Source: Boudabousia marimammalium
GTDB lineage: Bacteria; Actinomycetota; Actinomycetes; Actinomycetales; Actinomycetaceae
NCBI RefSeq assembly: GCF_001936115.1
Contig: NZ_MPDM01000001.1
Location: forward strand, 210,123-274,122
Length of the DNA: 64,000 bases
Direction of reading: 5' to 3'
Positions 1 through 64,000 of the stretch are shown piece by piece; position 1 is the first letter of the stretch, and every line of letters begins with the position of its first letter. The position numbers and the translations under genes were made by a program. The notes under the pieces were generated by a model. That model did not search any database. It had not been told where the DNA came from and saw only the letters and a list, made by a program, of their open reading frames with translations.

Positions 1-2397
1 GGACAGCACCTCATCATCCTCGTCCACCACCAAGGCGCCAACCAGATCACCACGATCTTCAACAATCTTAGCTACCTTAATACCAAAACCGCCACGACCC
101 TGCGTACGGTACTGGGAAAGCTCAGTACGCTTCGCGAAACCGCCCTCAGTGACAGTGAACAAGTCAGCGTCATCACGGGCCACCACCATGGCCAGCAAAC
201 TGTCATCATCCTTGAACTTCATGCCACGCACACCAGAGGTGGAACGACCCATCGGACGCAAAGCATCATCATTAGCTTCGAAACGCAAAGACTGACCGCC
301 CCGCGAAACCAACAACAACTGGGAATCAGAATCCGCTAAAACAGCGGAAACCAACTCGTCGGGATTACCGTGCTCATCCTCACGCAAGTTCACGGCAATC
401 AAGCCGGCTGAACGCGGGGAATCATAGTCAGCCAAACGGGTCTTCTTCACCAAACCGGACTTCGTCGCCAACACCAGGTAATCTGCCTGATCATAAGACT
501 TCAAAGCCATCACCTGAGCGATAGTTTCCTCCGGCTGGAAAGCCAACACGTTAGCCACATGCTGACCCTTCGCGTCACGACCACCCTCCGGCAACTCATA
601 GGCCTTCACGCGGTACACGCGGCCCAAGTTCGTGAAGAACAGCAGCCAGTGGTGCGTCGTCGTGGAGAAGAAATGCTCCACCACGTCATCATCACGCAAA
701 GAAGCGCCCCGCACACCCTTACCGCCACGCTTTTGCGCCCGATAGTTATCGGTACGGGTCCGCTTCACATAGCCACCACGGGTAATAGTGATGACCACAT
801 CCTCTTCCGGAATCAGGTCTTCCTCATTCATTTCACCATCGAAAGGCAAAATCGTGGTGCGACGCTCATCCCCGTACTTGTTGACAATGGTGGCCAGCTC
901 AGTGGAAACAATCTCCCGCTGACGCTGCGGCTTCGCCAAAATATCCTTGTAGTCGGCGACGCGAGCCTCCAGATCCTCATACTCATCCACAATCTTCTGG
1001 CGTTCCAAAGCTGCCAAACGACGCAGCTGCATGGCCAAAATCGCTTCCGCCTGAACCTCATCAATGTCCAGCAGGCTCATCAAGCCTTGACGGGCATCCT
1101 CAGTGGTTTGGGAACGACGAATCAACGCAATGACTTCATCCAGATTATCGAGGGCGCGCAAGTAGCCAATCAGAATGTGTAGGCGCTCCTCCGCCTTCGT
1201 CAGACGGAACTGTGTCCGCCGAGAAATCACATCTAACTGATGCTCCACCCAGTGACGGACAAAACCATCCAAGCTCAAAGTACGCGGCACACCATCAACC
1301 AAGGCCAGCATATTCGCGGGGAAAGAATCCTGCAGCTGGGTGCGCTTGTAAAGGTTGTTCAAAACTACCTTCGCGACCGCGTCACGCTTGAGCACAATCA
1401 CCAGACGCTGACCGGAACGATCCGAAGACTCATCCCGAATATCGGCGATGCCCTGAATCTGACCGTCCTTCACCAGCTGCGCAATCTTCGCAGCCAAGTT
1501 ATCGGGGTTAACCTGGTAAGGCAGCTCAGTGACCACCAGGCATTGCCGATGATTGATTTCTTCAACATTCACCACCGCCCGCTGCACAATGGAGCCGCGA
1601 CCAGTACGGTACGCCTGCTCAATGCCGCGGCGGCCCAAAATAGTGGCGCCGGTGGGGAAATCCGGTCCCTTAATCAAAGTCAGCAGAGCTTCCAGCAGCT
1701 CAGTTTTGGAGGCTTCCGGATGCTCCAGGAACCACTGCACACCCTCGGCCACTTCCCGCAGGTTATGCGGCGGAATGCGGGTAGCCATACCCACGGCAAT
1801 ACCCTCAGAACCATTCACCAGCAGGTTCGGGAAACGGGCCGGCAAGACGGCGGGTTCTTGCGTGTGACCATCGTAGTTATCAACGAAATCGACGGTCTTT
1901 TCGTCAATATCGCGAACCATCTCCATAGCCAACGGAGCCATCTTACATTCGGTGTAACGCGGAGCCGCGGGACCCAGGTTACCCGGGGAACCGAAGTTAC
2001 CCTGCCCGGCCACCAGCGGGTAGCGCATCGACCATGGCTGCACGAGGCGAGCCAAAGCATCATAGATCGCGCCGTCACCGTGCGGATGGTAATGACCCAT
2101 CACGTCGCCGACCACACGCGCACACTTAGCGAAAGAAGCAGTGGGTCGGTAGCCGCCATCGTACATGGCGTAAAGGACACGGCGGTGCACCGGCTTCAAC
2201 CCGTCACGCACCTCAGGTAACGCACGGCCCACAATCACCGACATGGCATAATCCAGATAGGATTTTTGCATTTCGGATTCCAAAGGAACCACGTCAATGC
2301 GGCCATGATTATAGGCTTCTAGTTCTTCTTCAACCTCTTCTACCTCAACGGTGGACTCAGGGTCCTGCGGGTTCAAGTCGTCAATCTTATCGCTCAT
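1..2397 (-). CDS. gyrA: DNA gyrase subunit A (C-terminus beyond window)
   Basis: GyrA forms the breakage-reunion half of DNA gyrase (A2B2), which introduces negative supercoils. The frame is open from the ATG at 2395-2397 down to base 1 (799 codons, no stop), so the C-terminal end lies outside. Visible are the N-terminal [23 protein letters not shown] block, the QRDR motif [10 protein letters not shown] (about residues 104-113), the [10 protein letters not shown] block that precedes the active-site region, and the start of the beta-pinwheel repeats. There is an acidic N-terminal tail of about 30 residues. The residue equivalent to E. coli Ser83 is Gly109, and the Asp87 equivalent (Asp113) is kept. 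The gene follows gyrB with a 25-base gap, so the two are probably cotranscribed. Confidence 0.97.
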
Positions 2398-2422
2398 TGT
2401 TTTTCCTTAAATCCCTTACCCG

Positions 2423-4438
2423 TTAAATGTCCAAGAAGCGGACGTCCTGGGCGTTACGCTGAATGAAGCTACGACGAGCCTCCACATCTTCACCCATCAA
2501 AACAGAGAACATTTCGTCAGCCGCAGCGGCCTCGCCCAACTCCACACGCTTGAGCACGCGCACCGCCGGATCCATCGTGGTTTCCCACAGCTCATGGGAG
2601 TCCATTTCACCTAGACCCTTGTAGCGCTGCACGCCGCCGCCTTCCTTCTGAAGACGATGCCCGGCCGCCAAGCCGGCTTCCAGTCGCAGGTCACGCTCCT
2701 TGTCGGAGAACACGAACTCATGCGGGGCGTTCGTCCACTTGAGACGGTACAGGGGCGGCTGCGCCAAATACACGTGGCCTCTTTCGACGAGGGGGCGCAT
2801 GTAACGAAACAGCAGGGTCAGCAGCAAAGTATTAATGTGCTGACCATCCACATCAGCATCCGCCATGATTACGATCTTGTGGTAGCGCAGCTTATTAATG
2901 TCGAACTCTTCACCAATGCCGGTACCGAAAGCAGTAATCAGAGACTGAATCGTGTCAGAGGAGAGCGCGCGATCAAGGCGGGCTTTCTCCACGTTCAAAA
3001 TCTTGCCGCGGATCGGCAAAATCGCCTGATGCTTCGGGTCACGACCGCCCACGGCGGAACCGCCGGCGGAATCACCCTCGACAATGAAAATCTCGCACTC
3101 TTCAGGATTATTCGAGTTACAATCCTTCAACTTGCCCGGCATTGAAGCCGATTCCAAAGCGGTCTTGCGCCGGGTAGCTTCGCGAGCCTTCCGGGCCGCC
3201 ATGCGGGCTGCCGCAGCCTGCTGGGCTTTACCGATAATCGCTTTCGCGTCCGCCGGATGAGAATCGAACCAGTCACCCAGCTGTGCGTACATTTGCTGAT
3301 GCACGAAAGTACGGGCCTCAGTGTTACCCAGCTTAGTCTTCGTCTGGCCTTCGAACTGCGGCTCAGAGAGCTTCACCGAAATGACCGCGGTCAAACCTTC
3401 ACGGATATCATCACCAGTCAGGTTTGGATCCTTATCTTTCAAAATATTGCGTTCCCGGCCGTACTTGTTGACCAAAGTGGTGAGCGCGGTACGGAAACCT
3501 TCCTCATGGGTGCCACCCTCAATGGTGTTAATGGTGTTCGCGTAAGTGTGAACCGACTCTGAGTAGGCGGAAGTCCACTGCATGGCGACTTCCACGCTGA
3601 TGGCCCGCTCACCGGCGTCTTCAGCTTCGAAATCGATAATGTCATGCAGGGTTTCAACCTTCTTCGCCGAGTTCAAATACTTGACGTAATCACGCAGGCC
3701 ATCCTCGTAAAGGAAAGTTACTTCCCGGTGCGCGGGAGCCGACTCGGACTCTTCCTCGGCGCCAACAATCTCATCGCCCTCCCAAGAGTGGTTCTCCCGC
3801 TCATCGGTCAAGCTGATGCGCAGCCCCTTATTCAAGAAAGCCATCTGCTGGAAACGAGAACGCAAAGTCTCAAAGTTAAAATCTACGGTCTCAAAGATTT
3901 CATCATCAGGATAGAAAGTCTGAGTGGTACCAGTTTCGGTGGTTTCTTCACCCTTTTCGAGGACGCCCACCGGCTTGCCGCCATCAGCGAAGGATTGACG
4001 CCACACATGACCTTGACGTTTCACCACAGTATCCACGCGCTTCGAGAGGGCGTTCACCACGGAAATACCCACGCCGTGCAGACCGCCAGAAACCGCGTAA
4101 CCGCCGCCGCCGAACTTACCGCCGGCATGCAAAATCGTCATGACAACCTCAACCGTTGGCTTTCCTTCGGTGGGGTGCAAATCAACTGGGATGCCACGGC
4201 CGTTATCAGAAACCCTGACGCCGCCATCTTTTTGCAAGACAACTTCAATATGATCGCAGTACCCGGCCAGTGCCTCATCTACAGCGTTGTCGACAACTTC
4301 GTAAACTAGGTGATGGAGGCCTCGCTCACCAGTTGAACCAATATACATACCGGGCCGCTTACGAACCGCTTCCAATCCTTCGAGGACTGTAATATCAGCG
4401 GCATCATAACCGTGCTCTTCCACGTTATTTTCCGTCAC
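2423..4438 (-). CDS. gyrB: DNA gyrase subunit B
   Basis: GyrB is the ATPase subunit of gyrase. The N-terminal GHKL ATPase domain shows [20 protein letters not shown] and [13 protein letters not shown]. The TOPRIM domain shows [14 protein letters not shown] near residue 455 and DADVDG near 527, and the protein ends in VRFLDI as is usual for the family. I place the start at the GTG at 4438 (671 residues), preceded by GGAG with 8 bases of spacing. An upstream in-frame start would add 18 residues that look like leader sequence. Its position just before gyrA and after recF and dciA is the common actinobacterial arrangement. Confidence 0.97.
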
Positions 4439-4583
4439 GGACGGTTCTCCTTCATTGCTCGGCCTCAGCCGACCAGCCAAACATGTTGGCAAACTCTTAG
4501 GCTAAGACTTCAAATTCCTAGTTCATTCTACCCTAAAAGCGTCTAAGAGCACTAAAAATGGCGCTATGAGCTTAGCTACCCCT

Positions 4584-5150
4584 TTATCCGTAGGTGTCCC
4601 TAGGTCCGCGCCCCGGAACCGAGAGAGCGCCCATTTTCCACGATGGGACGATGGGGCCGAGGATTTTGATGTCATCAATCACCTGAGAACCTATCTTCCC
4701 CTGAATTTTTTGCAACATCAGGTAGCTGAGCTTACGTAGTTGCGTGGCCCAGGCAGTGGAACTAGCCCGCACAACAACAGTTTCTTTATCGACTTTCTCC
4801 ACCTGACAATGCGCTGCAATATCGCTACCCACAATGTCATCCCATTGTGTTCTCAACTTTGCTAAAGCCAATTCTCGAACGAAAGGTCCAAGCACTGAAT
4901 TCATAACTTGTGAGGCTCGGGCAGGATCATAAGGTGATGGTCCAAAGCCTGTTGGAGTTACGGGAAAACCAGGCCCGTAGCTGGTTAAACCAGCATCACG
5001 CTGAACCTTTCTGCGCCCCGATTTTTTGGTAGCCAGAAGCGCTTTCAAAGGGACAGGGAATTGTTTATTCCGCAGGGCAACCTCCCTAGCTTGATCCAGC
5101 ATCCGGGCCGGCAAAACCTCGTCAGCTTCCAGATTCGGTTCCATCTTCAT
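4584..5150 (-). CDS. dciA: DUF721 family protein, DciA-type replicative helicase operator
   Basis: A protein of 186-188 residues between recF and gyrB. Its C-terminal half (about residues 90-160) has the DUF721 pattern: VLGPFVRELALAKLRTQWDDIVG, then VEKVDKETVVVRASSTAWATQLRKL. DUF721 proteins are the DciA family, which interact with the replicative helicase DnaB in bacteria lacking DnaC or DnaI. The start overlaps the end of recF by 29 bases. Two ATG codons (5150 and 5144) follow a GAGGGGG stretch and either could be used. The position in the recF-gyrB interval matches other actinobacteria and supports the family call. DciA function is inferred from the family. Confidence 0.85.
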   Translation of the reverse strand: MKMEPNLEADEVLPARMLDQAREVALRNKQFPVPLKALLATKKSGRRKVQRDAGLTSYGPGFPVTPTGFGPSPYDPARASQVMNSVLGPFVRELALAKLRTQWDDIVGSDIAAHCQVEKVDKETVVVRASSTAWATQLRKLSYLMLQKIQGKIGSQVIDDIKILGPIVPSWKMGALSVPGRGPRDTYG

Positions 5151-6354
5151 TCACCCCCTCAGCTTCAGCTTTGGAACCCAATTCTACGCCTTCCCCAATC
5201 TGGGTGCCTTCCTCATCATCTCGCCGGACGCGAAGCTGCGTGGCGTGCAATGACTCAGGGAGATCCTCTGGGACTGCGGCAGTAATCAAGACCTGCTCTG
5301 CACCGGAAACCAGCCGACCCAACGCCTCCCGCCGACCAGCATCCAGTTCGGCAAAAACATCATCGAGAATCAAAATGGGACGTTGGGACGCATCCTCGTC
5401 CTGACCGCCCAAAACCGCGAACATGCCTAGGCGCAAAGCCAACGCCACCGACCAGGATTCACCGTGGGAAGCATACCCGCGCACCGGCAAATGATCAAGA
5501 CCGATCTCCAGGTCATCGCGATGGGCACCAACTAGGTTGACGCCGCGGGAAATCTCATCTTTACGTTTGAGTTCCATCGCCTGCAGGAGCCGGTTTGTGA
5601 GTTCTTCACGACTCTCTTCGCTGTCGGTCGGTGGAGGAATGATGGAGTCAATCGCTGCCACATACTGCAGTTCTAGTTGCCGGGCCCCCTCGGACACATG
5701 CTCGTGCGCAGCCTGGGCGGGCCCACGTAACTGCTCCACCAGGTTAGCGCGGGCAATAATTACCTGCGCGGCCACTTCCGCCAGCTTTTGATTCCACACT
5801 TCGAGGGTGGATTGTGCGTACTCATCCGCGCCGTATTTGAGCTGCTTCAATAAGGCTCCGCGCTGGCGCACAATCTTATCGTGTTCAGATTTGAGCGCCC
5901 CATAACTGGGATTTAGCTGGGTTAAACCCTCATCCAAGAAACGACGGCGCACCCCCGGCTCAGACCTCACGAGGGACAGATCTTCTGGGGAAAAAGTGAC
6001 GGTTCGAACCTGACCGGGCAGCTCCTTAGGAGCCACCGCCGCGCGATTGACGCGAGCTCGGTTCGCTTTGCCGGAAATGATTTCGATCTCTAGGATTCTT
6101 TCCCGCCCGCCGCGCACCAATTTCGCCCGAATCACTGCCCCGCCCGGATGCGGCGGATTCGCGGTCGCGCGAACCAGTGCAGTATCGGCACCGACTCGGT
6201 GAGAAGAAAGCGTGGACAGGTAGGCAATCGCCTCCACAAAATTCGTTTTCCCCTGACCATTAGGTCCGGTAAAAACCGTAACTCCAGGCGCTAACTCAAC
6301 AACGACGTGACGGTAGGATCGAAAATCATCAAGCGCCACATGCGTGACGTACAA
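5122..6354 (-). CDS. recF: DNA replication and repair protein RecF
   Basis: RecF is an ABC/SMC-type ATPase that loads RecA at gaps. Walker A is GPNGQGKTNFVEA (about residues 30-42), the signature region is SHGESWSVALALRL (about 295-310), and Walker B is PILILDDVFAELDAGR (about 325-340). The TTG start at 6354 gives the family-typical N-terminus MYVTHVALDDFRSY. The length is 410 residues, slightly longer than usual (about 370-400) because of an acidic tail that overlaps the start of dciA. It lies 13 bases after the dnaN stop codon, in the same transcription direction. Confidence 0.96.
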   Translation of the reverse strand: MYVTHVALDDFRSYRHVVVELAPGVTVFTGPNGQGKTNFVEAIAYLSTLSSHRVGADTALVRATANPPHPGGAVIRAKLVRGGRERILEIEIISGKANRARVNRAAVAPKELPGQVRTVTFSPEDLSLVRSEPGVRRRFLDEGLTQLNPSYGALKSEHDKIVRQRGALLKQLKYGADEYAQSTLEVWNQKLAEVAAQVIIARANLVEQLRGPAQAAHEHVSEGARQLELQYVAAIDSIIPPPTDSEESREELTNRLLQAMELKRKDEISRGVNLVGAHRDDLEIGLDHLPVRGYASHGESWSVALALRLGMFAVLGGQDEDASQRPILILDDVFAELDAGRREALGRLVSGAEQVLITAAVPEDLPESLHATQLRVRRDDEEGTQIGEGVELGSKAEAEGVNEDGTESGS

Positions 6355-6367
6355 AAGAATCTATCCT

Positions 6368-7504
6368 TTATGCACCGTAGCGGATCGGCATCAGCAGGTA
6401 ACGGAAATCCAAATCTTCTTCCCCGTCAACCGTTTCCTGACCGGTCAAAACTGCGGGCTTGGAAGGATGAGTGAAAGACATGCGGACGTATTCAGTGGTC
6501 AGCACTGACAGGCCTTCAGTGAGATAGGTCGGGTTAAAAGCGGTCTGAATATTTTCACCCACAATGGTTGCCGGTAGCGCATCGGCGCCTTGCACATCAT
6601 CACCCTGGCTGGCCTGCAAGGACAAAGTACCATCAGAGAACTGCAAACGAACCGGAGTGTTCCGCTCTGCTGCCAACTTCATACGACGGGTTGCTTCCAG
6701 GAGCTCTTGGCGATTAACTACCGCGTAAATCGGAGTGGATTCGGGGAAAAGACGACGAACTGGCGGATAGTCTCCATCCATCTGGTTAGAAGTGGTGCTG
6801 CGATCTCCAGCGGTAAAACCAATAATCCGGGCTGCCCCCGGCACGGTCGCATCCGAAAGCGCAAGCGAAACTTCACCAGTGCTGGTCATAGTCTTAGCAA
6901 CATCGGAAAGTACCTTTGCCCGTACCAGAGCATTAGCTTTCATTTTCATGTCCTGGGGATGCCACAAAATTTCCCGCATCGCTAGGCGGTAGCGGTCAGT
7001 AGCCATCAAAGTCATCTTCGGGCCATCAATATCGACCTGAATTGCGGTCAACAGCGGCAGTGTTTCATCACGGGATGCGGCGATGGAAACCTGGTTCACT
7101 GCGGTAGCTAGTTTATCTGCGTCAATATGACCAGAAAGCACCGGGAACTGCGGCAACTTCGGGTATTCATCGACCGGCATCGTAGCCAAAGTGAAGCGGG
7201 TAGCTCCACAGGTCAACAAAACTTTGGAGTCTTCCAGCTTCATGGTGACATTCTGATGAGGAAGCACTTTCACGATTTCTGAAAGAAGACGACCAGAAAC
7301 CAAAATATCTCCGGGCTGATTCACTTCTGCGGGAACTTCAGACTTAGTGGAGTTCTCATAGTCAAAAGCGGAGATCGTTAAAGTCTCTTCGCTGGCTTGG
7401 AGGTGAACCCCGGAGAGAATCGGAATTGATGGTCGCGGCGGCACCACTCGTGCAGCCCAGCTAACTGCCTCAGCAATTACGTCACGTTGAACGGTAAATT
7501 CCAC
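6368..7504 (-). CDS. dnaN: DNA polymerase III sliding clamp, beta subunit
   Basis: This is the ring-shaped processivity clamp. The start VEFTVQRDVIAEAVSW aligns with the usual actinobacterial M-K-F-x-V-x-R-D start, and the end is LLMPIRYG as in other clamps. I choose the GTG at 7504 (378 residues). AAAGGG lies 6 bases upstream of it, whereas the ATG at 7510 would have no spacer. The three repeated clamp domains account for the full length and nothing is missing. It lies after dnaA with a 347-base gap carrying DnaA boxes. Confidence 0.96.
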   Translation of the reverse strand: MEFTVQRDVIAEAVSWAARVVPPRPSIPILSGVHLQASEETLTISAFDYENSTKSEVPAEVNQPGDILVSGRLLSEIVKVLPHQNVTMKLEDSKVLLTCGATRFTLATMPVDEYPKLPQFPVLSGHIDADKLATAVNQVSIAASRDETLPLLTAIQVDIDGPKMTLMATDRYRLAMREILWHPQDMKMKANALVRAKVLSDVAKTMTSTGEVSLALSDATVPGAARIIGFTAGDRSTTSNQMDGDYPPVRRLFPESTPIYAVVNRQELLEATRRMKLAAERNTPVRLQFSDGTLSLQASQGDDVQGADALPATIVGENIQTAFNPTYLTEGLSVLTTEYVRMSFTHPSKPAVLTGQETVDGEEDLDFRYLLMPIRYGA

Positions 7505-7851
7505 GGTCATCCCTTTCTCATTAGTACTGCCACTACTTTACGCGATAGAAGCGTACTGCGTCAGGTGATTTGTTTTTGTCACCTTGAATCTAATTGTTAT
7601 TCACATTTTGATTTTTTCAAATTAATTAAAACATCATCATAGGCTCTGTGAATTCTGTGGAAAACGCCTTTTTCTGTTGTCATCATCGGTTTTTAGCAGT
7701 GGATAGTTTTGTGAACCAATTGGGGACGTACTAGCACTTTGAAAAATCAGTGCACCGCAGCCCAGTAAATATCAACAGAGCAGGCAAAGTTATACACAGT
7801 GAATTACCAGAATTTTTGGTTAATTCACAACGCCTGTGAATTAACCGTATT
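7505..7851. other. dnaA-dnaN intergenic region with DnaA-box cluster
   Basis: About 347 AT-rich non-coding bases. I see TTATTCACA at 7597-7605, TTTTCCACA (minus strand) at 7656-7664, TTATACACA at 7790-7798, TAATTCACA at 7821-7829 and its inverse at 7835-7843. These resemble the DnaA-box consensus TTATNCACA. Together with the cluster upstream of dnaA they form a candidate two-part origin. In Mycobacterium and Streptomyces this interval is oriC. The region must also carry the dnaN promoter, which I cannot place. Confidence 0.7.
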
Positions 7852-9381
7852 TTAGTAGCGGCGGCGGGCCTTTTGTTTGATTCGGTTAGTTAGTTCTGAA
7901 ACCTGGTTAAAGACCTGACGTTTTTGGGTCATGGAATTGCGGATTTTTTTATTGGCGTGCATGACAGTGGTATGGTCACGGCCCCCGAACTCCTTACCAA
8001 TCGCTGGCAAAGACAAATCGGTTAGTTCACGACAAAGGTACATGGCAATCTGTCTAGCATCCACCAGCATTCGGGAGCGGTCCGCGCTACATAGCGCTTC
8101 CACAGTGGTTCCAAAATAGTCGGCGGTTTCCAGCATGATTAAAGACGGCGTGATTTCTTCATCATCAGGGTCTGTGATGATGTCTTTGAGAACCATCTCT
8201 GTCATATGCAAATCAATTTCTTGATTCGACAGGTTGGCGCTGGCGGTGACACGAATCAGTGCGCCTTCGAGTTCACGAATATTCGTGGAAATCCGCGAAG
8301 CAATGTATTCCAAAACTTCGGGCGGCGCTTCAGTTTTGTCTAGGCGCGCTTTCTTCTGCAAAATTGCGATACGGGTTTCTAGGTCAGGTGGTTGTACGTC
8401 AGTGAGCAAACCCATTTCGAAGCGCGAACGCATACGGTCTTCAAAACCTTGCAATTTTTTTGGCGGCACATCTGAGGTGATGACGACTTGTTTATTAGCA
8501 GTGTGGAGAGCATTAAAGGTATGGAAGAATTCTTCCATGGTCTGCTCTTTATCTTGAATGAACTGAATATCGTCGATCAACAAGATGTCGATTTCACGGT
8601 AGCGGCGCTGGAATTGTTCCGCGCGGTCTTCCCGAATGGAGTTAATAAAGTCATTAGTGAAGGCTTCACTGGATACGTATTTAACCTTTAATTCTGGGTA
8701 GAGCGAAAGCGCGTAGTGACCGATGGCGTGCATAAGGTGGGTCTTGCCCAGACCTGAACCGCCGTAGATAAACAGCGGGTTGTATGCGCGGGCCGGAGTT
8801 TCAGCTACGGCACGGGCTGCCGCGGAGGTGAAACGGTTAGAAGCGCCGGTCACGAAGCTATCAAAAGTGTATTGTGGGTTTAGGTGGGCTTCCACCAGAA
8901 TTGTGGGATCAATTTCCGGGTTGGAAACGACTAGGCGTGGGCCGCTGGGGATTTGGGATTCCTGTTCCGCCTTGTTAACGTACTGGTCTTCAGCGGTGAA
9001 GGGGTAGTCGGCTGCGGTAAAGACGTCCGTATTTTCCGCCGAGGACGAGGGTGGTGCGGATTTTTCTTGGTCGTTGCGTAGCTCATGAAGATTAGTAACT
9101 GGGGCAGGCGACCTATCTTCCTCGTCGGCTGGAGGCTGTTCCACACTGACTGCTAGGCGTACGTCATGTGCCAAATATTTGGCTAAGGCAGCGGTCAGTT
9201 CCTGATTGAGCTGATTTTCAATCGCTTTTTTCGCAATTTCGTGTGGGGTAGCCAGCAAAATAGTGCCGGAAATATTAGCGAGAGGACGGGTAGCTTTAAT
9301 CACAGCGCGGACGAAATCGTTCTCGATCTCTACTTCTCGCAACGCGCGATTCCAAGCATCTTGGAGAGAATACTCAGCCAT
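7852..9381 (-). CDS. dnaA: Chromosomal replication initiator protein DnaA
   Basis: DnaA is the AAA+ protein that binds DnaA boxes and opens oriC. Domain I covers about residues 1-90, followed by a Ser/Pro/Asp-rich linker (about 95-150). The AAA+ domain has Walker A GGSGLGKTHLMHAIG near residue 207 and Walker B DILLIDDIQF near 264. Domain IV has the DNA-binding signature GGRDHTTVMHANKKI near 465. The ATG at 9381 follows AAAGGGTAGAG. The length of 509 residues fits actinobacterial DnaA. DnaA boxes on both sides suggest autoregulation. Confidence 0.98.
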   Translation of the reverse strand: MAEYSLQDAWNRALREVEIENDFVRAVIKATRPLANISGTILLATPHEIAKKAIENQLNQELTAALAKYLAHDVRLAVSVEQPPADEEDRSPAPVTNLHELRNDQEKSAPPSSSAENTDVFTAADYPFTAEDQYVNKAEQESQIPSGPRLVVSNPEIDPTILVEAHLNPQYTFDSFVTGASNRFTSAAARAVAETPARAYNPLFIYGGSGLGKTHLMHAIGHYALSLYPELKVKYVSSEAFTNDFINSIREDRAEQFQRRYREIDILLIDDIQFIQDKEQTMEEFFHTFNALHTANKQVVITSDVPPKKLQGFEDRMRSRFEMGLLTDVQPPDLETRIAILQKKARLDKTEAPPEVLEYIASRISTNIRELEGALIRVTASANLSNQEIDLHMTEMVLKDIITDPDDEEITPSLIMLETADYFGTTVEALCSADRSRMLVDARQIAMYLCRELTDLSLPAIGKEFGGRDHTTVMHANKKIRNSMTQKRQVFNQVSELTNRIKQKARRRY

Positions 9382-9795
9382 CTCTACCCTTTACTACTAA
9401 TTTTATGAATCATCTGGTGATGTCACTCACTAACGATACCCCGTTGTCACGGTGACAAACTCTCTCTAGTGTAGGTGTCAACATAGTTTTACACAGCCGA
9501 TGTGGATAATCAATCGACGTTATCCACAGAGTTATTGACACCCTGTGGGTAAATTAGGCTTGAAATTACAGCATTTTGGGGAGTTACTGCCAAATTCTTC
9601 ACATTAGAAATCACATTCATGTGATTTAACTGCTTTTCCACAGTTGTGTAAAAAATCGGGTGGGGACACGGGGAAAAGCCCAGTTTGACGGTTAAAGATT
9701 TAGGTTCTATTGTTGGTAGTCGCCTGTGTTTATGCAGGTACTATTTGTTGCCAGCAGTCAAGGGACTCTTGTCTGCGTATTCAGAGGAGTAGACC
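9382..9795. other. dnaA-rpmH intergenic region, probable oriC
   Basis: A 414-base non-coding divergent region. Perfect DnaA boxes TTATCCACA lie at 9501-9509 (minus) and 9520-9528 (plus), only 10 bases apart and facing each other. Near-matches are TTTTACACA at 9487-9495, TTACCCACA (minus) at 9544-9552, TTTTCCACA at 9634-9642 and TTTTACACA (minus) at 9645-9653. AT-rich stretches at about 9555-9660 could be the unwinding element. The rpmH and dnaA promoters also lie here. Confidence 0.75.
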
Positions 9796-9930
9796 GTGAA
9801 GCGGACTTTTCAGCCGAATAACCGACGCCGCGCCAAAACGCACGGCTTCCGCAAGCGCATGAGCACCCGCGCTGGTCGCGCCATTTTGGCCGCCCGTCGC
9901 CGTAAGGGTCGCGCAGAGCTTTCAGCCTGA
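9796..9930 (+). CDS. rpmH: 50S ribosomal protein L34
   Basis: A 44-residue, very basic protein starting [18 protein letters not shown] and ending RKGRAELSA, the classic L34 sequence. The start is a GTG at 9796, preceded by GAGGAGTAGACC. It is the first gene of the rpmH-rnpA-yidD-yidC cluster facing away from dnaA. rnpA begins 2 bases after its stop, so the two are translationally close. It was too short to stand out as an open frame but is unmistakable. Confidence 0.97.
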
Positions 9931-9931
9931 C

Positions 9932-10321
9932 GTGCTGTCGCGTAAGAACCGAATGGTTCGCGCGGACGATTTCAAGACGACTTTTCGTCGCGGATCGCGC
10001 GCAGTGACGCCACGTATTATTGTGCACGCACAAGCCGACAAGTCCCTCGCAGAGAGTGTACTTGTCGGCTTCGTCGTACCTAAAAAGCAGATTGCGAAAG
10101 CCACTGGGCGTAACCTAGTGAAGCGCCGGTTACGTGCCAGCATAGGTGAACAGTTACCAAATATTCCAGGTGGTACTCGAATCGTAGTACAGGCTAAGGC
10201 CGCTGCCCGTGAAGCCAGCTATGAGACTTTAGCTGGAGATCTGGAAAAGTCTCTGCCGAAGGCAATTGCCCGGGCCCAGGAAATGGCCGCAAAAAGAGAA
10301 GGCGAGGTAGTCAATGCATAA
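9932..10321 (+). CDS. rnpA: Ribonuclease P protein component
   Basis: The protein subunit of RNase P, which assists the catalytic RNA in maturing tRNA 5' ends. The N-terminus [21 protein letters not shown] and the RNR block [13 protein letters not shown] (about residues 59-71) are diagnostic. It has 129 residues, close to the usual 115-130. The start is a GTG at 9932, two bases after the rpmH stop. The end overlaps the start of yidD by 8 bases, showing a tightly packed operon. Confidence 0.95.
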
Positions 10322-10628
10322 GCTACTTCAGCCGCGCACCTGGGCACTAGCACCGATTCGTTTTTATCAGCGCTTCATTTCTCCGGGTCTTCCTCGACGT
10401 TGTAAATACCATCCCACCTGCTCAGCCTACGCGGTGGAAGCAATCACCACGCATGGTGCAATCAAAGGTATCTTGTTGGGGACATGGCGGATTCTTCGCT
10501 GCAATCCCTACTCAAGTGGCGGCCTTGATTACGTACCGCCGCAAGGTCGTTGGAAAGCTGACCCTGCTCCCACCTATGAGGAGTTAGTGGCTTTGCATGA
10601 TCAGCAAATGAAACACAGTGGTGCATAG
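10314..10628 (+). CDS. yidD: Membrane protein insertion efficiency factor YidD
   Basis: A small (104-residue) protein with the conserved YidD core: [23 protein letters not shown] followed by YAVEAI and a later [13 protein letters not shown]. YidD proteins are amphipathic membrane-associated factors that aid YidC-dependent insertion. It overlaps the end of rnpA by 8 bases and precedes yidC by 64 bases. All family cysteines are present (CKYHPTC and RCNP). The function is from the family and its conserved position. Confidence 0.93.
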
Positions 10629-10692
10629 CCCGCAATACTCGCGTAATCTTGATGTCAGACTGTGAAAAAATAATCGCTCGAATGGAGCCCGT

Positions 10693-12048
10693 ATGTTGGA
10701 TTTGTTAGTGAACTTGGAGTACACGCCAAGCACTTCGGCAATTACTCAGTACAGCTGGTATGACAAGCTGCTTTGGCCCTTCAAGTGGGTGATCGCTTGG
10801 GTAATGGTGATTATTCACCGTGGCCTAGAGTTCATCGGCGTTCCTTCGGGACCCGGCATTGGCTGGATTCTGACGATTATTTTGCTGACCATTGTGGTTC
10901 GTGCATCCATTTTCCCGCTGTTCACTAAGCAGATCCGGTCCCAGCGTGCCATGCAGATGCTGCAGCCGGAAATGAAGAAGATCCAGGCCCGGTATAAGGG
11001 CAAGAATGACACGGTTTCACGCCAGAATATGCAGGCTGAAACCATGGCTTTGTACAAGAAGCATGGAACTTCACCTTTCGCTTCCTGTCTGCCGCTGTTG
11101 GTGCAGATTCCGTTGATTGGTGCGCTCTTCCGCGTCTTGGCTGCGACTGCCGGTTTGGAAACCGGTGACTACCCCTTCCCGAATATTGGTGGTTTGGATA
11201 AGGCACAGTCGGTCGACATTAACCGAACCCAGTTGTTCGGCGCCTACATGGTGGAGACCTTCACTACCGCGCAGGACCTGCATTCTCAGATCATCATCGT
11301 GGTCATGATTATCATCATGGGTGGCACCCAGTTCTGGATGATGCGTCAGCTCACCATGAAGAATATGCCGGCTTCCGCTTTGGAAGGCCCGCAGGCGCAG
11401 ATGCAAAAGACCATGATGTACATGATGCCGCTGATGATTGTGGTCACCGGCTTCTTCTTCCAGGTTGGTTTGTTGATTTACATGTTGACCTCCAATATTT
11501 TTACCGTGGGACAGCAGGTTTGGGCGATTAACGCCATGCCCACCCCCGGCTCTGAGGCCTACCGTAAGTGGCACGCCAAGCAGCAGGCCAAGTACGACAA
11601 GTACCGTGGGCAGCTGATGGAAGAGTATGAGGCTAAAGAAAATGCCGCGGTAATGACTGATCCTGAGGCTGCGAAAGAGGTCCGTTTGGAGCGTGACCGT
11701 TTGCTGCGGGAAAAGCGTATCAAGTTGGGTTTGGAAGAAAAGCGTAAGGTCGAGGATGAAGCCGCTGAAGAAGCCGAATCGATCCGCATTCAGCCGACTC
11801 GTAAGACCCGCGCCCAGCGCAAAGCTGCACAGAGCAAGGGTGGTCAGCAGGCGAATTCTGAGCATGACGCGGATCAGGACGCGGATCAGGACGAGGATGG
11901 TCTGACGGCTGAAGAGATTGAGCGTCGCCGAGCTGAGCGCCGCGCTGCGCAGCGTGCCCGTAAGGCGCAGCTGCGTAAGGCAAAGCAGCAGGAGCGTCAG
12001 CGTCGCATCCGGGAACAGGGTAAACGTCCCGGAGACATGTCAAACTAG
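10693..12048 (+). CDS. yidC: Membrane protein insertase YidC/Oxa1 family
   Basis: This insertase places proteins into the cytoplasmic membrane, alone or with SecYEG. The first hydrophobic segment is near residues 28-45, a second is near 52-75 (IGWILTIILLTIVVRASIFP), and further ones lie at about 130-150, 200-215 and 245-280. The conserved positively charged groove Arg lies in VVRASIFP, and the loop after it (QIRSQRAMQMLQPEMKKIQ) is typical. The last 150 residues are a charged Lys/Arg/Glu tail, common in actinobacterial YidC, which can contact ribosomes. It has 451 residues and starts at an ATG. Confidence 0.95.
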   Translation: MLDLLVNLEYTPSTSAITQYSWYDKLLWPFKWVIAWVMVIIHRGLEFIGVPSGPGIGWILTIILLTIVVRASIFPLFTKQIRSQRAMQMLQPEMKKIQARYKGKNDTVSRQNMQAETMALYKKHGTSPFASCLPLLVQIPLIGALFRVLAATAGLETGDYPFPNIGGLDKAQSVDINRTQLFGAYMVETFTTAQDLHSQIIIVVMIIIMGGTQFWMMRQLTMKNMPASALEGPQAQMQKTMMYMMPLMIVVTGFFFQVGLLIYMLTSNIFTVGQQVWAINAMPTPGSEAYRKWHAKQQAKYDKYRGQLMEEYEAKENAAVMTDPEAAKEVRLERDRLLREKRIKLGLEEKRKVEDEAAEEAESIRIQPTRKTRAQRKAAQSKGGQQANSEHDADQDADQDEDGLTAEEIERRRAERRAAQRARKAQLRKAKQQERQRRIREQGKRPGDMSN

Positions 12049-12059
12049 ACTTAGATAGG

Positions 12060-12077
12060 TAAGCACTTCGGTGCTTA
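12060..12077 (+). other. UUCG-loop hairpin in the yidC-jag gap
   Basis: TAAGCAC-TTCG-GTGCTTA is a perfect 7-bp stem with a UUCG tetraloop between the yidC stop and the jag ribosome binding site. There is no T-run, so it is more likely an mRNA stability or processing element than a terminator. Confidence 0.5.
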
Positions 12078-12091
12078 GGGAAAGGAAAAAT

Positions 12092-12655
12092 ATGGCTAAG
12101 GAAGATGCTGAGCTGATTCAGCAGCTTGAAGACGAAGGCGATATTGCAGCTGACTACTTGGAAGAGCTGCTAGATATTGTGGGCCTAGGTGGAGAGTTTG
12201 AGATTGACGTGGAGCGTGATCGCGCCACGGTTGAGATCATTGATGAGGAAGAAGACCGCGAATTGCGTCGCCTCGTGGGTCGTGACGGTGAAGTTCTGGA
12301 TGCTTTGCAGGAGCTTACCCGTCTGGCCGTGCACGCTAAAACCGGTAACCGCTCCCGTTTGATGCTAGATATTGCGGGTCACCGTAAGTCTCAGCGTCTG
12401 CGTTTGGCTGCGATTGCCGAGGAAGGTGTGACTCGCGTGCAGGCCACCGGTGAGCCGGTGAAGCTCAGCCCGATGAACCCCTTCGAGCGTAAGGTGTGCC
12501 ATGATGTGGCTGCTGCTGCCGGTCTGGTCTCTGACTCTGAAGGTCGGGAGCCGAACCGTTATGTGGTGATCCACCCGGAGCGTCTAGAGGACGTTGCTGA
12601 GCAGGCTGAGGAAACCTTGGCTGCTGAGGATTTTTCTGAAGCTGCTGAAGAGTAA
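12092..12655 (+). CDS. jag: Jag/KhpB-type KH-R3H RNA-binding protein
   Basis: A protein of 187 residues with a KH-like domain (about 50-115: LVGRDGEVLDALQELTRLAV and NRSRLMLDIAGHR) and an R3H domain (about 130-175: LSPMNPFERKVCHDVAAAAG and RYVVIHPE). Jag/KhpB proteins bind RNA and affect cell division or envelope growth in Gram-positive bacteria. I take the ATG at 12092, preceded by AAAGGAAAAAT, rather than a start 21 bases upstream that falls in the hairpin. It sits between yidC and rsmG as in most actinobacteria. Confidence 0.92.
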   Translation: MAKEDAELIQQLEDEGDIAADYLEELLDIVGLGGEFEIDVERDRATVEIIDEEEDRELRRLVGRDGEVLDALQELTRLAVHAKTGNRSRLMLDIAGHRKSQRLRLAAIAEEGVTRVQATGEPVKLSPMNPFERKVCHDVAAAAGLVSDSEGREPNRYVVIHPERLEDVAEQAEETLAAEDFSEAAEE

Positions 12656-12658
12656 ATC

Positions 12659-13285
12659 TTGAGTGAGGTTGAGCAGCCCACTGAGGCGATGGCGGAGTTG
12701 TTCGATCTGCATTTTGGGCAGATCGAACATTTCGCCGGCATGCTTGCCGACGAGGGTGAGTTGCGGGGCCTGATTGGTCCGCGGGAGTTGCCACGTTTGT
12801 GGAGTCGCCACTTGGTGAATTCCGCTGCGGTGGTACCTTTCTTGCCGTCCACTGGGACGGTGGCTGATGTGGGTTCGGGTGCAGGTTTCCCTGGTATTGT
12901 GGTGGCTTGTTTGTGTCCTGATCTTGAGATTCATTTGATTGAACCGATGGAACGTCGGGTGAGTTGGCTATCTGAGGTCAGTGAAGAGCTGGGTTTGGAT
13001 AACGTGGTGATTCATCATCGGCGGGCTGAGGAGTTGCATCAGCGGGAGGCTTTCGATGCGGTGACCGCCCGGGCGGTGGCAGCAATGGATAAGTTGGCTC
13101 GTTTCACTGCTCCGTTGATTCGTCGAGGGGGCACCCTCGTCGCCCTTAAGGGAGCTAATGTGGATGCGGAACTGGAGAAGTCCAAGTACGTATTGAAGCG
13201 GCTGCATCTGGTTGAGGTTGAGGTCAATGAGGTCTCCTTGCCGGATTCTGAGTCAACCATGGTGGTGACTGCGCGTAAAGCGTAG
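12659..13285 (+). CDS. rsmG: 16S rRNA (guanine527-N7)-methyltransferase RsmG (GidB)
   Basis: RsmG methylates G527 of 16S rNA; its loss gives low-level streptomycin resistance in many bacteria. The SAM-binding motif is GTVADVGSGAGFPGIV (about residues 66-80), followed by the acidic strand HLIEPMERR and the VTARAVAAMDKL block. The frame opens with a TTG at 12659, three bases after the jag stop, with a weak ribosome binding site. An ATG ten codons later is an alternative. The length of 208 residues is normal. It is followed by two stem-loops and then parA. Confidence 0.94.
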   Translation: MSEVEQPTEAMAELFDLHFGQIEHFAGMLADEGELRGLIGPRELPRLWSRHLVNSAAVVPFLPSTGTVADVGSGAGFPGIVVACLCPDLEIHLIEPMERRVSWLSEVSEELGLDNVVIHHRRAEELHQREAFDAVTARAVAAMDKLARFTAPLIRRGGTLVALKGANVDAELEKSKYVLKRLHLVEVEVNEVSLPDSESTMVVTARKA

Positions 13286-13328
13286 CGGTCACAATCTGCT
13301 GACCGGTCAGTTAGACTGGAATTCTTGG

Positions 13329-13365
13329 GCCCCTCATGGGGCTGAGGTGGGTGCTTTGGGCACCC
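13329..13365 (+). other. Two adjacent stem-loops between rsmG and parA
   Basis: GCCCC-TCAT-GGGGC at 13329-13342 is followed by GGGTGC-TTTGG-GCACCC at 13349-13365. Both are perfect short stems in the 5' leader of parA or the 3' end of rsmG. Neither is followed by a T-run. They may attenuate or insulate parAB transcription. Confidence 0.4.
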
Positions 13366-13387
13366 CGATACGACTGAGGTGAATGGA

Positions 13388-14266
13388 ATGTCGGAGGAAA
13401 CTCCTTTAGCGTCTGCTCTGGTGCGTAATGCCCAGGAGCTGCATGAGCTGGATCAGGTTATCTATCCGCGTCCCCCTCAGCCGGTGGTGTTGACTTTCGC
13501 TAATCAAAAAGGTGGCGTCGGTAAGACGACCTCTGCGGTGAATGTGGCGGCTGCTTTAGCTTCGGCCGGTTTGAATGTTGTCCTGTTGGATATTGATCCG
13601 CAGGGTAATGCTTCTACTGCTTTGGGTGCGGTTCACCGTGAGGGCACTCCGTCGATGTATGAGGTGCTATTAGAGGGTGCCCACCTGGCGACTGTTCTCC
13701 AGCAGTGCCCTGATATTGAGCACCTATGGGTTTGCCCGGCAACTTTGGATCTCTCCGGCGCTGAGGTTGAACTGGTTGACGTTAATAATCGAGAATATCT
13801 GTTACAGCGGGCAATAACACGGTTCATTGCAGATAATGATTGGGTCGATTACATCGTCATTGACTGCCCTCCTTCGCTGGGTTTACTGACTTTGAATGCT
13901 TTTGTGGCGGGTCCGAATGTAGTGATTCCCATCCAGGCGGAATACTATGCTCTGGAAGGCCTGTCTTCTCTGCTTCGGGCAATCTCACGGATTCAGGCTG
14001 GTTTGAACCAGCAGTTGCAGGTCGCCGCAATTATGATCACCATGTTCGATTCGCGCACGAAACTCTCTTCTGAGGTAATGGCCGAGGTTGGGGAGCATTT
14101 CCCGAATCAACTGTTACGGACGCCGATTCCTCGCTCGGTGCGTTTGGCTGAAGCGCCCAGCTACTCCCAATCTGTGATTACTTATGATCCGCGTTCTACC
14201 GGTGCGCTTGCGTATCGTAGAGTAGCATTGGAATTAGCGCAACGATTCGCAGGTGGTGAAGGGTAA
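13388..14266 (+). CDS. parA: Chromosome partitioning ATPase ParA
   Basis: ParA (Soj) is a deviant-Walker ATPase that binds the nucleoid and moves ParB-parS complexes to segregate the chromosome. The deviant Walker A box is FANQKGGVGKTTSAVN (about residues 40-55), and the Walker A' and B regions are VLLDIDPQGNASTAL and YIVIDCPPSLGLLTLNA. I take the ATG at 13388 with GAGG 8 bases upstream; an in-frame GTG at 13379 is an alternative. It has 292 residues. Its stop overlaps the parB start by one base (TAATG), indicating coupled translation. Confidence 0.96.
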   Translation: MSEETPLASALVRNAQELHELDQVIYPRPPQPVVLTFANQKGGVGKTTSAVNVAAALASAGLNVVLLDIDPQGNASTALGAVHREGTPSMYEVLLEGAHLATVLQQCPDIEHLWVCPATLDLSGAEVELVDVNNREYLLQRAITRFIADNDWVDYIVIDCPPSLGLLTLNAFVAGPNVVIPIQAEYYALEGLSSLLRAISRIQAGLNQQLQVAAIMITMFDSRTKLSSEVMAEVGEHFPNQLLRTPIPRSVRLAEAPSYSQSVITYDPRSTGALAYRRVALELAQRFAGGEG

Positions 14267-15777
14267 TGAGTCAGAAAAAACGAGGAGGATTGGGTAGAGG
14301 CCTGTCAGCTCTAATTCCTGAATCTCAACGCGAGGAAGTTCCCACCAGTGCTGGCTCTCCCCTAGATGTATTCTTCTCCGGCAATGTTTCACGTGAAATA
14401 TTGAGCGGTCAGGACGAAATCACTGATAGTGTCACAAAGAATGCTGCCCAGCTTTCCCAAACCAAGGACGCTGCCCGATCGCTACTTTCAGCTCCCGCCA
14501 AGTCTCAGAAGCGGAGAACCAAGAAGAAGGCTACTGCTCCCAAGCCGGCTAAGGCCGGCACAAAGACTCCGCGTCCACAGGCCCATGATGAGCCTGTTAA
14601 GTCCGATAACCAGGCGGCAGCGGAGACAATTGTTTCACGTGAAACAATTGCCGAAAAAGCGGGTGAGAAAGGACAATACGGGCCCGTGTTGTACGGTATT
14701 TTGCCCGACTCAGAGGAAAGTGGGGAGATCGCATCGTCACAGTCTGCTCAAGGGTTACCAGACACTGAGACAGAAGCTGAAGCAGTTGAGCTAGCTCCGG
14801 TTCCTGGTGCCACCTTTGGTGAAATTCCCATCTGGGCGATTGTTGCTAATCGAGCGCAACCACGTACCGAGTTTTCTCAGCATGAGCTTAGTGAACTGGT
14901 GGATTCAATCTCCGAAGTCGGCGTATTACAGCCAATCGTGGTCCGTCCGTTGCCTGAGGCGGAACAGCAAGAGCTCTTTGACTCACGTTTGGCACAGGCT
15001 CGTAAGCGCGAGCTCTTTGCCTATCACAATGCTGATTCCTTAGTGAAAGAGATGGATGAGGCCGCCAGAGAGAACGGCGACCTCGAAAAACTCCTCTCGG
15101 TAGCCGATGTGAAGCGGATTGGCCCCCCTCGCTATGAGCTCATCATGGGTGAGCGGCGTCTGCGCGCGGCTCGACTGGCCGGCGTCAGCGCCATTCCAGC
15201 TATTGTCCGACGAACCGAAGATCAGGATGTGCTTCGCGATGCCTTGCTGGAAAACCTGCATCGCGTACAGCTCAACCCTATCGAAGAGGCAGCAGCTTAT
15301 CAGCAGCTTATGGATGACTTCTCTTGCACACAAGAAGTTCTTGCTAAGAAAGTGGCCCGTTCACGCCCGCAGATTGCCAATATGCTACGCCTGCTGCGTC
15401 TGCCCGGGTCGATTCAGAATAAGGTGGCAGCGGGCACTCTGAGCACAGGACATGCCCGTGCAATCTTGGGACTGTCGCGCACGGATGACCAAATCCATCT
15501 GGCAGAGCGGGTGATTAAGGAACAGCTTTCTGTCCGTGCGACTGAAAAAATTGCCGCACAGGGTAATCCTTTGGCCTCCCCGCACGCGAAGGCCACCCGG
15601 CCGCGTTCAGTGGAGCATCTACCTGAACAGATTGAAGCTTTTGCTACTAAGTTCGGGGATGCCTTGGATACAAGGGTCAATGTGCAAATGGGCAAGAAGA
15701 AATGCAAGATCGTCATCGAGGCAGCTGACTACGCTGACTTGGAACGGCTCATTCAAATACTAGAGGCTCAGAACTGA
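14266..15777 (+). CDS. parB: Chromosome partitioning protein ParB (with insertions)
   Basis: ParB (Spo0J) binds parS, spreads as a CTP-dependent clamp and stimulates ParA. After the usual start RGGLGRGLSALIP there is a long Lys/Ala/Pro-rich region (about residues 40-180). The ParB/Srx CTPase domain follows: IWAIVANRAQPRT (about 188-200), GERRLRAARLAG near 295, and ENLHRVQLNPIEEA near 330. The HTH domain lies at about 345-395. It is 503 residues long, far above the usual 290-350. Part of the excess is an insertion of about 55 residues (232-286) between VVRPLPE and RYELIMGERR, inside the CTPase fold. Two parS sequences lie within the gene. Confidence 0.93.
   Translation: MSQKKRGGLGRGLSALIPESQREEVPTSAGSPLDVFFSGNVSREILSGQDEITDSVTKNAAQLSQTKDAARSLLSAPAKSQKRRTKKKATAPKPAKAGTKTPRPQAHDEPVKSDNQAAAETIVSRETIAEKAGEKGQYGPVLYGILPDSEESGEIASSQSAQGLPDTETEAEAVELAPVPGATFGEIPIWAIVANRAQPRTEFSQHELSELVDSISEVGVLQPIVVRPLPEAEQQELFDSRLAQARKRELFAYHNADSLVKEMDEAARENGDLEKLLSVADVKRIGPPRYELIMGERRLRAARLAGVSAIPAIVRRTEDQDVLRDALLENLHRVQLNPIEEAAAYQQLMDDFSCTQEVLAKKVARSRPQIANMLRLLRLPGSIQNKVAAGTLSTGHARAILGLSRTDDQIHLAERVIKEQLSVRATEKIAAQGNPLASPHAKATRPRSVEHLPEQIEAFATKFGDALDTRVNVQMGKKKCKIVIEAADYADLERLIQILEAQN
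14385..14400. promoter_or_regulatory. parS site inside parB (one mismatch)
   Basis: TGTTTCACGTGAAATA matches the parS palindrome TGTTTCACGTGAAACA at 15 of 16 positions. It encodes part of NVSREI in the disordered N-terminal region of ParB, where coding constraint is low. Confidence 0.85.
14631..14646. promoter_or_regulatory. parS site inside parB (perfect)
   Basis: A perfect 16-base parS palindrome, extended by flanking CAAT and ATTG so that the whole inverted repeat is longer. It encodes VSRET in the ParB linker. Confidence 0.95.
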
Positions 15778-15788
15778 GTTTCAGCAAT

Positions 15789-15804
15789 TGTTTCACGTGA
15801 AACA
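15789..15804. promoter_or_regulatory. parS site downstream of parB (perfect)
   Basis: A perfect parS palindrome 12 bases after the parB stop codon, again flanked by CAAT/ATTG-like bases. It lies about 6 kb from oriC, the expected distance for centromere sites. Confidence 0.95.
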
Positions 15805-15857
15805 ATGTGGATTCTACAGTGAAAGCTGCAGAATCAGACGAAGGAAAGGTATCCATT

Positions 15858-16115
15858 ATGGAAATCGTAGGTATGGTAATTTTTGGCGGCGTGATTGGAG
15901 CGCTGGCAAGGTTCTTTATGAAGGGTGACCAGAATATCGGCACCCTCTGGACTATTATTCTCGGCGTGGTCGGTGTAGCCCTGGGCAACTTTGTGCTGTC
16001 CCTATTCAGCTACCCGCTGGACACCCCCGGAATTGACTGGATGCGTTGGATTGTCTGCACAGTCTGCGCAGTGATTGCTATCTCCGTTTACCTAGGGATC
16101 AAGAACCGCAAGTAG
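15858..16115 (+). CDS. GlsB/YeaQ/YmgE-family stress-response membrane protein
   Basis: A hydrophobic protein of 85 residues with three transmembrane helices: MEIVGMVIFGGVIGALARF, a central segment IGTLWTIILGVVGVALGNFV, and WIVCTVCAVIAISVYLG. The first helix followed by a short basic loop and a Gly-rich second helix is the transglycosylase-associated (GlsB/YeaQ) pattern. Family members are small stress-induced membrane proteins of unclear mechanism. The ATG at 15858 follows AAGGAAAGG. The upstream in-frame extension overlaps parS and is unlikely to be translated. A strong hairpin terminator follows. Confidence 0.8.
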   Translation: MEIVGMVIFGGVIGALARFFMKGDQNIGTLWTIILGVVGVALGNFVLSLFSYPLDTPGIDWMRWIVCTVCAVIAISVYLGIKNRK

Positions 16116-16133
16116 ATAATCGGTTCTGAACTT

Positions 16134-16172
16134 GAAGGTGGGCACGCTCAAAGCGTGCCCACCTTCATTGTT
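16134..16172 (+). terminator. Strong hairpin terminator after GlsB-like gene
   Basis: A perfect 15-bp stem: GAAGGTGGGCACGCT at 16134-16148, loop CAA, and the complement at 16152-16166, followed by ATTGTTTG. It ends the rpmH-to-parB plus-strand block. Confidence 0.8.
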
Positions 16173-16381
16173 TGGAATAGCTTGTGAGATGCGCGAGACT
16201 GGTTACGACCTTCTTCCGGGTGTGAGATCTGCAGAAATCAAGCTTAATCGGTAAAGCTATGTAGCTGCGTTGGCGCCCAAGTTCAAAGAAGGAAGCAGTT
16301 ACGGGCGGCAGAGCCCACCACAACTAACCCATAGTAGCCGCGATGGTACACTTGCGGGAGGTTACGCAAAGGGTGGGCCTA

Positions 16382-16889
16382 ATGTTTGAAAACTTAGACC
16401 TCAGCGGCTTTTGGGACGAAAGTAACTACGCCAAGGCTGTCATTAGTGAGTATCTACTGATGAACTAATCCTCAGCATGAAGAGGGACTAGCCTACAAAC
16501 TACTACAGTCATACATCAGGCTAATGAGACAGCAAAATGGTGGCGTGCCAATTCGTACCTGTCAGCGGACAGACAGACCTACCTCCTGCGCGGAAGGCCA
16601 TGTGACTATTACGACGATCTTTGGAATTGGACGGGAGAAAAGCGAATCGCTTTGCGGGAAACTGTGTAGCCGATTCATGATATAGGAATGGGGTTATTCC
16701 CCAATTGGGGTAGCTATCTGTGACTGCCCCAGCGATGGTCACGACATGATGTTCCTAGACTACCGCGAGTGTGGCCCGCAAGGGGAAACCAAAGTGGTGC
16801 ATATCGATTAAGAATGTGATTATCGAATCACTCCGGTGGCAGATGATTTTGAGAGTTCCATCCTCGGTCTCTATGAAGAGGAGTACTGA
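16382..16889 (+). pseudogene. Degraded SMI1/KNR4-family immunity-type gene
   Basis: An ATG at 16382 opens with MFENLDLSGFWDESNYA, which matches the start of bacterial SMI1/KNR4 proteins, but stops after 28 codons. Further family-like segments follow in shifting frames: MRQQNGGVPIRT near 16522, then FGIGREKSESLCGK near 16620. A late segment reads [33 protein letters not shown] and FESSILGLYEEEY up to the TGA at 16887. That last stretch is interrupted by in-frame TAG and TAA codons. The total span (about 169 codons) equals an intact family member. SMI1/KNR4 proteins act as immunity proteins in polymorphic toxin systems, but no toxin gene is visible beside this one. It is clearly non-functional. 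Confidence 0.8.
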
Positions 16890-16906
16890 CCAGTCGCAAT
16901 CGCGAT

Positions 16907-16922
16907 TGTTTCACGTGAAACA
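16907..16922. promoter_or_regulatory. parS site near ddl (perfect)
   Basis: A perfect TGTTTCACGTGAAACA palindrome within a longer inverted repeat (CGATTG...CAATCG). It is about 1.1 kb beyond the previous site, just past the decayed SMI1 gene and downstream of the ddl stop codon. Confidence 0.95.
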
Positions 16923-16957
16923 ATCGCTACTAGCGTTAGTAGATGACCTAGACTGAC

Positions 16958-17941
16958 TTACTCAACTTCGCTGAGTTTTGCCTCCACGACAGCTTTCAAC
17001 AGCTCCGGCATCGTGCTATCGTGTTTCGCTGCCTGCGGGAATAATGACATTTCAGTCATACCGGGGGAGACGTTGGAATCAATAAACCACGGAGTACCCT
17101 CGGCATCTAGTAGCAAATCAATCCGTGCAATATCACGCATGCGCAGGCTACGGCCACAAATTTCCGCCGCCTCCACGCAGGCCACATTCTCTGCTTCAGT
17201 CAACCGAGCCGGCGCGAAGAAGACAGATCGGCCAGCTGAATAACGTGCTTCAAAATCGTATGTACCTGTGTCAGTGTCAATCTCTACGGGGGAAAGCGCT
17301 TTCAAACCGTCACCTGTGTCAACCAAAGACACGGTGATTTCACGGCCCACTATGTACTTCTCGATCAAGGCACTGTCACTGTACGCAAAGGCTTCAACTA
17401 GCGCGGAGCGAAGCTCGTTGATTGAGTCTACGCGGGAAACACCCAAGGATGAGCCGCCATCAACCGGTTTCACAATCAGCGGGAAATGCATGCTCTGCGC
17501 CATCAGGTCCACTAGGCCATGCGCGCCAATCTGGCTGAATAGCGCGCGCGGCATCGTCACAGAATCGGGTGTGGCCACACCGGCATTACGCACAATCGAC
17601 TTTGCCAGCGGCTTCGAAGAAGCCATCCGGGCAGAATCCGCCGAGGAACCAACAAAGGGAATCTTCAGCATCTCTAGCAGACCCTGCAAGGAGCCATCCT
17701 CGCCAATCCCGCCATGCATCAGCGGCCAAACCAAAGCCGGTTTGAACTTTCGCAACTCATCAATCAGGGTTTGGTCAGGGTTCAAAGTAACGGTCTTAAA
17801 GCCGACACTACGCAGAGCTTTCGCCACATAGTGGGCGCTACGAATCGAAATATCGCGCTCATAGGTGACGCCACCGGCGATAATTGCGACCGTGACACCC
17901 TCGGACTCAGCCTTTGCGGTTACAACAGGTTCAGGGCTCAT
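16958..17941 (-). CDS. ddl: D-alanine--D-alanine ligase family protein
   Basis: An ATP-grasp enzyme joining two D-alanines for the peptidoglycan stem peptide. Visible motifs are AIIAGGVTYERDISIRSA near the N-terminus, WPLMHGGIGEDGSLQGLLE (about residues 74-92), FPLIVKPVDGGSSLGVS (about 155-171) and the C-terminal RIDLLLDAEGTPWFIDSNVSPGMTE. It has 327 residues from the ATG at 17941, which follows GGAG with 6 bases of spacing. The aminotransferase gene lies just upstream on the same strand with a 9-base gap. In many actinobacteria this pair sits beside parAB. A different D-Ala ligase elsewhere cannot be excluded. Confidence 0.88.
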   Translation of the reverse strand: MSPEPVVTAKAESEGVTVAIIAGGVTYERDISIRSAHYVAKALRSVGFKTVTLNPDQTLIDELRKFKPALVWPLMHGGIGEDGSLQGLLEMLKIPFVGSSADSARMASSKPLAKSIVRNAGVATPDSVTMPRALFSQIGAHGLVDLMAQSMHFPLIVKPVDGGSSLGVSRVDSINELRSALVEAFAYSDSALIEKYIVGREITVSLVDTGDGLKALSPVEIDTDTGTYDFEARYSAGRSVFFAPARLTEAENVACVEAAEICGRSLRMRDIARIDLLLDAEGTPWFIDSNVSPGMTEMSLFPQAAKHDSTMPELLKAVVEAKLSEVE

Positions 17942-17950
17942 CAAAAACTC

Positions 17951-19222
17951 CTAAGCTTCGTCATCGGAACTATGGAACATATCAATCAAGGCCTTTTCCC
18001 GGTTAACTACCCGGGCTAGGCGCCGCACACCCTCACGAATCTCTTCGGGCGGCGGGAAACAGTAAGACAAACGCAAATGATCACGTCCCTGACCATCAGC
18101 AAAGAAAGCGGTACCAGAAACATAGGCGACAAGGCCGGCAACAGCGCGCGGCAGCATCTCCTTCGCGTCCAAACCCTTGGGCAGTGTCACCCACGTGTAG
18201 AAACCACCCTGAGGGACCGTCCAACTACAGCTAGGCATGTACTCTTCTAAAGACTCCAGCATGGCGTCACGGCGAGCTTTATACATGCCGCGATACTGTT
18301 TCACCTGTCCCCACCAGTCAAAATCGCGCAGATAGGCGTGAATAGTCATCTGAGCCATCATCGAGGGCGACAAAACCGCAGACTCATTAGCCAGGACCAG
18401 TTTATCGCGGACCGCGTGCGGAGCCAATGCCCAACCCACCCGGTATCCGGGGGCAAACATCTTCGAAAACGAACCCAAGTAAACTACGCCGTCAGGATTC
18501 AAAGACTGCAGAGCGGGACGGGTCTGGCCATCAAAACCCAACAGACCATACGGGTTATCCTCCACAATCAAGACCCGTTCACGCTCACAGAGGTCAACGA
18601 TGGCGCGACGGCGCTCCATGGTTTGCGTAACACCGGCAGGATTATGGAAATTCGGAATCGTGTAAACGAACTTAACGGCTTTTCCTTCAGAGCGAGCCTG
18701 CTTAATGGCAGCTTCCAAAGCATCCGGAAGCAGACCATCCTGATCCATAGCAACATGCCGGATGTCGGCTAGATTATTAGCAAAAATGCCCAGAGAACCC
18801 AAATACGAGGGGGCCTCCACTAAGACAACGTCACCAGGGTTAATGAAAATCTGGGAAAGCAGATCAACGGCCTGCTGAGAGCCCGTCGTAATCACAACAT
18901 TCTCGTAATCGCCATCGATCTGCTCCAGTGCCATCACTTCACAGATCTTTTCCCGGAGGGGATCCCATCCTCGGCCTGCCCCATACTGGAGGGCCTGGGT
19001 GCCGTGCTCGCGCATGACCTGAGCGGTGGACTCAGCTAATGCCTCCAACGGAAGATCCTTGATATTGGGCATTCCGCCCGCCAAAGAAACCACTTCTGGG
19101 CGCGCCACTACGGCGAAAAGGGAACGGACTTCAGATTCACGTAGATGCTCAGCGCGCACAGAATACGTGTCCCACCAAGTATCTAGGCGACTACCGCCAG
19201 AAATATCCCCATGCAAAGGCAT
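17951..19222 (-). CDS. PLP-dependent aminotransferase, class I/II
   Basis: A fold-type I aminotransferase of 423 residues. It shows VSLAGGMPNIKDLP near the N-terminus, the cofactor region TTGSQQAVDLLSQ, IPNFHNPAGVTQT, the Asp of VEDNPYGLL and the catalytic Lys in YLGSFSKMFAPGYRVGW. It resembles the free-standing aminotransferase domain related to 2-aminoadipate/MocR-type enzymes. The natural substrate cannot be read. I start at the ATG at 19222, preceded by AGGAAGGACTGTA; an upstream in-frame start adds 21 residues without family similarity. It precedes ddl with a 9-base gap, so a role in cell-wall amino acids is possible but inferred. Confidence 0.85.
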   Translation of the reverse strand: MPLHGDISGGSRLDTWWDTYSVRAEHLRESEVRSLFAVVARPEVVSLAGGMPNIKDLPLEALAESTAQVMREHGTQALQYGAGRGWDPLREKICEVMALEQIDGDYENVVITTGSQQAVDLLSQIFINPGDVVLVEAPSYLGSLGIFANNLADIRHVAMDQDGLLPDALEAAIKQARSEGKAVKFVYTIPNFHNPAGVTQTMERRRAIVDLCERERVLIVEDNPYGLLGFDGQTRPALQSLNPDGVVYLGSFSKMFAPGYRVGWALAPHAVRDKLVLANESAVLSPSMMAQMTIHAYLRDFDWWGQVKQYRGMYKARRDAMLESLEEYMPSCSWTVPQGGFYTWVTLPKGLDAKEMLPRAVAGLVAYVSGTAFFADGQGRDHLRLSYCFPPPEEIREGVRRLARVVNREKALIDMFHSSDDEA

Positions 19223-19376
19223 TACAGTCCTTCCTGCGCGGGCGCTGAGAGGCACACTGGATGTGAATCCCAAAAGCGTCGGCACTTCAATAGATTCAGC
19301 ACTGAAATCCCCACGACTAGGAGACAGTGCTCACTTAATATTACGTCATGAGACTGTAAAAATGGTAATGCTGAAG

Positions 19377-19712
19377 TCAGTTAGCAGGAAGGTGCTTGCG
19401 CAAAGTCTCCAGAATCTCAGACTTCGGGGCAGAATGCATAGTGTCGACTAGCTCCCCGTCCAAGAAAATCAGCATAGTTGGAATCGCGCGGATACCGTAT
19501 TTTGCTGGGGAAACAGGATTTTCATCCACGTTGAGTTTCCAGATGACGAGGTCGTCTCCCATTTCCTCAGCAATCTCATCCAGGACGGGTGAGAGCTGCC
19601 GGCACGGAGCACACCAAGGAGCCCAAAAATCCACCAGCATCAGACCGCGATCTAAACGAACATTCGCCTGGAATTGCCGGTCGGTGAGCTCCTTGGGTGC
19701 ATGTGCTGACAT
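19377..19712 (-). CDS. trxA: Thioredoxin
   Basis: A thioredoxin of 111 residues with the active site FWAPWCAPCRQLSPVLDEIA (Cys pair in WCAPC; the usual form is WCGPC) and the cis-Pro loop IRAIPTMLIFLDGE. It receives electrons from thioredoxin reductase and reduces protein disulfides. The ATG at 19712 has GGAG 8 bases upstream. It lies 36 bases downstream of trxB on the same strand, forming the reductase-thioredoxin operon usual near actinobacterial origins. Ala in place of Gly in the CxPC motif is a modest variation. Confidence 0.93.
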   Translation of the reverse strand: MSAHAPKELTDRQFQANVRLDRGLMLVDFWAPWCAPCRQLSPVLDEIAEEMGDDLVIWKLNVDENPVSPAKYGIRAIPTMLIFLDGELVDTMHSAPKSEILETLRKHLPAN

Positions 19713-19748
19713 CTTCAAAACTCCTCTGAAACTAATCTAAGTGAGTGC

Positions 19749-20753
19749 TTACAGGTTGGACAGGTAACGCTCTGTATCCAAAGCGGCGCGGCATCCGGAA
19801 GCCGCCGCAGTGATCGCCTGACGGTAGGTATGGTCCACTACGTCGCCACAGGCGAAAACGCCCGGCAGATTAGTTTCCGTACTGGGGTCAGCAACCTTAA
19901 TGTAACCCTTCTCGTCGAGGTCCACCTGATCCTTAATCAGCTCATTGCGCGGATCATGACCGATGGCCACGAAGAAGCCTGTTACATCTAGCTTGCTTTT
20001 TTCGCCAGTAACCGTGCTGGTCAGCGTCAGAGACTCCAAGGAATGGACGCCGTGAATCTCAGAAACCACTGAGTTCCAAGCGAACTTAATCTTCTCATTC
20101 GCGAAAGCGCGGTCAGCCATAATCTTGGAGGCGCGCAACTGATCACGACGGTGAATCACTGTCACAGAGCGGGCAAACTTAGACAAGAAGATAGCTTCTT
20201 CCAAAGCGGAATCGCCGCCGCCCACAACCGCAATATCCTGATCCTTGAAGAAGAATCCATCACAGGTAGCACAGTAGGAAACACCGTAGCCGGAGAGACG
20301 ATCCTCATCAGGCAGACCCAGCTTGCGGTATGCGGAGCCGGTAGCCAAAACTACTGCGCGGGCACGGAACTCTTGGTCTTCAGTCTTGACAATCTTCACG
20401 TTTCCGGTCAGGTCAACGGAGACAACATCCTCGTAACGAATATCGGCGCCAAAACGCTCAGCCTGCTGCTGGAAATTCTGCATCAAATCAGGGCCATTAA
20501 TGCCGTCAGGGAAACCGGGAAAGTTTTCCACTTCGGTGGTGTTCATCAGTGCACCACCGGCAGCCAAGGCGCCAGCTAGCACCAGCGGTTTCAGCTCAGC
20601 GCGAGCCAGGTAAATCGCGGCAGTGTATCCAGCTGGGCCCGAACCGACCACAATCACATCGCGCACAATCTCATCCCACTTACATTCCGTGGGGGTGCTT
20701 TGCGTCTGAGTGGTCAAGCCCGGAAGCGAGATATTCAAGTTAAGGTTATTCAT
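19749..20753 (-). CDS. trxB: Thioredoxin reductase
   Basis: A flavoprotein that passes electrons from NADPH to thioredoxin. The FAD-binding motif [20 protein letters not shown] lies at about residues 36-55. The redox-active CATCDG site is near 163, the NADPH-binding [12 protein letters not shown] near 182, and the C-terminal FAD motif [15 protein letters not shown] near 300. It has 334 residues. The N-terminus carries about 25 extra residues before the FAD domain. The ATG at 20753 is preceded by AAGGATCACA. It is cotranscribed with trxA. Confidence 0.95.
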
Positions 20754-20849
20754 TGTGATCCTTTCAGAATCAGCTAGAGAAGCTCTCTATGAGCATATAA
20801 CGGTGAGGATACGAAAAAGATTCCCAAATGTGACCGGCAGCAAACTGCT

Positions 20850-21941
20850 TTATTTGACAGTCAGCGTGCCAAGCCATGCTCGGTTGCGACCCTCCCGATC
20901 CTTGGGGAGTTCAGCGATACGCAAGGTGAAGTGGTCTGTCAGTATCGGTTTATCCAGTTTCAACTGGAAACTGTCGGTGAAAGTGGCCCGAGCCAGCACC
21001 CCTCCAGCTTTCGGGTCTGCGCTAGCAGGGTCGAGGAAGTGGATGGTGCCGCCCTGCGCTGGTGACGTTAAATCCACAGTACTTACCCGCGCGGGCTTCT
21101 CCAAGTGAACCACTAGGTAGACGCCGTCATTGGCATAACTACTACGGCCGAAGTAGCGGCTACGCCAAAGCGAGTTCGGGTCTCCGTCAAGGAGCCGGCC
21201 AGTCATTTCTGGATGGTCGCCATCACCACCGCCCAAAGAAATCACATCAATCTTGGTGACCTTGGGTGAATCAGTTTGGGGGACTTCTGCAGTTTCCGGC
21301 GTTGGCTTAGAGAAGCCAGCATTACGCGCGGTTTCATAGTCCGCTGCACGGTAGGAATCAATCGGCTGGAGTAAGGTATGGTAAGCTATGGAGCCGACAA
21401 TCAGCACGATCAGAGCCGTGGAACCCAGCAGAATAGTTCGCATCAAAGTGAAGCCTTCCAGCTTCGGACGAGGCTTGTGCTCTGGTTCCGGTTTTGGCGG
21501 AGGAAGCTGAGAAATTGGAGTTAAATCAGCATCTTCAGAGTCACTATCGTAGGCGATAGCATCGTGAACCTTGGTGCCGGCGTGCTGCGCAAAAGAAAGA
21601 CTGCGGGCGTATCCGGTCTGTAAAGAGTGCTTTAGTTTTTCAGACTGCTCAAGGAACTTTTCCTGGGTGCTGGATTTATTCTCACTAGCGATTGGCTCCG
21701 GCAGAGTTGGAGGGGCCGGCGGGGCAGGTGGAGTTTTCGGTCCAGCAGAAGTTTTCTTCGGCTTCTTGGGCTGCTTAGCTTTTTTCTGGTCAGAACTGGC
21801 CTGAACCGGTGAGTCTGATTCTGCAGCATCTTCTTCAGCTTGTAACATGGCGTCTTGCTGCGAAGCCTTCTCAGCTAAAGCTTCACGAATCTCCCGGAAT
21901 ACAGAACTCGGGTCCTCCTCCGGATTCGTTTGCTTTGCCAT
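20850..21941 (-). CDS. Single-pass membrane protein with discoidin-like C-terminal domain (MviN C-terminal remnant?)
   Basis: A protein of 363 residues. The first ~185 are charged and low in complexity (Gln/Ala/Asp, then a Lys/Pro segment). One transmembrane helix follows (MRTILLGSTALIVLIVGSIAY, about residues 190-210). The extracytoplasmic end contains DGDPNSLWRSRYFGRS and VYLVVHLEKPARVSTVDLTS, the style of an F5/8 type C (discoidin-like) domain. In Mycobacterium and others the gene at this position, between the Rv3909-like DUF6049 gene and trxB, encodes MviN: a MurJ flippase fused to a pseudokinase and such a C-terminal domain. Here the MurJ and kinase parts are absent. Start: ATG at 21941 after GGAGG. 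The relationship to MviN is inference from position and architecture. Confidence 0.6.
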   Translation of the reverse strand: MAKQTNPEEDPSSVFREIREALAEKASQQDAMLQAEEDAAESDSPVQASSDQKKAKQPKKPKKTSAGPKTPPAPPAPPTLPEPIASENKSSTQEKFLEQSEKLKHSLQTGYARSLSFAQHAGTKVHDAIAYDSDSEDADLTPISQLPPPKPEPEHKPRPKLEGFTLMRTILLGSTALIVLIVGSIAYHTLLQPIDSYRAADYETARNAGFSKPTPETAEVPQTDSPKVTKIDVISLGGGDGDHPEMTGRLLDGDPNSLWRSRYFGRSSYANDGVYLVVHLEKPARVSTVDLTSPAQGGTIHFLDPASADPKAGGVLARATFTDSFQLKLDKPILTDHFTLRIAELPKDREGRNRAWLGTLTVK

Positions 21942-22058
21942 CTTGTCCTCCACAATAAATCAGCTACCAGATACCATTTTGCCTTATTTCCCTAGTGTAT
22001 GGGAAACAGCCCAGCGGTGAGTTAGAAAACAGTTGTTTGCTTGCACATAACGCATGAT

Positions 22059-24497
22059 TTACAGGTCATGGAACTGCTTCACGTTGGCGAAATCTTTACT
22101 TGCGACAGGACGACCCATCCGAATTCTGCGCCACAGACCAAAGATAAAAACTGCTAGGGCGATTCCGCCAAGTACGAAGAGTCCGCGAGTTTCCCAGTCG
22201 GCCCGGACGCGAACAATAATCGAGGCGGTCTGGGCAACCGGCTCATTTGCGGAAGAATAGACAGAAATTTGGGTTCGGATATCCCCAGACCCAACACCGT
22301 TCAAAGATAGATTCACCGTGCTTCCAGAACTGGGAGGAAGCTGCGCCTCAGTAGTTTTCGGGGACTGTAAACGCGGGGATGAAGAATCTGCTTTGAAAGT
22401 AGCTGTCACAGGCCAAGGTAGCTGGTTTTGTACTGCAACCGGCAGGGTACTTTCACCATAAATCATCAGCACCGACTTTGGTGCTGTTAGCTGGACAGGG
22501 GTGTACCAAGGCTGCAAAGACTGTTCCCATGCGGCTAAGCCGGGTTCCACCTCCGCATTGCAGTTGAGCTGCAGTAAGAGTGCGTCAGTCACCGGGTTTA
22601 ACAGGTTATGGGGTTCGTCGAGGATGGCTGCGATCTTCTCAATCCGTTGCATCGCGTGAATCGCTACCCGTAATGTATCTGCGTCTACCGCTTCCACGGT
22701 AGCGGTAGACGCAGAGCCTTCACTCAAAGTGATGGGTGGGACAGGCTGCTTTGGCAGACTCTGGTTAAGCGTTTGCAGACGAATCCAGTCTTGTGTTTTA
22801 GTCAGTTCTTTGAGCTCTTCACCCGTGCGGATAATACTTGCCGGGGAAGCCGGGACAGTGACCGCTAATGATTGAGAAGCCCGAGCAGAATCAGCTAAAG
22901 CAGCTAAAAAGAGCTGAGAATTGTTGAAATCCGAACTGGCGTGACCACCCGTCTTGCTGGCTGTTTGTAATGTCCTAGAGACTTCCGAATTTATAATCAG
23001 AGTTGGAACCGGGCCACTGGCTTCAGCAAGTTTCAACTGTCCCGCGCTCAGGTTAGCAGAATCTCGAACCAGTGAATCCGGTGCAAGCAGGTTAATGCCA
23101 GTACTAGATTTCGCAAGCAAATCTAGAAGCTGGGGGTCGCTGCTAGACAGTGGCACCAGCGGCATTATAGATGTCGGTTGGGCACTGGCGCTGCTGAGTA
23201 ACCGCAACCAGTCGGCTTGTTTCTGCAAGGATCGGGCAGCAGTTAACTCTCCCTCGATACCCATTGTCGCGAGCCCTTCAAAATGGGGACTACTCCACGG
23301 TAAGAGGGCCACTGATCCGGAAGGTAAAAGGGTGACCTGATGGGCCAAACCCAGGAGCTCCCGTTTAGTGTGCGCCAGCGCTGAGGGTTCTTCCGGAATG
23401 GGGGCGCGTAAGCCTTCCGTAGTCTCTGTTGCGGTGACGGGCGTGGGTACCGCCGAGGGGGCCGCCTCCTCAGCTGTAGGGGAAACAGTAGCAACGGTGG
23501 AGAAAGACTTAATCTGATCTGCCGTCGGTAAACCATCAGTACTGACATTAGCGAGATCAGGAAGAAGCCGGCGAGAATACTCCAAGAGGGCGGGGTCAAG
23601 CAGCAGATTAATTCCTGCAGCAGAACTAGCGGAGATGATGGACTCAGCCCGCGCAGAAGCCGCCTGCGCGGGCACATCCGCCTGCAAATCAGCTGCCTCA
23701 AACTCCAGCCTAGTTAAAACTGTTAAATCTACCTGCGGGTCTTTCGCTCCAGCTAAGGATGGTAACAAAGTATTCGCATCCAACTGGTAGGAGTCACCAA
23801 CAGTACTGGTATCTGCAGTAATCTCTAGGGGTAGAGGCAATGTCGGCTCAAAACTGTAACCGGGCCGGCTGACTCCCATTTCTGCGGGCCGAGGCAGGTT
23901 AGAACTAGAACCATCAGCCTCTAAAGATTGCAAATACTGGGTGACTTTGGTGCGGGAAGCTTTTGCCGAATAGGAAATATTGGACAGAGAACGTACTGAC
24001 AGTTGAGTGCTCAAGCCATAAATGCCCGGTTTACTCAGAAGAGGTTCTAACTGTTTGCGTGGCAGGGTTACTTTCACTCTAGCTTCTGAAGTGGCAAACA
24101 TGCTAGGGAGGCTGATTGAAGATAACACCGTAACTGGTTTATGTTCAGTGGCCGCCAGCCAGTCGGCCCGCTGTTTAGCGGCAGTCAAAGAAGAGCTAGT
24201 GAGGGAAACTGTCAGTTTTGGGGTGCGCAGGTAATGCGGAGAATTGTTCTTCACCAGCAAATGTAGAGTCACATCAGATTTGCTGCTGTCGGTCCACACC
24301 CTCGGCGAAAACTCAAGCACCTCAATGCCGGCGCGGTCTGCAACGCGAGTGGGAGTAGACTCAAGCGCGGAAGCTTGGGAGGCTACAGCAAGTCCAGAAA
24401 AACTCAAAAGCAAGGTCACTAGCACCGCGCATAATGCTGCCAAGAGCCAAGAAGAAGTCTGTTTACGTGAGGAAAACCGCTGCTGCACCCGTGCCAA
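22059..24497 (-). CDS. DUF6049 family secreted/membrane-anchored protein
   Basis: A protein of about 812 residues: an N-terminal signal/anchor (SSWLLAALCAVLVTLLLSFSG), a large extracytoplasmic part, and a C-terminal helix (LFVLGGIALAVFIFGLW) followed by a basic tail. The extracytoplasmic part begins with a beta-rich region (VTLHLLVKNNSPHYLRTPKL) and ends with another beta-sandwich (YGESTLPVAVQNQLPWPVTATF). This topology and the position between a NUDIX gene and the MviN position match the Rv3909/DUF6049 family, of unknown function but linked to the cell envelope. I choose the TTG at 24497 with GGAGG 6 bases upstream, one base after the NUDIX stop. A longer frame would overlap that gene. Confidence 0.75.
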   Translation of the reverse strand: MARVQQRFSSRKQTSSWLLAALCAVLVTLLLSFSGLAVASQASALESTPTRVADRAGIEVLEFSPRVWTDSSKSDVTLHLLVKNNSPHYLRTPKLTVSLTSSSLTAAKQRADWLAATEHKPVTVLSSISLPSMFATSEARVKVTLPRKQLEPLLSKPGIYGLSTQLSVRSLSNISYSAKASRTKVTQYLQSLEADGSSSNLPRPAEMGVSRPGYSFEPTLPLPLEITADTSTVGDSYQLDANTLLPSLAGAKDPQVDLTVLTRLEFEAADLQADVPAQAASARAESIISASSAAGINLLLDPALLEYSRRLLPDLANVSTDGLPTADQIKSFSTVATVSPTAEEAAPSAVPTPVTATETTEGLRAPIPEEPSALAHTKRELLGLAHQVTLLPSGSVALLPWSSPHFEGLATMGIEGELTAARSLQKQADWLRLLSSASAQPTSIMPLVPLSSSDPQLLDLLAKSSTGINLLAPDSLVRDSANLSAGQLKLAEASGPVPTLIINSEVSRTLQTASKTGGHASSDFNNSQLFLAALADSARASQSLAVTVPASPASIIRTGEELKELTKTQDWIRLQTLNQSLPKQPVPPITLSEGSASTATVEAVDADTLRVAIHAMQRIEKIAAILDEPHNLLNPVTDALLLQLNCNAEVEPGLAAWEQSLQPWYTPVQLTAPKSVLMIYGESTLPVAVQNQLPWPVTATFKADSSSPRLQSPKTTEAQLPPSSGSTVNLSLNGVGSGDIRTQISVYSSANEPVAQTASIIVRVRADWETRGLFVLGGIALAVFIFGLWRRIRMGRPVASKDFANVKQFHDL

Positions 24498-24498
24498 G

Positions 24499-25338
24499 CT
24501 AGTCCTCCAAATCAAGCAGGTCTTGAGCAATCGCAATAATTCGACGCTCATTCGGATAAGCTAAGCGCTGCGCCACCTCACTTAAAGGCACCCAAGCCGC
24601 CACCTCCGCCTCATGGTCAGGGTCATTTTCCACGGTAATATCCCCAGACAGAGCCTCCATCAGATAGTGGTGGACGACCTTATGAATTCGTCGAGATGAG
24701 CCCGCAAACCAGTAGTCAATCGAAGCTAGGTGCGTGATCACGCGGCCGTGAATGCCGGTTTCTTCGCCAACTTCACGAACCGCAGCCTGCTGGATGGTTT
24801 CCCCCAGTTCCACGTGCCCCTTCGGGAGACACCATTCAATGTTGCCAGTGCGATTACGGCGGGCAATCACCGCTACACTTACCCGTCCATCAATCTTGGC
24901 GACCACTAGGCCGCCAGCGGAAGTCTCATCATAGACTGGCGGACGCGCCCGCTCAGACTGGACACTCCCAATCATGGTACCGGTACGTGACAAACGACGT
25001 GAAACCATCTGCGGAGTGGGAATGTGACCAATTCCAGTTTTGCTGGATTTATCTTGCCGAGGATGATGCTGATGGCCTTCTTCTTCCTCACTCTGAGGGT
25101 TCTCAGCAGAGCGATCAGCAGCTGGCTTGCCCGCCTGATCTGAACCGCTGGGAAGAACCTCCTGAGAATCGTATTTTCCTTGAGATCGCAGGGTAAAAGC
25201 GGTATTCTCAGGAGTGCTTGAAGGAGGTGAGTTAGGGGGCTGTGAGAAGTTCCGTGGCGTAGAGGTCTCGCGCCCCTCAGCCGGCCCGGAGGACGACTTA
25301 AAGCTAGGGCGCTCACTGCGCGACGGATCGATATACAT
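24499..25338 (-). CDS. NUDIX hydrolase (MutT4-like)
   Basis: The C-terminal ~160 residues are a NUDIX domain: SAGGLVVAKIDGRVSVAVI, then the Nudix box starting GHVELGE and ending REVGEETGI (G-x5-E-x7-REVxEEx-G/I), with metal-binding glutamates intact. The first ~115 residues are Ser/Pro/Gln-rich and probably disordered. Family members cleave nucleoside diphosphates linked to another moiety; the substrate here is unknown. The position divergent from pcnA and ahead of the DUF6049 gene is the Rv3908 (mutT4) arrangement. The ATG at 25338 has no good ribosome binding site. A later in-frame start near the NUDIX domain is possible. Confidence 0.85.
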   Translation of the reverse strand: MYIDPSRSERPSFKSSSGPAEGRETSTPRNFSQPPNSPPSSTPENTAFTLRSQGKYDSQEVLPSGSDQAGKPAADRSAENPQSEEEEGHQHHPRQDKSSKTGIGHIPTPQMVSRRLSRTGTMIGSVQSERARPPVYDETSAGGLVVAKIDGRVSVAVIARRNRTGNIEWCLPKGHVELGETIQQAAVREVGEETGIHGRVITHLASIDYWFAGSSRRIHKVVHHYLMEALSGDITVENDPDHEAEVAAWVPLSEVAQRLAYPNERRIIAIAQDLLDLED

Positions 25339-25405
25339 AACTACTATGCTAATGGTTCAATGTTGATTCATTCGAATTGTCTCACGGTATGGCACTCTAT
25401 TAGGG

Positions 25406-26869
25406 ATGAGTTCTTCAAATTCTGATATTTCAGTCGCCCAATTATTGCTCAACGCGCAGCAAGCCTTAGGGGTATTGCCCCCCGCTGTCCTAGAGGTTGG
25501 TCAAATCTTCGCTGACGCCGGATACGAACTAGCCCTAGTTGGTGGCCCGGTTCGTGATGCCGCCCTCGGCGTGGTCCCGCACGACTTTGACCTGACCACG
25601 AATGCGCGCCCAGAAGAAACTGAACGCCTCCTCGGCCAGTGGGGCAAGGTGTGGGATATTGGAAAAGAGTTCGGCACCATCGGAGCCGCCCGCGGTGACC
25701 TAGTGGTGGAAGTAACCACCTACCGGACTGAAGAATATGATGCTTCCAGCCGTAAACCCACCGTCGCTTACGGCGACACCTTGGAAGGGGATTTGACCCG
25801 GCGTGACTTCACGGTCAACGCCATGGCGGTGCGCTTGCCCGAAATGATTTGGGTGGATCCCACCGGCGGTTTGGAGGATGCCGCCGCTCAGCTCCTACGC
25901 ACCCCTGTCACCGCTAAACAGTCCTTCGACGATGATCCCTTGCGGATTATGCGCGCCGCCCGTTTCGCCGCGCAACTAGGTTTCTCAGTGGCGCCGGATG
26001 TGGTGGCTGCCATGACGGAAATGGCTCAGCGCCTAGAAATCGTGTCGGCAGAGCGGATTTGCTCAGAACTCAAACGGTTGATGATTAGTGATCACCCGCG
26101 GGCCGGACTGGAACTGATGGTTGACACTGGCGTGGCTGACGTGGTTTTGCCGGAACTGTCTGCTTTGCGTGAAACCGCCGATGAGCACAACCGACACAAG
26201 GACGTTTACGAACACACCCTAACCGTAGTTGAGCAGGCCATAGATTTGGAGACTGGACCGGACGGGCCAGTGCCCGCCCCCGATTTTATTCTGCGCTTCG
26301 CGGCCCTCATGCATGACGTAGGAAAACCTTCTACCCGCGAATTTGATGCGGACGGAAAAGTTTCCTTCCACCATCACGAACTGGCGGGCGCCCGCCTCAC
26401 CCGTAAACGTATGCAGGCCTTGAAGTTCGATAAGGTCACCATCAAGGCTGTCTCGCACCTAGTTGCCTCCCACATGCGTTTTTATGGTTATGGCGAGGAT
26501 GCTTGGACAGACTCAGCGGTGCGCCGCTACGTTGCTGACGCGGGAGATCAGTTGGAGCGCCTCCACCGCCTCACCCGGGCGGATGTGACTACCCGTAATC
26601 AGCGTAAAGCCCGCCGGTTGGCTAATGCATACAACAGCTTGGAAGAGCGAATCAAGAAACTGGCCGAGGAAGAAGAGCTGGCCGCGATCCGTCCGGAACT
26701 GGACGGGGACGACATTATGCAAATCTTGAATCTGAAGCCAGGACGCGCTGTCGGCGCTGCCCGTGCCTACCTACTGGATCGTAGATTAGAGCGCGGCCCG
26801 GTTGAACCAGAGGTAGCGAAAGCGGAACTTTTGTCATGGTGGGAGGAAAACCGTGACGGTCTCTTATAA
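25406..26869 (+). CDS. pcnA: CCA tRNA nucleotidyltransferase with HD domain
   Basis: This enzyme adds or repairs the 3' CCA of tRNA. The head domain has LVGGPVRDAALG, the catalytic HDFDLTTNARPEE, and RRDFTVNAMAVRLPE. The arm follows (DDPLRIMRAARFAAQLGF), and an HD domain is marked by LMHDVGKPSTRE and FHHHELAGA (about residues 305-330). The length of 487 residues fits the actinobacterial pcnA type. The start is an ATG at 25406 with no clear ribosome binding site, so translation may be leaderless. It is divergent from the NUDIX gene across 67 bases. The gene is sometimes called cca. Confidence 0.94.
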   Translation: MSSSNSDISVAQLLLNAQQALGVLPPAVLEVGQIFADAGYELALVGGPVRDAALGVVPHDFDLTTNARPEETERLLGQWGKVWDIGKEFGTIGAARGDLVVEVTTYRTEEYDASSRKPTVAYGDTLEGDLTRRDFTVNAMAVRLPEMIWVDPTGGLEDAAAQLLRTPVTAKQSFDDDPLRIMRAARFAAQLGFSVAPDVVAAMTEMAQRLEIVSAERICSELKRLMISDHPRAGLELMVDTGVADVVLPELSALRETADEHNRHKDVYEHTLTVVEQAIDLETGPDGPVPAPDFILRFAALMHDVGKPSTREFDADGKVSFHHHELAGARLTRKRMQALKFDKVTIKAVSHLVASHMRFYGYGEDAWTDSAVRRYVADAGDQLERLHRLTRADVTTRNQRKARRLANAYNSLEERIKKLAEEEELAAIRPELDGDDIMQILNLKPGRAVGAARAYLLDRRLERGPVEPEVAKAELLSWWEENRDGLL

Positions 26870-26940
26870 GTGAAAAGATTGTTCCCCAAATTAAGGGGTA
26901 GAATCAGAGCAATACTGCATATATCGCAACGAGGTGTTTG

Positions 26941-29802
26941 GTGAGTAATAACTGGGATGAAAACGACTTGGATAAGTCCCCTGAGAATCACGGCGAAGCC
27001 GATTCGCAGCCGCGCCTGCCTTGGCGTCCCCTCAGTGAAGAAAGTGAGTACACTGACTCGCGGATTCCGCCGGTTCCCACCGGTTCTGATTCAGGTGAAT
27101 CCCAGTCTTCTGAGCCTCCTTTGAGCGCAACCGAGCGGGCCCGCAGGCAGTTCCCTTCCCGGCGAGCAAGCCGCTCCCCTGAAAGTGCTCCGGTAGCTCC
27201 GGAAACACCGGCTGCTCCGCCTGCCCCGGTAGAGGACTCGAAGGTAGAAATTCTGCGCCCGATAGAGGCGGAGGAAGAAGACGTGCCAGAAGTGCCGACT
27301 CCGATCCGCCGCTCTCGACTACACCCGCAGCCAGAGGAAACAGAAAGCGCTGAAAGCGCCGCGGTGAACCAGAGCAATGAGTTCCTAATCCAAGAACCTG
27401 AAGCTAAAACGGAACTGAACTACATGACAGAGGTTCAGACGGAAACAGAAAGCGTAGCGACCACCATTCCCAGCCCAGAACCGGAAGCTGAAAGCATGGC
27501 AGTTTTCGCTGCTGGAGCCACAGCCGCTACCGTGCCTCTTCCTGAAGGCGTGGAAGAGTGGCAAGAGGCCATCAGCCCGGACTTCGATGATGAAACACTA
27601 CTGATTGACGACGTGGAACCCGTGGAACCCACCTTGGTTCAGCACGCCGCTTGGGCCAGTATTCCGGGGACTGAGGGGAGCTCCCCCTCGGCACTAAACC
27701 CCGCAGGTGCAGAAAACGAAAACTTAGAGGGAGAAGCCGTGGCAAAGGCAAAACCAAAACCGAAGCGGCCCTGGTGGAAGCGCACACTAATCTGGCTGGC
27801 CTGGATTATTCTGGCCGGCATTATCTTGGGTGCAATCTTCTTCATGATTTCCTACCTGGTGATTAAGGTACCCCCGGTAGATGATGCCGTGCGTTTGCAG
27901 CGGACCGCCGTGACCTACGATGATGGGACCACCGAGATTGGTTCCCTCTCTGAGATTGACCGCACCATCATTGATCCGGCGATTTTACCCGAATATGTGG
28001 GCAAAGCGGTTGTCGCCTCTGAAGACCGCAGCTTCTATGAGAACAGTGGCATTGACCTGAAAGGTATTGCCCGTGCGTTCTGGAATAACATTCGTGGCAA
28101 CCCGCGTCAGGGCGGTTCAACCCTGACCCAGCAGTATGTGGAAAACTACTACAAGGGGTCAACTGCCGGCTACACCGGAAAATACCGGGAAGTTATTTTG
28201 GCGTTGAAGATTAACCAGTCGCAATCCAAGGAAGAAATCCTAGGCAACTATCTGAACACCATTTACTTCGGTCGCCGCGCCTACGGCATTGAGGCAGCCT
28301 CACAAGCCTATTTCGGTAAGTCTGCGAAGGACCTGACAATCTCTGAATCCGCTCTGCTTTCTGGAATTATCCCGGCCCCCTCGGCTTGGGATCCCGCGAA
28401 GAACCGGGAAAAAGCTGAGCAGCGTTGGACTCGCGTTATCAACTTGATGGCCGAGGATGGTTACATTACTCAGGCGCAGAAGAATGAAGCTAAATTCCCT
28501 GAATTTTTAGAAAAGAGCCCGCTGAGTCGGCGCAGCGGAAACTCCGGATACATCCTTGACCAAGTCACGGCCGAGCTAAAAGAAAAGGCCGGCATGAATG
28601 CCAGTGACCTAGCAGCTTCCGGTTACACCATCGTTACCACGCTGAACCAGCCGCGGATGGAAGCCATGGAGCAGACCATTAAAGAGATGCCGGCGGGATC
28701 CCCGAACCTGCGGGTGGGGATGATTTCAGTCGACAATAAGACCGGTTCCATCATCGCGGAATACGCTGGGGCTGACTACAACAAGTCACAGCGCAATACG
28801 GTTACTGAAGATATTTTGCAGGCCGGATCTACGTTCAAGCCTTTCACCTTGCTGGCTGCCTACGAGAGTGGAGAGTACAACAACAGAACTATTGTGGATG
28901 GTTCCTCACCGGCTTCATTCCCCGGTGGTTACCGCCCCTCTAACTACGGCGGTGTTTCCTACGGTAAGGTGCCTTTGCGTCGCGCCTTGGCGCTATCAAT
29001 GAATACTGCGTTCTTACGGGTCAATGACAAGATTGGTCCAGATAAGACTAAAGAAATGGCTATTCGGCTAGGTATCCCCCGTGACACCCTCGGCCTTGAT
29101 GACAACCTGTCTAACTCTTTGGGTTCTGCTTCCCCGCACCTGATTAACCTAGCGCAGGCCTTCGCCACCATTGGTAACTACGGTAAGCAGGTTGATGTTC
29201 ATCTGGTCCGTGAAGTACGCAGCCCCAACGGAGAGATTGTGTACACGGAGCCGACCGCCGGTGAGCAAGTAGTGGAAGCTAATCTGGCTAAGCACGCTTT
29301 GGACGCCATGCAAGATGTAGTGAAACGCAGCGGTTCTGCTGGTGGAGCTATGATTCGCGGATACCAGATAGCTGGTAAGACCGGCACTTCCTCCGACAAT
29401 AAGTCCGCCCTGTTCGTTGGTATCATTCCGCAATGGACCACGGTGATTGGTTTATATCAGGTCGGCGCAGATGGCAGCTCAGAATCTCTCTCCCCGATTG
29501 GTAACTTCCGCGAGATTACCGGCGGTTCCATCCCGGCAATCACCTGGCGACAGTACATGGTGCGGGCCCTGAACGGAATTGAGGCAGAGAAATTTGAGAA
29601 GCCTGAACGTATGGAGAATGAGATTTCAGAGAAATCCCACACCGAAGAAGCGATCCCGTACGAGACTCCTGAGACTGACCCGGCTGCACCTGCGCCGGAA
29701 GAAACCAAGAACAATAAGACAAATAAGGGTAGTAAATCTAGCGGCGGCAAAAACAATGCAGCTAAGACACCTGAAGCTAAGAAGACGGTAGAAAAACCGT
29801 AA
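26941..29802 (+). CDS. Class A penicillin-binding protein (transglycosylase/transpeptidase)
   Basis: A bifunctional peptidoglycan synthase of 953 residues. About 270 residues of disordered Pro/Glu-rich cytoplasmic tail precede one membrane helix (LIWLAWIILAGIILGAIFFM). The GT51 domain has VASEDRSFYENSG and QGGSTLTQQYVENYY. The transpeptidase has the SxxK box STFKPF, the SxN box SMN and the KTGTS box. The C-terminus is a Glu/Pro/Lys/Asn-rich tail. I start at the GTG at 26941 with GAGG 6 bases upstream. A strong terminator follows. The family is PBP1a/PonA-like, but which paralogue it is cannot be told from this window. Confidence 0.93.
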   Translation: MSNNWDENDLDKSPENHGEADSQPRLPWRPLSEESEYTDSRIPPVPTGSDSGESQSSEPPLSATERARRQFPSRRASRSPESAPVAPETPAAPPAPVEDSKVEILRPIEAEEEDVPEVPTPIRRSRLHPQPEETESAESAAVNQSNEFLIQEPEAKTELNYMTEVQTETESVATTIPSPEPEAESMAVFAAGATAATVPLPEGVEEWQEAISPDFDDETLLIDDVEPVEPTLVQHAAWASIPGTEGSSPSALNPAGAENENLEGEAVAKAKPKPKRPWWKRTLIWLAWIILAGIILGAIFFMISYLVIKVPPVDDAVRLQRTAVTYDDGTTEIGSLSEIDRTIIDPAILPEYVGKAVVASEDRSFYENSGIDLKGIARAFWNNIRGNPRQGGSTLTQQYVENYYKGSTAGYTGKYREVILALKINQSQSKEEILGNYLNTIYFGRRAYGIEAASQAYFGKSAKDLTISESALLSGIIPAPSAWDPAKNREKAEQRWTRVINLMAEDGYITQAQKNEAKFPEFLEKSPLSRRSGNSGYILDQVTAELKEKAGMNASDLAASGYTIVTTLNQPRMEAMEQTIKEMPAGSPNLRVGMISVDNKTGSIIAEYAGADYNKSQRNTVTEDILQAGSTFKPFTLLAAYESGEYNNRTIVDGSSPASFPGGYRPSNYGGVSYGKVPLRRALALSMNTAFLRVNDKIGPDKTKEMAIRLGIPRDTLGLDDNLSNSLGSASPHLINLAQAFATIGNYGKQVDVHLVREVRSPNGEIVYTEPTAGEQVVEANLAKHALDAMQDVVKRSGSAGGAMIRGYQIAGKTGTSSDNKSALFVGIIPQWTTVIGLYQVGADGSSESLSPIGNFREITGGSIPAITWRQYMVRALNGIEAEKFEKPERMENEISEKSHTEEAIPYETPETDPAAPAPEETKNNKTNKGSKSSGGKNNAAKTPEAKKTVEKP

Positions 29803-29818
29803 CTCAAAGCTAATTGAA

Positions 29819-29862
29819 CCAGGAGTATCCCCCGTGACGCCGGGGAATACTCCTGGTTTTTT
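29819..29862 (+). terminator. Rho-independent terminator after the class A PBP gene
   Basis: Stem CCAGGAGTATCCCC at 29819-29832 pairs with GGGGAATACTCCTGG at 29842-29856 (one mispaired or bulged position), followed by TTTTTT. Confidence 0.9.
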
Positions 29863-30040
29863 ATCAACCAGAACTAGGACAAAAGCCCCTGGTTTTCCTG
29901 CTTGATATAGGTCTGCATCCATTTTTCCTGACCGGGTTGAGTTACCATCTTGAGCTTTTTAAGGAACGGAGTAATCTGAATTATATGTGAGGCATATCTC
30001 ACAGGGGTTATCCCTTTTCATTTCTGTAAAGGAGCAGATG

Positions 30041-31279
30041 ATGACAAAGTTTGCTATCACTGGTGGGAAACTCATTGATGGCAATGGCGGAACACCAGTA
30101 GAAAACTCAACCGTGCTGGTCTCTGACGCACGAATCGAATACGCTGGACCAGCCCACAAATTTGGTACCGAATATCAGGTAATCGACGCTGCCGGAAAAA
30201 CCGTGATGCCAGGTCTGATTGACTCACACCTTCACTTCACCGGCAACGAATCAGATGACGACACCCAATGGGTGCTGGATGATGTCACCCAAAAAACCGT
30301 GATTGCGGTGCAGCAGGCGCATGACGCCCTCGAAAGCGGTCTCACCACGGTCGGTGAAATCTCCCGCTCCGGAGTGGCGATCCGAAACACTATTAACGCA
30401 GGGATCATGCAAGGCCCCCGCATGGTGGTCACCGGCCTGGGCTTCTGCCGCACCGGCGGACACGGCGACTCACACAAACTCCCCCTCGAATACAACGAAA
30501 TGTCGCATCCGTGGGCCGAACGTGTAGACGGGCCATGGGAGATCCGTAAAGCCATGCGGCGACGCTCCCGCGAAGACGTGGACGCCTTCAAGATCTGGGC
30601 GACCGGTGGCGGTATCTGGCGTCACGACGATAAGCTACTCACCCACTACTCCGATGAGGAAATCCAGTCGGCAGTAGACGAAGCAGCCATGATTAACGTG
30701 CCCGTGTGGGCGCACTGTGAAGGTTACGAGGGAGCCTTGTCGGCGGCGAAAGCCGGCGTCCACCTCATCATTCACGGGCAAACCCTGAATGAGGACTGCC
30801 TGGATATTATGGCGGAGAAAGGCATCTACTTCTGCCCCACGATTCAGTTCCTGGAGCAATGGTTTAAGACCTATCCGCCAGAATACAATCCGGAGCAGGA
30901 CAAGTATCCGGGTGAAACCAGGGAAGAACGCGAACTAGCCCGCGTCTACGACAACCTCCGCAAAGCCGACCAGAAAGGCATTGTGCTGGTGACCGGATCG
31001 GACTCCTTCTGCTCATCCCTCACCCCGTACGGAACAACACTGATCGGGGAAATCTACTCCTTCGTGGAGAAAGCCGGATTCTCACCCCTGTTCGCAATCA
31101 CCTGCGCCACAAAGAACGGCGCCCAAATGCTGCGAGTCGCGGATGAGACCGGCACCCTGGAAGCTGGAAAGTCCGCTGACCTGCTGATCATTGACGGCGA
31201 CCCCGCCACCAATATCCGCGACCTGACACGCGAAAATATGCACACCATCATGAAAGAAGGCGTGATCGTTAAGCGATAA
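30041..31279 (+). CDS. Amidohydrolase family protein (imidazolonepropionase/prolidase-like)
   Basis: A metal-dependent TIM-barrel hydrolase of 412 residues. It has the HxH metal motif in MPGLIDSHLHF (about residue 63), a Lys in DAFKIWATGGG (about 187), His residues in VWAHCEGYEGA and LIIHGQTLNED, and the catalytic Asp in VTGSDSFC. This set places it in the amidohydrolase superfamily group that includes imidazolonepropionase-like and Xaa-Pro dipeptidase-like enzymes. The exact substrate is unknown. The ATG at 30041 has GGAG 6 bases upstream; the adjacent ATG at 30038 is less well spaced. The permease gene begins 84 bases downstream, so the pair may take up and hydrolyse a small amide or peptide. 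Confidence 0.85.
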   Translation: MTKFAITGGKLIDGNGGTPVENSTVLVSDARIEYAGPAHKFGTEYQVIDAAGKTVMPGLIDSHLHFTGNESDDDTQWVLDDVTQKTVIAVQQAHDALESGLTTVGEISRSGVAIRNTINAGIMQGPRMVVTGLGFCRTGGHGDSHKLPLEYNEMSHPWAERVDGPWEIRKAMRRRSREDVDAFKIWATGGGIWRHDDKLLTHYSDEEIQSAVDEAAMINVPVWAHCEGYEGALSAAKAGVHLIIHGQTLNEDCLDIMAEKGIYFCPTIQFLEQWFKTYPPEYNPEQDKYPGETREERELARVYDNLRKADQKGIVLVTGSDSFCSSLTPYGTTLIGEIYSFVEKAGFSPLFAITCATKNGAQMLRVADETGTLEAGKSADLLIIDGDPATNIRDLTRENMHTIMKEGVIVKR

Positions 31280-31363
31280 GTCGTTTGAAATTGTCCATTC
31301 GAAAGACCCCGATAGGTGTAGGAAATAAGCCCAAAAACAATTCGATACAGAAGGAAAAGAGCG

Positions 31364-32815
31364 ATGGAAACACAATCCACTTCCGCTCCACAATCCGGAC
31401 AAATGGTGAAGTCCCTCAGCCTGTGGAACTACTTCACCATGGGGTTTGGAGCGATCATCGGCACCGGATGGGTGCTACTGGTTGGCGACTGGATGATTAT
31501 GGGCGGTGGCCCGCTTTCCGCAATGATTGCCTTCCTAATTGGGGCGCTCTTCCTGCTACCTATCGGGGCTACTTTCGGTGAACTCACCGCCGCCATCCCC
31601 ATCTCCGGTGGCATCGTAGAATATGCGGACCGGGCCTTCGGGCCGCTGGCCGGGCATTTCACCGGATGGTTCCTCGTCCTCGGCAACGCAATCTTGTGCC
31701 CCTGGGAGGCAATCGCGATCTCCGCGCTACTGTCCTCCATGTGGGCGCAACTGCCGTGGCTGAACTGGATGAACTCCGTGGAACTGTACCGGGTGGCCGG
31801 CTCCCCCATCTACCTCTACCCCACCATCATTTCCGTGAGCATCTGCCTGCTGGTTATCCACCTGAACTTCAAAGGCGCGAAATCGGCGGCAAAACTGGGA
31901 GGATTCCTCTCCAAGGCGCTGCTAACGGGAATGGTTTTGGCGATGGCAATCTCCCTGTTCAAAGGCTCACCAGCGAACCTAACTCCCATCTTTGAAGCCA
32001 TCCCGGCGGACGCCTCCGGCTCCGCTGCGGAAGTATCCACGCAGGCCGGAAACTTCTGGTACGGCATCCTTGCGGTTCTAGTCATCACCCCGTTCTTCTA
32101 TGCGGGTTTTGACACCATCCCGCAAAGTGCCGAGGAAGCCTCAGCCGACCTGAACTGGAAAAAATTCGGTTGGATTATTGCTGCGGCACTGTTGGCCTCC
32201 GGCGCTTTCTACATGCTGTGCATCTACGCTTTCGGAACTATCATGCCGTGGACCGAAGCAGTCACCCACCCGGTGCCTGCGCTATCCACCCTGGCATTCA
32301 TCAGCATGTGGTTCTACCTGCCGATGCTGCTGATCGCCACGATAGGCCCAGTTGGACCCATGAACGCCTTCTTCGGCGCCAGTGCCCGCATCATGCTGGC
32401 GATGGGACGAAAACAGTATCTGCCCGGCAGCTTCGCGAAGGTTGATGAGAAATCAGGGACCCCCAAGACCGCTAATCTGGTGCTGGCTGTAGCCACCCTG
32501 ATTGGGCCGTTCCTGGGCGGAAATCTACTGATTCCGCTGACTGAGGTTTCCTCATTCTCATTCGTGCTGGCCTGCTCGATGGCGGCGGCGTCTTGCCTGC
32601 GCTTGCGGTACACGGAGCCGGATCTTCCTCGGCCCTATCAGGTGCCCGGCGGGAAAGTCGGGATTGGTTTAGCGGTGCTTTTTGGGGGCATCATTATTGC
32701 GCTGCAAGTGTTACCGTTCTCCCCGGCGGCGCTGAAGCCAGTCTCCTGGATGATCATTGCCGGATGGGTGATTTTAGGAATCATTGTGAAGCGGTTAGCG
32801 CACCACGCTAGCTGA
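31364..32815 (+). CDS. APC-superfamily amino acid/amine permease
   Basis: A very hydrophobic protein of 483 residues with about 12 transmembrane helices. It starts with the APC helix-1 motif FTMGFGAIIGTGWVLLVGDW, which contains the GxG unwound segment, and has the helix-6-like FFYAGFDTIPQSAEEA. It resembles amino acid/polyamine/organocation transporters of the YhdG/EutP-like branch; the substrate is unknown. The ATG at 31364 follows AAGGAAAAGAGCG. It follows the amidohydrolase gene and is closed by an inverted-repeat terminator shared with convergent rplI. The pairing suggests import of the amidohydrolase substrate. Confidence 0.88.
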   Translation: METQSTSAPQSGQMVKSLSLWNYFTMGFGAIIGTGWVLLVGDWMIMGGGPLSAMIAFLIGALFLLPIGATFGELTAAIPISGGIVEYADRAFGPLAGHFTGWFLVLGNAILCPWEAIAISALLSSMWAQLPWLNWMNSVELYRVAGSPIYLYPTIISVSICLLVIHLNFKGAKSAAKLGGFLSKALLTGMVLAMAISLFKGSPANLTPIFEAIPADASGSAAEVSTQAGNFWYGILAVLVITPFFYAGFDTIPQSAEEASADLNWKKFGWIIAAALLASGAFYMLCIYAFGTIMPWTEAVTHPVPALSTLAFISMWFYLPMLLIATIGPVGPMNAFFGASARIMLAMGRKQYLPGSFAKVDEKSGTPKTANLVLAVATLIGPFLGGNLLIPLTEVSSFSFVLACSMAAASCLRLRYTEPDLPRPYQVPGGKVGIGLAVLFGGIIIALQVLPFSPAALKPVSWMIIAGWVILGIIVKRLAHHAS

Positions 32816-32829
32816 CAGTTGCCACAGAC

Positions 32830-32870
32830 AGAGAATCCCCGAACTGAAGATTCCAGTTCGGGGATTCTCT
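32830..32870. terminator. Bidirectional stem-loop between APC permease and rplI
   Basis: A perfect 17-bp inverted repeat (AGAGAATCCCCGAACTG at 32830-32846 with its complement at 32854-32870, loop AAGATTC) between convergent genes. No long T-run, but position and stability fit a terminator for both strands. Confidence 0.8.
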
Positions 32871-32902
32871 AGGTTCAGACGCTGCTGAATCGCGGGCTGA
32901 AA

Positions 32903-33349
32903 TCAGCCGCGCAACACCAGCAGTTTCACAGTGGCGACCACATCAGCGTGCAGATTAACTGTCACTTCGTGGTTACCAATGGTCTTAATCGGTGCGTCAA
33001 TGACAACCTTGCGGCGGTCAATGGTCTGGTTCAGCTGAGCCTTAACGGCATCAGCAATATCCGCGGTAGAGGCGGAGCCGAAGAGGCGGCCGTTCTCAGT
33101 TGCGGGCAGAGCCAGTTCAATCAGGGCCGACTGCAGGGTGTCACGTACCGCGCGGGCATCCTCAATGGAGGTGATTTCGCGCTTGCGACGGGCCGCAGCC
33201 ATCTGCTTCAGCTGCAAGCCAGCACCCTTGGTCCACTTCACAGCGAGCTTGCGGGGAATCAGGAAGTTACGTGCGTAACCGTCCTTCACCTCCACAACGT
33301 CGCCAGCGGAGCCGAGTTTTTCTACATCGTGAGTCAGAATAAGTTTCAT
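32903..33349 (-). CDS. rplI: 50S ribosomal protein L9
   Basis: A protein of 148 residues with the L9 N-terminal domain MKLILTHDVEKLGSAGDVVEVKDGY, then ARNFLIPRKLAVKWT, a long connecting helix (LQLKQMAAARRKREI) and a C-terminal domain (LFGSASTADIADAV). L9 binds 23S rRNA domain V near the L1 stalk. It is the last gene of the rpsF-ssb-rpsR-rplI operon on the minus strand, 21 bases after rpsR, and ends at the bidirectional stem-loop. Confidence 0.97.
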   Translation of the reverse strand: MKLILTHDVEKLGSAGDVVEVKDGYARNFLIPRKLAVKWTKGAGLQLKQMAAARRKREITSIEDARAVRDTLQSALIELALPATENGRLFGSASTADIADAVKAQLNQTIDRRKVVIDAPIKTIGNHEVTVNLHADVVATVKLLVLRG

Positions 33350-33370
33350 GATCTATGATGTCCTTTCTGC

Positions 33371-33613
33371 TCAGCGGCCGGAAGTTGAGTAGGGCAACAG
33401 GGCCATTTCGCGTGCGTTCTTAATCGCCTTGGCCAGCTTGCGCTGCTCCTGAACGCTCACGCCAGTGACGCGACGCGCACGGATCTTGCCGCGGTCGGAA
33501 ATGAATTTACGCAGCAGAACGGTGTCCTTGTAATCGATCTTTTCGATCTTTGCTGCCTTCAGCGGATTAGCCTTCTTTTTAATAGGCTTATTGCGAAGTG
33601 GTTGCTTCGCCAT
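33371..33613 (-). CDS. rpsR: 30S ribosomal protein S18
   Basis: A basic protein of 80 residues with the S18 core [19 protein letters not shown] and [20 protein letters not shown], ending [10 protein letters not shown]18 pairs with S6 on the platform of the small subunit. No Cys residues are present, so this is a zinc-independent form. The ATG at 33613 follows an AAGGAGATACCACC site. It lies between ssb and rplI as usual. Confidence 0.97.
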
Positions 33614-33695
33614 GGTGGTATCTCCTTACGATTTTGCCCGAGAAACCCCGGTTAGGGGTGGGCTGTCACCTTGAGTTGGTGACTGACATGATTAG

Positions 33696-34259
33696 TTAGA
33701 AGGGAGGCTCATCATCGAAGCTGGTGGAAGCCCCACCAGTCGCCCAAGGATCTTGCGGGGCGCCACCTGCAACAGGTTCTGCGAACCCACCCTGGGGTTG
33801 TCCGCCACCATAGTTTCCTTGGCTTGAGCCGCCATTTCCATAACCGTTGTTGCTGTAGCCGCCCCGGCCACCAGCGCCGCCACCCGCGGCTTCGCGCGGA
33901 TTGCGGGTCACTTGAGCCTTAGCGTAACGAAGCGACGGACCAACCTCATCCACCTGCATTTCCAGCGAAGTGCGATTCTCCCCTTCACGCGACTTATAGG
34001 ATCGCGATTCTAGGCGGCCCCGAACAATGACGCGCATTCCCTTAGTGAGGGACTCCGCAACATTCTCCGCAACCTCACGCCACACTGAGCAACGCATGAA
34101 CAAGGTTTCCCCATCACGCCATTCGTTGGACTGACGATCGAAGGTGCGAGGGGTGGAAGCAACCGTGAAAGAAGCCACGGCCACACCCGAGGGGGTGAAG
34201 CGTAGTTCCGGGTCAGCGGTCAAGTTTCCGATTACGGTGAGAGTAGTTTCTCCAGCCAT
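33696..34259 (-). CDS. ssb: Single-stranded DNA-binding protein
   Basis: An SSB of 187 residues. The OB-fold occupies about residues 1-112 ([54 protein letters not shown]). A Gly/Asn/Gln-rich linker leads to the conserved acidic tip DDEPPF, which recruits partner proteins in replication and repair. It lies between rpsF and rpsR, the standard position. The gap to rpsR is about 80 bases and contains a small GTCACC...GGTGAC hairpin. Confidence 0.97.
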
Positions 34260-34306
34260 TATTGCTCCTTCAAGCAGTTCTACTTTGAACGGTTATTTGT
34301 TGTGCT

Positions 34307-34597
34307 TCAGTGAGCGTCGGGGCGCATGAGCTTGGTCCGCATAATGGACTCATTCAAGTTCAGCTGACGATCCAGCTCGCTCGCATGCTCAGGGGTAGTA
34401 GTCATGTCGATGACTGCGTAAATGCCTTCGTTCTTTTTATTGATCGGGTAGGCTAGACGACGCTTGCCCCACACGTCCAAGTTCTCTACTGAGCCACCGT
34501 TGTCGGTAACCACAGTCAGAATCTTCTGGAGTGAAGGAGCGACGGTACGCTCATCAATCTCGGGGTCGAGGATTACCATCAGTTCATACTGACGCAT
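34307..34597 (-). CDS. rpsF: 30S ribosomal protein S6
   Basis: A protein of 96 residues from the ATG at 34597, beginning [19 protein letters not shown] and containing [20 protein letters not shown], both typical of S6. The upstream site AAAGGAGGTGGG is strong. An in-frame GTG at 34609 would overlap that site, so I prefer the ATG. It leads the rpsF-ssb-rpsR-rplI operon, and a short perfect hairpin lies in its leader. Confidence 0.96.
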
Positions 34598-34627
34598 ACT
34601 TAAACCCACCTCCTTTGGTCTTTAACG

Positions 34628-34646
34628 GTCACGGTATTTCCGTGAC
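34628..34646 (-). promoter_or_regulatory. Hairpin in rpsF 5' leader (candidate S6:S18 autoregulatory element)
   Basis: GTCACGG-AAATA-CCGTGAC on the minus strand, a perfect 7-bp stem 30 bases upstream of the rpsF start. Many bacteria carry an S6:S18-binding RNA structure at this place. I see the hairpin, but the assignment is inference. Confidence 0.35.
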
Positions 34647-34882
34647 AGGAGGGTTGTATGCACGCCAACAGGATTCTTGCATGGTGCAATCCGCCCGTTT
34701 AGCGCGTGCCTACAAGGATAGCAGTCTTTGGCTGGCAATGTAAGCCGTTAGAAGTGTGGGATTGCCCGCGATTGCTTGAATTTTCTGCGGTTGGGCGGGT
34801 GCTGGTGGGATTGGCTTGGGCGGCGGCCTGGGCAGTAGCCTTGGGGCCTGAGCGACGGCTTCACCGACTGGGATGGTTAAAA

Positions 34883-34930
34883 ACAATTGTGCACCTTGCA
34901 AGGTGCACAATTGTTCGTAAGGTGCACACT
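34883..34930 (+). repeat. Repeat family A, copy 1
   Basis: A fully palindromic 32-base core (ACAATTGTGCACC-TTGCAA-GGTGCACAATTGT, 34883-34914), then a third half-site AAGGTGCACA at 34919-34928. It is one of five copies in the window. The gap 34598-35278 otherwise holds the rpsF leader, the ligase fragment and the promoter region of the next gene. About 230 bases (34650-34880) show nothing recognisable. Confidence 0.85.
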
Positions 34931-34967
34931 TGACGAAGAGGGGCGACCGGGAAACTGAAGGGCCGGT

Positions 34968-35130
34968 TGCGCCAAGTTTAGGTCAAGTTGTTGCTCAGCT
35001 GGGTGCCGAGGGTGCGGGCTACTGCCCGATCCGGTTTCCCGTTCGCATTCAAAGGCAAAGCATCCACCTGCAGGACCTGTTTCGGCCACGCGAAGCGGGG
35101 CAGTCCGGTTGACTCGGCGGTAGCCAGGGT
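34968..35130 (-). pseudogene. Duplicated 3' fragment of the AMP-ligase gene
   Basis: About 160 bases nearly identical to 36777-36939, the last ~51 codons of the AMP-ligase gene including its stop. Identity is almost complete over the first ~135 bases and falls off towards the right end. The fragment has no start and no upstream coding part. With its intact counterpart it forms a direct repeat bracketing the two-gene module at 35.3-36.7 kb. Confidence 0.85.
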
Positions 35131-35201
35131 CTGCTGCTAAAAATCTTAATAATATAGATCAGGACGCTTAGGTTGCATTGTTGGGTATCTCCTGTTAGTC
35201 T

Positions 35202-35229
35202 ATTGGGACGGAGCCAATCGGTATCCAAT
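35202..35229. promoter_or_regulatory. Candidate operator upstream of the HTH/HEPN module
   Basis: ATTGG at 35202-35206 and CCAAT at 35214-35218 form an inverted repeat with a 7-base spacer. A second CCAAT lies at 35225-35229. It is about 50-75 bases before the start of a gene encoding a putative HTH protein, which suggests an autoregulatory site. Confidence 0.3.
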
Positions 35230-35278
35230 ATGAACCACAACGTGACGGCCGCAAGGCCCTAACAAAAGGAGGTAGACG

Positions 35279-35959
35279 GTGTATTCCCTAGGGACTCACG
35301 CTTACGGCTTTGAAACAGCCAAAAAAATTCTTGGACTTGGATCTAACTCTTTGGGCAAACTGGTTGACCTTGGGTTAATCAGTGTGGAGGACGTGCCAGC
35401 CAGCCAGCGAAATCAGAATTATTCAGGCTGGGATTTGGCCTATCTGGCATCCGCAAGGAATCGCCCACTACTGATTGATGACAATCAGAGGGCTTTAGTT
35501 TGCTCAATGGGGGTTGAACGTTCTGGAAGTAGCCCCTCGGTCTTTTTTGATTTGTCCTTAAATCCTTCTCCGGAATGGCTTGAAAGCGTCCAAAGGGGAG
35601 TTGATCCTGAGATTTGGGAAGCTATTGAAGATGGCAGTTTGCGAGTGTCCGGTTACTGGCGGGTCAGTCAAGACGATACTGACTTTCTAGTTAAGAACCA
35701 CTCAATCCTTGTTGCTTCCTATGCTGGATTCATACTTGACGGTGGAGTAATCGTCGCCTGGATTCGTGGCGAGTATGGGGACTCGGGTGGTCGTTGCTTT
35801 GTTGTTAAACCTTTCAGTCCTCAAGAACGGTACCGCTATGCGCACAATTTCTTGGCTTCTCGGCAGGGCCCGCCTAACCGTGTGTGGTCCGCTGAGGAAC
35901 TCAAAGTTGAAGCCTTGAAGGAGTTTAAAGCACTTTTGCCGGGCGGTGTGATTGAATGA
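35279..35959 (+). CDS. Unrecognised protein with N-terminal HTH-like domain, first gene of a two-gene module
   Basis: A protein of 226 residues I cannot assign to a named family. Residues about 9-60 (FETAKKILGLGSNSLGKLVD, then a loop and WDLAYLASAR) look like a winged or MerR/excisionase-type helix-turn-helix. The remainder is a mixed alpha/beta region with WLESVQRGVDPEIWEAIE, GYWRVSQDDTDFLV and YAGFILDGGVIVAWIRGEYG; no membrane segment or signal. The GTG at 35279 follows an ideal AAAGGAGGTAGACG site. The frame ends just before the HEPN/Abi gene on the same strand. The order (small DNA-binding protein first, RNase-like protein second) is that of an antitoxin-toxin or regulator-effector pair; this role is inferred. 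Confidence 0.6.
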   Translation: MYSLGTHAYGFETAKKILGLGSNSLGKLVDLGLISVEDVPASQRNQNYSGWDLAYLASARNRPLLIDDNQRALVCSMGVERSGSSPSVFFDLSLNPSPEWLESVQRGVDPEIWEAIEDGSLRVSGYWRVSQDDTDFLVKNHSILVASYAGFILDGGVIVAWIRGEYGDSGGRCFVVKPFSPQERYRYAHNFLASRQGPPNRVWSAEELKVEALKEFKALLPGGVIE

Positions 35960-35997
35960 GTAACTCTTTACAAAGCAATAGCCCCGGAGGTGTACCG

Positions 35998-36741
35998 ATG
36001 TTTCGCGGCATTGACCTTTCCGGGACTCTCTGTGAATCAAGCTACCAGTTTTCGCCGGATCTGTCAAACCTGCAGCAGTGGTTTTCAACGCCCAGACTGC
36101 AAAAATACGCCACCGCATCTGAGCCGATTGCTCTCTACCAATGGAACACTGAATTGTCCAAGGCCTTTCTAGTGGAAGTGGAACACGTAGAGGTGTTGCT
36201 GCGTAACTTCATTCATGCCCGAATGACAGCTGACGCTGGTACAGAGTTTTGGTTTGATTGTTGTCAAGATTCACCATTAGTACAATGCAAAAACCGGTAT
36301 CCGTTTAACAATCCTTTTAAAAATTCGATACGAAAAGTTAAGCGCAGACTAAGTAACCAATCTCCGGGTAGCAATCCTACAGCGGGCGCAATAGTTGCGG
36401 AACTGTCGTTAGACAACTGGCGTTTTCTTCTGGCGCGGCGACTTGAAGCCACGATATGGAGGGCATTGGTGAACCCGCACAATGGCGGTATGCCATTCTA
36501 TAGAGAACGAAGGCGAAGCATATTCGAAGATGATGTGGAGACGATACGCAAACTTCGGAACCGAGCTTCACATCAGGAATCATTCATTGTTGAGCCACGA
36601 CTCACATGGGACGAGGTTATACGCATCGAGCAGTACCAGCGTGCGCTATTTGATACTGCTAGACGAATAAATCCAGAGGCAGCCGCTTGGATTCAAAAAA
36701 TAACTCCGGTGCAGGCAGTTTTACAAAGACGACCCCGGTAA
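35998..36741 (+). CDS. Abi-family HEPN-like protein (putative abortive-infection toxin)
   Basis: A soluble protein of 247 residues. The pattern WFSTPRLQKYATASEP, LYQWNTELSKAFLVEVEHVEVLLRN, AELSLDNWRFLLARRLEATIW and finally LRNRASHQE is the common actinobacterial Abi-like family. RNRASH (about residues 187-192) is an R-x4-H motif of HEPN ribonucleases. Related Abi proteins act in phage abortive infection or as toxins. I start at the ATG at 35998, with GGAGG 7 bases upstream. An earlier ATG at 35956 would overlap the previous gene by 4 bases but lacks a site. It lies immediately after the HTH gene. The whole module is bracketed by duplicated ligase sequence, which suggests acquisition by recombination. 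Confidence 0.7.
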   Translation: MFRGIDLSGTLCESSYQFSPDLSNLQQWFSTPRLQKYATASEPIALYQWNTELSKAFLVEVEHVEVLLRNFIHARMTADAGTEFWFDCCQDSPLVQCKNRYPFNNPFKNSIRKVKRRLSNQSPGSNPTAGAIVAELSLDNWRFLLARRLEATIWRALVNPHNGGMPFYRERRRSIFEDDVETIRKLRNRASHQESFIVEPRLTWDEVIRIEQYQRALFDTARRINPEAAAWIQKITPVQAVLQRRPR

Positions 36742-36786
36742 AATGAATGACTTAGACTCGGTGCAGGCGTTAAGTCTGCGCCAAGT

Positions 36787-38409
36787 TTAGGTCAAGTTGT
36801 TGCTCAGCTGGGTGCCGAGGGTGCGGGCTGCCGCCCGATCCGGTTTCCCGTTCGCATTCAAAGGCAAAGCATCCACCTGCAGGACCTGTTTCGGCCACGC
36901 GAAGCGGGGCAGACCGGCTGACTCCGCAGCCGCCCGGGCCAAAGACAGCAGATCCCCTCTGCCAGCTGTCTGGCTGCTGGTGTTGCGCGGTGAATCCGCG
37001 GTTTCTGAGGCCGTTGCCCCCTCGTCCTCGGCCCCAAAACTGGAAGCGGTGAGAACCGTGACGACCTCCCCCCAAACCTCATCCGGCACGCCCACCACTA
37101 GGCAGTCAGCGAAGGCGGGGAGGGGGCGCAGGGCGGCCTCCACTTCGGCGGGGTTGATGTTCTCGCCGCCGGAAATGATGCGGTCGGCGGCGCGGCCCAG
37201 AATCCGGTAGCGGCCCAGTGCGTCACGGCTGCCAATATCGCCGGTTAAGAGCCAGCCGTCAATCACGCCGGCCTTCGTGTGCCCCGGGTCAGCGTAGGCG
37301 GTGATGACGCCGGGGCCGCGTAGCGCAACCAGGCCGGGCTGCCCGTCAGCGCAGTCAGTGAGCGGCAGTTTCGGTTGCATCGCGGTGCCCTCGGCCTCCT
37401 CCACGATGCGAGCCTGCACGAACCGGAAAGGGAAACCCACCATGCCGGTGCTGGTGAGGGCATGGCCGGTGTGCGCGCAAAAGCCGGCGCCACCGGTTTC
37501 CGTCATGCCGAACACGTTGATAGGGCTGAGGCCACGCTCGGTCAGGGCGTGAAGCAGGTCAAGGGAGGGCGTGTCCCCGCCAATTAGCGGATTACGCCAA
37601 GTGGACAGGTCGGCGCTACCCCAATTCGGGGCGAGGGTTAGCGCCCGGTACATGGTGGGCACGCCGAACATTTGATTCACCTGGTATTTCTCAATGTGCT
37701 GTAGGAGGCGCTCAGGGTTGAAATCTTGCTCAATAATGACGGTGCCGCCGCCCACAAAAATATCGTTCGTGGTGCCGTTCAGCCCGCCAATATGCGACAG
37801 TGGCGCCGCGACTAGCACCGTGTCCGCGGCAGAGTAACGGAAAGCGTCCCGAAAGTTCTGCCACGCCCAAAAAATCTGGTTCGCGCTGAGCAGCACCTGC
37901 TTCGGGTTCGCGGTCGTCCCAGAAGTCAGCATCCCCAGGATGGGGGCGTCATCGTCAGTTGGAATGGGGGGAAGCTGGGCGTCAAGTTGATCCAGTTTGT
38001 CTAGGTTGGGGGTGTCGGTGTGTGCGGGGCCGAGGACGAGGGTGTGCAGTTCCGTCAGTGTTTCAGGTGTGAACAGGCGCCGGCAACCAATATTTTCCGC
38101 AATCACCTCTGCCTGAGCTGGGGGAATCCGCCAGTTTAGGGGAACAAAGACGGCGCCGATCCGGGCGCAAGCAGCAAAGAAAAACAAATGCCAAGCAGAG
38201 TTCGGGGCGTGCAAAGCAACCTTATCGCTAGGGTTTATGCCAGTTTTCAGGAGATGCTGGGCTAGGCGGCTCACGGTGGCTGCCGACTGGAAGACGGTGA
38301 ACTCCCCCTCGGCACCGACAATGCTGAGACGGTGCGGGGTGCGGCGAGCTGACTGGCTGAGAGTCAGGGCCGGATTCACGCTGGCTTGAGGTGTCTTTGC
38401 AGTGTTCAC
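36787..38409 (-). CDS. AMP-dependent synthetase/ligase (ANL superfamily)
   Basis: An adenylate-forming enzyme of 540 residues that activates a carboxylic acid as acyl-AMP and usually as a CoA thioester. The P-loop is LTSGTTANPKQVLLS (about 160-175), followed by VFGMTETGG, the GWLLTGDIGSRDALGRY hinge motif near 390, GRAADRIISGGENINPAEVE, and the catalytic Lys in LPLNANGKPDR near 520. It resembles MenE/acyl-CoA synthetases, but no menaquinone genes are nearby, so the substrate is open. A Glu/Ala/Ser-rich insertion sits in the C-terminal domain (about 465-490). Its last ~51 codons are duplicated upstream of the HTH/HEPN module. Confidence 0.85.
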   Translation of the reverse strand: MNTAKTPQASVNPALTLSQSARRTPHRLSIVGAEGEFTVFQSAATVSRLAQHLLKTGINPSDKVALHAPNSAWHLFFFAACARIGAVFVPLNWRIPPAQAEVIAENIGCRRLFTPETLTELHTLVLGPAHTDTPNLDKLDQLDAQLPPIPTDDDAPILGMLTSGTTANPKQVLLSANQIFWAWQNFRDAFRYSAADTVLVAAPLSHIGGLNGTTNDIFVGGGTVIIEQDFNPERLLQHIEKYQVNQMFGVPTMYRALTLAPNWGSADLSTWRNPLIGGDTPSLDLLHALTERGLSPINVFGMTETGGAGFCAHTGHALTSTGMVGFPFRFVQARIVEEAEGTAMQPKLPLTDCADGQPGLVALRGPGVITAYADPGHTKAGVIDGWLLTGDIGSRDALGRYRILGRAADRIISGGENINPAEVEAALRPLPAFADCLVVGVPDEVWGEVVTVLTASSFGAEDEGATASETADSPRNTSSQTAGRGDLLSLARAAAESAGLPRFAWPKQVLQVDALPLNANGKPDRAAARTLGTQLSNNLT

Positions 38410-38548
38410 AGTCTGATTCTACGAGTTAGTGGAGTAGTCGGGAAATCATTGACGAGCTAAACCGTGGTTTACTACAATTTGTGTAAATATTTTGCCCGCC
38501 TTGGCGGCGGGTAAATCCAGACTTTGGGCAGCACAAGGAGAAGCTGGC

Positions 38549-38920
38549 ATGAATGATTTTCAGTCTCGGCATACTGTGGGCAACACTGTTGGTTATTTTG
38601 TGAATGCTTTTTGTGCTGGCTTCGCCATGCTTGGAGTCTACGCGGTTTTTGAGCGTTATTGGGCAAATGGCACAGCTGGCGTGATTGGGTTCTCGGTACT
38701 GCTCACCTTAATCTCAGTGTTCCAAGCAGTGACCTTGGTGAAGGCTGGTGCGAAAAAGTATGAGCATTTTGTGCAGCTTTGGGCTGTGCCTTTCGGGGTG
38801 TCGTTCAGTGTGTTTTTGCTGATGCCTGTATACCAGTTAGCGATTGCGTCGACACTGATCGTTTTCGCGGTCGGGTCTCTTGGCACCTTGGTGATCTACT
38901 GGGCTTGGAAAAAGTCTTAG
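38549..38920 (+). CDS. Small four-helix membrane protein, unknown function
   Basis: A protein of 123 residues with four predicted membrane helices: GNTVGYFVNAFCAGFAMLGV, AGVIGFSVLLTLISVFQAVT, FVQLWAVPFGVSFSVFLLM and LAIASTLIVFAVGSLGTLVI. It ends in WKKS. I do not recognise the family. The ATG at 38549 has AAGGAG about 9 bases upstream. It is divergent from the AMP-ligase gene. The leader holds a CCCGCC...GGCGGG hairpin at about 38495-38513. Nothing in the sequence hints at a substrate or partner. Confidence 0.6.
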   Translation: MNDFQSRHTVGNTVGYFVNAFCAGFAMLGVYAVFERYWANGTAGVIGFSVLLTLISVFQAVTLVKAGAKKYEHFVQLWAVPFGVSFSVFLLMPVYQLAIASTLIVFAVGSLGTLVIYWAWKKS

Positions 38921-39076
38921 AAAATGCTGCCCAGCTAGGTTCATAAAAAACTTTCAGGATTTAGCTTGAAAACTATTTGAGGCTGTCTGCCTAGGCGGCT
39001 GACGCTCCAACTCCCCTATGAGTGCCAGGTTCGGGTGGAAAATCATTCTTTCGGATGAGGTGAAGTTGCTTGGAAA

Positions 39077-39115
39077 CACCTGTAATTGTGAGCATAAACA
39101 GGTGCGTAACAGGTG
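39077..39115. promoter_or_regulatory. Cluster of three ACAGGTG sites upstream of the lipoprotein gene
   Basis: CACCTGT at 39077-39083 is inverted relative to ACAGGTG at 39098-39104 and 39109-39115, about 45 bases before the gene start. This looks like a regulator binding array; the regulator is unknown. Confidence 0.3.
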
Positions 39116-39158
39116 ACAAAGGTGTAACCGGCGCATGGTTTAGAAAGGGGCAAGACAA

Positions 39159-40451
39159 GTGTTTAAGGGGCGTGGGTTTAAGGTGCGGGCAGTGGCTGTG
39201 GTTGCTGCCTGCGCTTTGGGCTTGTCTTTGTCTGGTTGTGGTGGTGGGATATTGCGTGGTTCTGGGGTGGAGCAGGTTGATTTAGGTACGGTGCGGTATG
39301 TGTTTGAGGCGGGGATTGATTCTAGGTATTTGCCGTTGCCGTTGCCGGAGCCGAGTTTGTTGTTGTTTGTGCATGAGGATGATTCTGTGCAGGTGGTGAA
39401 GAAAGCTGATATGTGGCTGGATTCTATGTCTTGGACGGATAAGGGCTTGTTTTATGCGGATGAGGATAACGACTATTTTTATGAGGGCGGTAAGCTAACC
39501 ACAATTCCCGCGAAGAAAGCTGCTTTTGCTGATGCTTTGGTGGAGTTAGATGACCGGAGCACCCGGGTTGGTTTGTATAACAGGGGTTTTAGTGAAGATG
39601 GCGGATATCGGGAAGATGTTTATGTCTCCACTCCGCAGGGTAACCAGCTGGGAAACGCGGGAGCACCTATGTCTATGGTTGGGATATGCGACAACTCAGT
39701 GTACGGAGTTAGTTTAGAAAATGATTCACAATATCGCGAGTATCTTCAGTTGAAATTGATTGTTAAAGATAAGATTCCGCAAACGAAACTTTTGGCTAAA
39801 GCGTACCCGCTAGGGACATCTCTATACGGGTCTGATGAGTCTATTCCATGTGTGGATAACCAGTTGCTCTTTATTTCAACAGATTCTATAGATCCTGAAG
39901 AGACACCTAATTTTAAGTTGCCGGATATGAAAGACAGTCTGCCAACCATAAAACTGGGTGGAGCTAAGTTTGATGGTGATTATGCTGATTTATTTACTTC
40001 AGTTGATGAACTGGGTCACCGTGTTTTTTCTACTTTAGAAAAATGGGATGTGCAAACCGGTGAGCGGCTAGTTATCCCATTGGTTGATAAAGCGGGAAAG
40101 CAGCTTACCTGGTCTCCAGGATCCTTTAGACAAGGCAAGCACTCTCTGCTTGGGAGAGAGCTTTACTGGTTTGATCGTGGACTTTTGGTGAAAACCAATA
40201 TTGATTCTGGTGTCACAGAGATTGTAAATGATGAGCTAAAGGGTCTAAAAAATAACTGGATTGTTGACCGATTCAAGGATGGTAAGTTCATCGTCTATGT
40301 TGAGCGATTGGATGAGGGGGGTTCTGATCTGGTTTACACCTTTGATTTACTTTCAGGCTCCCTCGTTCATAAGAAAGATGTGACCTTCTTACGCAAGTAT
40401 CTGGGCGATAAAAGCATTGCTGGGATCGAAATCCCGCCGGGCGAGAAGTAG
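39159..40451 (+). CDS. Putative lipoprotein, unknown function
   Basis: A protein of 430 residues with a clear lipoprotein signal: basic start, hydrophobic core AVAVVAACALGLSLSGC and lipobox LSGC (Cys at about 27), followed by GGG. The mature part is acidic and beta-rich with repeating Trp/Asp motifs such as DMWLDSMSWTDKGLFYADE, RVGLYNRGFSEDGGY and SLLGRELYWFDRGLLV. That is compatible with a beta-propeller fold, but I cannot name a family. The GTG at 39159 is preceded by AAAGGGG. Its codons are noticeably richer in T than those of neighbours, which may mean foreign origin. Confidence 0.7.
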   Translation: MFKGRGFKVRAVAVVAACALGLSLSGCGGGILRGSGVEQVDLGTVRYVFEAGIDSRYLPLPLPEPSLLLFVHEDDSVQVVKKADMWLDSMSWTDKGLFYADEDNDYFYEGGKLTTIPAKKAAFADALVELDDRSTRVGLYNRGFSEDGGYREDVYVSTPQGNQLGNAGAPMSMVGICDNSVYGVSLENDSQYREYLQLKLIVKDKIPQTKLLAKAYPLGTSLYGSDESIPCVDNQLLFISTDSIDPEETPNFKLPDMKDSLPTIKLGGAKFDGDYADLFTSVDELGHRVFSTLEKWDVQTGERLVIPLVDKAGKQLTWSPGSFRQGKHSLLGRELYWFDRGLLVKTNIDSGVTEIVNDELKGLKNNWIVDRFKDGKFIVYVERLDEGGSDLVYTFDLLSGSLVHKKDVTFLRKYLGDKSIAGIEIPPGEK

Positions 40452-40530
40452 ACACTAGAGGCAACATGCTTGCTCGTCGCGCTGCTTCTTACGTTGCAAG
40501 TGCTCTGCTTCCAACCAAATCGCTAAAATC

Positions 40531-40656
40531 GTGTGGCAAGTTCGCACACGGTTTTGTTTGTGTGTGGAAAAAATCCAAATTCGGGCTGAATTCGGGCGGT
40601 TTTTGGTTTTTTCGCACACAGTACCGAAATTGTGTGGCATTAGTCCACACACAAAC
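40531..40656 (+). repeat. Repeat family B, copy 1
   Basis: A shorter copy (about 126 bases) of a non-coding repeat also found at 42678-42873 and 63193-63390. It contains GTGTGG...CACACG, then an imperfect long inverted repeat whose arms begin GTGTGTGGAAAAAATCC and end GGTTTTTTCGCACACA. A small CACACAGT...TTGTGTG hairpin follows. It fills most of the gap between the lipoprotein and GNAT genes. Confidence 0.75.
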
Positions 40657-40696
40657 GGCTGGTGGCTGCGGCTGGCGACTGTGGTCTAATTGAGGA

Positions 40697-41200
40697 ATGG
40701 AAATCTCGGTCGCCTCACCCCAGCAAATGCCGCACATTTACAATCTGCGCTGGCGGGTCTTCGTGGAAGAACAACAAGTACCGTTCCTCCTGGAACTAGA
40801 CGCCAGAGACACCGCGCCCGACACCATCCACGTCGCCGCCACCCATCACGGGCAAGTCGTGGGGACCGCCCGAATCCTCGACACCGCGACACTGGCCGAC
40901 ACGGCAAACCCCCTCGGCCCCAAAACCGGAACCCTCCACATAGGGCGCGTCGCCGTGGATAAAGCATGGCGCGGGCAAGGCGTGGGGCGAAAGCTGATGG
41001 AGGGCGCGCACCGGATTATTCAAGGGAAACTGGGGGCCGAGGGTTCCGCGGCTGTCGCCCAAGTCCGCTTGGATGCGCAAGTCCAAGCACAGGATTTCTA
41101 TGCCAGCCTCGGCTACCGAGTGCTAGACGGCCACCAGTTCATGGACGCCGGAATCGCGCATGTAGAAATGGAACTGGTACTGTCCGCGGAGAATCAGTAG
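40697..41200 (+). CDS. GNAT family N-acetyltransferase (ElaA-like)
   Basis: A protein of 167 residues with an N-terminal YNLRWRVFVEEQQVPF segment, a TARILDT strand and the acetyl-CoA loop VDKAWRGQGVGRKLMEGAHR (R-G-Q-G-V-G, about residues 93-112). It ends with LDAQVQAQDFYASLGYRV. This is the GNAT acetyltransferase pattern of the ElaA/YjcF type; the acceptor substrate is unknown. The ATG at 40697 lacks a well-spaced ribosome binding site (GAGGA lies too close). The gene is clearly richer in GC than the preceding lipoprotein gene. It converges with the DUF4143 ATPase gene, 22 bases away. Confidence 0.85.
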   Translation: MEISVASPQQMPHIYNLRWRVFVEEQQVPFLLELDARDTAPDTIHVAATHHGQVVGTARILDTATLADTANPLGPKTGTLHIGRVAVDKAWRGQGVGRKLMEGAHRIIQGKLGAEGSAAVAQVRLDAQVQAQDFYASLGYRVLDGHQFMDAGIAHVEMELVLSAENQ

Positions 41201-41222
41201 TGGCGGGGAGCCCAGAATCCTC

Positions 41223-42482
41223 CTAATTTCGCAGACAACCAATCGGTATCACATACACGCCATCTTCCCTCCGGTAAGCGTAACCACCACCCGTTATCAC
41301 AGCCAAAAATGCGGGAGAGTTCATGGACTCCTGATCAATCCTACTGGCCAACTTAACGAGGTTCTTAGCGCCTTCATCCACGGCTCTATTACCTAACTTC
41401 ACTTCAAAGGCAGCCCACTGCCCATCCTTGAAGTGCAAGATTGCGTCAGCTTCCAGACCGCCATGGTCACGATAATGGTAAACCTTCGCTTCCAAAGTCT
41501 GGGCATACGCCCTCAAATCTCGCACCACAAGTGACTCAAACAGCAGACCCATCGTGTGTAAATCATTAAGCAAATCGGCAGGATTAGCGTCCAGAAAGTA
41601 GGCAGCTATCGCCGGATCAGTAAAATGTCTAGTTGAGCTGGCCGCAACGGTTGTCTTTGAGCGTAAAGCCGGACTCCAAGCAGGCAAATCTTCGATAACA
41701 AAAATACTTCGAAGCGCCGTCAAATATTTGCTTACAGTTTCACGATAGATAGAGTCATAGTTGTTTGAAACATCACTGGTGATGGTCTTGATGGTCGCTT
41801 GAGTAGAAATATGCCGCGAATATGACCTTAAAACATAGGAAAGCTTCTGACTATCGCGGATGTCTCCATCCGCAGCATAAACGTCCGTGTCAACAATCGC
41901 TTCACAATACCCCGCGACTTGCCTCTGCTTAACTTCCTGTGGTTTGCCAACCGATGAAGGCCATCCGCCGCCCACTATCAAGTTAGCAATATCCTCAATC
42001 GTGTGGGGAGATCTGCCTGCTGGTTCTTCGCCTGCTAGTAGTTGGGAAAGACTCACCTCTCCGGTTGAATCACCAGCCTCATAAAGGCTCATTGTCCGCA
42101 TTTTGAGTCTAGAGATTCTTCCCGTCCCAGTGTGAGCGATTAGTGACTCATTAACCCGAGTTGAGCCAGTCAGAATATAAAGCCCAGACTCGCTTCTCTT
42201 GTCGACACTGAATCTGACTGCATCCCAAAGTTGAGGCGCGTCCTGCCATTCATCTATTAGTCTAGGGTTTTCTCCTTCTAGGAGTGCAGAAGGCTTGATG
42301 TCGGCGAGGGTTAGGTTCTGGTCTCGTTCATCTGGATCTTGTAAAAATAGTGCGCTTTTAGCTTGATTTAAAGCCGTTGTGGTTTTCCCGCACCATTTTG
42401 GTCCAGTTATCAGTACTGCGCCGAAAGCCTCCAGCTCTTGTTGTAGCCGATTATCTATCAGTCGTGGAAAATATGGTTTCAT
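41223..42482 (-). CDS. AAA ATPase with DUF4143 domain
   Basis: A protein of 419 residues. Walker A is LITGPKWCGKTTTALNQA (about 24-41). A Walker-B-like PRLIDEWQDAPQLWDAVR follows (about 72-89), then LYILTGSTRVN. The C-terminal DUF4143 region contains FESLVVRDLRAYAQ, VYHYRDHGGLEADAIL and WAAFEVKLG, whose D...E-x-K spacing resembles a PD-(D/E)xK nuclease fold. Such ATPases are common, often strain-variable genes of unknown role, sometimes discussed as toxin or defence components. The ATG at 42482 follows GGGAGGCACGC. It stands alone, next to repeat copies. Confidence 0.85.
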   Translation of the reverse strand: MKPYFPRLIDNRLQQELEAFGAVLITGPKWCGKTTTALNQAKSALFLQDPDERDQNLTLADIKPSALLEGENPRLIDEWQDAPQLWDAVRFSVDKRSESGLYILTGSTRVNESLIAHTGTGRISRLKMRTMSLYEAGDSTGEVSLSQLLAGEEPAGRSPHTIEDIANLIVGGGWPSSVGKPQEVKQRQVAGYCEAIVDTDVYAADGDIRDSQKLSYVLRSYSRHISTQATIKTITSDVSNNYDSIYRETVSKYLTALRSIFVIEDLPAWSPALRSKTTVAASSTRHFTDPAIAAYFLDANPADLLNDLHTMGLLFESLVVRDLRAYAQTLEAKVYHYRDHGGLEADAILHFKDGQWAAFEVKLGNRAVDEGAKNLVKLASRIDQESMNSPAFLAVITGGGYAYRREDGVYVIPIGCLRN

Positions 42483-42677
42483 GCGTGCCTCCCTTACTCA
42501 AGAATACAATGTAAGCCGCAAAAATGTAATCTCCTAAGCCGCAGATTTCTGGTGTGCTAAGCCGCAGAATTTGGATTGTGTTTCCTGTGAGTTAGGACAG
42601 CTACTGGCTGAACGGCGCCGATTGGCGTTCTGCGAGGACGGTTTTTGTGTGGGATTAGTCTGGGCATGATTGTCTGT

Positions 42678-42873
42678 GTGTGGTATTAACTCACACGGTT
42701 TTGTTTGTGTGTGGCAAAAAGCCAAATTTGGGCTGAATTTGGGCGAATCTTGGTTTTTTCGCACACAGTATCGAAACTGTGTGGGATTGGTTCACACACT
42801 ACTGGTGATTTGTGGCAGTTTTGCACACAATTTCGGCGCTGGTTTGGGGTCGAGGGGGTGGGGGCGCCGGTTT
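42678..42873 (+). repeat. Repeat family B, copy 2
   Basis: About 196 bases. It shares GGTTTTGTTTGTGTGTGG, GGTTTTTTCGCACACAGTA, TTCACACAC, then CACACAATTTCGGCGCTGG and GGGGTCGAG with copy 3. It contains the perfect inverted repeat CACACAGT-ATCGAA-ACTGTGTG. The gap 42483-43040 is made up almost entirely of this copy and the following repeat A copy. I see no gene in it. Confidence 0.8.
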
Positions 42874-42921
42874 CACGCTAAGCGCAGGCGATTTTTAAGG
42901 AATCACCCAGCCTACTTCACC

Positions 42922-42995
42922 GAGTGTGACGCTTACAGACAATTGTGCACCCTGTACGGTGCACAATTGTTGTTAAGATGCACAGTCGCTGAGGG
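42922..42995 (+). repeat. Repeat family A, copy 2
   Basis: Left flank GAGTGTGACGCTTACAG, the 32-base palindromic core at 42939-42970 with a variant centre (CTGTAC), then AAGATGCACAGTCGCTGAGG. It follows repeat B copy 2 by about 50 bases. Confidence 0.85.
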
Positions 42996-43040
42996 GGGTG
43001 GCGGCCGCTTGGGTGGCGGCTCCAAAAGCGGGCGGCTGAG

Positions 43041-43298
43041 TTATTTAATCGGGAGCACACCGATGTAAGTCAGTAAGGCCAAAACAGCGGTAAGCAGCAA
43101 GAAGTGGCCTAAAACAAAGAAGATTCTAGTGTGCCCATCTATGTGTTTCCAACGCAGAAGCAGATTGCTTCCCTGAGTTTTCTCGTTCTCAGGGAAGCTA
43201 ACAAAATACAGATTCCGATAGGAAATGAAAATAAACCATACGGAGCTTAAAGCGAAGAAAACAGATTGGAACAGTGGGTTGATTAGGAAATTAATCAT
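43041..43298 (-). CDS. Small two-helix membrane protein, paralogue 1
   Basis: An 85-residue protein with two membrane helices (PLFQSVFFALSSVWFIFISY and FVLGHFLLLTAVLALLTYIG) around a basic cytoplasmic-type loop containing LLLRWKHIDGHTRIFF. The pattern RW-K-x2-x2-TR-x-FF-x-GH-x-L is shared with the next gene and with the gene at 44296-44547. I do not recognise the family. The ATG at 43298 has only a distant AGGA, and the upstream paralogue ends 6 bases before, so translation may be coupled. Confidence 0.65.
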   Translation of the reverse strand: MINFLINPLFQSVFFALSSVWFIFISYRNLYFVSFPENEKTQGSNLLLRWKHIDGHTRIFFVLGHFLLLTAVLALLTYIGVLPIK

Positions 43299-43304
43299 GG
43301 GTAT

Positions 43305-43568
43305 TTATGGTCCTACGATTGTTATCAAGCCGAGGATATCTAGCAAAGATAGTGTTGCCGGAATTAAAGCTAAATGGCCCAGAAAGAAGTTGACCTTCGT
43401 CTCCCGACTGGCGTGCTTCCAACGAAATGAGAAGCTACGGCCTTGGCGTTTCTTTTTCTTTGGCTCACTGAATATGTGTAGTTCCATGTAGGAAAGTCCC
43501 AGAAACAGTATTGCCCCGAAGCCAAATACCGCAAAAATCACGAAGGAATTATCGAAGAAAGCAGACAA
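43305..43568 (-). CDS. Small two-helix membrane protein, paralogue 2
   Basis: An 87-residue protein from a TTG at 43568 with GGAGG 6 bases upstream. The first helix is SFVIFAVFGFGAILFLGLSY, then a Lys-rich loop (EPKKKKRQGRSFSFRWKHAS), then NFFLGHLALIPATLSLLDIL. It is the first of a tandem pair with the 85-residue gene; both resemble the 83-residue gene at 44296-44547. No function can be read. Upstream, 43569-43816 carries the divergent promoter region and no convincing gene. Confidence 0.65.
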   Translation of the reverse strand: MSAFFDNSFVIFAVFGFGAILFLGLSYMELHIFSEPKKKKRQGRSFSFRWKHASRETKVNFFLGHLALIPATLSLLDILGLITIVGP

Positions 43569-43816
43569 TCGTCACCTCCGTTTAAGGGTTCCAAGGGATC
43601 CTCCCTAGGGATTAAGCACTGAATGAAAATGTCGGACATGCTCTTGGGAAGGATTGTAGTCATAGTCCCATGCTGACGTCTACGAAACTGTGCACACCCT
43701 CGGAATCTCGAAGAAAAATCGTTCTGAAGGAGGAGACTAACGCCTTGTCCTAGCCTCTTCAAGGCAGCTAGACTTTGGGTATCGTCTTGGATGAGCACTA
43801 GCCAAAGGAGTGACCA

Positions 43817-44209
43817 GTGCAAACAGAAACCACAAACCGAATCAGCTACTTTGTTGGGGCTGCAGGGATCGTGTCACTACTCAACTTTATTGGATTTATT
43901 CTGTTTCCACCAATGACCCAAGTGCCTGACCTGATATACATGGCGACTTGGGGGATTTTTCTGATTACCATCCTAGCTTTGTCGCTGTGGATGGCAGTAA
44001 AGGGAAAGAATAGGCTTTGGCGCGCCCGCATCACTGCCGGGTTAGCATTAGCCTCGACGATGTTGCTCTCTGTGACTATTTTGCTGAGCACGATGACTGA
44101 AATCTATCCCGTGCATTTAACCTTCTATTACTTGCTGGGGTTCTACCTCACGCCGGTAGCCGCCATCTCAGCGATCACCATGTTCTTACCCTCGCGTCGC
44201 AGCCAGTAG
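43817..44209 (+). CDS. Four-helix membrane protein, unknown function
   Basis: A 130-residue membrane protein with helices at about 10-31 (ISYFVGAAGIVSLLNFIGFI), 42-61 (MATWGIFLITILALSLW), 72-92 and 98-120 (YLLGFYLTPVAAISAITMFL), with short basic loops. I do not recognise a family. The GTG at 43817 has AAAGGAG 6-7 bases upstream. It is divergent from the tandem paralogues and convergent with the third one, from which a strong stem-loop separates it. Confidence 0.6.
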   Translation: MQTETTNRISYFVGAAGIVSLLNFIGFILFPPMTQVPDLIYMATWGIFLITILALSLWMAVKGKNRLWRARITAGLALASTMLLSVTILLSTMTEIYPVHLTFYYLLGFYLTPVAAISAITMFLPSRRSQ

Positions 44210-44240
44210 CTGCAGAAATGGGCAGATAGCTTCACAAATA

Positions 44241-44277
44241 GGTCTGGGGCTTAGCAGTATTTACCAAGCCCCAGACC
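44241..44277. terminator. Bidirectional stem-loop between convergent small membrane-protein genes
   Basis: A perfect 12-bp inverted repeat (GGTCTGGGGCTT at 44241-44252 and its complement at 44266-44277) between genes that face each other. No T-run on either side. Confidence 0.75.
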
Positions 44278-44295
44278 ATGCGGGGTGATTAAGCG

Positions 44296-44547
44296 TCAAT
44301 CAATCGGGACTAGCCCGACAACATCCAAGAGAGACATGACTGCCACGATCAAAAATAGGTGACCAGTGAAGAAAAGCCCTCTAGTGTTCCAGCTGGCTTT
44401 TCGCCAACGCTCCAAGAAGCTCTGGTTTTTCTGTTCTTCCGAAGGCTTAAAAATCCCCAGTTTGTAGTAGGCTTCGCCCAAAAACAAGAGAGTCAGCCCG
44501 CTATAAACAATGAAGTTGAACAGAGTGTTATCAAATAGATCAAACAT
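44296..44547 (-). CDS. Small two-helix membrane protein, paralogue 3
   Basis: An 83-residue protein: NFIVYSGLTLLFLGEAYYKL, the loop QSFLERWRKASWNTRGLFF, then TGHLFLIVAVMSLLDVVGLV. It aligns along its whole length with the products at 43041-43298 and 43305-43568: F-N at the N-terminus, LFLG-x-x-Y, RW-x-x-A, FF-x-GH, LLD-x-x-GL. No family is recognised. Its upstream ribosome binding site is weak. The gap after its start, 44548-44840, holds only repeat A copy 3 and the lipA 3' region. Confidence 0.65.
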   Translation of the reverse strand: MFDLFDNTLFNFIVYSGLTLLFLGEAYYKLGIFKPSEEQKNQSFLERWRKASWNTRGLFFTGHLFLIVAVMSLLDVVGLVPID

Positions 44548-44690
44548 TGAGAATCATTTTAACCTCAAGGTTTCGAACTCACCTTTAGGGCGAGTAGGTT
44601 GAACAAAAATTGGGGTTTGGGAGTGCCTCCCACGGAGATTGTAAGCAACGTAAAATGCTACCGTCAACGACTTTATTGAAAACCTTGAAA

Positions 44691-44760
44691 AGTGTGACGC
44701 TTACGGACAATTGTGCACCTTGCAAGGTGCACAATTGTTGTTAAGGTGCACAGTCGCCGA
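44691..44760 (+). repeat. Repeat family A, copy 3
   Basis: AGTGTGACGCTTACGG flank, perfect 32-base palindromic core at 44707-44738, then TTAAGGTGCACAGTCGCCGA. It is nearly identical to copy 1 in the core and to copy 2 in the flanks. Confidence 0.85.
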
Positions 44761-44803
44761 AGAGGAAAGGCCGGCGTCTAGGCCGGGGTGTCTAGCTTCT
44801 AAG

Positions 44804-44816
44804 CCTCCCGGAGGCG
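44804..44816 (-). terminator. Weak stem-loop downstream of lipA
   Basis: GCCTCC-G-GGAGGC lies about 25 bases after the lipA stop on the minus strand, with other short GC-rich stems nearby (AGGCCGG repeats). No T-run, so this is a low-confidence terminator. Confidence 0.3.
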
Positions 44817-44840
44817 TCGAAGGCGAAAGCGAACCGCTAA

Positions 44841-46013
44841 TCAAGCGGAAACTGCGGCTGCTGTAGCGTGACTCGCGCAGCCGCCGCTCCCGCTTCCACA
44901 GCCGCCACCCGCAGGCGCATTCTCACCCACCGGAGTGATCGACAGGCGACGCCGCGAATCCTGCGCCACCGGAATGGACTTACCGCCACGCAAATGCGGC
45001 AGCTGCTCCAGCAAACTAGAAGCCTCCTGGCGGGTTGAACCCTCGGCCCCCAAATGCTTTAGATTCTCAGGAATCTCCCGGCCCAAAGCCCGCATAGCTT
45101 CACCCCACAGCTTTCCCGCCCGGTAGGAGGAACGCACCATCGGCCCGGCCATTACACCCAAGAATCCCATCTGCTTGGCAATCTCGGACAGTTCAATGAA
45201 CTCCTCCGGATGCACCCAGCGGTCAATCGGATGATGCCGCGGCGAAGGCCGCAAATACTGCGTCAAAGTCAGCAGATGCGTGCCCGACTCCGCCAGATCA
45301 AACATGGCGTCCTCAATTTCGGAGCGGGTTTCACCCATCCCCAAAATCAGGTTCGATTTCGTAATCAGCCCCGCCTCATTCGCAGCATTCAGCACGTCCA
45401 AGGACCGCTCATACCGGAAGGCCGGGCGAATTTTCTTAAAAATTCGCGGCACAGTTTCTAGGTTGTGGCCGAAAACTTCCGGACGTGACGCGAACACTGT
45501 TTCCAATGCCGAGGGGGTGGCCTTCATGTCATCAACCAGCAGTTCCACGCCGGTGCCTGGTGCTTTTTCATGAATCAGCCGGCAAGTCTCCGCGAATAGC
45601 CAGGCCGCGCCGTCGGGCAGATCATCGCGGGCTACACCAGTAATCGTGGCGTACTTCAGGCCTAGTTCTTTCACCGAATCAGATACACGATTCGGCTCAT
45701 CCTTGTCGTATTCTTGCGGTTTACCGGTCGCAATATCGCAAAAATCGCAGCGACGGGTACAGAATGCGCCACCAATCAGGAAGGTTGCTTCACGGTCTTC
45801 CCAACACTCGTAAATATTCGGGCAGCCGGCCTCCGCGCAAACAGTGTGTAACCCTCGGCCCATACTGAGTGAACGCATGTCAGTGTATTCTTTACCGGCC
45901 TTCGCGGTGGTGCGAATCCATTCGGGTTTGCGCTCAATCGGAGATTCAGAGTTCTTCTGTTCGATTCGCAGCATCCGCCGCGATTCTTTTAGTTCCTTAT
46001 CTACGGTACTCAC
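44841..46013 (-). CDS. lipA: Lipoyl synthase
   Basis: A radical-SAM enzyme inserting two sulfurs into octanoyl groups on lipoyl domains. The auxiliary cluster motif is C-x4-C-x5-C in [13 protein letters not shown], the radical-SAM cluster is CTRRCDFC, and the RSSYRAG segment supplies the Ser ligand of the auxiliary cluster. It has 390 residues, longer than the usual 300-340. The extra part is a C-terminal tail ending in a Gly/Cys-rich [11 protein letters not shown] stretch. The GTG at 46013 overlaps the lipB stop by 4 bases and follows GGAGGAACGGCC, so lipB-lipA is an operon. Confidence 0.95.
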
Positions 46014-46708
46014 GGCCGTTCCTCCGTTAAGCTAAAAATCCGATCCGGGTAGCGCAAGTCAATTAGTGACTCCACCAGATTGGGGATGAGTTCTCTGCCT
46101 ACGGTAATCAGATCCATGTCGACGCCCTCGGCCTGCAAACTGGTCACTGTTGCGTCAGCAATCCCGCAGGGCACAATCTCATCGAAGCGATCCAGGTTGG
46201 TTTTCACGTTCAAAGCTAAACCGTGCATGGTGGTGTCGTTAGCGAACTTGACGCCAATCGCACAGATTTTGCGGTCAAGGCGTTTGCGGGGATCCGAAGA
46301 ATCTGGTTCGCGCAGTAGCCATACCCCGGAGCGGCCCTCCACGGTGGTGACCGGCAGATCGGTTAAAGTCTCGAGGGCGTCAATGATGCCAGCTTCAAGG
46401 AGGCGGACGTAGCGGACCACATCGACGGGTGGCTGCACCTGCATGATGGGGTAAACGACCAGTTGACCGGGGCCATGGTAGGTGATGCGTCCCCCTCGGT
46501 CTGCTTCCACAACCGGAATGTTCGGGTTAACTACGTCGCCGGGTTGGGTGCGTCGCCCTGCCGTGTAAGTGTCCTCATGCTCTAGCACAATGAAAGTGTC
46601 GGGCGCGTTGCCCAGCCGGACCTCCTCATGCAGTTGATGCTGTAGGTCCAGAATCTCTTGATACGGCTGGGGCCCTTTGGGCAACAGATTTAATATACGC
46701 ACCCTCAC
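46010..46708 (-). CDS. lipB: Lipoyl(octanoyl) transferase
   Basis: LipB transfers octanoyl from acyl carrier protein to lipoyl domains; LipA then adds sulfur. The protein has 232 residues with [27 protein letters not shown] and the catalytic Cys and Lys regions IVPCGIAD and KICAIGVKF. The start is a GTG at 46708 with little ribosome binding site; another GTG 6 bases later is possible. It is the first gene of lipB-lipA and divergent from ptrB. Confidence 0.94.
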
Positions 46709-46814
46709 AGTCTAACGACTCTAGGGTCGAAAGACCTATGCGAAGGATTTTACTTTCACTGGAGGAAAAACTATTGCGTTCTAGAAAGTCCCGCGCAGGT
46801 AGTATTCTGAAACC

Positions 46815-48989
46815 ATGTCTGAATTATTGAATCCTGATACTGCCCCTGTTCCTGACGCTCGCCCGATTGAGCGGACTTTCCACGGTGACACTTTTGTTGA
46901 TCGTTGGGATTGGTTGCGCGATAAGACGAACCCTGAAGCGATCGCCCATTTGGAGGCGGAGAACGCTTGGACTAGGGCCCGGATGGCGCATACTGCGCAG
47001 TTGCAGGCTGATTTGGTGGAGGAGTACCGTTCTCATACGCAGCTTGATGACGTGTCTGTGCCTGAGCGCGTGCGTAACTGGTGGTATTACAAGGCGGTTG
47101 ACGCGAAGCATGACTACCCGCGCTACTATCGAGTGCCCGCGAATCCGGAGGATATTTACGAGGATGCCCCCACAGTTGATCCTGTCACTGGGGAGGTCGA
47201 GGGTGCCGCTGCTGCCCTGCTGCTGGATGTGAATCTGCTAGCGGCAGGACATGAGTTCACGAATGTGGAAAACGCTGAAATTTCACCGAATGACCGGTAT
47301 TTTACCTACGGCGTGGATCATACTGGGGATGAGCGTTTCACCCAGTACATTCTGGATACTGCCAGCGGCCAGGTGATTGATCAGATTGAGGATGTCGTGT
47401 ATTCGGTGGCTTGGTCGGCGGCTTCGAACTGCCTGTACTATGTGCGGGCGGATGAGAGCTGGCGGGCCTGTGAGGTGTGGGTGCACCGGATTGGTCAGCC
47501 GGCGGAGACTGACACTTTGGTGCTACGTGAAGATGATGAGATTTTTGAGGTCGGCATTGGTGGCAGCCGCGACGGTAACTGGGTGATTATTGCCGCCTAT
47601 TCGACAAATACGACTGAGTTCTGGCTGGTGGATGCGCACGCCTTGGCGGGCTCGCCGGAGGCCCATCCGACTTCGGTGGCGGGCCGCCGCCCGGGGTTGC
47701 GCTATCAGGTGGAGCCGGCGGGCGATCATCTGCTGGTCGTTCATGATTTGCATCATGCGGACTCTGAGCTGGCAATGGCGCCGCTCCCAATTCCGGGGGT
47801 CGCCGGGCGTCCGGAAAGCTGGCAGTCTCTGCGGGTTCCCGCCGAGGGGGAGCGCATCCTGTCCGTTAGTGCTTACGCCATGCACGCCGTGTTGGAGCTT
47901 CGCTCTGAGGGCATGGCCGCCGTTGAGTACCTAGTGCCCGACCCTGATCACGGCTGGGTGGTGGAAGGCCGCGCTCGGCTGGGTCGTGAAGTGGAGACTG
48001 TGGAGTCAGTGGATTCGGACTGGTGGTTTAGCCCGAAGATTCGGTTCGTTTCAGAGTCTTTGATGACTCCGCCAACCTTGGCGGAGGTGGACTGCTCCCA
48101 CGGTGAAGTGAAGGTTCTAAAAACCCAGAATGTCCCCAATTTTGATGCGTCACTGTATGAGGAGTGGCGGGAGTGGGCGACCGCTGAGGATGGCACGAAG
48201 ATCCCGATGACTTTGGCTCGTCGGAAGGATGTGCCCGCTGACGGGACTGCCCCAGGCTTGATTTGGGGTTACGGATCCTATGAGATTTCGGTGGATCCCC
48301 GTTTTCGGACGAACGCGGTTTCGCTACTGGACCGCGGCGTGGTTTTCGCTTTTGCGCATATTCGTGGCGGCGGCGAACTGGGCCGCAACTGGTATTTGCA
48401 GGGGCGGACTAATCAGAAGATCAACACTTTCACTGATTTTGTGGCCTGCTCTAAGCATCTGATTGATTCGGGTCTGGTGGCGGCTGACCGCCTGGCCGCG
48501 CAGGGCGGTAGTGCGGGTGGCCTGCTGATGGGCGCGGTCGCTAACTTGGCGCCGGAGCTTTACCGGGTGATTTTGGCGCACGTTCCCTTCGTTGATGCTT
48601 TGACCACGATTTTGAACCCGGATTTGCCGCTGACTGCGGGTGAATGGGAGGAATGGGGCAACCCGATTAAAGATCCGGAGATCTACCGGTACATGAAGTC
48701 TTATTCCCCGTATGAGAATGTGCGTGAGGGTGTTCAATACCCCGCAATTTTGGCGACCACCAGTTTGAATGACACGCGCGTTTTCTATGTGGAGCCCGCT
48801 AAGTGGGTGGCTCGTTTGCGGGAGGCTGCCACGAATGATCCGGTGACCCGCCCCATCTTGTTGCATTGTGAGATGGTGGCCGGTCATGGTGGCGTCACTG
48901 GCCGCGAAGCGAAATGGGCGGAAATCGCCCGCGATTACGCTTTCGCTCTGGATCAGCTATCTGCCACCGAGTTGCTGGAGGGTAAGTAA
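46815..48989 (+). CDS. ptrB: Prolyl oligopeptidase family serine peptidase (oligopeptidase B)
   Basis: An S9A peptidase of 724 residues: an N-terminal beta-propeller part (about 70-440) and a C-terminal alpha/beta-hydrolase. The catalytic Ser is in AAQGGSAGGLLMGA near residue 567, Asp in NDTRVFYVEP near 652, and His in GHGGVTGR near 692. IRGGGELGRNWYLQGR is typical of oligopeptidase B, which cleaves short peptides after Arg or Lys. The ATG at 46815 has no strong ribosome binding site. It is followed by cutC after 3 bases, so it probably heads a ptrB-cutC-phr operon. Confidence 0.92.
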   Translation: MSELLNPDTAPVPDARPIERTFHGDTFVDRWDWLRDKTNPEAIAHLEAENAWTRARMAHTAQLQADLVEEYRSHTQLDDVSVPERVRNWWYYKAVDAKHDYPRYYRVPANPEDIYEDAPTVDPVTGEVEGAAAALLLDVNLLAAGHEFTNVENAEISPNDRYFTYGVDHTGDERFTQYILDTASGQVIDQIEDVVYSVAWSAASNCLYYVRADESWRACEVWVHRIGQPAETDTLVLREDDEIFEVGIGGSRDGNWVIIAAYSTNTTEFWLVDAHALAGSPEAHPTSVAGRRPGLRYQVEPAGDHLLVVHDLHHADSELAMAPLPIPGVAGRPESWQSLRVPAEGERILSVSAYAMHAVLELRSEGMAAVEYLVPDPDHGWVVEGRARLGREVETVESVDSDWWFSPKIRFVSESLMTPPTLAEVDCSHGEVKVLKTQNVPNFDASLYEEWREWATAEDGTKIPMTLARRKDVPADGTAPGLIWGYGSYEISVDPRFRTNAVSLLDRGVVFAFAHIRGGGELGRNWYLQGRTNQKINTFTDFVACSKHLIDSGLVAADRLAAQGGSAGGLLMGAVANLAPELYRVILAHVPFVDALTTILNPDLPLTAGEWEEWGNPIKDPEIYRYMKSYSPYENVREGVQYPAILATTSLNDTRVFYVEPAKWVARLREAATNDPVTRPILLHCEMVAGHGGVTGREAKWAEIARDYAFALDQLSATELLEGK

Positions 48990-48992
48990 ACG

Positions 48993-49793
48993 ATGAGGCA
49001 GGCAGCAGCGACTCTCCCTCGTCCCCTTTTGGAAATCTGCGTCGAGGACGTGCCGGGCGCCCTAGCGGCAGCCCGGGCGGGCGCGGACCGGATCGAGTAC
49101 TGCGCAAACCTGGAGGTGGGCGGCGTGACCCCTCCGGTCGAGGAAGTGCGGGAGTTGCTGGGCCAGCTGGAAGGGGCTGACCTGCAGATTCTGATTCGCT
49201 CACGCGAAGGCAATTTCGTGTACTCGGAAGCGGAAATTGAGCAAATGTGCGCACAGATTAGTGACTTTGAGCAGGTCACTGCGGACGCACCAGTGACGGT
49301 CGGCTACGTGGTGGGGGCTATCACCGCGGAAGGGCAGTTGGATAAGGTGGCCTGTGAGCGTTTCCGGGCGGCGGCCGCAGGTAAGCCATTGACTTTCCAC
49401 CGGGCTTTCGATGAACTGTCGGACCCGATTGCGGCGGCAGTCTGGCTGGCAGAGCACGGCTATAACCGGATTTTGACGACCGGTTTGGGCGTGCCGCAAA
49501 CCTCGGCTGCTGGCGTGGTTTCTGCGGCAGCCGCCCATGCGGATCAGATTGTGGAGCGCGGCTACAGCCTGTCCGGTTTGGCGGCCTTGCAGAAGGCGGT
49601 CGATCAGCTGGGTTTGCGGATTCTGGCCAGCGGGGGTTTACGTCCCGAAACCTGGGATAAGGATCTGCTGGCGGAGGCGGCTTTGCGTGAGTTCCATTTG
49701 CGGGCTCCCTGGGCCGAGGGGGAAGCCGCGGACCCGGCCAGCGGTGGAGTGAACCCCGCAGTGGTCAGAGTGATGCGTAAGATTCTCAGCTAA
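48993..49793 (+). CDS. cutC: CutC family protein (copper homeostasis protein homologue)
   Basis: A TIM-barrel protein of 266 residues. It contains LLEICVEDVPGALAAARAGA, then ADRIEYCANLEVGGVTPP, ILIRSREGNFVYSEAE, KPLTFHRAFDEL, RILTTGLGVPQTS and RILASGGL, all hallmarks of CutC. The family was linked to copper tolerance in E. coli, but the molecular function remains uncertain. The ATG at 48993 is 3 bases after the ptrB stop and its own stop touches the phr ATG, so the three genes are packed. Its C-terminal ~30 residues vary within the family. Confidence 0.9.
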   Translation: MRQAAATLPRPLLEICVEDVPGALAAARAGADRIEYCANLEVGGVTPPVEEVRELLGQLEGADLQILIRSREGNFVYSEAEIEQMCAQISDFEQVTADAPVTVGYVVGAITAEGQLDKVACERFRAAAAGKPLTFHRAFDELSDPIAAAVWLAEHGYNRILTTGLGVPQTSAAGVVSAAAAHADQIVERGYSLSGLAALQKAVDQLGLRILASGGLRPETWDKDLLAEAALREFHLRAPWAEGEAADPASGGVNPAVVRVMRKILS

Positions 49794-51281
49794 ATGGGTG
49801 AACGTCAGCATAGTGGAGCATCAGAGCGGACCGTCATCATGTGGTTTCGCTCAGATTTGCGAACCGCAGACCATCTGGCTTTAGGAGCAGCGGCGCAGGC
49901 CGCCCAGCAGCAGGGCGGGAAACTGCTTTGCCTATATGTGCAAAATCCTGCCGATGACCGCGGTCCTTTACAGGCTGCCGCGCTCAGTAACGCCCTGTTT
50001 GAGTTGAATCAGAACCTGTCCGGTCGGCTGCTGGTGGTAGCTGGGGACGGCCCACAGATGATCACCCGCCTAGCCGAAAAATCGCGGGCCAGCGAGGTTT
50101 ACGTCAGCGAAGATTACACTCCCGCTGGCGGCGGGGAACTCTCAGATGCCGCCCAATCCTTAACCAAGGTCGGGGCCGCTTTGCTGCGCTGTGGAGATAA
50201 CTATGCGGTTTCACCAGGCAGCATTCTCACCGGCGCGGGCACACACTACCGGGTGTTCACGCCCTTTAAGAAACGCTGGCTGGCACACCCTTGGCAGCGG
50301 CCAGTGCGCAGCCGGCCAGAGATAGCGCTGCTGGCTGAACCGCACCGGATCGCCCTCGCCCTCGGCCTGAAACCCAGTGAAATCCTGCACCCTGAGGCCG
50401 CCCCAGCGCAGTCCCCGGCGACGGTTAGGGTCGGTGAGGAGAGCGCCCGGGAAAGCTGGGAGCAGTTCCTCGCCGACCGGCTGCTTGACTACGCGGAGGC
50501 GCGAGATTTACTGGCAGAGGAGGGGACCTCACGCCTGTCAGGGCAGCTGGCGCACGGGACGATTCACCCGCGGACTTTGCTGGCTGACCTTGCGGACGCC
50601 GACGAGGCGCCAACCGGCCGGGACGTTTACGCGACAGAGCTGGCCTGGCGGGAGTTCTATGCGGACTTTTTGGCGGCGCAACCCCAGTCCGGCTGGCAGG
50701 ACGTGAACCCGATTTTCCCGCACTACCCGTGGGATGAGGATCCGGAGCTTTTCGCCGCCTGGCGGGAAGGCCGCACCGGTTTCCCGGTGGTGGATGCGGC
50801 CATGCGGCAGCTGGCGCAGACCGGCTGGATGCACAACCGGGCGCGCATGATTGTGGCGTCATTTTTGACGAAGGACCTGCATCAGCCCTGGCAACTAGGC
50901 GCCGAGTATTTCCTCAGCCAGCTGGTGGACGCCGATTTTGCCTCGAATCAGCATGGCTGGCAGTGGACTGCGGGCACCGGCACAGACGCCAGCCCATACT
51001 TTCGCATCTTCAACCCGTACACGCAAAGCCGCAAGTTCGACCCGTCCGCCCGCTACATTCACCGTTGGCTTCCCGAACTGCGTAGCCTATTCCCGCAGGA
51101 CCTGTTTGGGGACGAGGGCGTGCCTGGTTCCGCCGGCCGCCAGCTGAAGCGAATCCATTACGGACTAGCGGAAGGCGGTTTCCAGCCGTCTGAGCTACCG
51201 GAGGGTGTTTACTATCCTGAGCCGATTGTCGATCACAGTGAAGCTCGGGCAGAGTCTTTGCGCCGCTACCGGGCCCGCTAG
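49794..51281 (+). CDS. phr: Deoxyribodipyrimidine photo-lyase
   Basis: A flavoprotein of 495 residues that repairs cyclobutane pyrimidine dimers using light. The N-terminal antenna-binding domain starts IMWFRSDLRTADHLAL. The C-terminal FAD domain has WREFYADFLAAQP, the FPVVDAAMRQLAQTGWMHNR block, then the MIVASFLTKDL and WQWTAGTGTDASPYFRIFNP signatures. This matches class I CPD photolyases; a cryptochrome cannot be fully excluded. It begins at the ATG right after the cutC stop. It ends 19 bases from the convergent kbl gene. Confidence 0.92.
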   Translation: MGERQHSGASERTVIMWFRSDLRTADHLALGAAAQAAQQQGGKLLCLYVQNPADDRGPLQAAALSNALFELNQNLSGRLLVVAGDGPQMITRLAEKSRASEVYVSEDYTPAGGGELSDAAQSLTKVGAALLRCGDNYAVSPGSILTGAGTHYRVFTPFKKRWLAHPWQRPVRSRPEIALLAEPHRIALALGLKPSEILHPEAAPAQSPATVRVGEESARESWEQFLADRLLDYAEARDLLAEEGTSRLSGQLAHGTIHPRTLLADLADADEAPTGRDVYATELAWREFYADFLAAQPQSGWQDVNPIFPHYPWDEDPELFAAWREGRTGFPVVDAAMRQLAQTGWMHNRARMIVASFLTKDLHQPWQLGAEYFLSQLVDADFASNQHGWQWTAGTGTDASPYFRIFNPYTQSRKFDPSARYIHRWLPELRSLFPQDLFGDEGVPGSAGRQLKRIHYGLAEGGFQPSELPEGVYYPEPIVDHSEARAESLRRYRAR

Positions 51282-51300
51282 TTTTGCGTAGCCCGTCGCT

Positions 51301-52539
51301 CTAGCCTTGCACTTCCGCCCGGGCAGCCACAAACGCATTCACGCAGGCGCGCACATCAGCCTCGGAATGAGCGGCAGACAACTGCACGCGAATCCGGGCT
51401 TTACCGCGCGGCACCACCGGGAAGCTGAAAGCAATCACATAAACGCCGCGCTTCAACATGGCGTCCGCAATCTGAGTGGCCAGTACAGCGCCCTCGTCCC
51501 CCGGGAACATGACGGCGGTAATCGGGTGCGTGCCCGGCAGCAAATCGAAACCAGCCTCAGCCATCAGGGAGCGGAACAGGGCAGAGTTAGCAGCCAACTG
51601 CTCACGACCAGCCTCAGAATCACGCGCCAACTCCAAGGCTTTCCGCGAACCCGCGACAACCGCCGGGGCGACCGCGTTAGAGAACAGGTAGGTGCGGGCC
51701 CGCTGCCGAGCCAAATCCACAATCTCCTGATGTGCCGCCACGAAACCACCCGAAGCGCCACCCAGCGCCTTACCCAGCGTCGAAGTGATCACATCAACCC
51801 GGTCAGCCACCCCAAACAGGTGCGGCGTGCCGCGACCCTGCGGGCCAACAAAACCAGTGGCATGCGAATCATCAACCATCACCATGGCGCCAAACTCATC
51901 CGCCAAATCGCAAATCTCATCCAGCGGCGCATAGGATCCATCCATGGAGAAAACACCGTCAGTGACAATCAGCATCCGGCGCGAACCCGCCTCCTTCGCG
52001 GCGGTCAGCTGCGCCCGCAGATCCTCCATATTGGCGTTCCGGTAACGGAAACGCTTCGCCTTACACAAACGAATCCCATCAATCAAAGACGCATGGTTCA
52101 ACTCGTCCGAAATCACGGCATCCTCAGCGGACAGCAGCACCTCAAAAATGCCGCCATTAGCGTCATAGCAAGAGCTGAACAAAATCGCGTCATCAGTGCC
52201 CACATATTCCGCGATCTCACGCTCCAAATCCCGGTGCTGACCCTGCGTACCGCAAATAAAACGCACCGAAGACATGCCGAAACCCCAACGATCCAGGGCC
52301 TCATGGGCGGCCTGCACGATCCGCGGATCATTCGCCAAACCCAGGTAGTTATTGGCGCAAAAGTTCAACGATTCAGCCGCGCCGTCGGCCGACCAGAGCG
52401 GTGCACCCTCGCCCTCGGCAACCAGCGTAGAAGTCGCAATCTGCGCGGACTGGGGTGTGGTTAGGGTGCGCTCGTTCTTGTACAGGCCAGCTTCACGGAT
52501 CTGGTCCAGTTCGGCGCGAATACCTTCAGGATTAAACAT
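51301..52539 (-). CDS. kbl: Glycine C-acetyltransferase (2-amino-3-ketobutyrate CoA ligase)
   Basis: A PLP enzyme that splits 2-amino-3-oxobutyrate with CoA into glycine and acetyl-CoA. It has 412 residues with [44 protein letters not shown] and the PLP Lys in [18 protein letters not shown], ending [20 protein letters not shown] take the ATG at 52539 with AAAGGAATCCC upstream; a longer frame starts 36 bases earlier. It follows tdh by 52 bases on the same strand, giving the Tdh-Kbl threonine degradation pathway. Confidence 0.95.
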
Positions 52540-52591
52540 GGGATTCCTTTCAATGAGGACGAGGGGGAGCGGCAAAGAATGCGCGGTGAAA

Positions 52592-53647
52592 CTACTCCCA
52601 GTTCATAATGACTTTGCCCGCATGGCCGGACGCTTGGGCGGCGAAAGCCTGCTCCCAATCATCGGCGGCGAAACGGTGAGTAATGACGGAGCGGACGGAT
52701 TCACGGAGCTTCTGTGAGGACTGCAACATGAAGGTCGCCAGATACCAGGTGTCGAACATTTCCCGGCCGTACACGCCCTTAATGGTCAGCATGTGGGTGA
52801 TGACCTTGCCCCAATCAACAGGGAACTCCATCTTCGGCAGACCCAATAGCGCCAAAGTGGCGCCGTGAGTGACATGGTCAATCATGGTGTGCAAGGCGGC
52901 GCCCGCACCGGACATTTCCATGCCGGCGTCGAAACCTTCCTCGATCCCCAGGGTAGTGAAAGCGCTGCTGAGGGGTTCCTTCGCGGTGTTCAAACCCAGG
53001 TCAGCCCCAGCTTTGCGGGCCAACTCTAGGCGCTCCTCATTAATGTCGGTGGTGACAATGTAGCGGGCGCCGGAGTGGCGGGCAATCGCGGTAGCCATCA
53101 CGCCAATCGGGCCGGCACCGGTAATCAACACGTCTTGGCCGGTCAGCTCCAGCTGCTGGGAGGTGTGCACAGCGTTGCCGAAAGGGTCAAAGAGGACGCC
53201 CAGTTCCGGGTCAATCTCATCTGGCTGCACCCACACGTTGGTGGCGGGCACGACCACGTAATCAGCGAAAGCACCGTCACGGTTCACGCCAATGCCGAGG
53301 GTGCGCACACACATATGTCGGCGGCCCGCGCGGCAGTTACGGCAGCGGCCACAAACTACATGCCCTTCAACGGAGACACGCTGGCCAGCATGAAGCTGAT
53401 CTTTGCCTTCTCCCACTGCGACGCCGGGGCCGATCTCAGCGATCTCACCGTAGAACTCATGGCCAATAGTCATCGGGGGAGTGAACTGGGTGCGGGCCCA
53501 GTCGTCCCAATTGTAGAGGTGCAGGTCGGTGCCGCAAAGGCCCGTTCTCAGGACTCGAATCTTAACTTCACCAGGGCCCGGGGTGGGTTCAGGAATGTCA
53601 CACATTTCCAATCCGGGACCGTCAATAGTTTTACGTAGTGCACGCAT
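52592..53647 (-). CDS. tdh: L-threonine 3-dehydrogenase
   Basis: A zinc-dependent alcohol-dehydrogenase-type enzyme oxidising threonine to 2-amino-3-oxobutyrate, which Kbl then cleaves. It has 351 residues. The catalytic zinc region is [15 protein letters not shown] and IGHEFYGEI, and the structural zinc Cys are in [16 protein letters not shown] (about 98-113). The NAD-binding motif is [16 protein letters not shown] near 177. The ATG at 53647 is preceded by GAGGTTTCC. It is the first gene of tdh-kbl. Confidence 0.95.
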
Positions 53648-53754
53648 GGAAACCTCACAAAATAGGGTTGCTGTGAAATGAATTCTACCCTCTTATCCAG
53701 ATTCATCACATTGAATTTCATTGTGTCATAAAAATGTGGAATACTTGTGTGCGG

Positions 53755-53782
53755 TAAGGCTCAGCTAAGTTTGCCTGCTTAG
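53755..53782. promoter_or_regulatory. Candidate iron-regulator (DtxR-type) site upstream of htaA-like gene
   Basis: TAAGGCTCAGCTAAG followed by TTTGCCTGCTTAGG lies about 75-100 bases before a haem-protein gene. It has partial similarity to the TTAGGTTAGCCTAACCTAA-type DtxR/IdeR box (about 11 of 19 by eye). Suggestive because the locus is for haem uptake, but weak. Confidence 0.3.
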
Positions 53783-53852
53783 GAATTCCTCTGTTGTAGT
53801 TGCGGAGAATTTCTGTGCAGTTACAGGGCTTAGCAGATATGAAAGGTAGCTC

Positions 53853-56489
53853 ATGCGTTCTTCAATGAAGACAACTATCGTTGCAATGATGACCGCTCTA
53901 GCGCTGTTGCCGATGGGAATGTCTGTTCCCGCCGCAATGGCCGAGGGTGACGCACCCGCAAATCAGGTTTGTGTAGATGATCCGGAAATCTCCACCGTTC
54001 AGGCGGAAGGTAAACTCCAGTGGAAGTTTAAGGACTCTTGGATTCGATACATGAAGATGAAGGTCTTCAAGCCCAAGTGGGAGACTTCCGAGGGGGCCGT
54101 CTGGAACGACGCTCAGCAGTTCTTCGATTTCCCGGTGAAGAGCGGAGAATACAACCGCGTCACCAAGCAGACCACGGTTCATTTCGGCGGTAAGGTACAG
54201 TTCCTCTCTCACCCGTCCACCAAGAACCCCGGCACCTATGTGCTGGATGTGACTGTCGCTAACCCGACTTTGGTGTTGGATGCGCAGGGTAACGGCACTT
54301 TGTCTTTTGAAACGATTTCCCGTGATGAAGCGACCGAAGTGTTGAACAATTATGGTCGAGTCAATACTAATGCTTTTGCTGGTGCGCAGCTAAGCTTTGC
54401 TGACGGTACCGTGACTATGGATGCGCCTTCCACCTTTAGCGCTGACGCAGTTCAGGCCTACGGTGGCTTCTACGAAGCCGGCCTAGAGTTAGCCAACGTG
54501 AAGAGTAACTTCAAGACCACCCCGAAGCAGAACTGCACCGAGGTTGTTCCCGAGCCGACCGTCGAACCGACTGTGGAACAGACCGTTGAGCCGACCGTGG
54601 AGCCCACTGTGGAAGAGAGCGTGGAACCGACCGTCGAGCCGATGGTGATTTCAGTAGATGGGAAGAAGTTGGGCTTCCAGGGAGAGCCACCTGTCACTGT
54701 CACTGTAGAAGAAGGCGCCACCGTAGAGCTATCTTTCATGAATCTGCACAAATCTCAGTACAAACTGTTCAGGGCTTCTCAAGGTGGCTCGAGCATTCCG
54801 TTTGGCTTGGTTGTGGGGACTGTAGGCGATAACACGAAATTTGAATTTACTGCTAAAGCCGAACACAATCGCAACGCCTTCGTAGTTTTGGATGACGAAG
54901 GACCGGTCGCCTTCTTCATTCTGCTTGTGACTTCGCCAGTAGTTCCCACTGTGGAGCCGACTGTGGAGCCGACTGTGGAACCCACCATGGAACCCACCAT
55001 GGAGCCGACTGCGGAACCCACTGTGGAACCCACCGTGGAACCCACCGTGGAACCAACTGCTTCTGGAGAGCTCAACTGGGGCTTCCGCGCCAGCTTCATC
55101 AAGTACATCCAGACCACTGCTCATGGCAAGTGGCTGCTCACTGACGGCGCGACCTGGACTGGCAATCAGTTCAGTTTCCCGCTCAGCGCGATTGACTACT
55201 CCACAGCAAAGAAGACCGGCACGCTGGACTTCGCTGGCCAGGTACACTTCCTCGGCCACCGTGGCATCCTCGATATTAAGCTTTCCAACCCCAGCCTCAT
55301 TATGAACGGGAAGAAAGCTGCGCTTTACCTCAACATGGTCAGCTCCGACATGGAAGGTAAAAGTACCGATTACGGTCGCGTTCACTTCGCCGACGTCCAC
55401 TTCAACAAAGTCGAAATCGCCAAACTCCCTGCGGCTATGAAAACAGGCGTATTCTTCCGTCAGGCAATCACCGAGCCGAACGATGTGAAGCTAGTACTGG
55501 AAGCCGCATCAGTCACCCTGACTGCGGCAGGATCCAAGGCTTTTGCTGGTTACTATCAACCGGGCGCTGCTCTAGATAACCTCAACGCCTCCGCCGTCTT
55601 CACCGGGTCAGGTACGGGCGTGATTCCGGAAACTACTCCCGACAACGGCCCAGACACTTCAGATAACACAGCTAACACCACTGAGGATCCTGCCGGCAAC
55701 GGCAACGGAACCGACGTGAATCCGGGCACCGACACCGGTAACAGTCAGGGCACCACGCAGACTCAGGACAAGAAGAAGTGCCTTGCTGACCCGGCTAAGA
55801 ACATCGTCACCGGTGGTTCCTTGCACTGGGGTCTACGTAGTTCCTTCACCACTTACCTGCGCGGCCTCGCAAAGGGCGGCTGGGACCTGTCCGGTGGCGC
55901 TTCTTGGAGCGGCGGCAAGTTCGGTTTCGTAGCCCACAATGGCAACTACAACACCAAGACCCGCCAAGGCAAGATCAACTTCGCCGGACACGTGCACTTC
56001 ACCGGACACAAGGGTGTCCTAGACATGAACCTGTCCAACCCCACCCTCGTGATCAACGGAAATAGCGGCGCTCTCTACCTCAACATGACCAGCTCAGACA
56101 TGGGCGGCAAAAAGACCAACTACGGTCGCGTCCACTTCGCTAACGTCCGACTGAACCAGCTCAGCGTCAACAACGGCCGACTGAACCTAGGTTCATCCTC
56201 GGTCAGCCTCACTGCTGCAGGCTCCAAGGCATTCGCCGGCTTCTACCAGCCCGGTGAAGCACTGGACAACCTGAACGCTTCAGTGAAGCTAGCACAAGCC
56301 ACCATGTGTGATCCGGAAACCGGTGAACTCCTGGTCCGCGACGGCAACGGCAACTGGCGTAAAGCCACCGAACAGGAACAGCTAGCCGCCACCGGTGCAG
56401 ACACCACCGCACCCGCACTGCTGGCAAGCCTCCTAGCTCTGGCTGGCGCCGGTCTCATCGCGACCCGCCGCCGGAAGGTAACCGCCTAA
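53853..56489 (+). CDS. Cell-wall-anchored haem-binding protein with three HtaA domains
   Basis: An 878-residue surface protein. The signal peptide covers about residues 1-30 (MMTALALLPMGMSVPAAMA). HtaA-type domains start near residue 52 (LQWKFKDSWIRYM), 404 (LNWGFRASFIKYI) and 653 (LHWGLRSSFTTYL). Each has the aromatic-x3-SFxxY start, the Tyr being a haem ligand in studied HtaA domains, and a later YGRVHF-type strand. PTVEP repeats at about 231-263 and 363-403 flank a separate ~100-residue beta-rich segment. The C-terminus is a sorting signal: LAATG near 843, a hydrophobic stretch, then RRRK. LAxTG suits class E sortase. It precedes hmuTUV, so it likely captures host haem. Confidence 0.88.
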   Translation: MRSSMKTTIVAMMTALALLPMGMSVPAAMAEGDAPANQVCVDDPEISTVQAEGKLQWKFKDSWIRYMKMKVFKPKWETSEGAVWNDAQQFFDFPVKSGEYNRVTKQTTVHFGGKVQFLSHPSTKNPGTYVLDVTVANPTLVLDAQGNGTLSFETISRDEATEVLNNYGRVNTNAFAGAQLSFADGTVTMDAPSTFSADAVQAYGGFYEAGLELANVKSNFKTTPKQNCTEVVPEPTVEPTVEQTVEPTVEPTVEESVEPTVEPMVISVDGKKLGFQGEPPVTVTVEEGATVELSFMNLHKSQYKLFRASQGGSSIPFGLVVGTVGDNTKFEFTAKAEHNRNAFVVLDDEGPVAFFILLVTSPVVPTVEPTVEPTVEPTMEPTMEPTAEPTVEPTVEPTVEPTASGELNWGFRASFIKYIQTTAHGKWLLTDGATWTGNQFSFPLSAIDYSTAKKTGTLDFAGQVHFLGHRGILDIKLSNPSLIMNGKKAALYLNMVSSDMEGKSTDYGRVHFADVHFNKVEIAKLPAAMKTGVFFRQAITEPNDVKLVLEAASVTLTAAGSKAFAGYYQPGAALDNLNASAVFTGSGTGVIPETTPDNGPDTSDNTANTTEDPAGNGNGTDVNPGTDTGNSQGTTQTQDKKKCLADPAKNIVTGGSLHWGLRSSFTTYLRGLAKGGWDLSGGASWSGGKFGFVAHNGNYNTKTRQGKINFAGHVHFTGHKGVLDMNLSNPTLVINGNSGALYLNMTSSDMGGKKTNYGRVHFANVRLNQLSVNNGRLNLGSSSVSLTAAGSKAFAGFYQPGEALDNLNASVKLAQATMCDPETGELLVRDGNGNWRKATEQEQLAATGADTTAPALLASLLALAGAGLIATRRRKVTA
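54547..54641 (+). repeat. PTVEP-encoding tandem repeat, tract 1
   Basis: An in-frame 15-base-type repeat encoding Pro-Thr-Val-Glu-Pro units within the surface protein. It is probably a flexible wall-spanning spacer whose length may vary between strains. A second tract lies at about 54943-55062. Confidence 0.75.
54943..55062 (+). repeat. PTVEP-encoding tandem repeat, tract 2
   Basis: About 8 units of Pro-Thr-Val/Met/Ala-Glu-Pro, with units nearly identical at DNA level (GTGGAGCCGACT / GTGGAACCCACC), joining the inserted beta-rich segment to the second HtaA domain. Confidence 0.75.
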
Positions 56490-56550
56490 GCTGACGCTTA
56501 GGTGAAAAGCTGAAACCGTGTAGCGGGGGTGGGCACCAGTCCACCCCCGC
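56485..56550 (+). terminator. Stem-loops between the HtaA-type gene and hmuT
   Basis: CCTAAG-CTGACG-CTTAGG (56485-56502, covering the stop codon) and GCGGGGGTGG...CCACCCCCGC (56523-56532 with 56541-56550). The second is strong but lacks a T-run. It could reduce read-through from the abundant surface-protein transcript into hmuTUV. Confidence 0.5.
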
Positions 56551-56604
56551 GCCACTATTCAGCAGCCAACCAAAACCATTGCCGCAACTGATCGAAAGAA
56601 ACTC

Positions 56605-57693
56605 ATGCGCACCAAAATCTCCGCTCTCACCGCCCTCATCGCGGCAGCCGCACTGACACTGTCAGCTTGCAGCACCAGCCCCTCAGGTACTCAAAGCACT
56701 CCCGAAGCCACCGCGGAAAGCACTGACACAGCCACCGCGGAAACAGTCAACCTGCCTGACCCGCGCACCCTCACCGGTGTCAGCTCAGTGGCAGAACTGC
56801 CCGACCCAGAACCAATCAGCGGCGACTTCACACAGCAGCTCCCCGTCACCGTGACCGACGTGGAAGGCCGCCAAGTCACCGTCACAGACACCAGTCGCAT
56901 CCTGGCACTTGACATTTACGGCACACTATCACGCACCGTCATCTCCCTCGGCCTCGGAGACAAACTGGTGGGACGCACCATTTCTTCCACCGAAGCGCAA
57001 CTGGCGAAACTCCCAGTCGTCACCGAAAACGGACACTCACTGAACGCCGAAGCGATTCTCTCACTCAAACCCACCGTCATTGTCGCGGACCGCTCCGTCG
57101 GCCCGCCCGAAGTGCTGGACCAGATAGCGGCCGCCGGTGTGCCCGTCGTGCTAGTTGAACAGGAACGGTCCCTCGCCAAAAACGGTGAACTAATGAAGAC
57201 CGTCGCCCACGCCCTCGGCATGGACCAGGCAGGAGACGCCCTCGTCACCAGAACCGACAAAGAAATCGAGGAAGCCAAAGCGCAAATCGCCGCCTGGGCC
57301 CCCGAAAAACCCCTCAACGGTGTTTTCCTGTACGCGCGCGGTAACGCTGGCGTGTTCTTCATACTCGGCGGCGGATACGGATCCGATGCGCTCCTTGAAG
57401 GCGTTGGCGTGCACGACATTGCGACCGCCCAAGGAATCAAAGACCTCGCCCCCGCCAACGCGGAAGCGCTAGTCTCCTTGAACCCCGAAGTGTACTTCAT
57501 GATGACGCACGGCCTGGAATCCGCGGGCGGCCTAGAGCAGCTACTCACCCGGCCCGGCATTGCTGATACGATTGCGGGGAAAAATCAGCGGATAGTTTCC
57601 ATCCCCGACGGGATGGCGTTATCCTTCGGACCGCAGACCGCGCAAGTACTACTTGCGGTCGCCAAAGCAACCTACGGAGTGCCCGCTAAATGA
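56605..57693 (+). CDS. hmuT: Haemin ABC transporter substrate-binding lipoprotein
   Basis: A lipoprotein of 362 residues: signal ALIAAAALTLSAC with lipobox LSAC (Cys about 22), a Thr/Ala/Glu-rich linker, and a periplasmic-binding fold of the haem/cobalamin type (ILALDIYGTLSRTVISLGL, VVTENGHSLNAEAILSLKPT, VFFILGGGYGSDALLEGVG). A His in NGHSLN and a Tyr in FLYARG are plausible haem ligands by analogy with corynebacterial HmuT. The assignment to haem rather than siderophore rests on the adjacent HtaA-domain gene. It overlaps hmuU by 4 bases. Confidence 0.88.
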   Translation: MRTKISALTALIAAAALTLSACSTSPSGTQSTPEATAESTDTATAETVNLPDPRTLTGVSSVAELPDPEPISGDFTQQLPVTVTDVEGRQVTVTDTSRILALDIYGTLSRTVISLGLGDKLVGRTISSTEAQLAKLPVVTENGHSLNAEAILSLKPTVIVADRSVGPPEVLDQIAAAGVPVVLVEQERSLAKNGELMKTVAHALGMDQAGDALVTRTDKEIEEAKAQIAAWAPEKPLNGVFLYARGNAGVFFILGGGYGSDALLEGVGVHDIATAQGIKDLAPANAEALVSLNPEVYFMMTHGLESAGGLEQLLTRPGIADTIAGKNQRIVSIPDGMALSFGPQTAQVLLAVAKATYGVPAK

Positions 57694-58793
57694 CAGACGT
57701 AACCAAGACTCCGGCACGGCCGCGCTGGGTGAAAGGCCCCGAAAGCGACCATGCCGGGGTCATGGCACGCCACCACAAACGCGTCAGCACCTATATTTTT
57801 CTGATCCTGTCGCTGATTCTTACCATCATTATTTCGGGAGCAATGGGACAGTACACCATTAGCCTCCGGGATGTGATTGCCGGGATTTTCTCCCCCCTCG
57901 GCCTGATGGAAGCACCCCATGACCCGACCGTCATGTCGGTGCTGTGGAGTATCCGCTTCCCGCGCATCGCCCTCGGCATCATGGTGGGGGCTGCGCTGGC
58001 TGTGGCCGGCACCGTCATGCAGTCAGTGTTCTCCAACCCGCTGGCGGAGCCCGGCATCATCGGTGTCTCATCCGGCGCCTCCGTGGGCGCCTCCCTCGCG
58101 ATCGTATTCGCACCCCAAGCTCTGGCCGGCTTCGGCGTCCCCCTCTCCGCTTTCGTCTCCGGCACAGCCGCCGCCTTCCTGGTTTACGGAGCTTCACGCT
58201 CCCGCGGGAAAGCGGAAGTGATCTCCCTCGTCCTCACCGGTATTGCGGTCACCGCGGTCTGCGGCGCCATCACCTCATTCGCCACCTACCTGGCCCCCAC
58301 TACCTCCCGTGACCAGATCGTCTTCTGGCAGATGGGTTCACTGGCGGGAGCCTCCTGGGCGCATGCGGGCACGGTCGCGGCCGTCACCATCCTCGGCGTC
58401 ATAGGCGCGATCGCCATTGCGAAACAGCTAGACACCCTAGCCCTTGGTGAGAAAGCCGCCGGACATGTCGGCATCAACGTGAACGGCCTACGCATCTGCT
58501 CGATCGCGCTGTCCGCCCTCCTGTCTGCCGCCGCAGTCTCCTATGCGGGTGTCATCGGTTTCGTTGGCCTGATTGTGCCGCACCTGCTGCGACTAGTAAT
58601 CGGCCCGTCCAACCGGTACCTGATCCCCGCCTCCATGCTGGGTGGCGCCCTCCTCATCTCCCTGTCCGACCTGGTGGCTCGCACCATTTTGCCTTTCGCT
58701 GACCTGCCCATCGGTATTTTCACCGCCCTGGTTGGCGGCCCCACCTTCTTCATTCTGCTACGCCGCGGCATGCACCTAGCGAAGAAAGGATGA
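57690..58793 (+). CDS. hmuU: Haemin ABC transporter permease
   Basis: A FecCD-type permease of 367 residues with about ten membrane helices. It has the family motifs VLWSIRFPRIALGIMVGAAL, NPLAEPGIIGVSSGASVGAS, YAGVIGFVGLIVPHLLRLVIG (the coupling helix for the ATPase) and the C-terminal LPIGIFTALVGGPTFFILL. ATGA overlaps join it to hmuT before and hmuV after, so hmuTUV is one operon. The substrate (haem) is inferred from context. Confidence 0.9.
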   Translation: MTDVTKTPARPRWVKGPESDHAGVMARHHKRVSTYIFLILSLILTIIISGAMGQYTISLRDVIAGIFSPLGLMEAPHDPTVMSVLWSIRFPRIALGIMVGAALAVAGTVMQSVFSNPLAEPGIIGVSSGASVGASLAIVFAPQALAGFGVPLSAFVSGTAAAFLVYGASRSRGKAEVISLVLTGIAVTAVCGAITSFATYLAPTTSRDQIVFWQMGSLAGASWAHAGTVAAVTILGVIGAIAIAKQLDTLALGEKAAGHVGINVNGLRICSIALSALLSAAAVSYAGVIGFVGLIVPHLLRLVIGPSNRYLIPASMLGGALLISLSDLVARTILPFADLPIGIFTALVGGPTFFILLRRGMHLAKKG

Positions 58794-59695
58794 GCATGAA
58801 AGCGTCCTACGAAGTCACCCAGTCAGATCACTCCGCGATGCCGCTAGGCTCCGCCGCTGAAGCTGAAGTCCCCACCGCCATCCGGATCCATGAAGACGGC
58901 AGCGGTCAGCCCGCCGAAGTGCTACGCGCCGAAAACATCAGTTTCGCTTACGGGACCCGAAACATCCTCCACAACATTTCCATACAGTTAAAGGCCGGCG
59001 AAATCGTTGGCCTGCTCGGCCCGAACGGAACCGGCAAATCCACCCTCGTCGGCGTCCTCTCCGGTGACCTCACGCCCGCGACCGGCACCGTCACAATCGC
59101 CGGCAAAACCCTCACCGACTATGACCGGATGGAGCTGGCGCAAACCCGCTCCGTCATGCCGCAAGCCACCGAGTTCCCCTTTGCCTACCTGGCCCGCGAC
59201 ATTGTTTCCATGGGTCGCGCCTGCTGGGGCCGGACGCAGCATGGGGCCGAGGATGAGAGGGTCGTTGATCAGGCAATGCGCTGTACGGACTCCTACCAGT
59301 TCGCTGACCGGGATGTCACCCGGCTATCTGGCGGCGAAAAATCCCGCGTCACCCTAGCCCGAGTCATCGCGCAGCAAGCCAGCGTCGTGTTCCTAGATGA
59401 GCCGACCGCGGCCCTAGATATTTACCATCAAGAAAAAACCATGCGGCTTTGCGAAAGCCTAGCTGCCGCCGGTGTCGCCGTAGTTGCTGTTATGCATGAT
59501 ATTCAGCTGGCAGGCGCATACTGCGACAAGATTGCGCTCATGTCCGGCGGCGCCATTGCCGCTTACGATACGCCACAAAAAGTGCTGACCGCTGAGAAAC
59601 TCTCCGCCGTTTACGATCATCCGATTGACGTGTGCACGCTGGCGTCTGGAGAAATTGTGGTGCTGCCCAGGCGTTCGGTAAGACAACCAGGCTGA
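58790..59695 (+). CDS. hmuV: Haemin ABC transporter ATP-binding protein
   Basis: An ABC ATPase of 301 residues. Walker A is GLLGPNGTGKSTLVGVLSGD (about residues 75-94), the signature is TRLSGGEKSRVTLAR near 181, Walker B is VVFLDEPTAALDIYHQ near 203, and a switch His is in VAVMHDIQLA. An N-terminal tail of about 40 residues precedes the domain. It overlaps hmuU by 4 bases. The following 125 bases contain a weak AAGCCT...AGGCTT stem-loop near 59720-59743. Confidence 0.92.
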   Translation: MSMKASYEVTQSDHSAMPLGSAAEAEVPTAIRIHEDGSGQPAEVLRAENISFAYGTRNILHNISIQLKAGEIVGLLGPNGTGKSTLVGVLSGDLTPATGTVTIAGKTLTDYDRMELAQTRSVMPQATEFPFAYLARDIVSMGRACWGRTQHGAEDERVVDQAMRCTDSYQFADRDVTRLSGGEKSRVTLARVIAQQASVVFLDEPTAALDIYHQEKTMRLCESLAAAGVAVVAVMHDIQLAGAYCDKIALMSGGAIAAYDTPQKVLTAEKLSAVYDHPIDVCTLASGEIVVLPRRSVRQPG

Positions 59696-59820
59696 GCGGA
59701 TAGGCTGAGCGGTGAAGCTGAAAAGCCTGCAGTTACTAGAGGCTTTGGCGTTCCTTCGGGACCCGGTGTTTCAGGGGTGTGTGAAGGGATATGCTAAGGG
59801 CGCGTAAGAGGATGCGGCCC

Positions 59821-60762
59821 CTATTCTTCACGGTCACGCACCGTGCGACGCCACACCCAAATCAGCGCAATGAGCGCCACAAACAAGGCCACAAACAGGG
59901 CCGGTGGAACCGCATTCGTCACACTCGCAATGGTCTGCTCCCACTGCACCTGCGTGGTAGGAGAAAGCAAGGCCGGCAACGCTGAATGGCCGCCCGTAAT
60001 AATCAAAACCACGCCCAGCAGGATGAAAATAATGCCGGAGATAAGGCCGCCACGGGTAGTTGCACGACCCAGCACCCGGATCGGCGTCGGCTTCAACCAG
60101 CCGCGCTCACCCAGACGGAACCGCTCCCACAGCAAAGCCAACAGGAAGATCGGGGTCGCCATCCCGAGGGCGTAGAACGCCATTAAGAAACCGCCCATAA
60201 TGGGGGAGCCACCAAAACTAGCCAAGGCCAGCATTGCCCCCAAGATCGGGCCAGAACAGCCCACGCCAGCGAGGCCGTAGCCCACTCCCAAACCGAAAAC
60301 AGCCAAGGGATTTGTTGCCGAGTTCGCCGCCGCAGTCTCAGTGTCCCGCAAAACCCCCAGCTTCACGTCCGCGACCAGACCCACCTGCGGATTCTGCGTT
60401 ACCGCGGAGCGGGTGGACAGGCGCCCTCGTCCCCCTCGTCCCCCACTGCCTGAACGCTTAAACCATTGGGAGAAGCCGGGCAGGGCCAGAGCCTGCCACA
60501 CGCCCATCACGATGACGAGGGCGCCAATGATCAGCGTCAAAGTTGTGCCGTAAGACTGGATGAGCGCGCCGAAAGAACCCGCCAGGAAACCCAGCGGGGT
60601 CAACGAAATCAGCAGACCCAAGGTGAACCAGAGGGTGCGGCTAATCAGAGTGCGGCGGTCCGCGAAAGCGTAAGCGAAAAATGATGGCAGAATCAGCGCC
60701 GCGCAGGGCGCGAACAGGGTCAGGAGGCCGCCCAGGTAGGCGCCCGCAAAGTTAATAGACAT
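59821..60762 (-). CDS. CcdA/DsbD-type thiol-disulfide transmembrane protein
   Basis: A polytopic protein of 313 residues with about seven helices. The start INFAGAYLGGLLTLFAPCAALILPSF and the segment GLAGVGCSGPILGAMLALAS carry the two membrane Cys (in FAPC and VGCSGP) that relay electrons across the membrane in CcdA/DsbD proteins. A basic Ser/Gly-rich loop and a C-terminal helix with RRTVRDREE follow. It lies 28 bases downstream of a DsbA-like gene. The pair probably handles disulfide exchange on exported proteins; which way electrons flow is not clear. Confidence 0.85.
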   Translation of the reverse strand: MSINFAGAYLGGLLTLFAPCAALILPSFFAYAFADRRTLISRTLWFTLGLLISLTPLGFLAGSFGALIQSYGTTLTLIIGALVIVMGVWQALALPGFSQWFKRSGSGGRGGRGRLSTRSAVTQNPQVGLVADVKLGVLRDTETAAANSATNPLAVFGLGVGYGLAGVGCSGPILGAMLALASFGGSPIMGGFLMAFYALGMATPIFLLALLWERFRLGERGWLKPTPIRVLGRATTRGGLISGIIFILLGVVLIITGGHSALPALLSPTTQVQWEQTIASVTNAVPPALFVALFVALIALIWVWRRTVRDREE

Positions 60763-60790
60763 GGGGTTCCTTCGGGGAGGCTCGCCAAGG

Positions 60791-61630
60791 CTACTTCAGG
60801 TTAGCGATGCGGTCCTCAATGGTGTTCACGAAATACTCGGTCGGGTAGGCGCCACTGACGGCCGCGTCACCAATGATGAAGAACGGGGTGCCGCCAATGC
60901 CAATGGACTGAGCGAAAGCAGTGTCGTCATTGACCTTCTTGGCTAGCTCCGGGTCGGCGAAGTCCTTCTTGAACTTCTCCAAGTCGGGCACTCCCGCCTG
61001 CTTTGCGATTTCCAGTACGGAAGCCTCATCGTAGGTGGGGTGGTTGCCCGCACCAGCGGAGGCGAAAGCGGCAGTGTTGAACTCCCAGAACTTGCCCTGA
61101 TTGGCGGCCGCCCGGCCACCAATCGCCGCGAGGTCAGAGTGGTAGTTTTGCGCGAAGATCGCCATGTCGCGCCATTCGATGCGGATCTTGCCTTCATCCG
61201 CGTACTTGCGGACCGTGTCGAAGCTGTCGGTCTTGAACTTGGTGCACATCGGGCAGGCGTAGTCTTCCCAGATGATCATGACGACGGGCGCGTCCACCGG
61301 CCCGAGGGTGAGCGGGTCGCCCTCTTCGCGTTTCGGCAGGGTTTTAATCAGGTCGAGGGTGGTCTTGTCAGTGATCGGCTGTGCCATGTCGGGGCGCGGC
61401 GCAGGAGCTTCGGCAGTTTGCTCTGCGGTGGCCGCGTCGGTCGTAGTGTTGGCAGGGGTCGAGGGGGTGGCCGGCTGCGTGGTTGAACCGTAATTGCGGC
61501 CCACCATGAAAGCAATTACGGCCAGCAAAACCATCACTACTGCCACCAAGATTGGTAGCAGCACCTTGTTCTTGTTGGCTGGTTTAGCTGTAGTGTTCGG
61601 TGTGTTGTTGGTAGAGTTTTGGTTTTCCAT
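60791..61630 (-). CDS. Membrane-anchored DsbA-like thioredoxin-fold protein
   Basis: A protein of about 279 residues: a basic Asn/Thr-rich start, one membrane helix (VLLPILVAVVMVLLAVIAFMVG, about 22-43), a Thr/Pro/Ala linker, and a DsbA-like thioredoxin fold. The active site is CPMC (about 126-129, in DYACPMCTKF) and the cis-Pro is in GIGGTPFFIIG. Family members in actinobacteria oxidise or isomerise disulfides in exported proteins. The start is taken at the ATG at 61630; a longer frame reaches 61660. It is upstream of the CcdA-type gene in the same operon. Confidence 0.85.
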   Translation of the reverse strand: MENQNSTNNTPNTTAKPANKNKVLLPILVAVVMVLLAVIAFMVGRNYGSTTQPATPSTPANTTTDAATAEQTAEAPAPRPDMAQPITDKTTLDLIKTLPKREEGDPLTLGPVDAPVVMIIWEDYACPMCTKFKTDSFDTVRKYADEGKIRIEWRDMAIFAQNYHSDLAAIGGRAAANQGKFWEFNTAAFASAGAGNHPTYDEASVLEIAKQAGVPDLEKFKKDFADPELAKKVNDDTAFAQSIGIGGTPFFIIGDAAVSGAYPTEYFVNTIEDRIANLK

Positions 61631-61782
61631 CAGCAGCACTGGCTTCCTCTTAGACGTCACTGTTAAAGCTAATCGTATACTTTCACATATTTTTCGTCAG
61701 CTTTGAAACTAATTTATCCCTCAGCGCGTAGTTATCAGACCAGTGCGACAGTGAGGTTGCTGTGGTTAAGGGCTGTGGTTTT

Positions 61783-62187
61783 CTACACCAATGCGTTTCC
61801 CAGCAGTCTACCCAGCAGAGCGCCTAGGTAGGCGACGATTAGGCAGGCAAGCAGCGGGCCAATCCACAGTTTGAAGGCCCGCCAGGGGAAACCTTTGCGG
61901 TGCATTTTCAACACATCCACCATGGCGGTGGAGAATGTCGTGTAGCCGGAAAGGAAAGCGCCGATCAGTGCGGTAAGGGTTGGATGGTGCGCATCCAGCG
62001 TCAGTCCGAAGATGAACCCGGCGAGGGCACAGCCCAGCAGATTCACGCTGACAATACCCAGATGCGCCATTTCTGTAGTTTCGTGGCGTTTGGCCAGCCA
62101 GGATTGGATGGCCTGGTCTGTGCTGTAGCGGGTGATGGCTCCGATGCCGCCCGCCAGCGACGCCATGATGAGGCTCAGGATAAGCAT
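61783..62187 (-). CDS. crcB: Fluoride exporter subunit CrcB/Fluc (1)
   Basis: A small membrane protein of 134 residues with four helices. The Fluc motifs are GGIGAITRYSTD, VNLLGCALAGFIFG (pore Asn) and GAFLSGYTTFSTAMVDV (the TTFST phenylalanine-box/sodium-site region). Fluc channels are dual-topology dimers that expel fluoride; when two genes are adjacent the products usually form a heterodimer. Its ATG overlaps the stop of the second crcB gene by one base (TGATG), so the two are translated together. Confidence 0.92.
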   Translation of the reverse strand: MLILSLIMASLAGGIGAITRYSTDQAIQSWLAKRHETTEMAHLGIVSVNLLGCALAGFIFGLTLDAHHPTLTALIGAFLSGYTTFSTAMVDVLKMHRKGFPWRAFKLWIGPLLACLIVAYLGALLGRLLGNALV

Positions 62188-62870
62188 CAGTTTGCCCCTT
62201 CCTGAGCGGCGTGGCTGGCGGCGTTGTTTTCGGCGGTTTTACTTGCGGTTTCACCTGAGGTTTCTTCCACACCCGCCGTTTTCCCTTCACCGAGACGCCA
62301 GCCAATCACGGCGAAAAATAGTCCGGCCACCATGATGGTCACTGTCCAAGCCAGAGTCTGTAGCAGAGCGGTCGGATGTGGGGACTGAATCCCAACGCTC
62401 AGCATGATGAGTGAGCCGTAAGTGGTGAAGGCTCCGCACATTCCAGTCCCGAAGAATAGTTTCCACCAGTTGAGGTGGCGGGCTTGCACTTTCCTCAGGC
62501 CCGGGGTGGTGCGCCGGTTGCGCTGGTGCCGGATCTCCACGCCACCAATCATGCCCAGCAGGAAACTACCAATCAGGTTGACGGTCAGCAAATACCACGG
62601 GTGGACGGTGGCGCCGTCAGGGAAAAACAGCGCTTTTTCGCCTAGCTGCAGTTCCCAGGCTGAGGAAATCAGGATGCGCAGGGCAGTTCCAAGCGTGCCG
62701 CCTAAGAAAACCGCGGCGAGTTTCTGGGGTGTCTTCAGGTTTAGGGGCGCAGGCAGGGCGCGGGTTTCGGTCGGGTGGGAGGCAGTAGCGGCAGTAGTGG
62801 GCGCCGTCAGGCCGAGGGAGGGCGCGGTGGCGCTGGCCTTCGGTTCGCTGCTGTCCTGCGGTTTACTCAC
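62187..62870 (-). CDS. crcB: Fluoride exporter subunit CrcB/Fluc (2), extended
   Basis: A protein of 227 residues containing a Fluc domain (about 48-195): GGTLGTALRILIS, VNLIGSFLLGMIGG (pore Asn) and GTGMCGAFTTYGSLIM (the usual TTFST reads TTYGS here). It has extra Ser/Thr/Ala-rich extensions of about 45 residues at the N-terminus and 30 at the C-terminus, making it much longer than its partner. It is the first gene of the crcB pair. I looked for a fluoride riboswitch upstream and saw none. Confidence 0.9.
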   Translation of the reverse strand: MSKPQDSSEPKASATAPSLGLTAPTTAATASHPTETRALPAPLNLKTPQKLAAVFLGGTLGTALRILISSAWELQLGEKALFFPDGATVHPWYLLTVNLIGSFLLGMIGGVEIRHQRNRRTTPGLRKVQARHLNWWKLFFGTGMCGAFTTYGSLIMLSVGIQSPHPTALLQTLAWTVTIMVAGLFFAVIGWRLGEGKTAGVEETSGETASKTAENNAASHAAQEGAN

Positions 62871-62912
62871 AGTCCAATGCTAGCGTGCCTGCTGCCGAGG
62901 CGGCTACTTTCC

Positions 62913-63011
62913 AGTATTTTCTACCGGTTTTGCCTAGGCCTTCGCTCCGCACCGCACCACATTAACCAGCGCGCGGACAGTGTTTTCTACCGGTTTTGCC
63001 TAAGCCTTCGC
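62913..63011 (+). repeat. Tandem 33-base repeat with 66-base period
   Basis: TTTTCTACCGGTTTTGCCT-containing units at 62913-62945 and 62979-63011, differing at two positions, separated by 33 unrelated bases. They lie upstream of the crcB pair in the 915-base non-coding gap 62871-63785. Confidence 0.7.
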
Positions 63012-63051
63012 GCCTAGATTTTTCCTACTCAACTTTCCAGTGTTCACCACC

Positions 63052-63160
63052 GCTGCGCTGTTACCTGCATTTCCCTTCCACTTCGTCGAGTGTGATGCTT
63101 AAGAACAATTGTGCACCGTGCAAGGTGCACAATTGTCGGTAAGGTGCACAGTCGCTGCGG
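63052..63160 (+). repeat. Repeat family A, copy 4 (with extended left flank)
   Basis: The 32-base core lies at 63105-63136 (centre GTGCAA), followed by AAGGTGCACAGTCG. The left flank from 63052 through CTTCGTCGAGTGTGATGCTTAAG is shared with copy 5 (63476 on). Over 103 bases the two copies differ at only two positions. Confidence 0.85.
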
Positions 63161-63192
63161 ATGATGGTGTTGCGCTGGCTGGGAAAGCGTTT

Positions 63193-63390
63193 GTGCGTGG
63201 CAGAATCCCACACATTATTGTTTGTGTGTGATAAAAAGCCAAAATTAGGTCGAATTTAGGCTATTTTTGGTTTTTTCGCACACAGTATCGAAACTGTGTG
63301 GCATTAGTTCACACACAACCGTGTGATTGGGGCAGTTTCGTACACAATTTCGGCGCTGGTTCGGGGTCGAGGGAGTGGGGGCGCCGGTTT
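63193..63390 (+). repeat. Repeat family B, copy 3
   Basis: About 198 bases matching copy 2, including GGTTTTTTCGCACACAGTA, the CACACAGT-ATCGAA-ACTGTGTG inverted repeat, ACACAATTTCGGCGCTGG and GGGGGCGCCGG at the right end. It lies between repeat A copies 4 and 5. Confidence 0.8.
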
Positions 63391-63475
63391 TAGCTAAAAC
63401 AGCTGCGGCCGAGATGTAGCGCCTGTGCTGTAGCGCCTGCGCTGCCGTCTCCCGCGGTGTTTGCCCCTGACCGCT

Positions 63476-63580
63476 GCTGCGCTGTTACCTGCATTTCCCT
63501 TCCACTTCGTCGAGTGTGATGCTTAAGAACAATTGTGCACTGTGTAAGGTGCACAATTGTCGGTAAGGTGCACAGTCGGC
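63476..63580 (+). repeat. Repeat family A, copy 5 (with extended left flank)
   Basis: Core at 63529-63560 (CAC-TGTGTAAG-GTG centre, slightly off palindrome), right half-site AAGGTGCACAGTCG. Offset exactly 424 bases from copy 4. Followed at about 63590-63670 by short GGATCCGGTGGTGGCAGCGG-type tandem units; I see no gene until 63786. Confidence 0.85.
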
Positions 63581-63785
63581 GGGCGAGCCGGGGGATCCGG
63601 CGGAGCAAGTGGGGCGGCGGATCCGGTGGTGGCAGCGGGGCGGCGGATCCGGTGGTGGCAGCGGTGGCGTCGGGGTGCGGTCGCCCCACCGCCCGGCCGC
63701 ACAGGTGACTCTGCCCGCAAATTCCCTATTGGCCCCTTAGGTTACTGCCGTAGCACAGCCAAAATGATACCGTTTAAGCGTGACT

Positions 63786-64000
63786 ATGAATCTTTTAGCG
63801 ACCGCCGCCGCGACAGCAACAGCTGTGACAACCGCAGCCACAACAGCCGCAAACACTGCCGCATCAACCGCCTCCGCGGCAACGGAAACTGCCCTTTACG
63901 CGGCTACTGGCATGCCAGCCAGTTTCTTTGGCGACATTATCTACTATTTCCGCAATGTGGATCAGTTGCTGTTGGCTTTAGGCCCCTGGGTGCTGGCTGT
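63786..64000 (+). CDS. Membrane protein N-terminus, probably DedA family (runs off the window)
   Basis: An open frame from the ATG at 63786 to the window end (71 codons). It begins with a Thr/Ala-rich stretch (LLATAAATATAVTTAATTAA), then SFFGDIIYYFRNVDQLLLALGPWVLA. The last part resembles the first helix region of DedA/SNARE-associated membrane proteins (L-x-x-LGPW-x-L). An in-frame GTG 6 bases earlier is an alternative start. Only the beginning is visible, so the family is tentative. Confidence 0.5.
   Translation, partial: MNLLATAAATATAVTTAATTAANTAASTASAATETALYAATGMPASFFGDIIYYFRNVDQLLLALGPWVLA

Follow-up and report, generated by a model that had tools for sequence, protein, structure and literature searches.

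The locus between the DUF6049 gene and trxB in Boudabousia marimammalium raises the question of what has become of MviN, a flippase (MurJ) fused to a pseudokinase and an outer domain, when only a short membrane protein stands in its place. In mycobacteria, the gene order is NUDIX, DUF6049, MviN, sigM, trxB and trxA. The window, which is the whole stretch of 64,000 nucleotides that was analysed, contains the neighbours other than sigM as found by Pfam (Table 1), in the order given by a preliminary description made from the letters alone. MviN's place is taken by a gene encoding a protein of 363 amino acids.

Table 1. Features of the MviN-type locus in the window (positions in the window; all on the minus strand)
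Feature	Coordinates	Strand	Evidence
NUDIX hydrolase	24499..25338	-	PF00293, 80.5 bits
DUF6049 (Rv3909-like)	22059..24551	-	PF19516, 134.9 bits
363-aa single-pass membrane protein, MviN C-terminal piece	20850..21941	-	ORF and Shine-Dalgarno sequence; hhalign to full-length MviN C-termini
N-terminal helix motif, residues ~13-26, conserved in the genus	21864..21905	-	Genus alignment; within AlphaFold helix 11-40
Remaining cytoplasmic part, Pro/Ser/Glu/Lys-rich, without pseudokinase	21456..21821	-	pLDDT 45-78; HMM and Pfam
Predicted transmembrane helix, residues 163-191	21369..21455	-	AF2 helix, pLDDT 77-93; sequence hydrophobic
Extracytoplasmic discoidin/CBM32-like domain, residues 225-363	20853..21269	-	pLDDT >90 nearly throughout; F5/8C-CBM32 structure matches
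Thioredoxin reductase trxB	19749..20753	-	PF07992, 186 bits; named from family and position
Thioredoxin trxA	19377..19718	-	PF00085, 93.7 bits

The open frame at 20850-21953 (minus strand) comprises 367 codons from its first GTG. An ATG at 21941 yields 363 amino acids and is preceded at five bases by the Shine-Dalgarno sequence GGAGG; therefore, 20850-21941 is the likely gene, in agreement with the length first proposed. No MurJ domain (PF03023) was found in the protein by Pfam, and no pseudokinase was detected at E <= 10 by a pseudokinase HMM or as Pkinase by Pfam, which confirms that both parts are missing here. The HMM was built from 20 family pseudokinases and recovers 26 relatives' locus proteins as well as the window genome's own kinases. 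An AlphaFold model computed with 34 family sequences, whose pLDDT ranges were read by blocks of ten, contains helices at residues 11-40 and 90-121 with low-confidence stretches between them, followed by a membrane-like helix and a beta domain with pLDDT >90. This profile agrees with the earlier picture of a disordered cytoplasmic part, one membrane helix and a discoidin-like end.

The protein encoded at 20850-21941 shares ancestry with the C-terminal end of MviN. In a tblastn-type search it matched 94 of 119 relatives, many of them in frames of 700-2400 aa, and the matches in these long frames were C-terminal ends wherever the position in the frame was examined. When a profile of the four Boudabousia proteins was aligned by hhalign with a profile of ten full-length MviN C-terminal ends, the probability was 100% and the E-value 6.6e-40 over 197 columns. 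The preliminary description regarded a C-terminal domain unlike MviN as fatal to its reading; the domain matches MviN by both methods, and the protein is a C-terminal piece of an MviN-like protein. Profiles built from relatives located MurJ, pseudokinase and discoidin, in that order, in class-level frames of 1243 and 1360 aa. As these HMMs come from relatives, their E-values favour Actinomycetaceae; the class-level MviN frames provided a control from beyond the family. In one relative (G011, L058), the pseudokinase matched solved chains 3OTV, 3OUN and 3UQC at E 1.5e-17, and these chains are named as MviN in the accessible text of PMC12599244 and PMC10166564.

The AlphaFold model, Foldseek and VIA assign the outer domain to the jelly-roll fold of the F5/8 type C/CBM32 family. 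The best Foldseek E-value to F5/8C-CBM32 structures was 9.8e-7. VIA gave Z 11.5-13.8 over 114-133 residues among the matches listed (n=50), and the best-Z match (Z up to 13.8) had 115 aligned residues at an rmsd of 2.4. No MviN outer domain of solved structure for direct comparison was present among the structure matches. Pfam alone misses the outer domain (12.4 of the 27.8 bits of the gathering score for PF22633), and the pseudokinase-bearing proteins that were scanned gave weak Pfam matches at best. The fold is shared with galactose-, chitosan- and alginate-binding modules and also with eukaryotic DOC-type, BIRC6 and IFT25 domains. In contrast to this likeness in fold, the sequence identity is 7-18% among the matches listed, and sugar or lipid binding by the outer domain is putative. 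Weak discoidin-profile matches (E ~1e-4) also occur elsewhere in the window genome, at G000:C8:79607-79975 and G000:C12:3188-3502, in frames of 1233 and 1244 aa that are perhaps large surface proteins with discoidin domains.

The flippase is encoded elsewhere. The window genome, 1.84 Mb long with a stated completeness of 99.98%, has a sole MurJ-family match at E <= 10, located at G000:C1:71467-72861 with 195.8 bits. This MurJ of 578 aa lies on the same contig, about 158 kb from the gene of the 363-aa protein, and at that distance the operon link is gone. It scored 193.2 bits against PF03023 (cut-off 27.4) across positions 3-441 of 451. In an alignment it keeps SRxLGFxR and the following D, identical to solved chains 6cc4, 9nu4 and 9ukv, which we take to be E. 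coli MurJ; the motif and the Asp presumably represent conserved cavity residues of MurJ. All four Boudabousia genomes have one MurJ match each, and its neighbours in the four genomes fall in two shared gene clusters, represented in the window genome by a DUF5926 gene and a family 2 glycosyltransferase.

In trees of 47 and 46 rows, the four Boudabousia MurJs nest among the in-place MviN MurJs of Actinomycetaceae. The second tree is a selection, in which 10 of the first tree's 47 rows were dropped and 9 added; 5 of ten further loci went in. A tree with Boudabousia MurJ outside the other family MurJs (held together) was rejected by the AU test (p-AU 0.0039). Because it groups inside the in-place MviN MurJs, the distant 578-aa protein is most likely the relocated orthologue of the locus MurJ and a putative flippase. 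It is highly improbable that a different flippase, such as Amj, a Wzx-type carrier or the family's second MurJ-like paralogue, has replaced it. Some family genomes do carry a second diverged MurJ-like gene, and Boudabousia MurJ held with four sequences of this distant paralogue was not rejected (p 0.125). This value may arise because the long paralogue branch attaches anywhere, and it counts against full certainty of the orthologue assignment. Against the paralogue, Boudabousia MurJ is 31-39% identical to in-place MurJs (194-308 bits) but 23-28% identical to the paralogue (68-92 bits), and its neighbours are unlike the paralogue's gene block. A search for an alternative flippase, which covered Amj, found none. 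Of the two options that the preliminary description had left side by side, the move of the flippase to a separate gene is thus upheld by the one MurJ match that its proposed genome search returned, whereas replacement by another flippase is disfavoured by the rejected tree and the lack of an Amj match. Faster evolution of the freed MurJ was also considered (stem 1.4-1.5); root-to-tip lengths are only moderately above those of its neighbours, and no claim is made.

The second, very diverged MurJ-like gene encodes 554-628 aa and occurs at L092, L093, L094, L100 and L101 (G036, G069, G014, G008 and G032, respectively). It adjoins seven gene clusters common to all five carrier genomes.

The locus was classified in 69 of the 73 family genomes; G009, G017, G038 and G062 were left out (contig end or unfetched), and G070, G037 and other contig-end loci were counted as seen. 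MurJ, pseudokinase and discoidin share one frame in 23 of the 69 genomes, and pseudokinase and discoidin remain together with MurJ elsewhere in 26. MurJ and discoidin without a pseudokinase are fused in eight genomes and form neighbouring frames in five. Single genomes have MurJ fused to pseudokinase beside a discoidin frame, MurJ and discoidin at two contig ends, and MurJ only (G032). The discoidin-only state was found in four genomes, which are all those of Boudabousia that were analysed (n=4; including Boudabousia liubingyangii and 'Actinomycetaceae bacterium TAE3-ERU4'). The comparison with sister genera that the preliminary description recommended finds the tail-only arrangement, among the classified family genomes, in this genus alone, and the short form does not occur beside a full-length MviN in any of the 69 classified family genomes, a co-occurrence that had been named as contrary evidence. 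Overall, 18 of 69 genomes lack the pseudokinase, and MurJ is gone from the locus in 30, with the best MurJ match elsewhere in the genome in all 26 + 4. The discoidin-like part was detected in 68 of 69, whether attached to MurJ or pseudokinase or not.

A second discoidin-only candidate from another family of the order, G076 (L176), was not counted because of undetermined residues near the frame start. Its discoidin frame of 362 aa lies before trxB, and no MurJ, pseudokinase or DUF6049 was found in the stretch examined.

On the species tree and the MurJ trees, the genomes with a departed MurJ form a large clade (24), the pair G030/G058, and Boudabousia. Boudabousia MurJ held with the large clade (9 genomes sampled) was rejected by the AU test with p-AU 1.6e-8, and held with G030/G058 with p-AU 2.9e-4. 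As judged from these tree comparisons, MurJ has left the locus independently in at least three lineages of Actinomycetaceae. The large clade may hold more than one departure, since G052 on its branch retains MurJ in place. Fitch counts on a tree built by FastTree from three proteins of the neighbourhood gave 3 changes for the kinase and 4 for MurJ-in-place, which are lower bounds because regain is allowed. In genus g21, G052 (L129) has MurJ and pseudokinase in place together with a separate discoidin frame, and G023 (L070) has pseudokinase and discoidin with MurJ elsewhere. This pair is possibly an intermediate of MurJ departure.

G032 (L079) represents a natural knock-out, as it is the only one of 69 genomes with MurJ in place and neither other part detected. 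The discoidin part was absent both by the single-protein search and at the locus, and no pseudokinase was found. MurJ can thus work without the discoidin part.

The preliminary description also listed sigM as missing. Its absence here is correct, but as a local departure the claim fails, and mycobacterial gene order is an unsuitable baseline for sigM. In the 69 family loci, the gap between the discoidin-like frame and the trxB match that follows it ranges from -28 to 615 bp (median 65), which leaves no room for a sigma-factor gene at nearly all of them. The absence of sigM is family-wide and not peculiar to the window genome. In a related family, two frames separate trxB from the kinase+discoidin gene of G073 (L147, 1518-3163 (-)); by eye, one is ECF-sigma-like, as in the mycobacterial sigM arrangement.

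Within Boudabousia, the protein is conserved at both ends. The genus proteins are 27-37% identical to the 363-aa protein; in the last 201 residues, at the outer-domain end, 32 positions are invariant in the four proteins at 34-36% identity to the window protein. This conservation is consistent with selection on the outer domain. The N-terminal helix has the consensus VIxGIRKALxxKA with R19, A21, L22, K25 and A26 invariant in 4/4 genus members, and its pLDDT is 81-89 by blocks of ten in the AF2 model. A model of this motif found no other protein at E < 1 in the four Boudabousia genomes (next match E 1.08). A strongly amphipathic character of the helix was considered and dropped, the hydrophobic moment (0.19-0.53) not being uniformly high. 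Because both ends are conserved and the cytoplasmic stretch is free in length, the protein may work at each end, binding on the outside through its discoidin-like domain and docking on the inside through its helix, with a flexible tether between them.

The same data bear on the view that the 363-aa protein is a decaying MviN remnant, which is unlikely. Decay might be read from the cytoplasmic remainder, whose length varies across the genus (frames of 369 to 878 codons), and from G032, in which no such part was detected. Erosion would hardly leave, on the other side, a well-started and unbroken frame here and unbroken frames in the other three genus genomes, the invariant positions of the outer-domain end and the conserved N-terminal helix.

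The known regulators of mycobacterial MviN are partly present in Boudabousia. FhaA_N was found in the window genome with 70.7 bits, in a frame of 233 aa whose FHA part was seen by eye, and among the relatives it is present in 116 of 119; none of the 18 classified pseudokinase-less genomes, of which the window genome is one, lacks it. Four Pkinase matches over the cut-off represent Ser/Thr kinases. The FhaA-kinase side is therefore present, and the known docking domain of MviN is nonetheless gone. For the phosphorylated threonine that binds FhaA in mycobacteria, no alignable counterpart was seen before the membrane helix in the genus, since the four cytoplasmic tails do not align around a common Thr. 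Boudabousia MurJ ends some 50 residues past the Pfam domain, so no MurJ-pseudokinase linker exists in the genus. No match to Amidase_3, which we take to be the class of CwlM, was found in the four Boudabousia genomes, against 25 of 74 relatives with a match, a count in which CwlM is not separated from other amidases; the mycobacterial CwlM-MurJ link may thus be absent in Boudabousia. In mycobacteria, the pseudokinase tail is phosphorylated and binds FhaA, and the MurJ-pseudokinase linker binds CwlM (available text of PMC10166564, PMC6180346, PMC12599244 and PMC11898655).

The family's lowest FhaA_N scores, 64-71 bits, belong to three pseudokinase-less genomes, G000, G022 and G051 (a contig-edge fragment in G031 aside). 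The other pseudokinase-less genomes have 93-122 bits, and a tie between low score and pseudokinase loss is unproven. A protein of 409 aa at L112:700-1929 (-) on G000:C3 was rejected as the lost MviN pseudokinase on account of a membrane helix of its own and, by eye, a different neighbourhood. Its kinase-like part is weak, a dihydrolipoamide acyltransferase-like frame stands beside it (by eye), and it is another pseudokinase-type membrane protein.

Taken together, the preferred explanation, to which a probability of roughly 0.55 is given, is that MviN has been dismantled in this genus, with its tail kept in place, its MurJ relocated, and the leftover acting in trans as an envelope regulator. 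In the ancestor of Boudabousia, MurJ would have left the NUDIX-DUF6049-mviN-trxB locus to become a free-standing gene, and the pseudokinase would have been lost. The cytoplasmic tail, the membrane helix and the discoidin/CBM32-like domain would have remained in place as a gene of their own. The outer domain of the 363-aa protein may bind cell-wall glycan or precursor, and the cytoplasmic tail may dock a partner via the conserved N-terminal helix, such as MurJ, FhaA or another elongation protein. The former cis-acting tail of the flippase would then act in trans. From sequence and predicted structure, we infer that the membrane anchor together with the outer domain makes up the conserved core of a MurJ-linked envelope regulator, and that MurJ, FhaA or glycan would be its contacts.

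The leftover protein could instead have a job unrelated to MurJ, for example as a glycan-binding anchor or sensor working alongside Ser/Thr kinases, DUF6049 or another activity encoded at the locus, in which case the fusion would reflect gene order. This reading is tentative but has real standing. A kinase+discoidin gene separate from MurJ is common, being a neighbouring frame in 6 of 9 order-level loci (G073, G077, G079, G097, G099 and G111). The discoidin profile matches 74 genomes in a sample of 149 from the phylum, mostly in frames of ~450-700 aa, of which few were checked for other parts. Once MurJ departs, the discoidin part keeps the locus, usually beside DUF6049. In many lineages, however, the discoidin part lies beside or within MurJ, and fusions of all three parts are frequent, which is usually a sign of a shared task. 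A bolder version of the dismantled-MviN explanation holds that the ancestral regulatory part, and the one lost least readily, is the discoidin-like domain rather than the pseudokinase; it would read an envelope glycan or lipid II on the outside and act on MurJ in trans, and in Boudabousia, the docking helix VIxGIRKALxxKA would have replaced the pseudokinase to yield a minimal one-pass flipping regulator. This extension is doubtful. Against the dismantled-MviN explanation as well as its extension, mycobacteria can do without the pseudokinase and the outer domain according to PMC10166564, section 8 (for the pseudokinase, likewise PMC6180346), and the pseudokinase part looks essential in Corynebacterium diphtheriae by transposon insertion (PMC10166564). 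The latter case disfavours ranking the outer domain above the pseudokinase everywhere.

In comparison with known systems, the 363-aa protein shares with mycobacterial MviN (Rv3910) the same neighbours and a C-terminal membrane helix followed by a discoidin-like domain. In contrast to Rv3910, it lacks MurJ and the pseudokinase, has a genus-specific N-terminal helix, and is separated from its MurJ by the distance given above. To our knowledge, Actinomycetaceae have no arabinogalactan. The 23 of 69 Actinomycetaceae genomes with three parts in one frame do not fit the statement, in the available portion of PMC10166564 (section 8), that the pseudokinase extension of MviN appears only with an arabinogalactan layer. 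The MviN pseudokinase is assigned to the ActPs3 family in the accessible sections of PMC12599244; this domain is absent from the 363-aa protein and present in the relative G011 (L058). According to the S6 Fig legend of PMC10166564, an extension-less mviN is followed downstream in Actinobacteria by a gene of its own for a 'protein kinase family protein'. Like the 363-aa gene, it would be a stand-alone carrier of what is elsewhere the C-terminus of MviN, and in our own reading it has this outer domain at its end as well. It differs in that it keeps the pseudokinase and adjoins murJ, neither of which holds for the Boudabousia locus. A literature search, thin on subscription journals, found no paper on MurJ relocation in Actinomycetaceae and no published report of the loss of MurJ and pseudokinase with the outer domain kept. 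As far as the sources seen extend, the separate kinase gene is already in print, and a tail-only locus and repeated MurJ departure in one family did not come up and are apparently new.

In the accessible parts of PMC10166564, PMC6180346, PMC12599244 and PMC11898655, the regulation of MviN is discussed via the pseudokinase, the linker and FhaA, and the outer domain is hardly treated. Actinomycetaceae offer a natural dissection of MviN in this respect: at least three lineages have MurJ out of the locus, 18 of 69 genomes lack the pseudokinase, and a single one of the 69 has no detected outer domain. These loss counts rank the parts of MviN by their resistance to loss and open the outer domain's role to testing. 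The tail retained in Boudabousia hints at the component of the ancestral fusion that it paid to keep.
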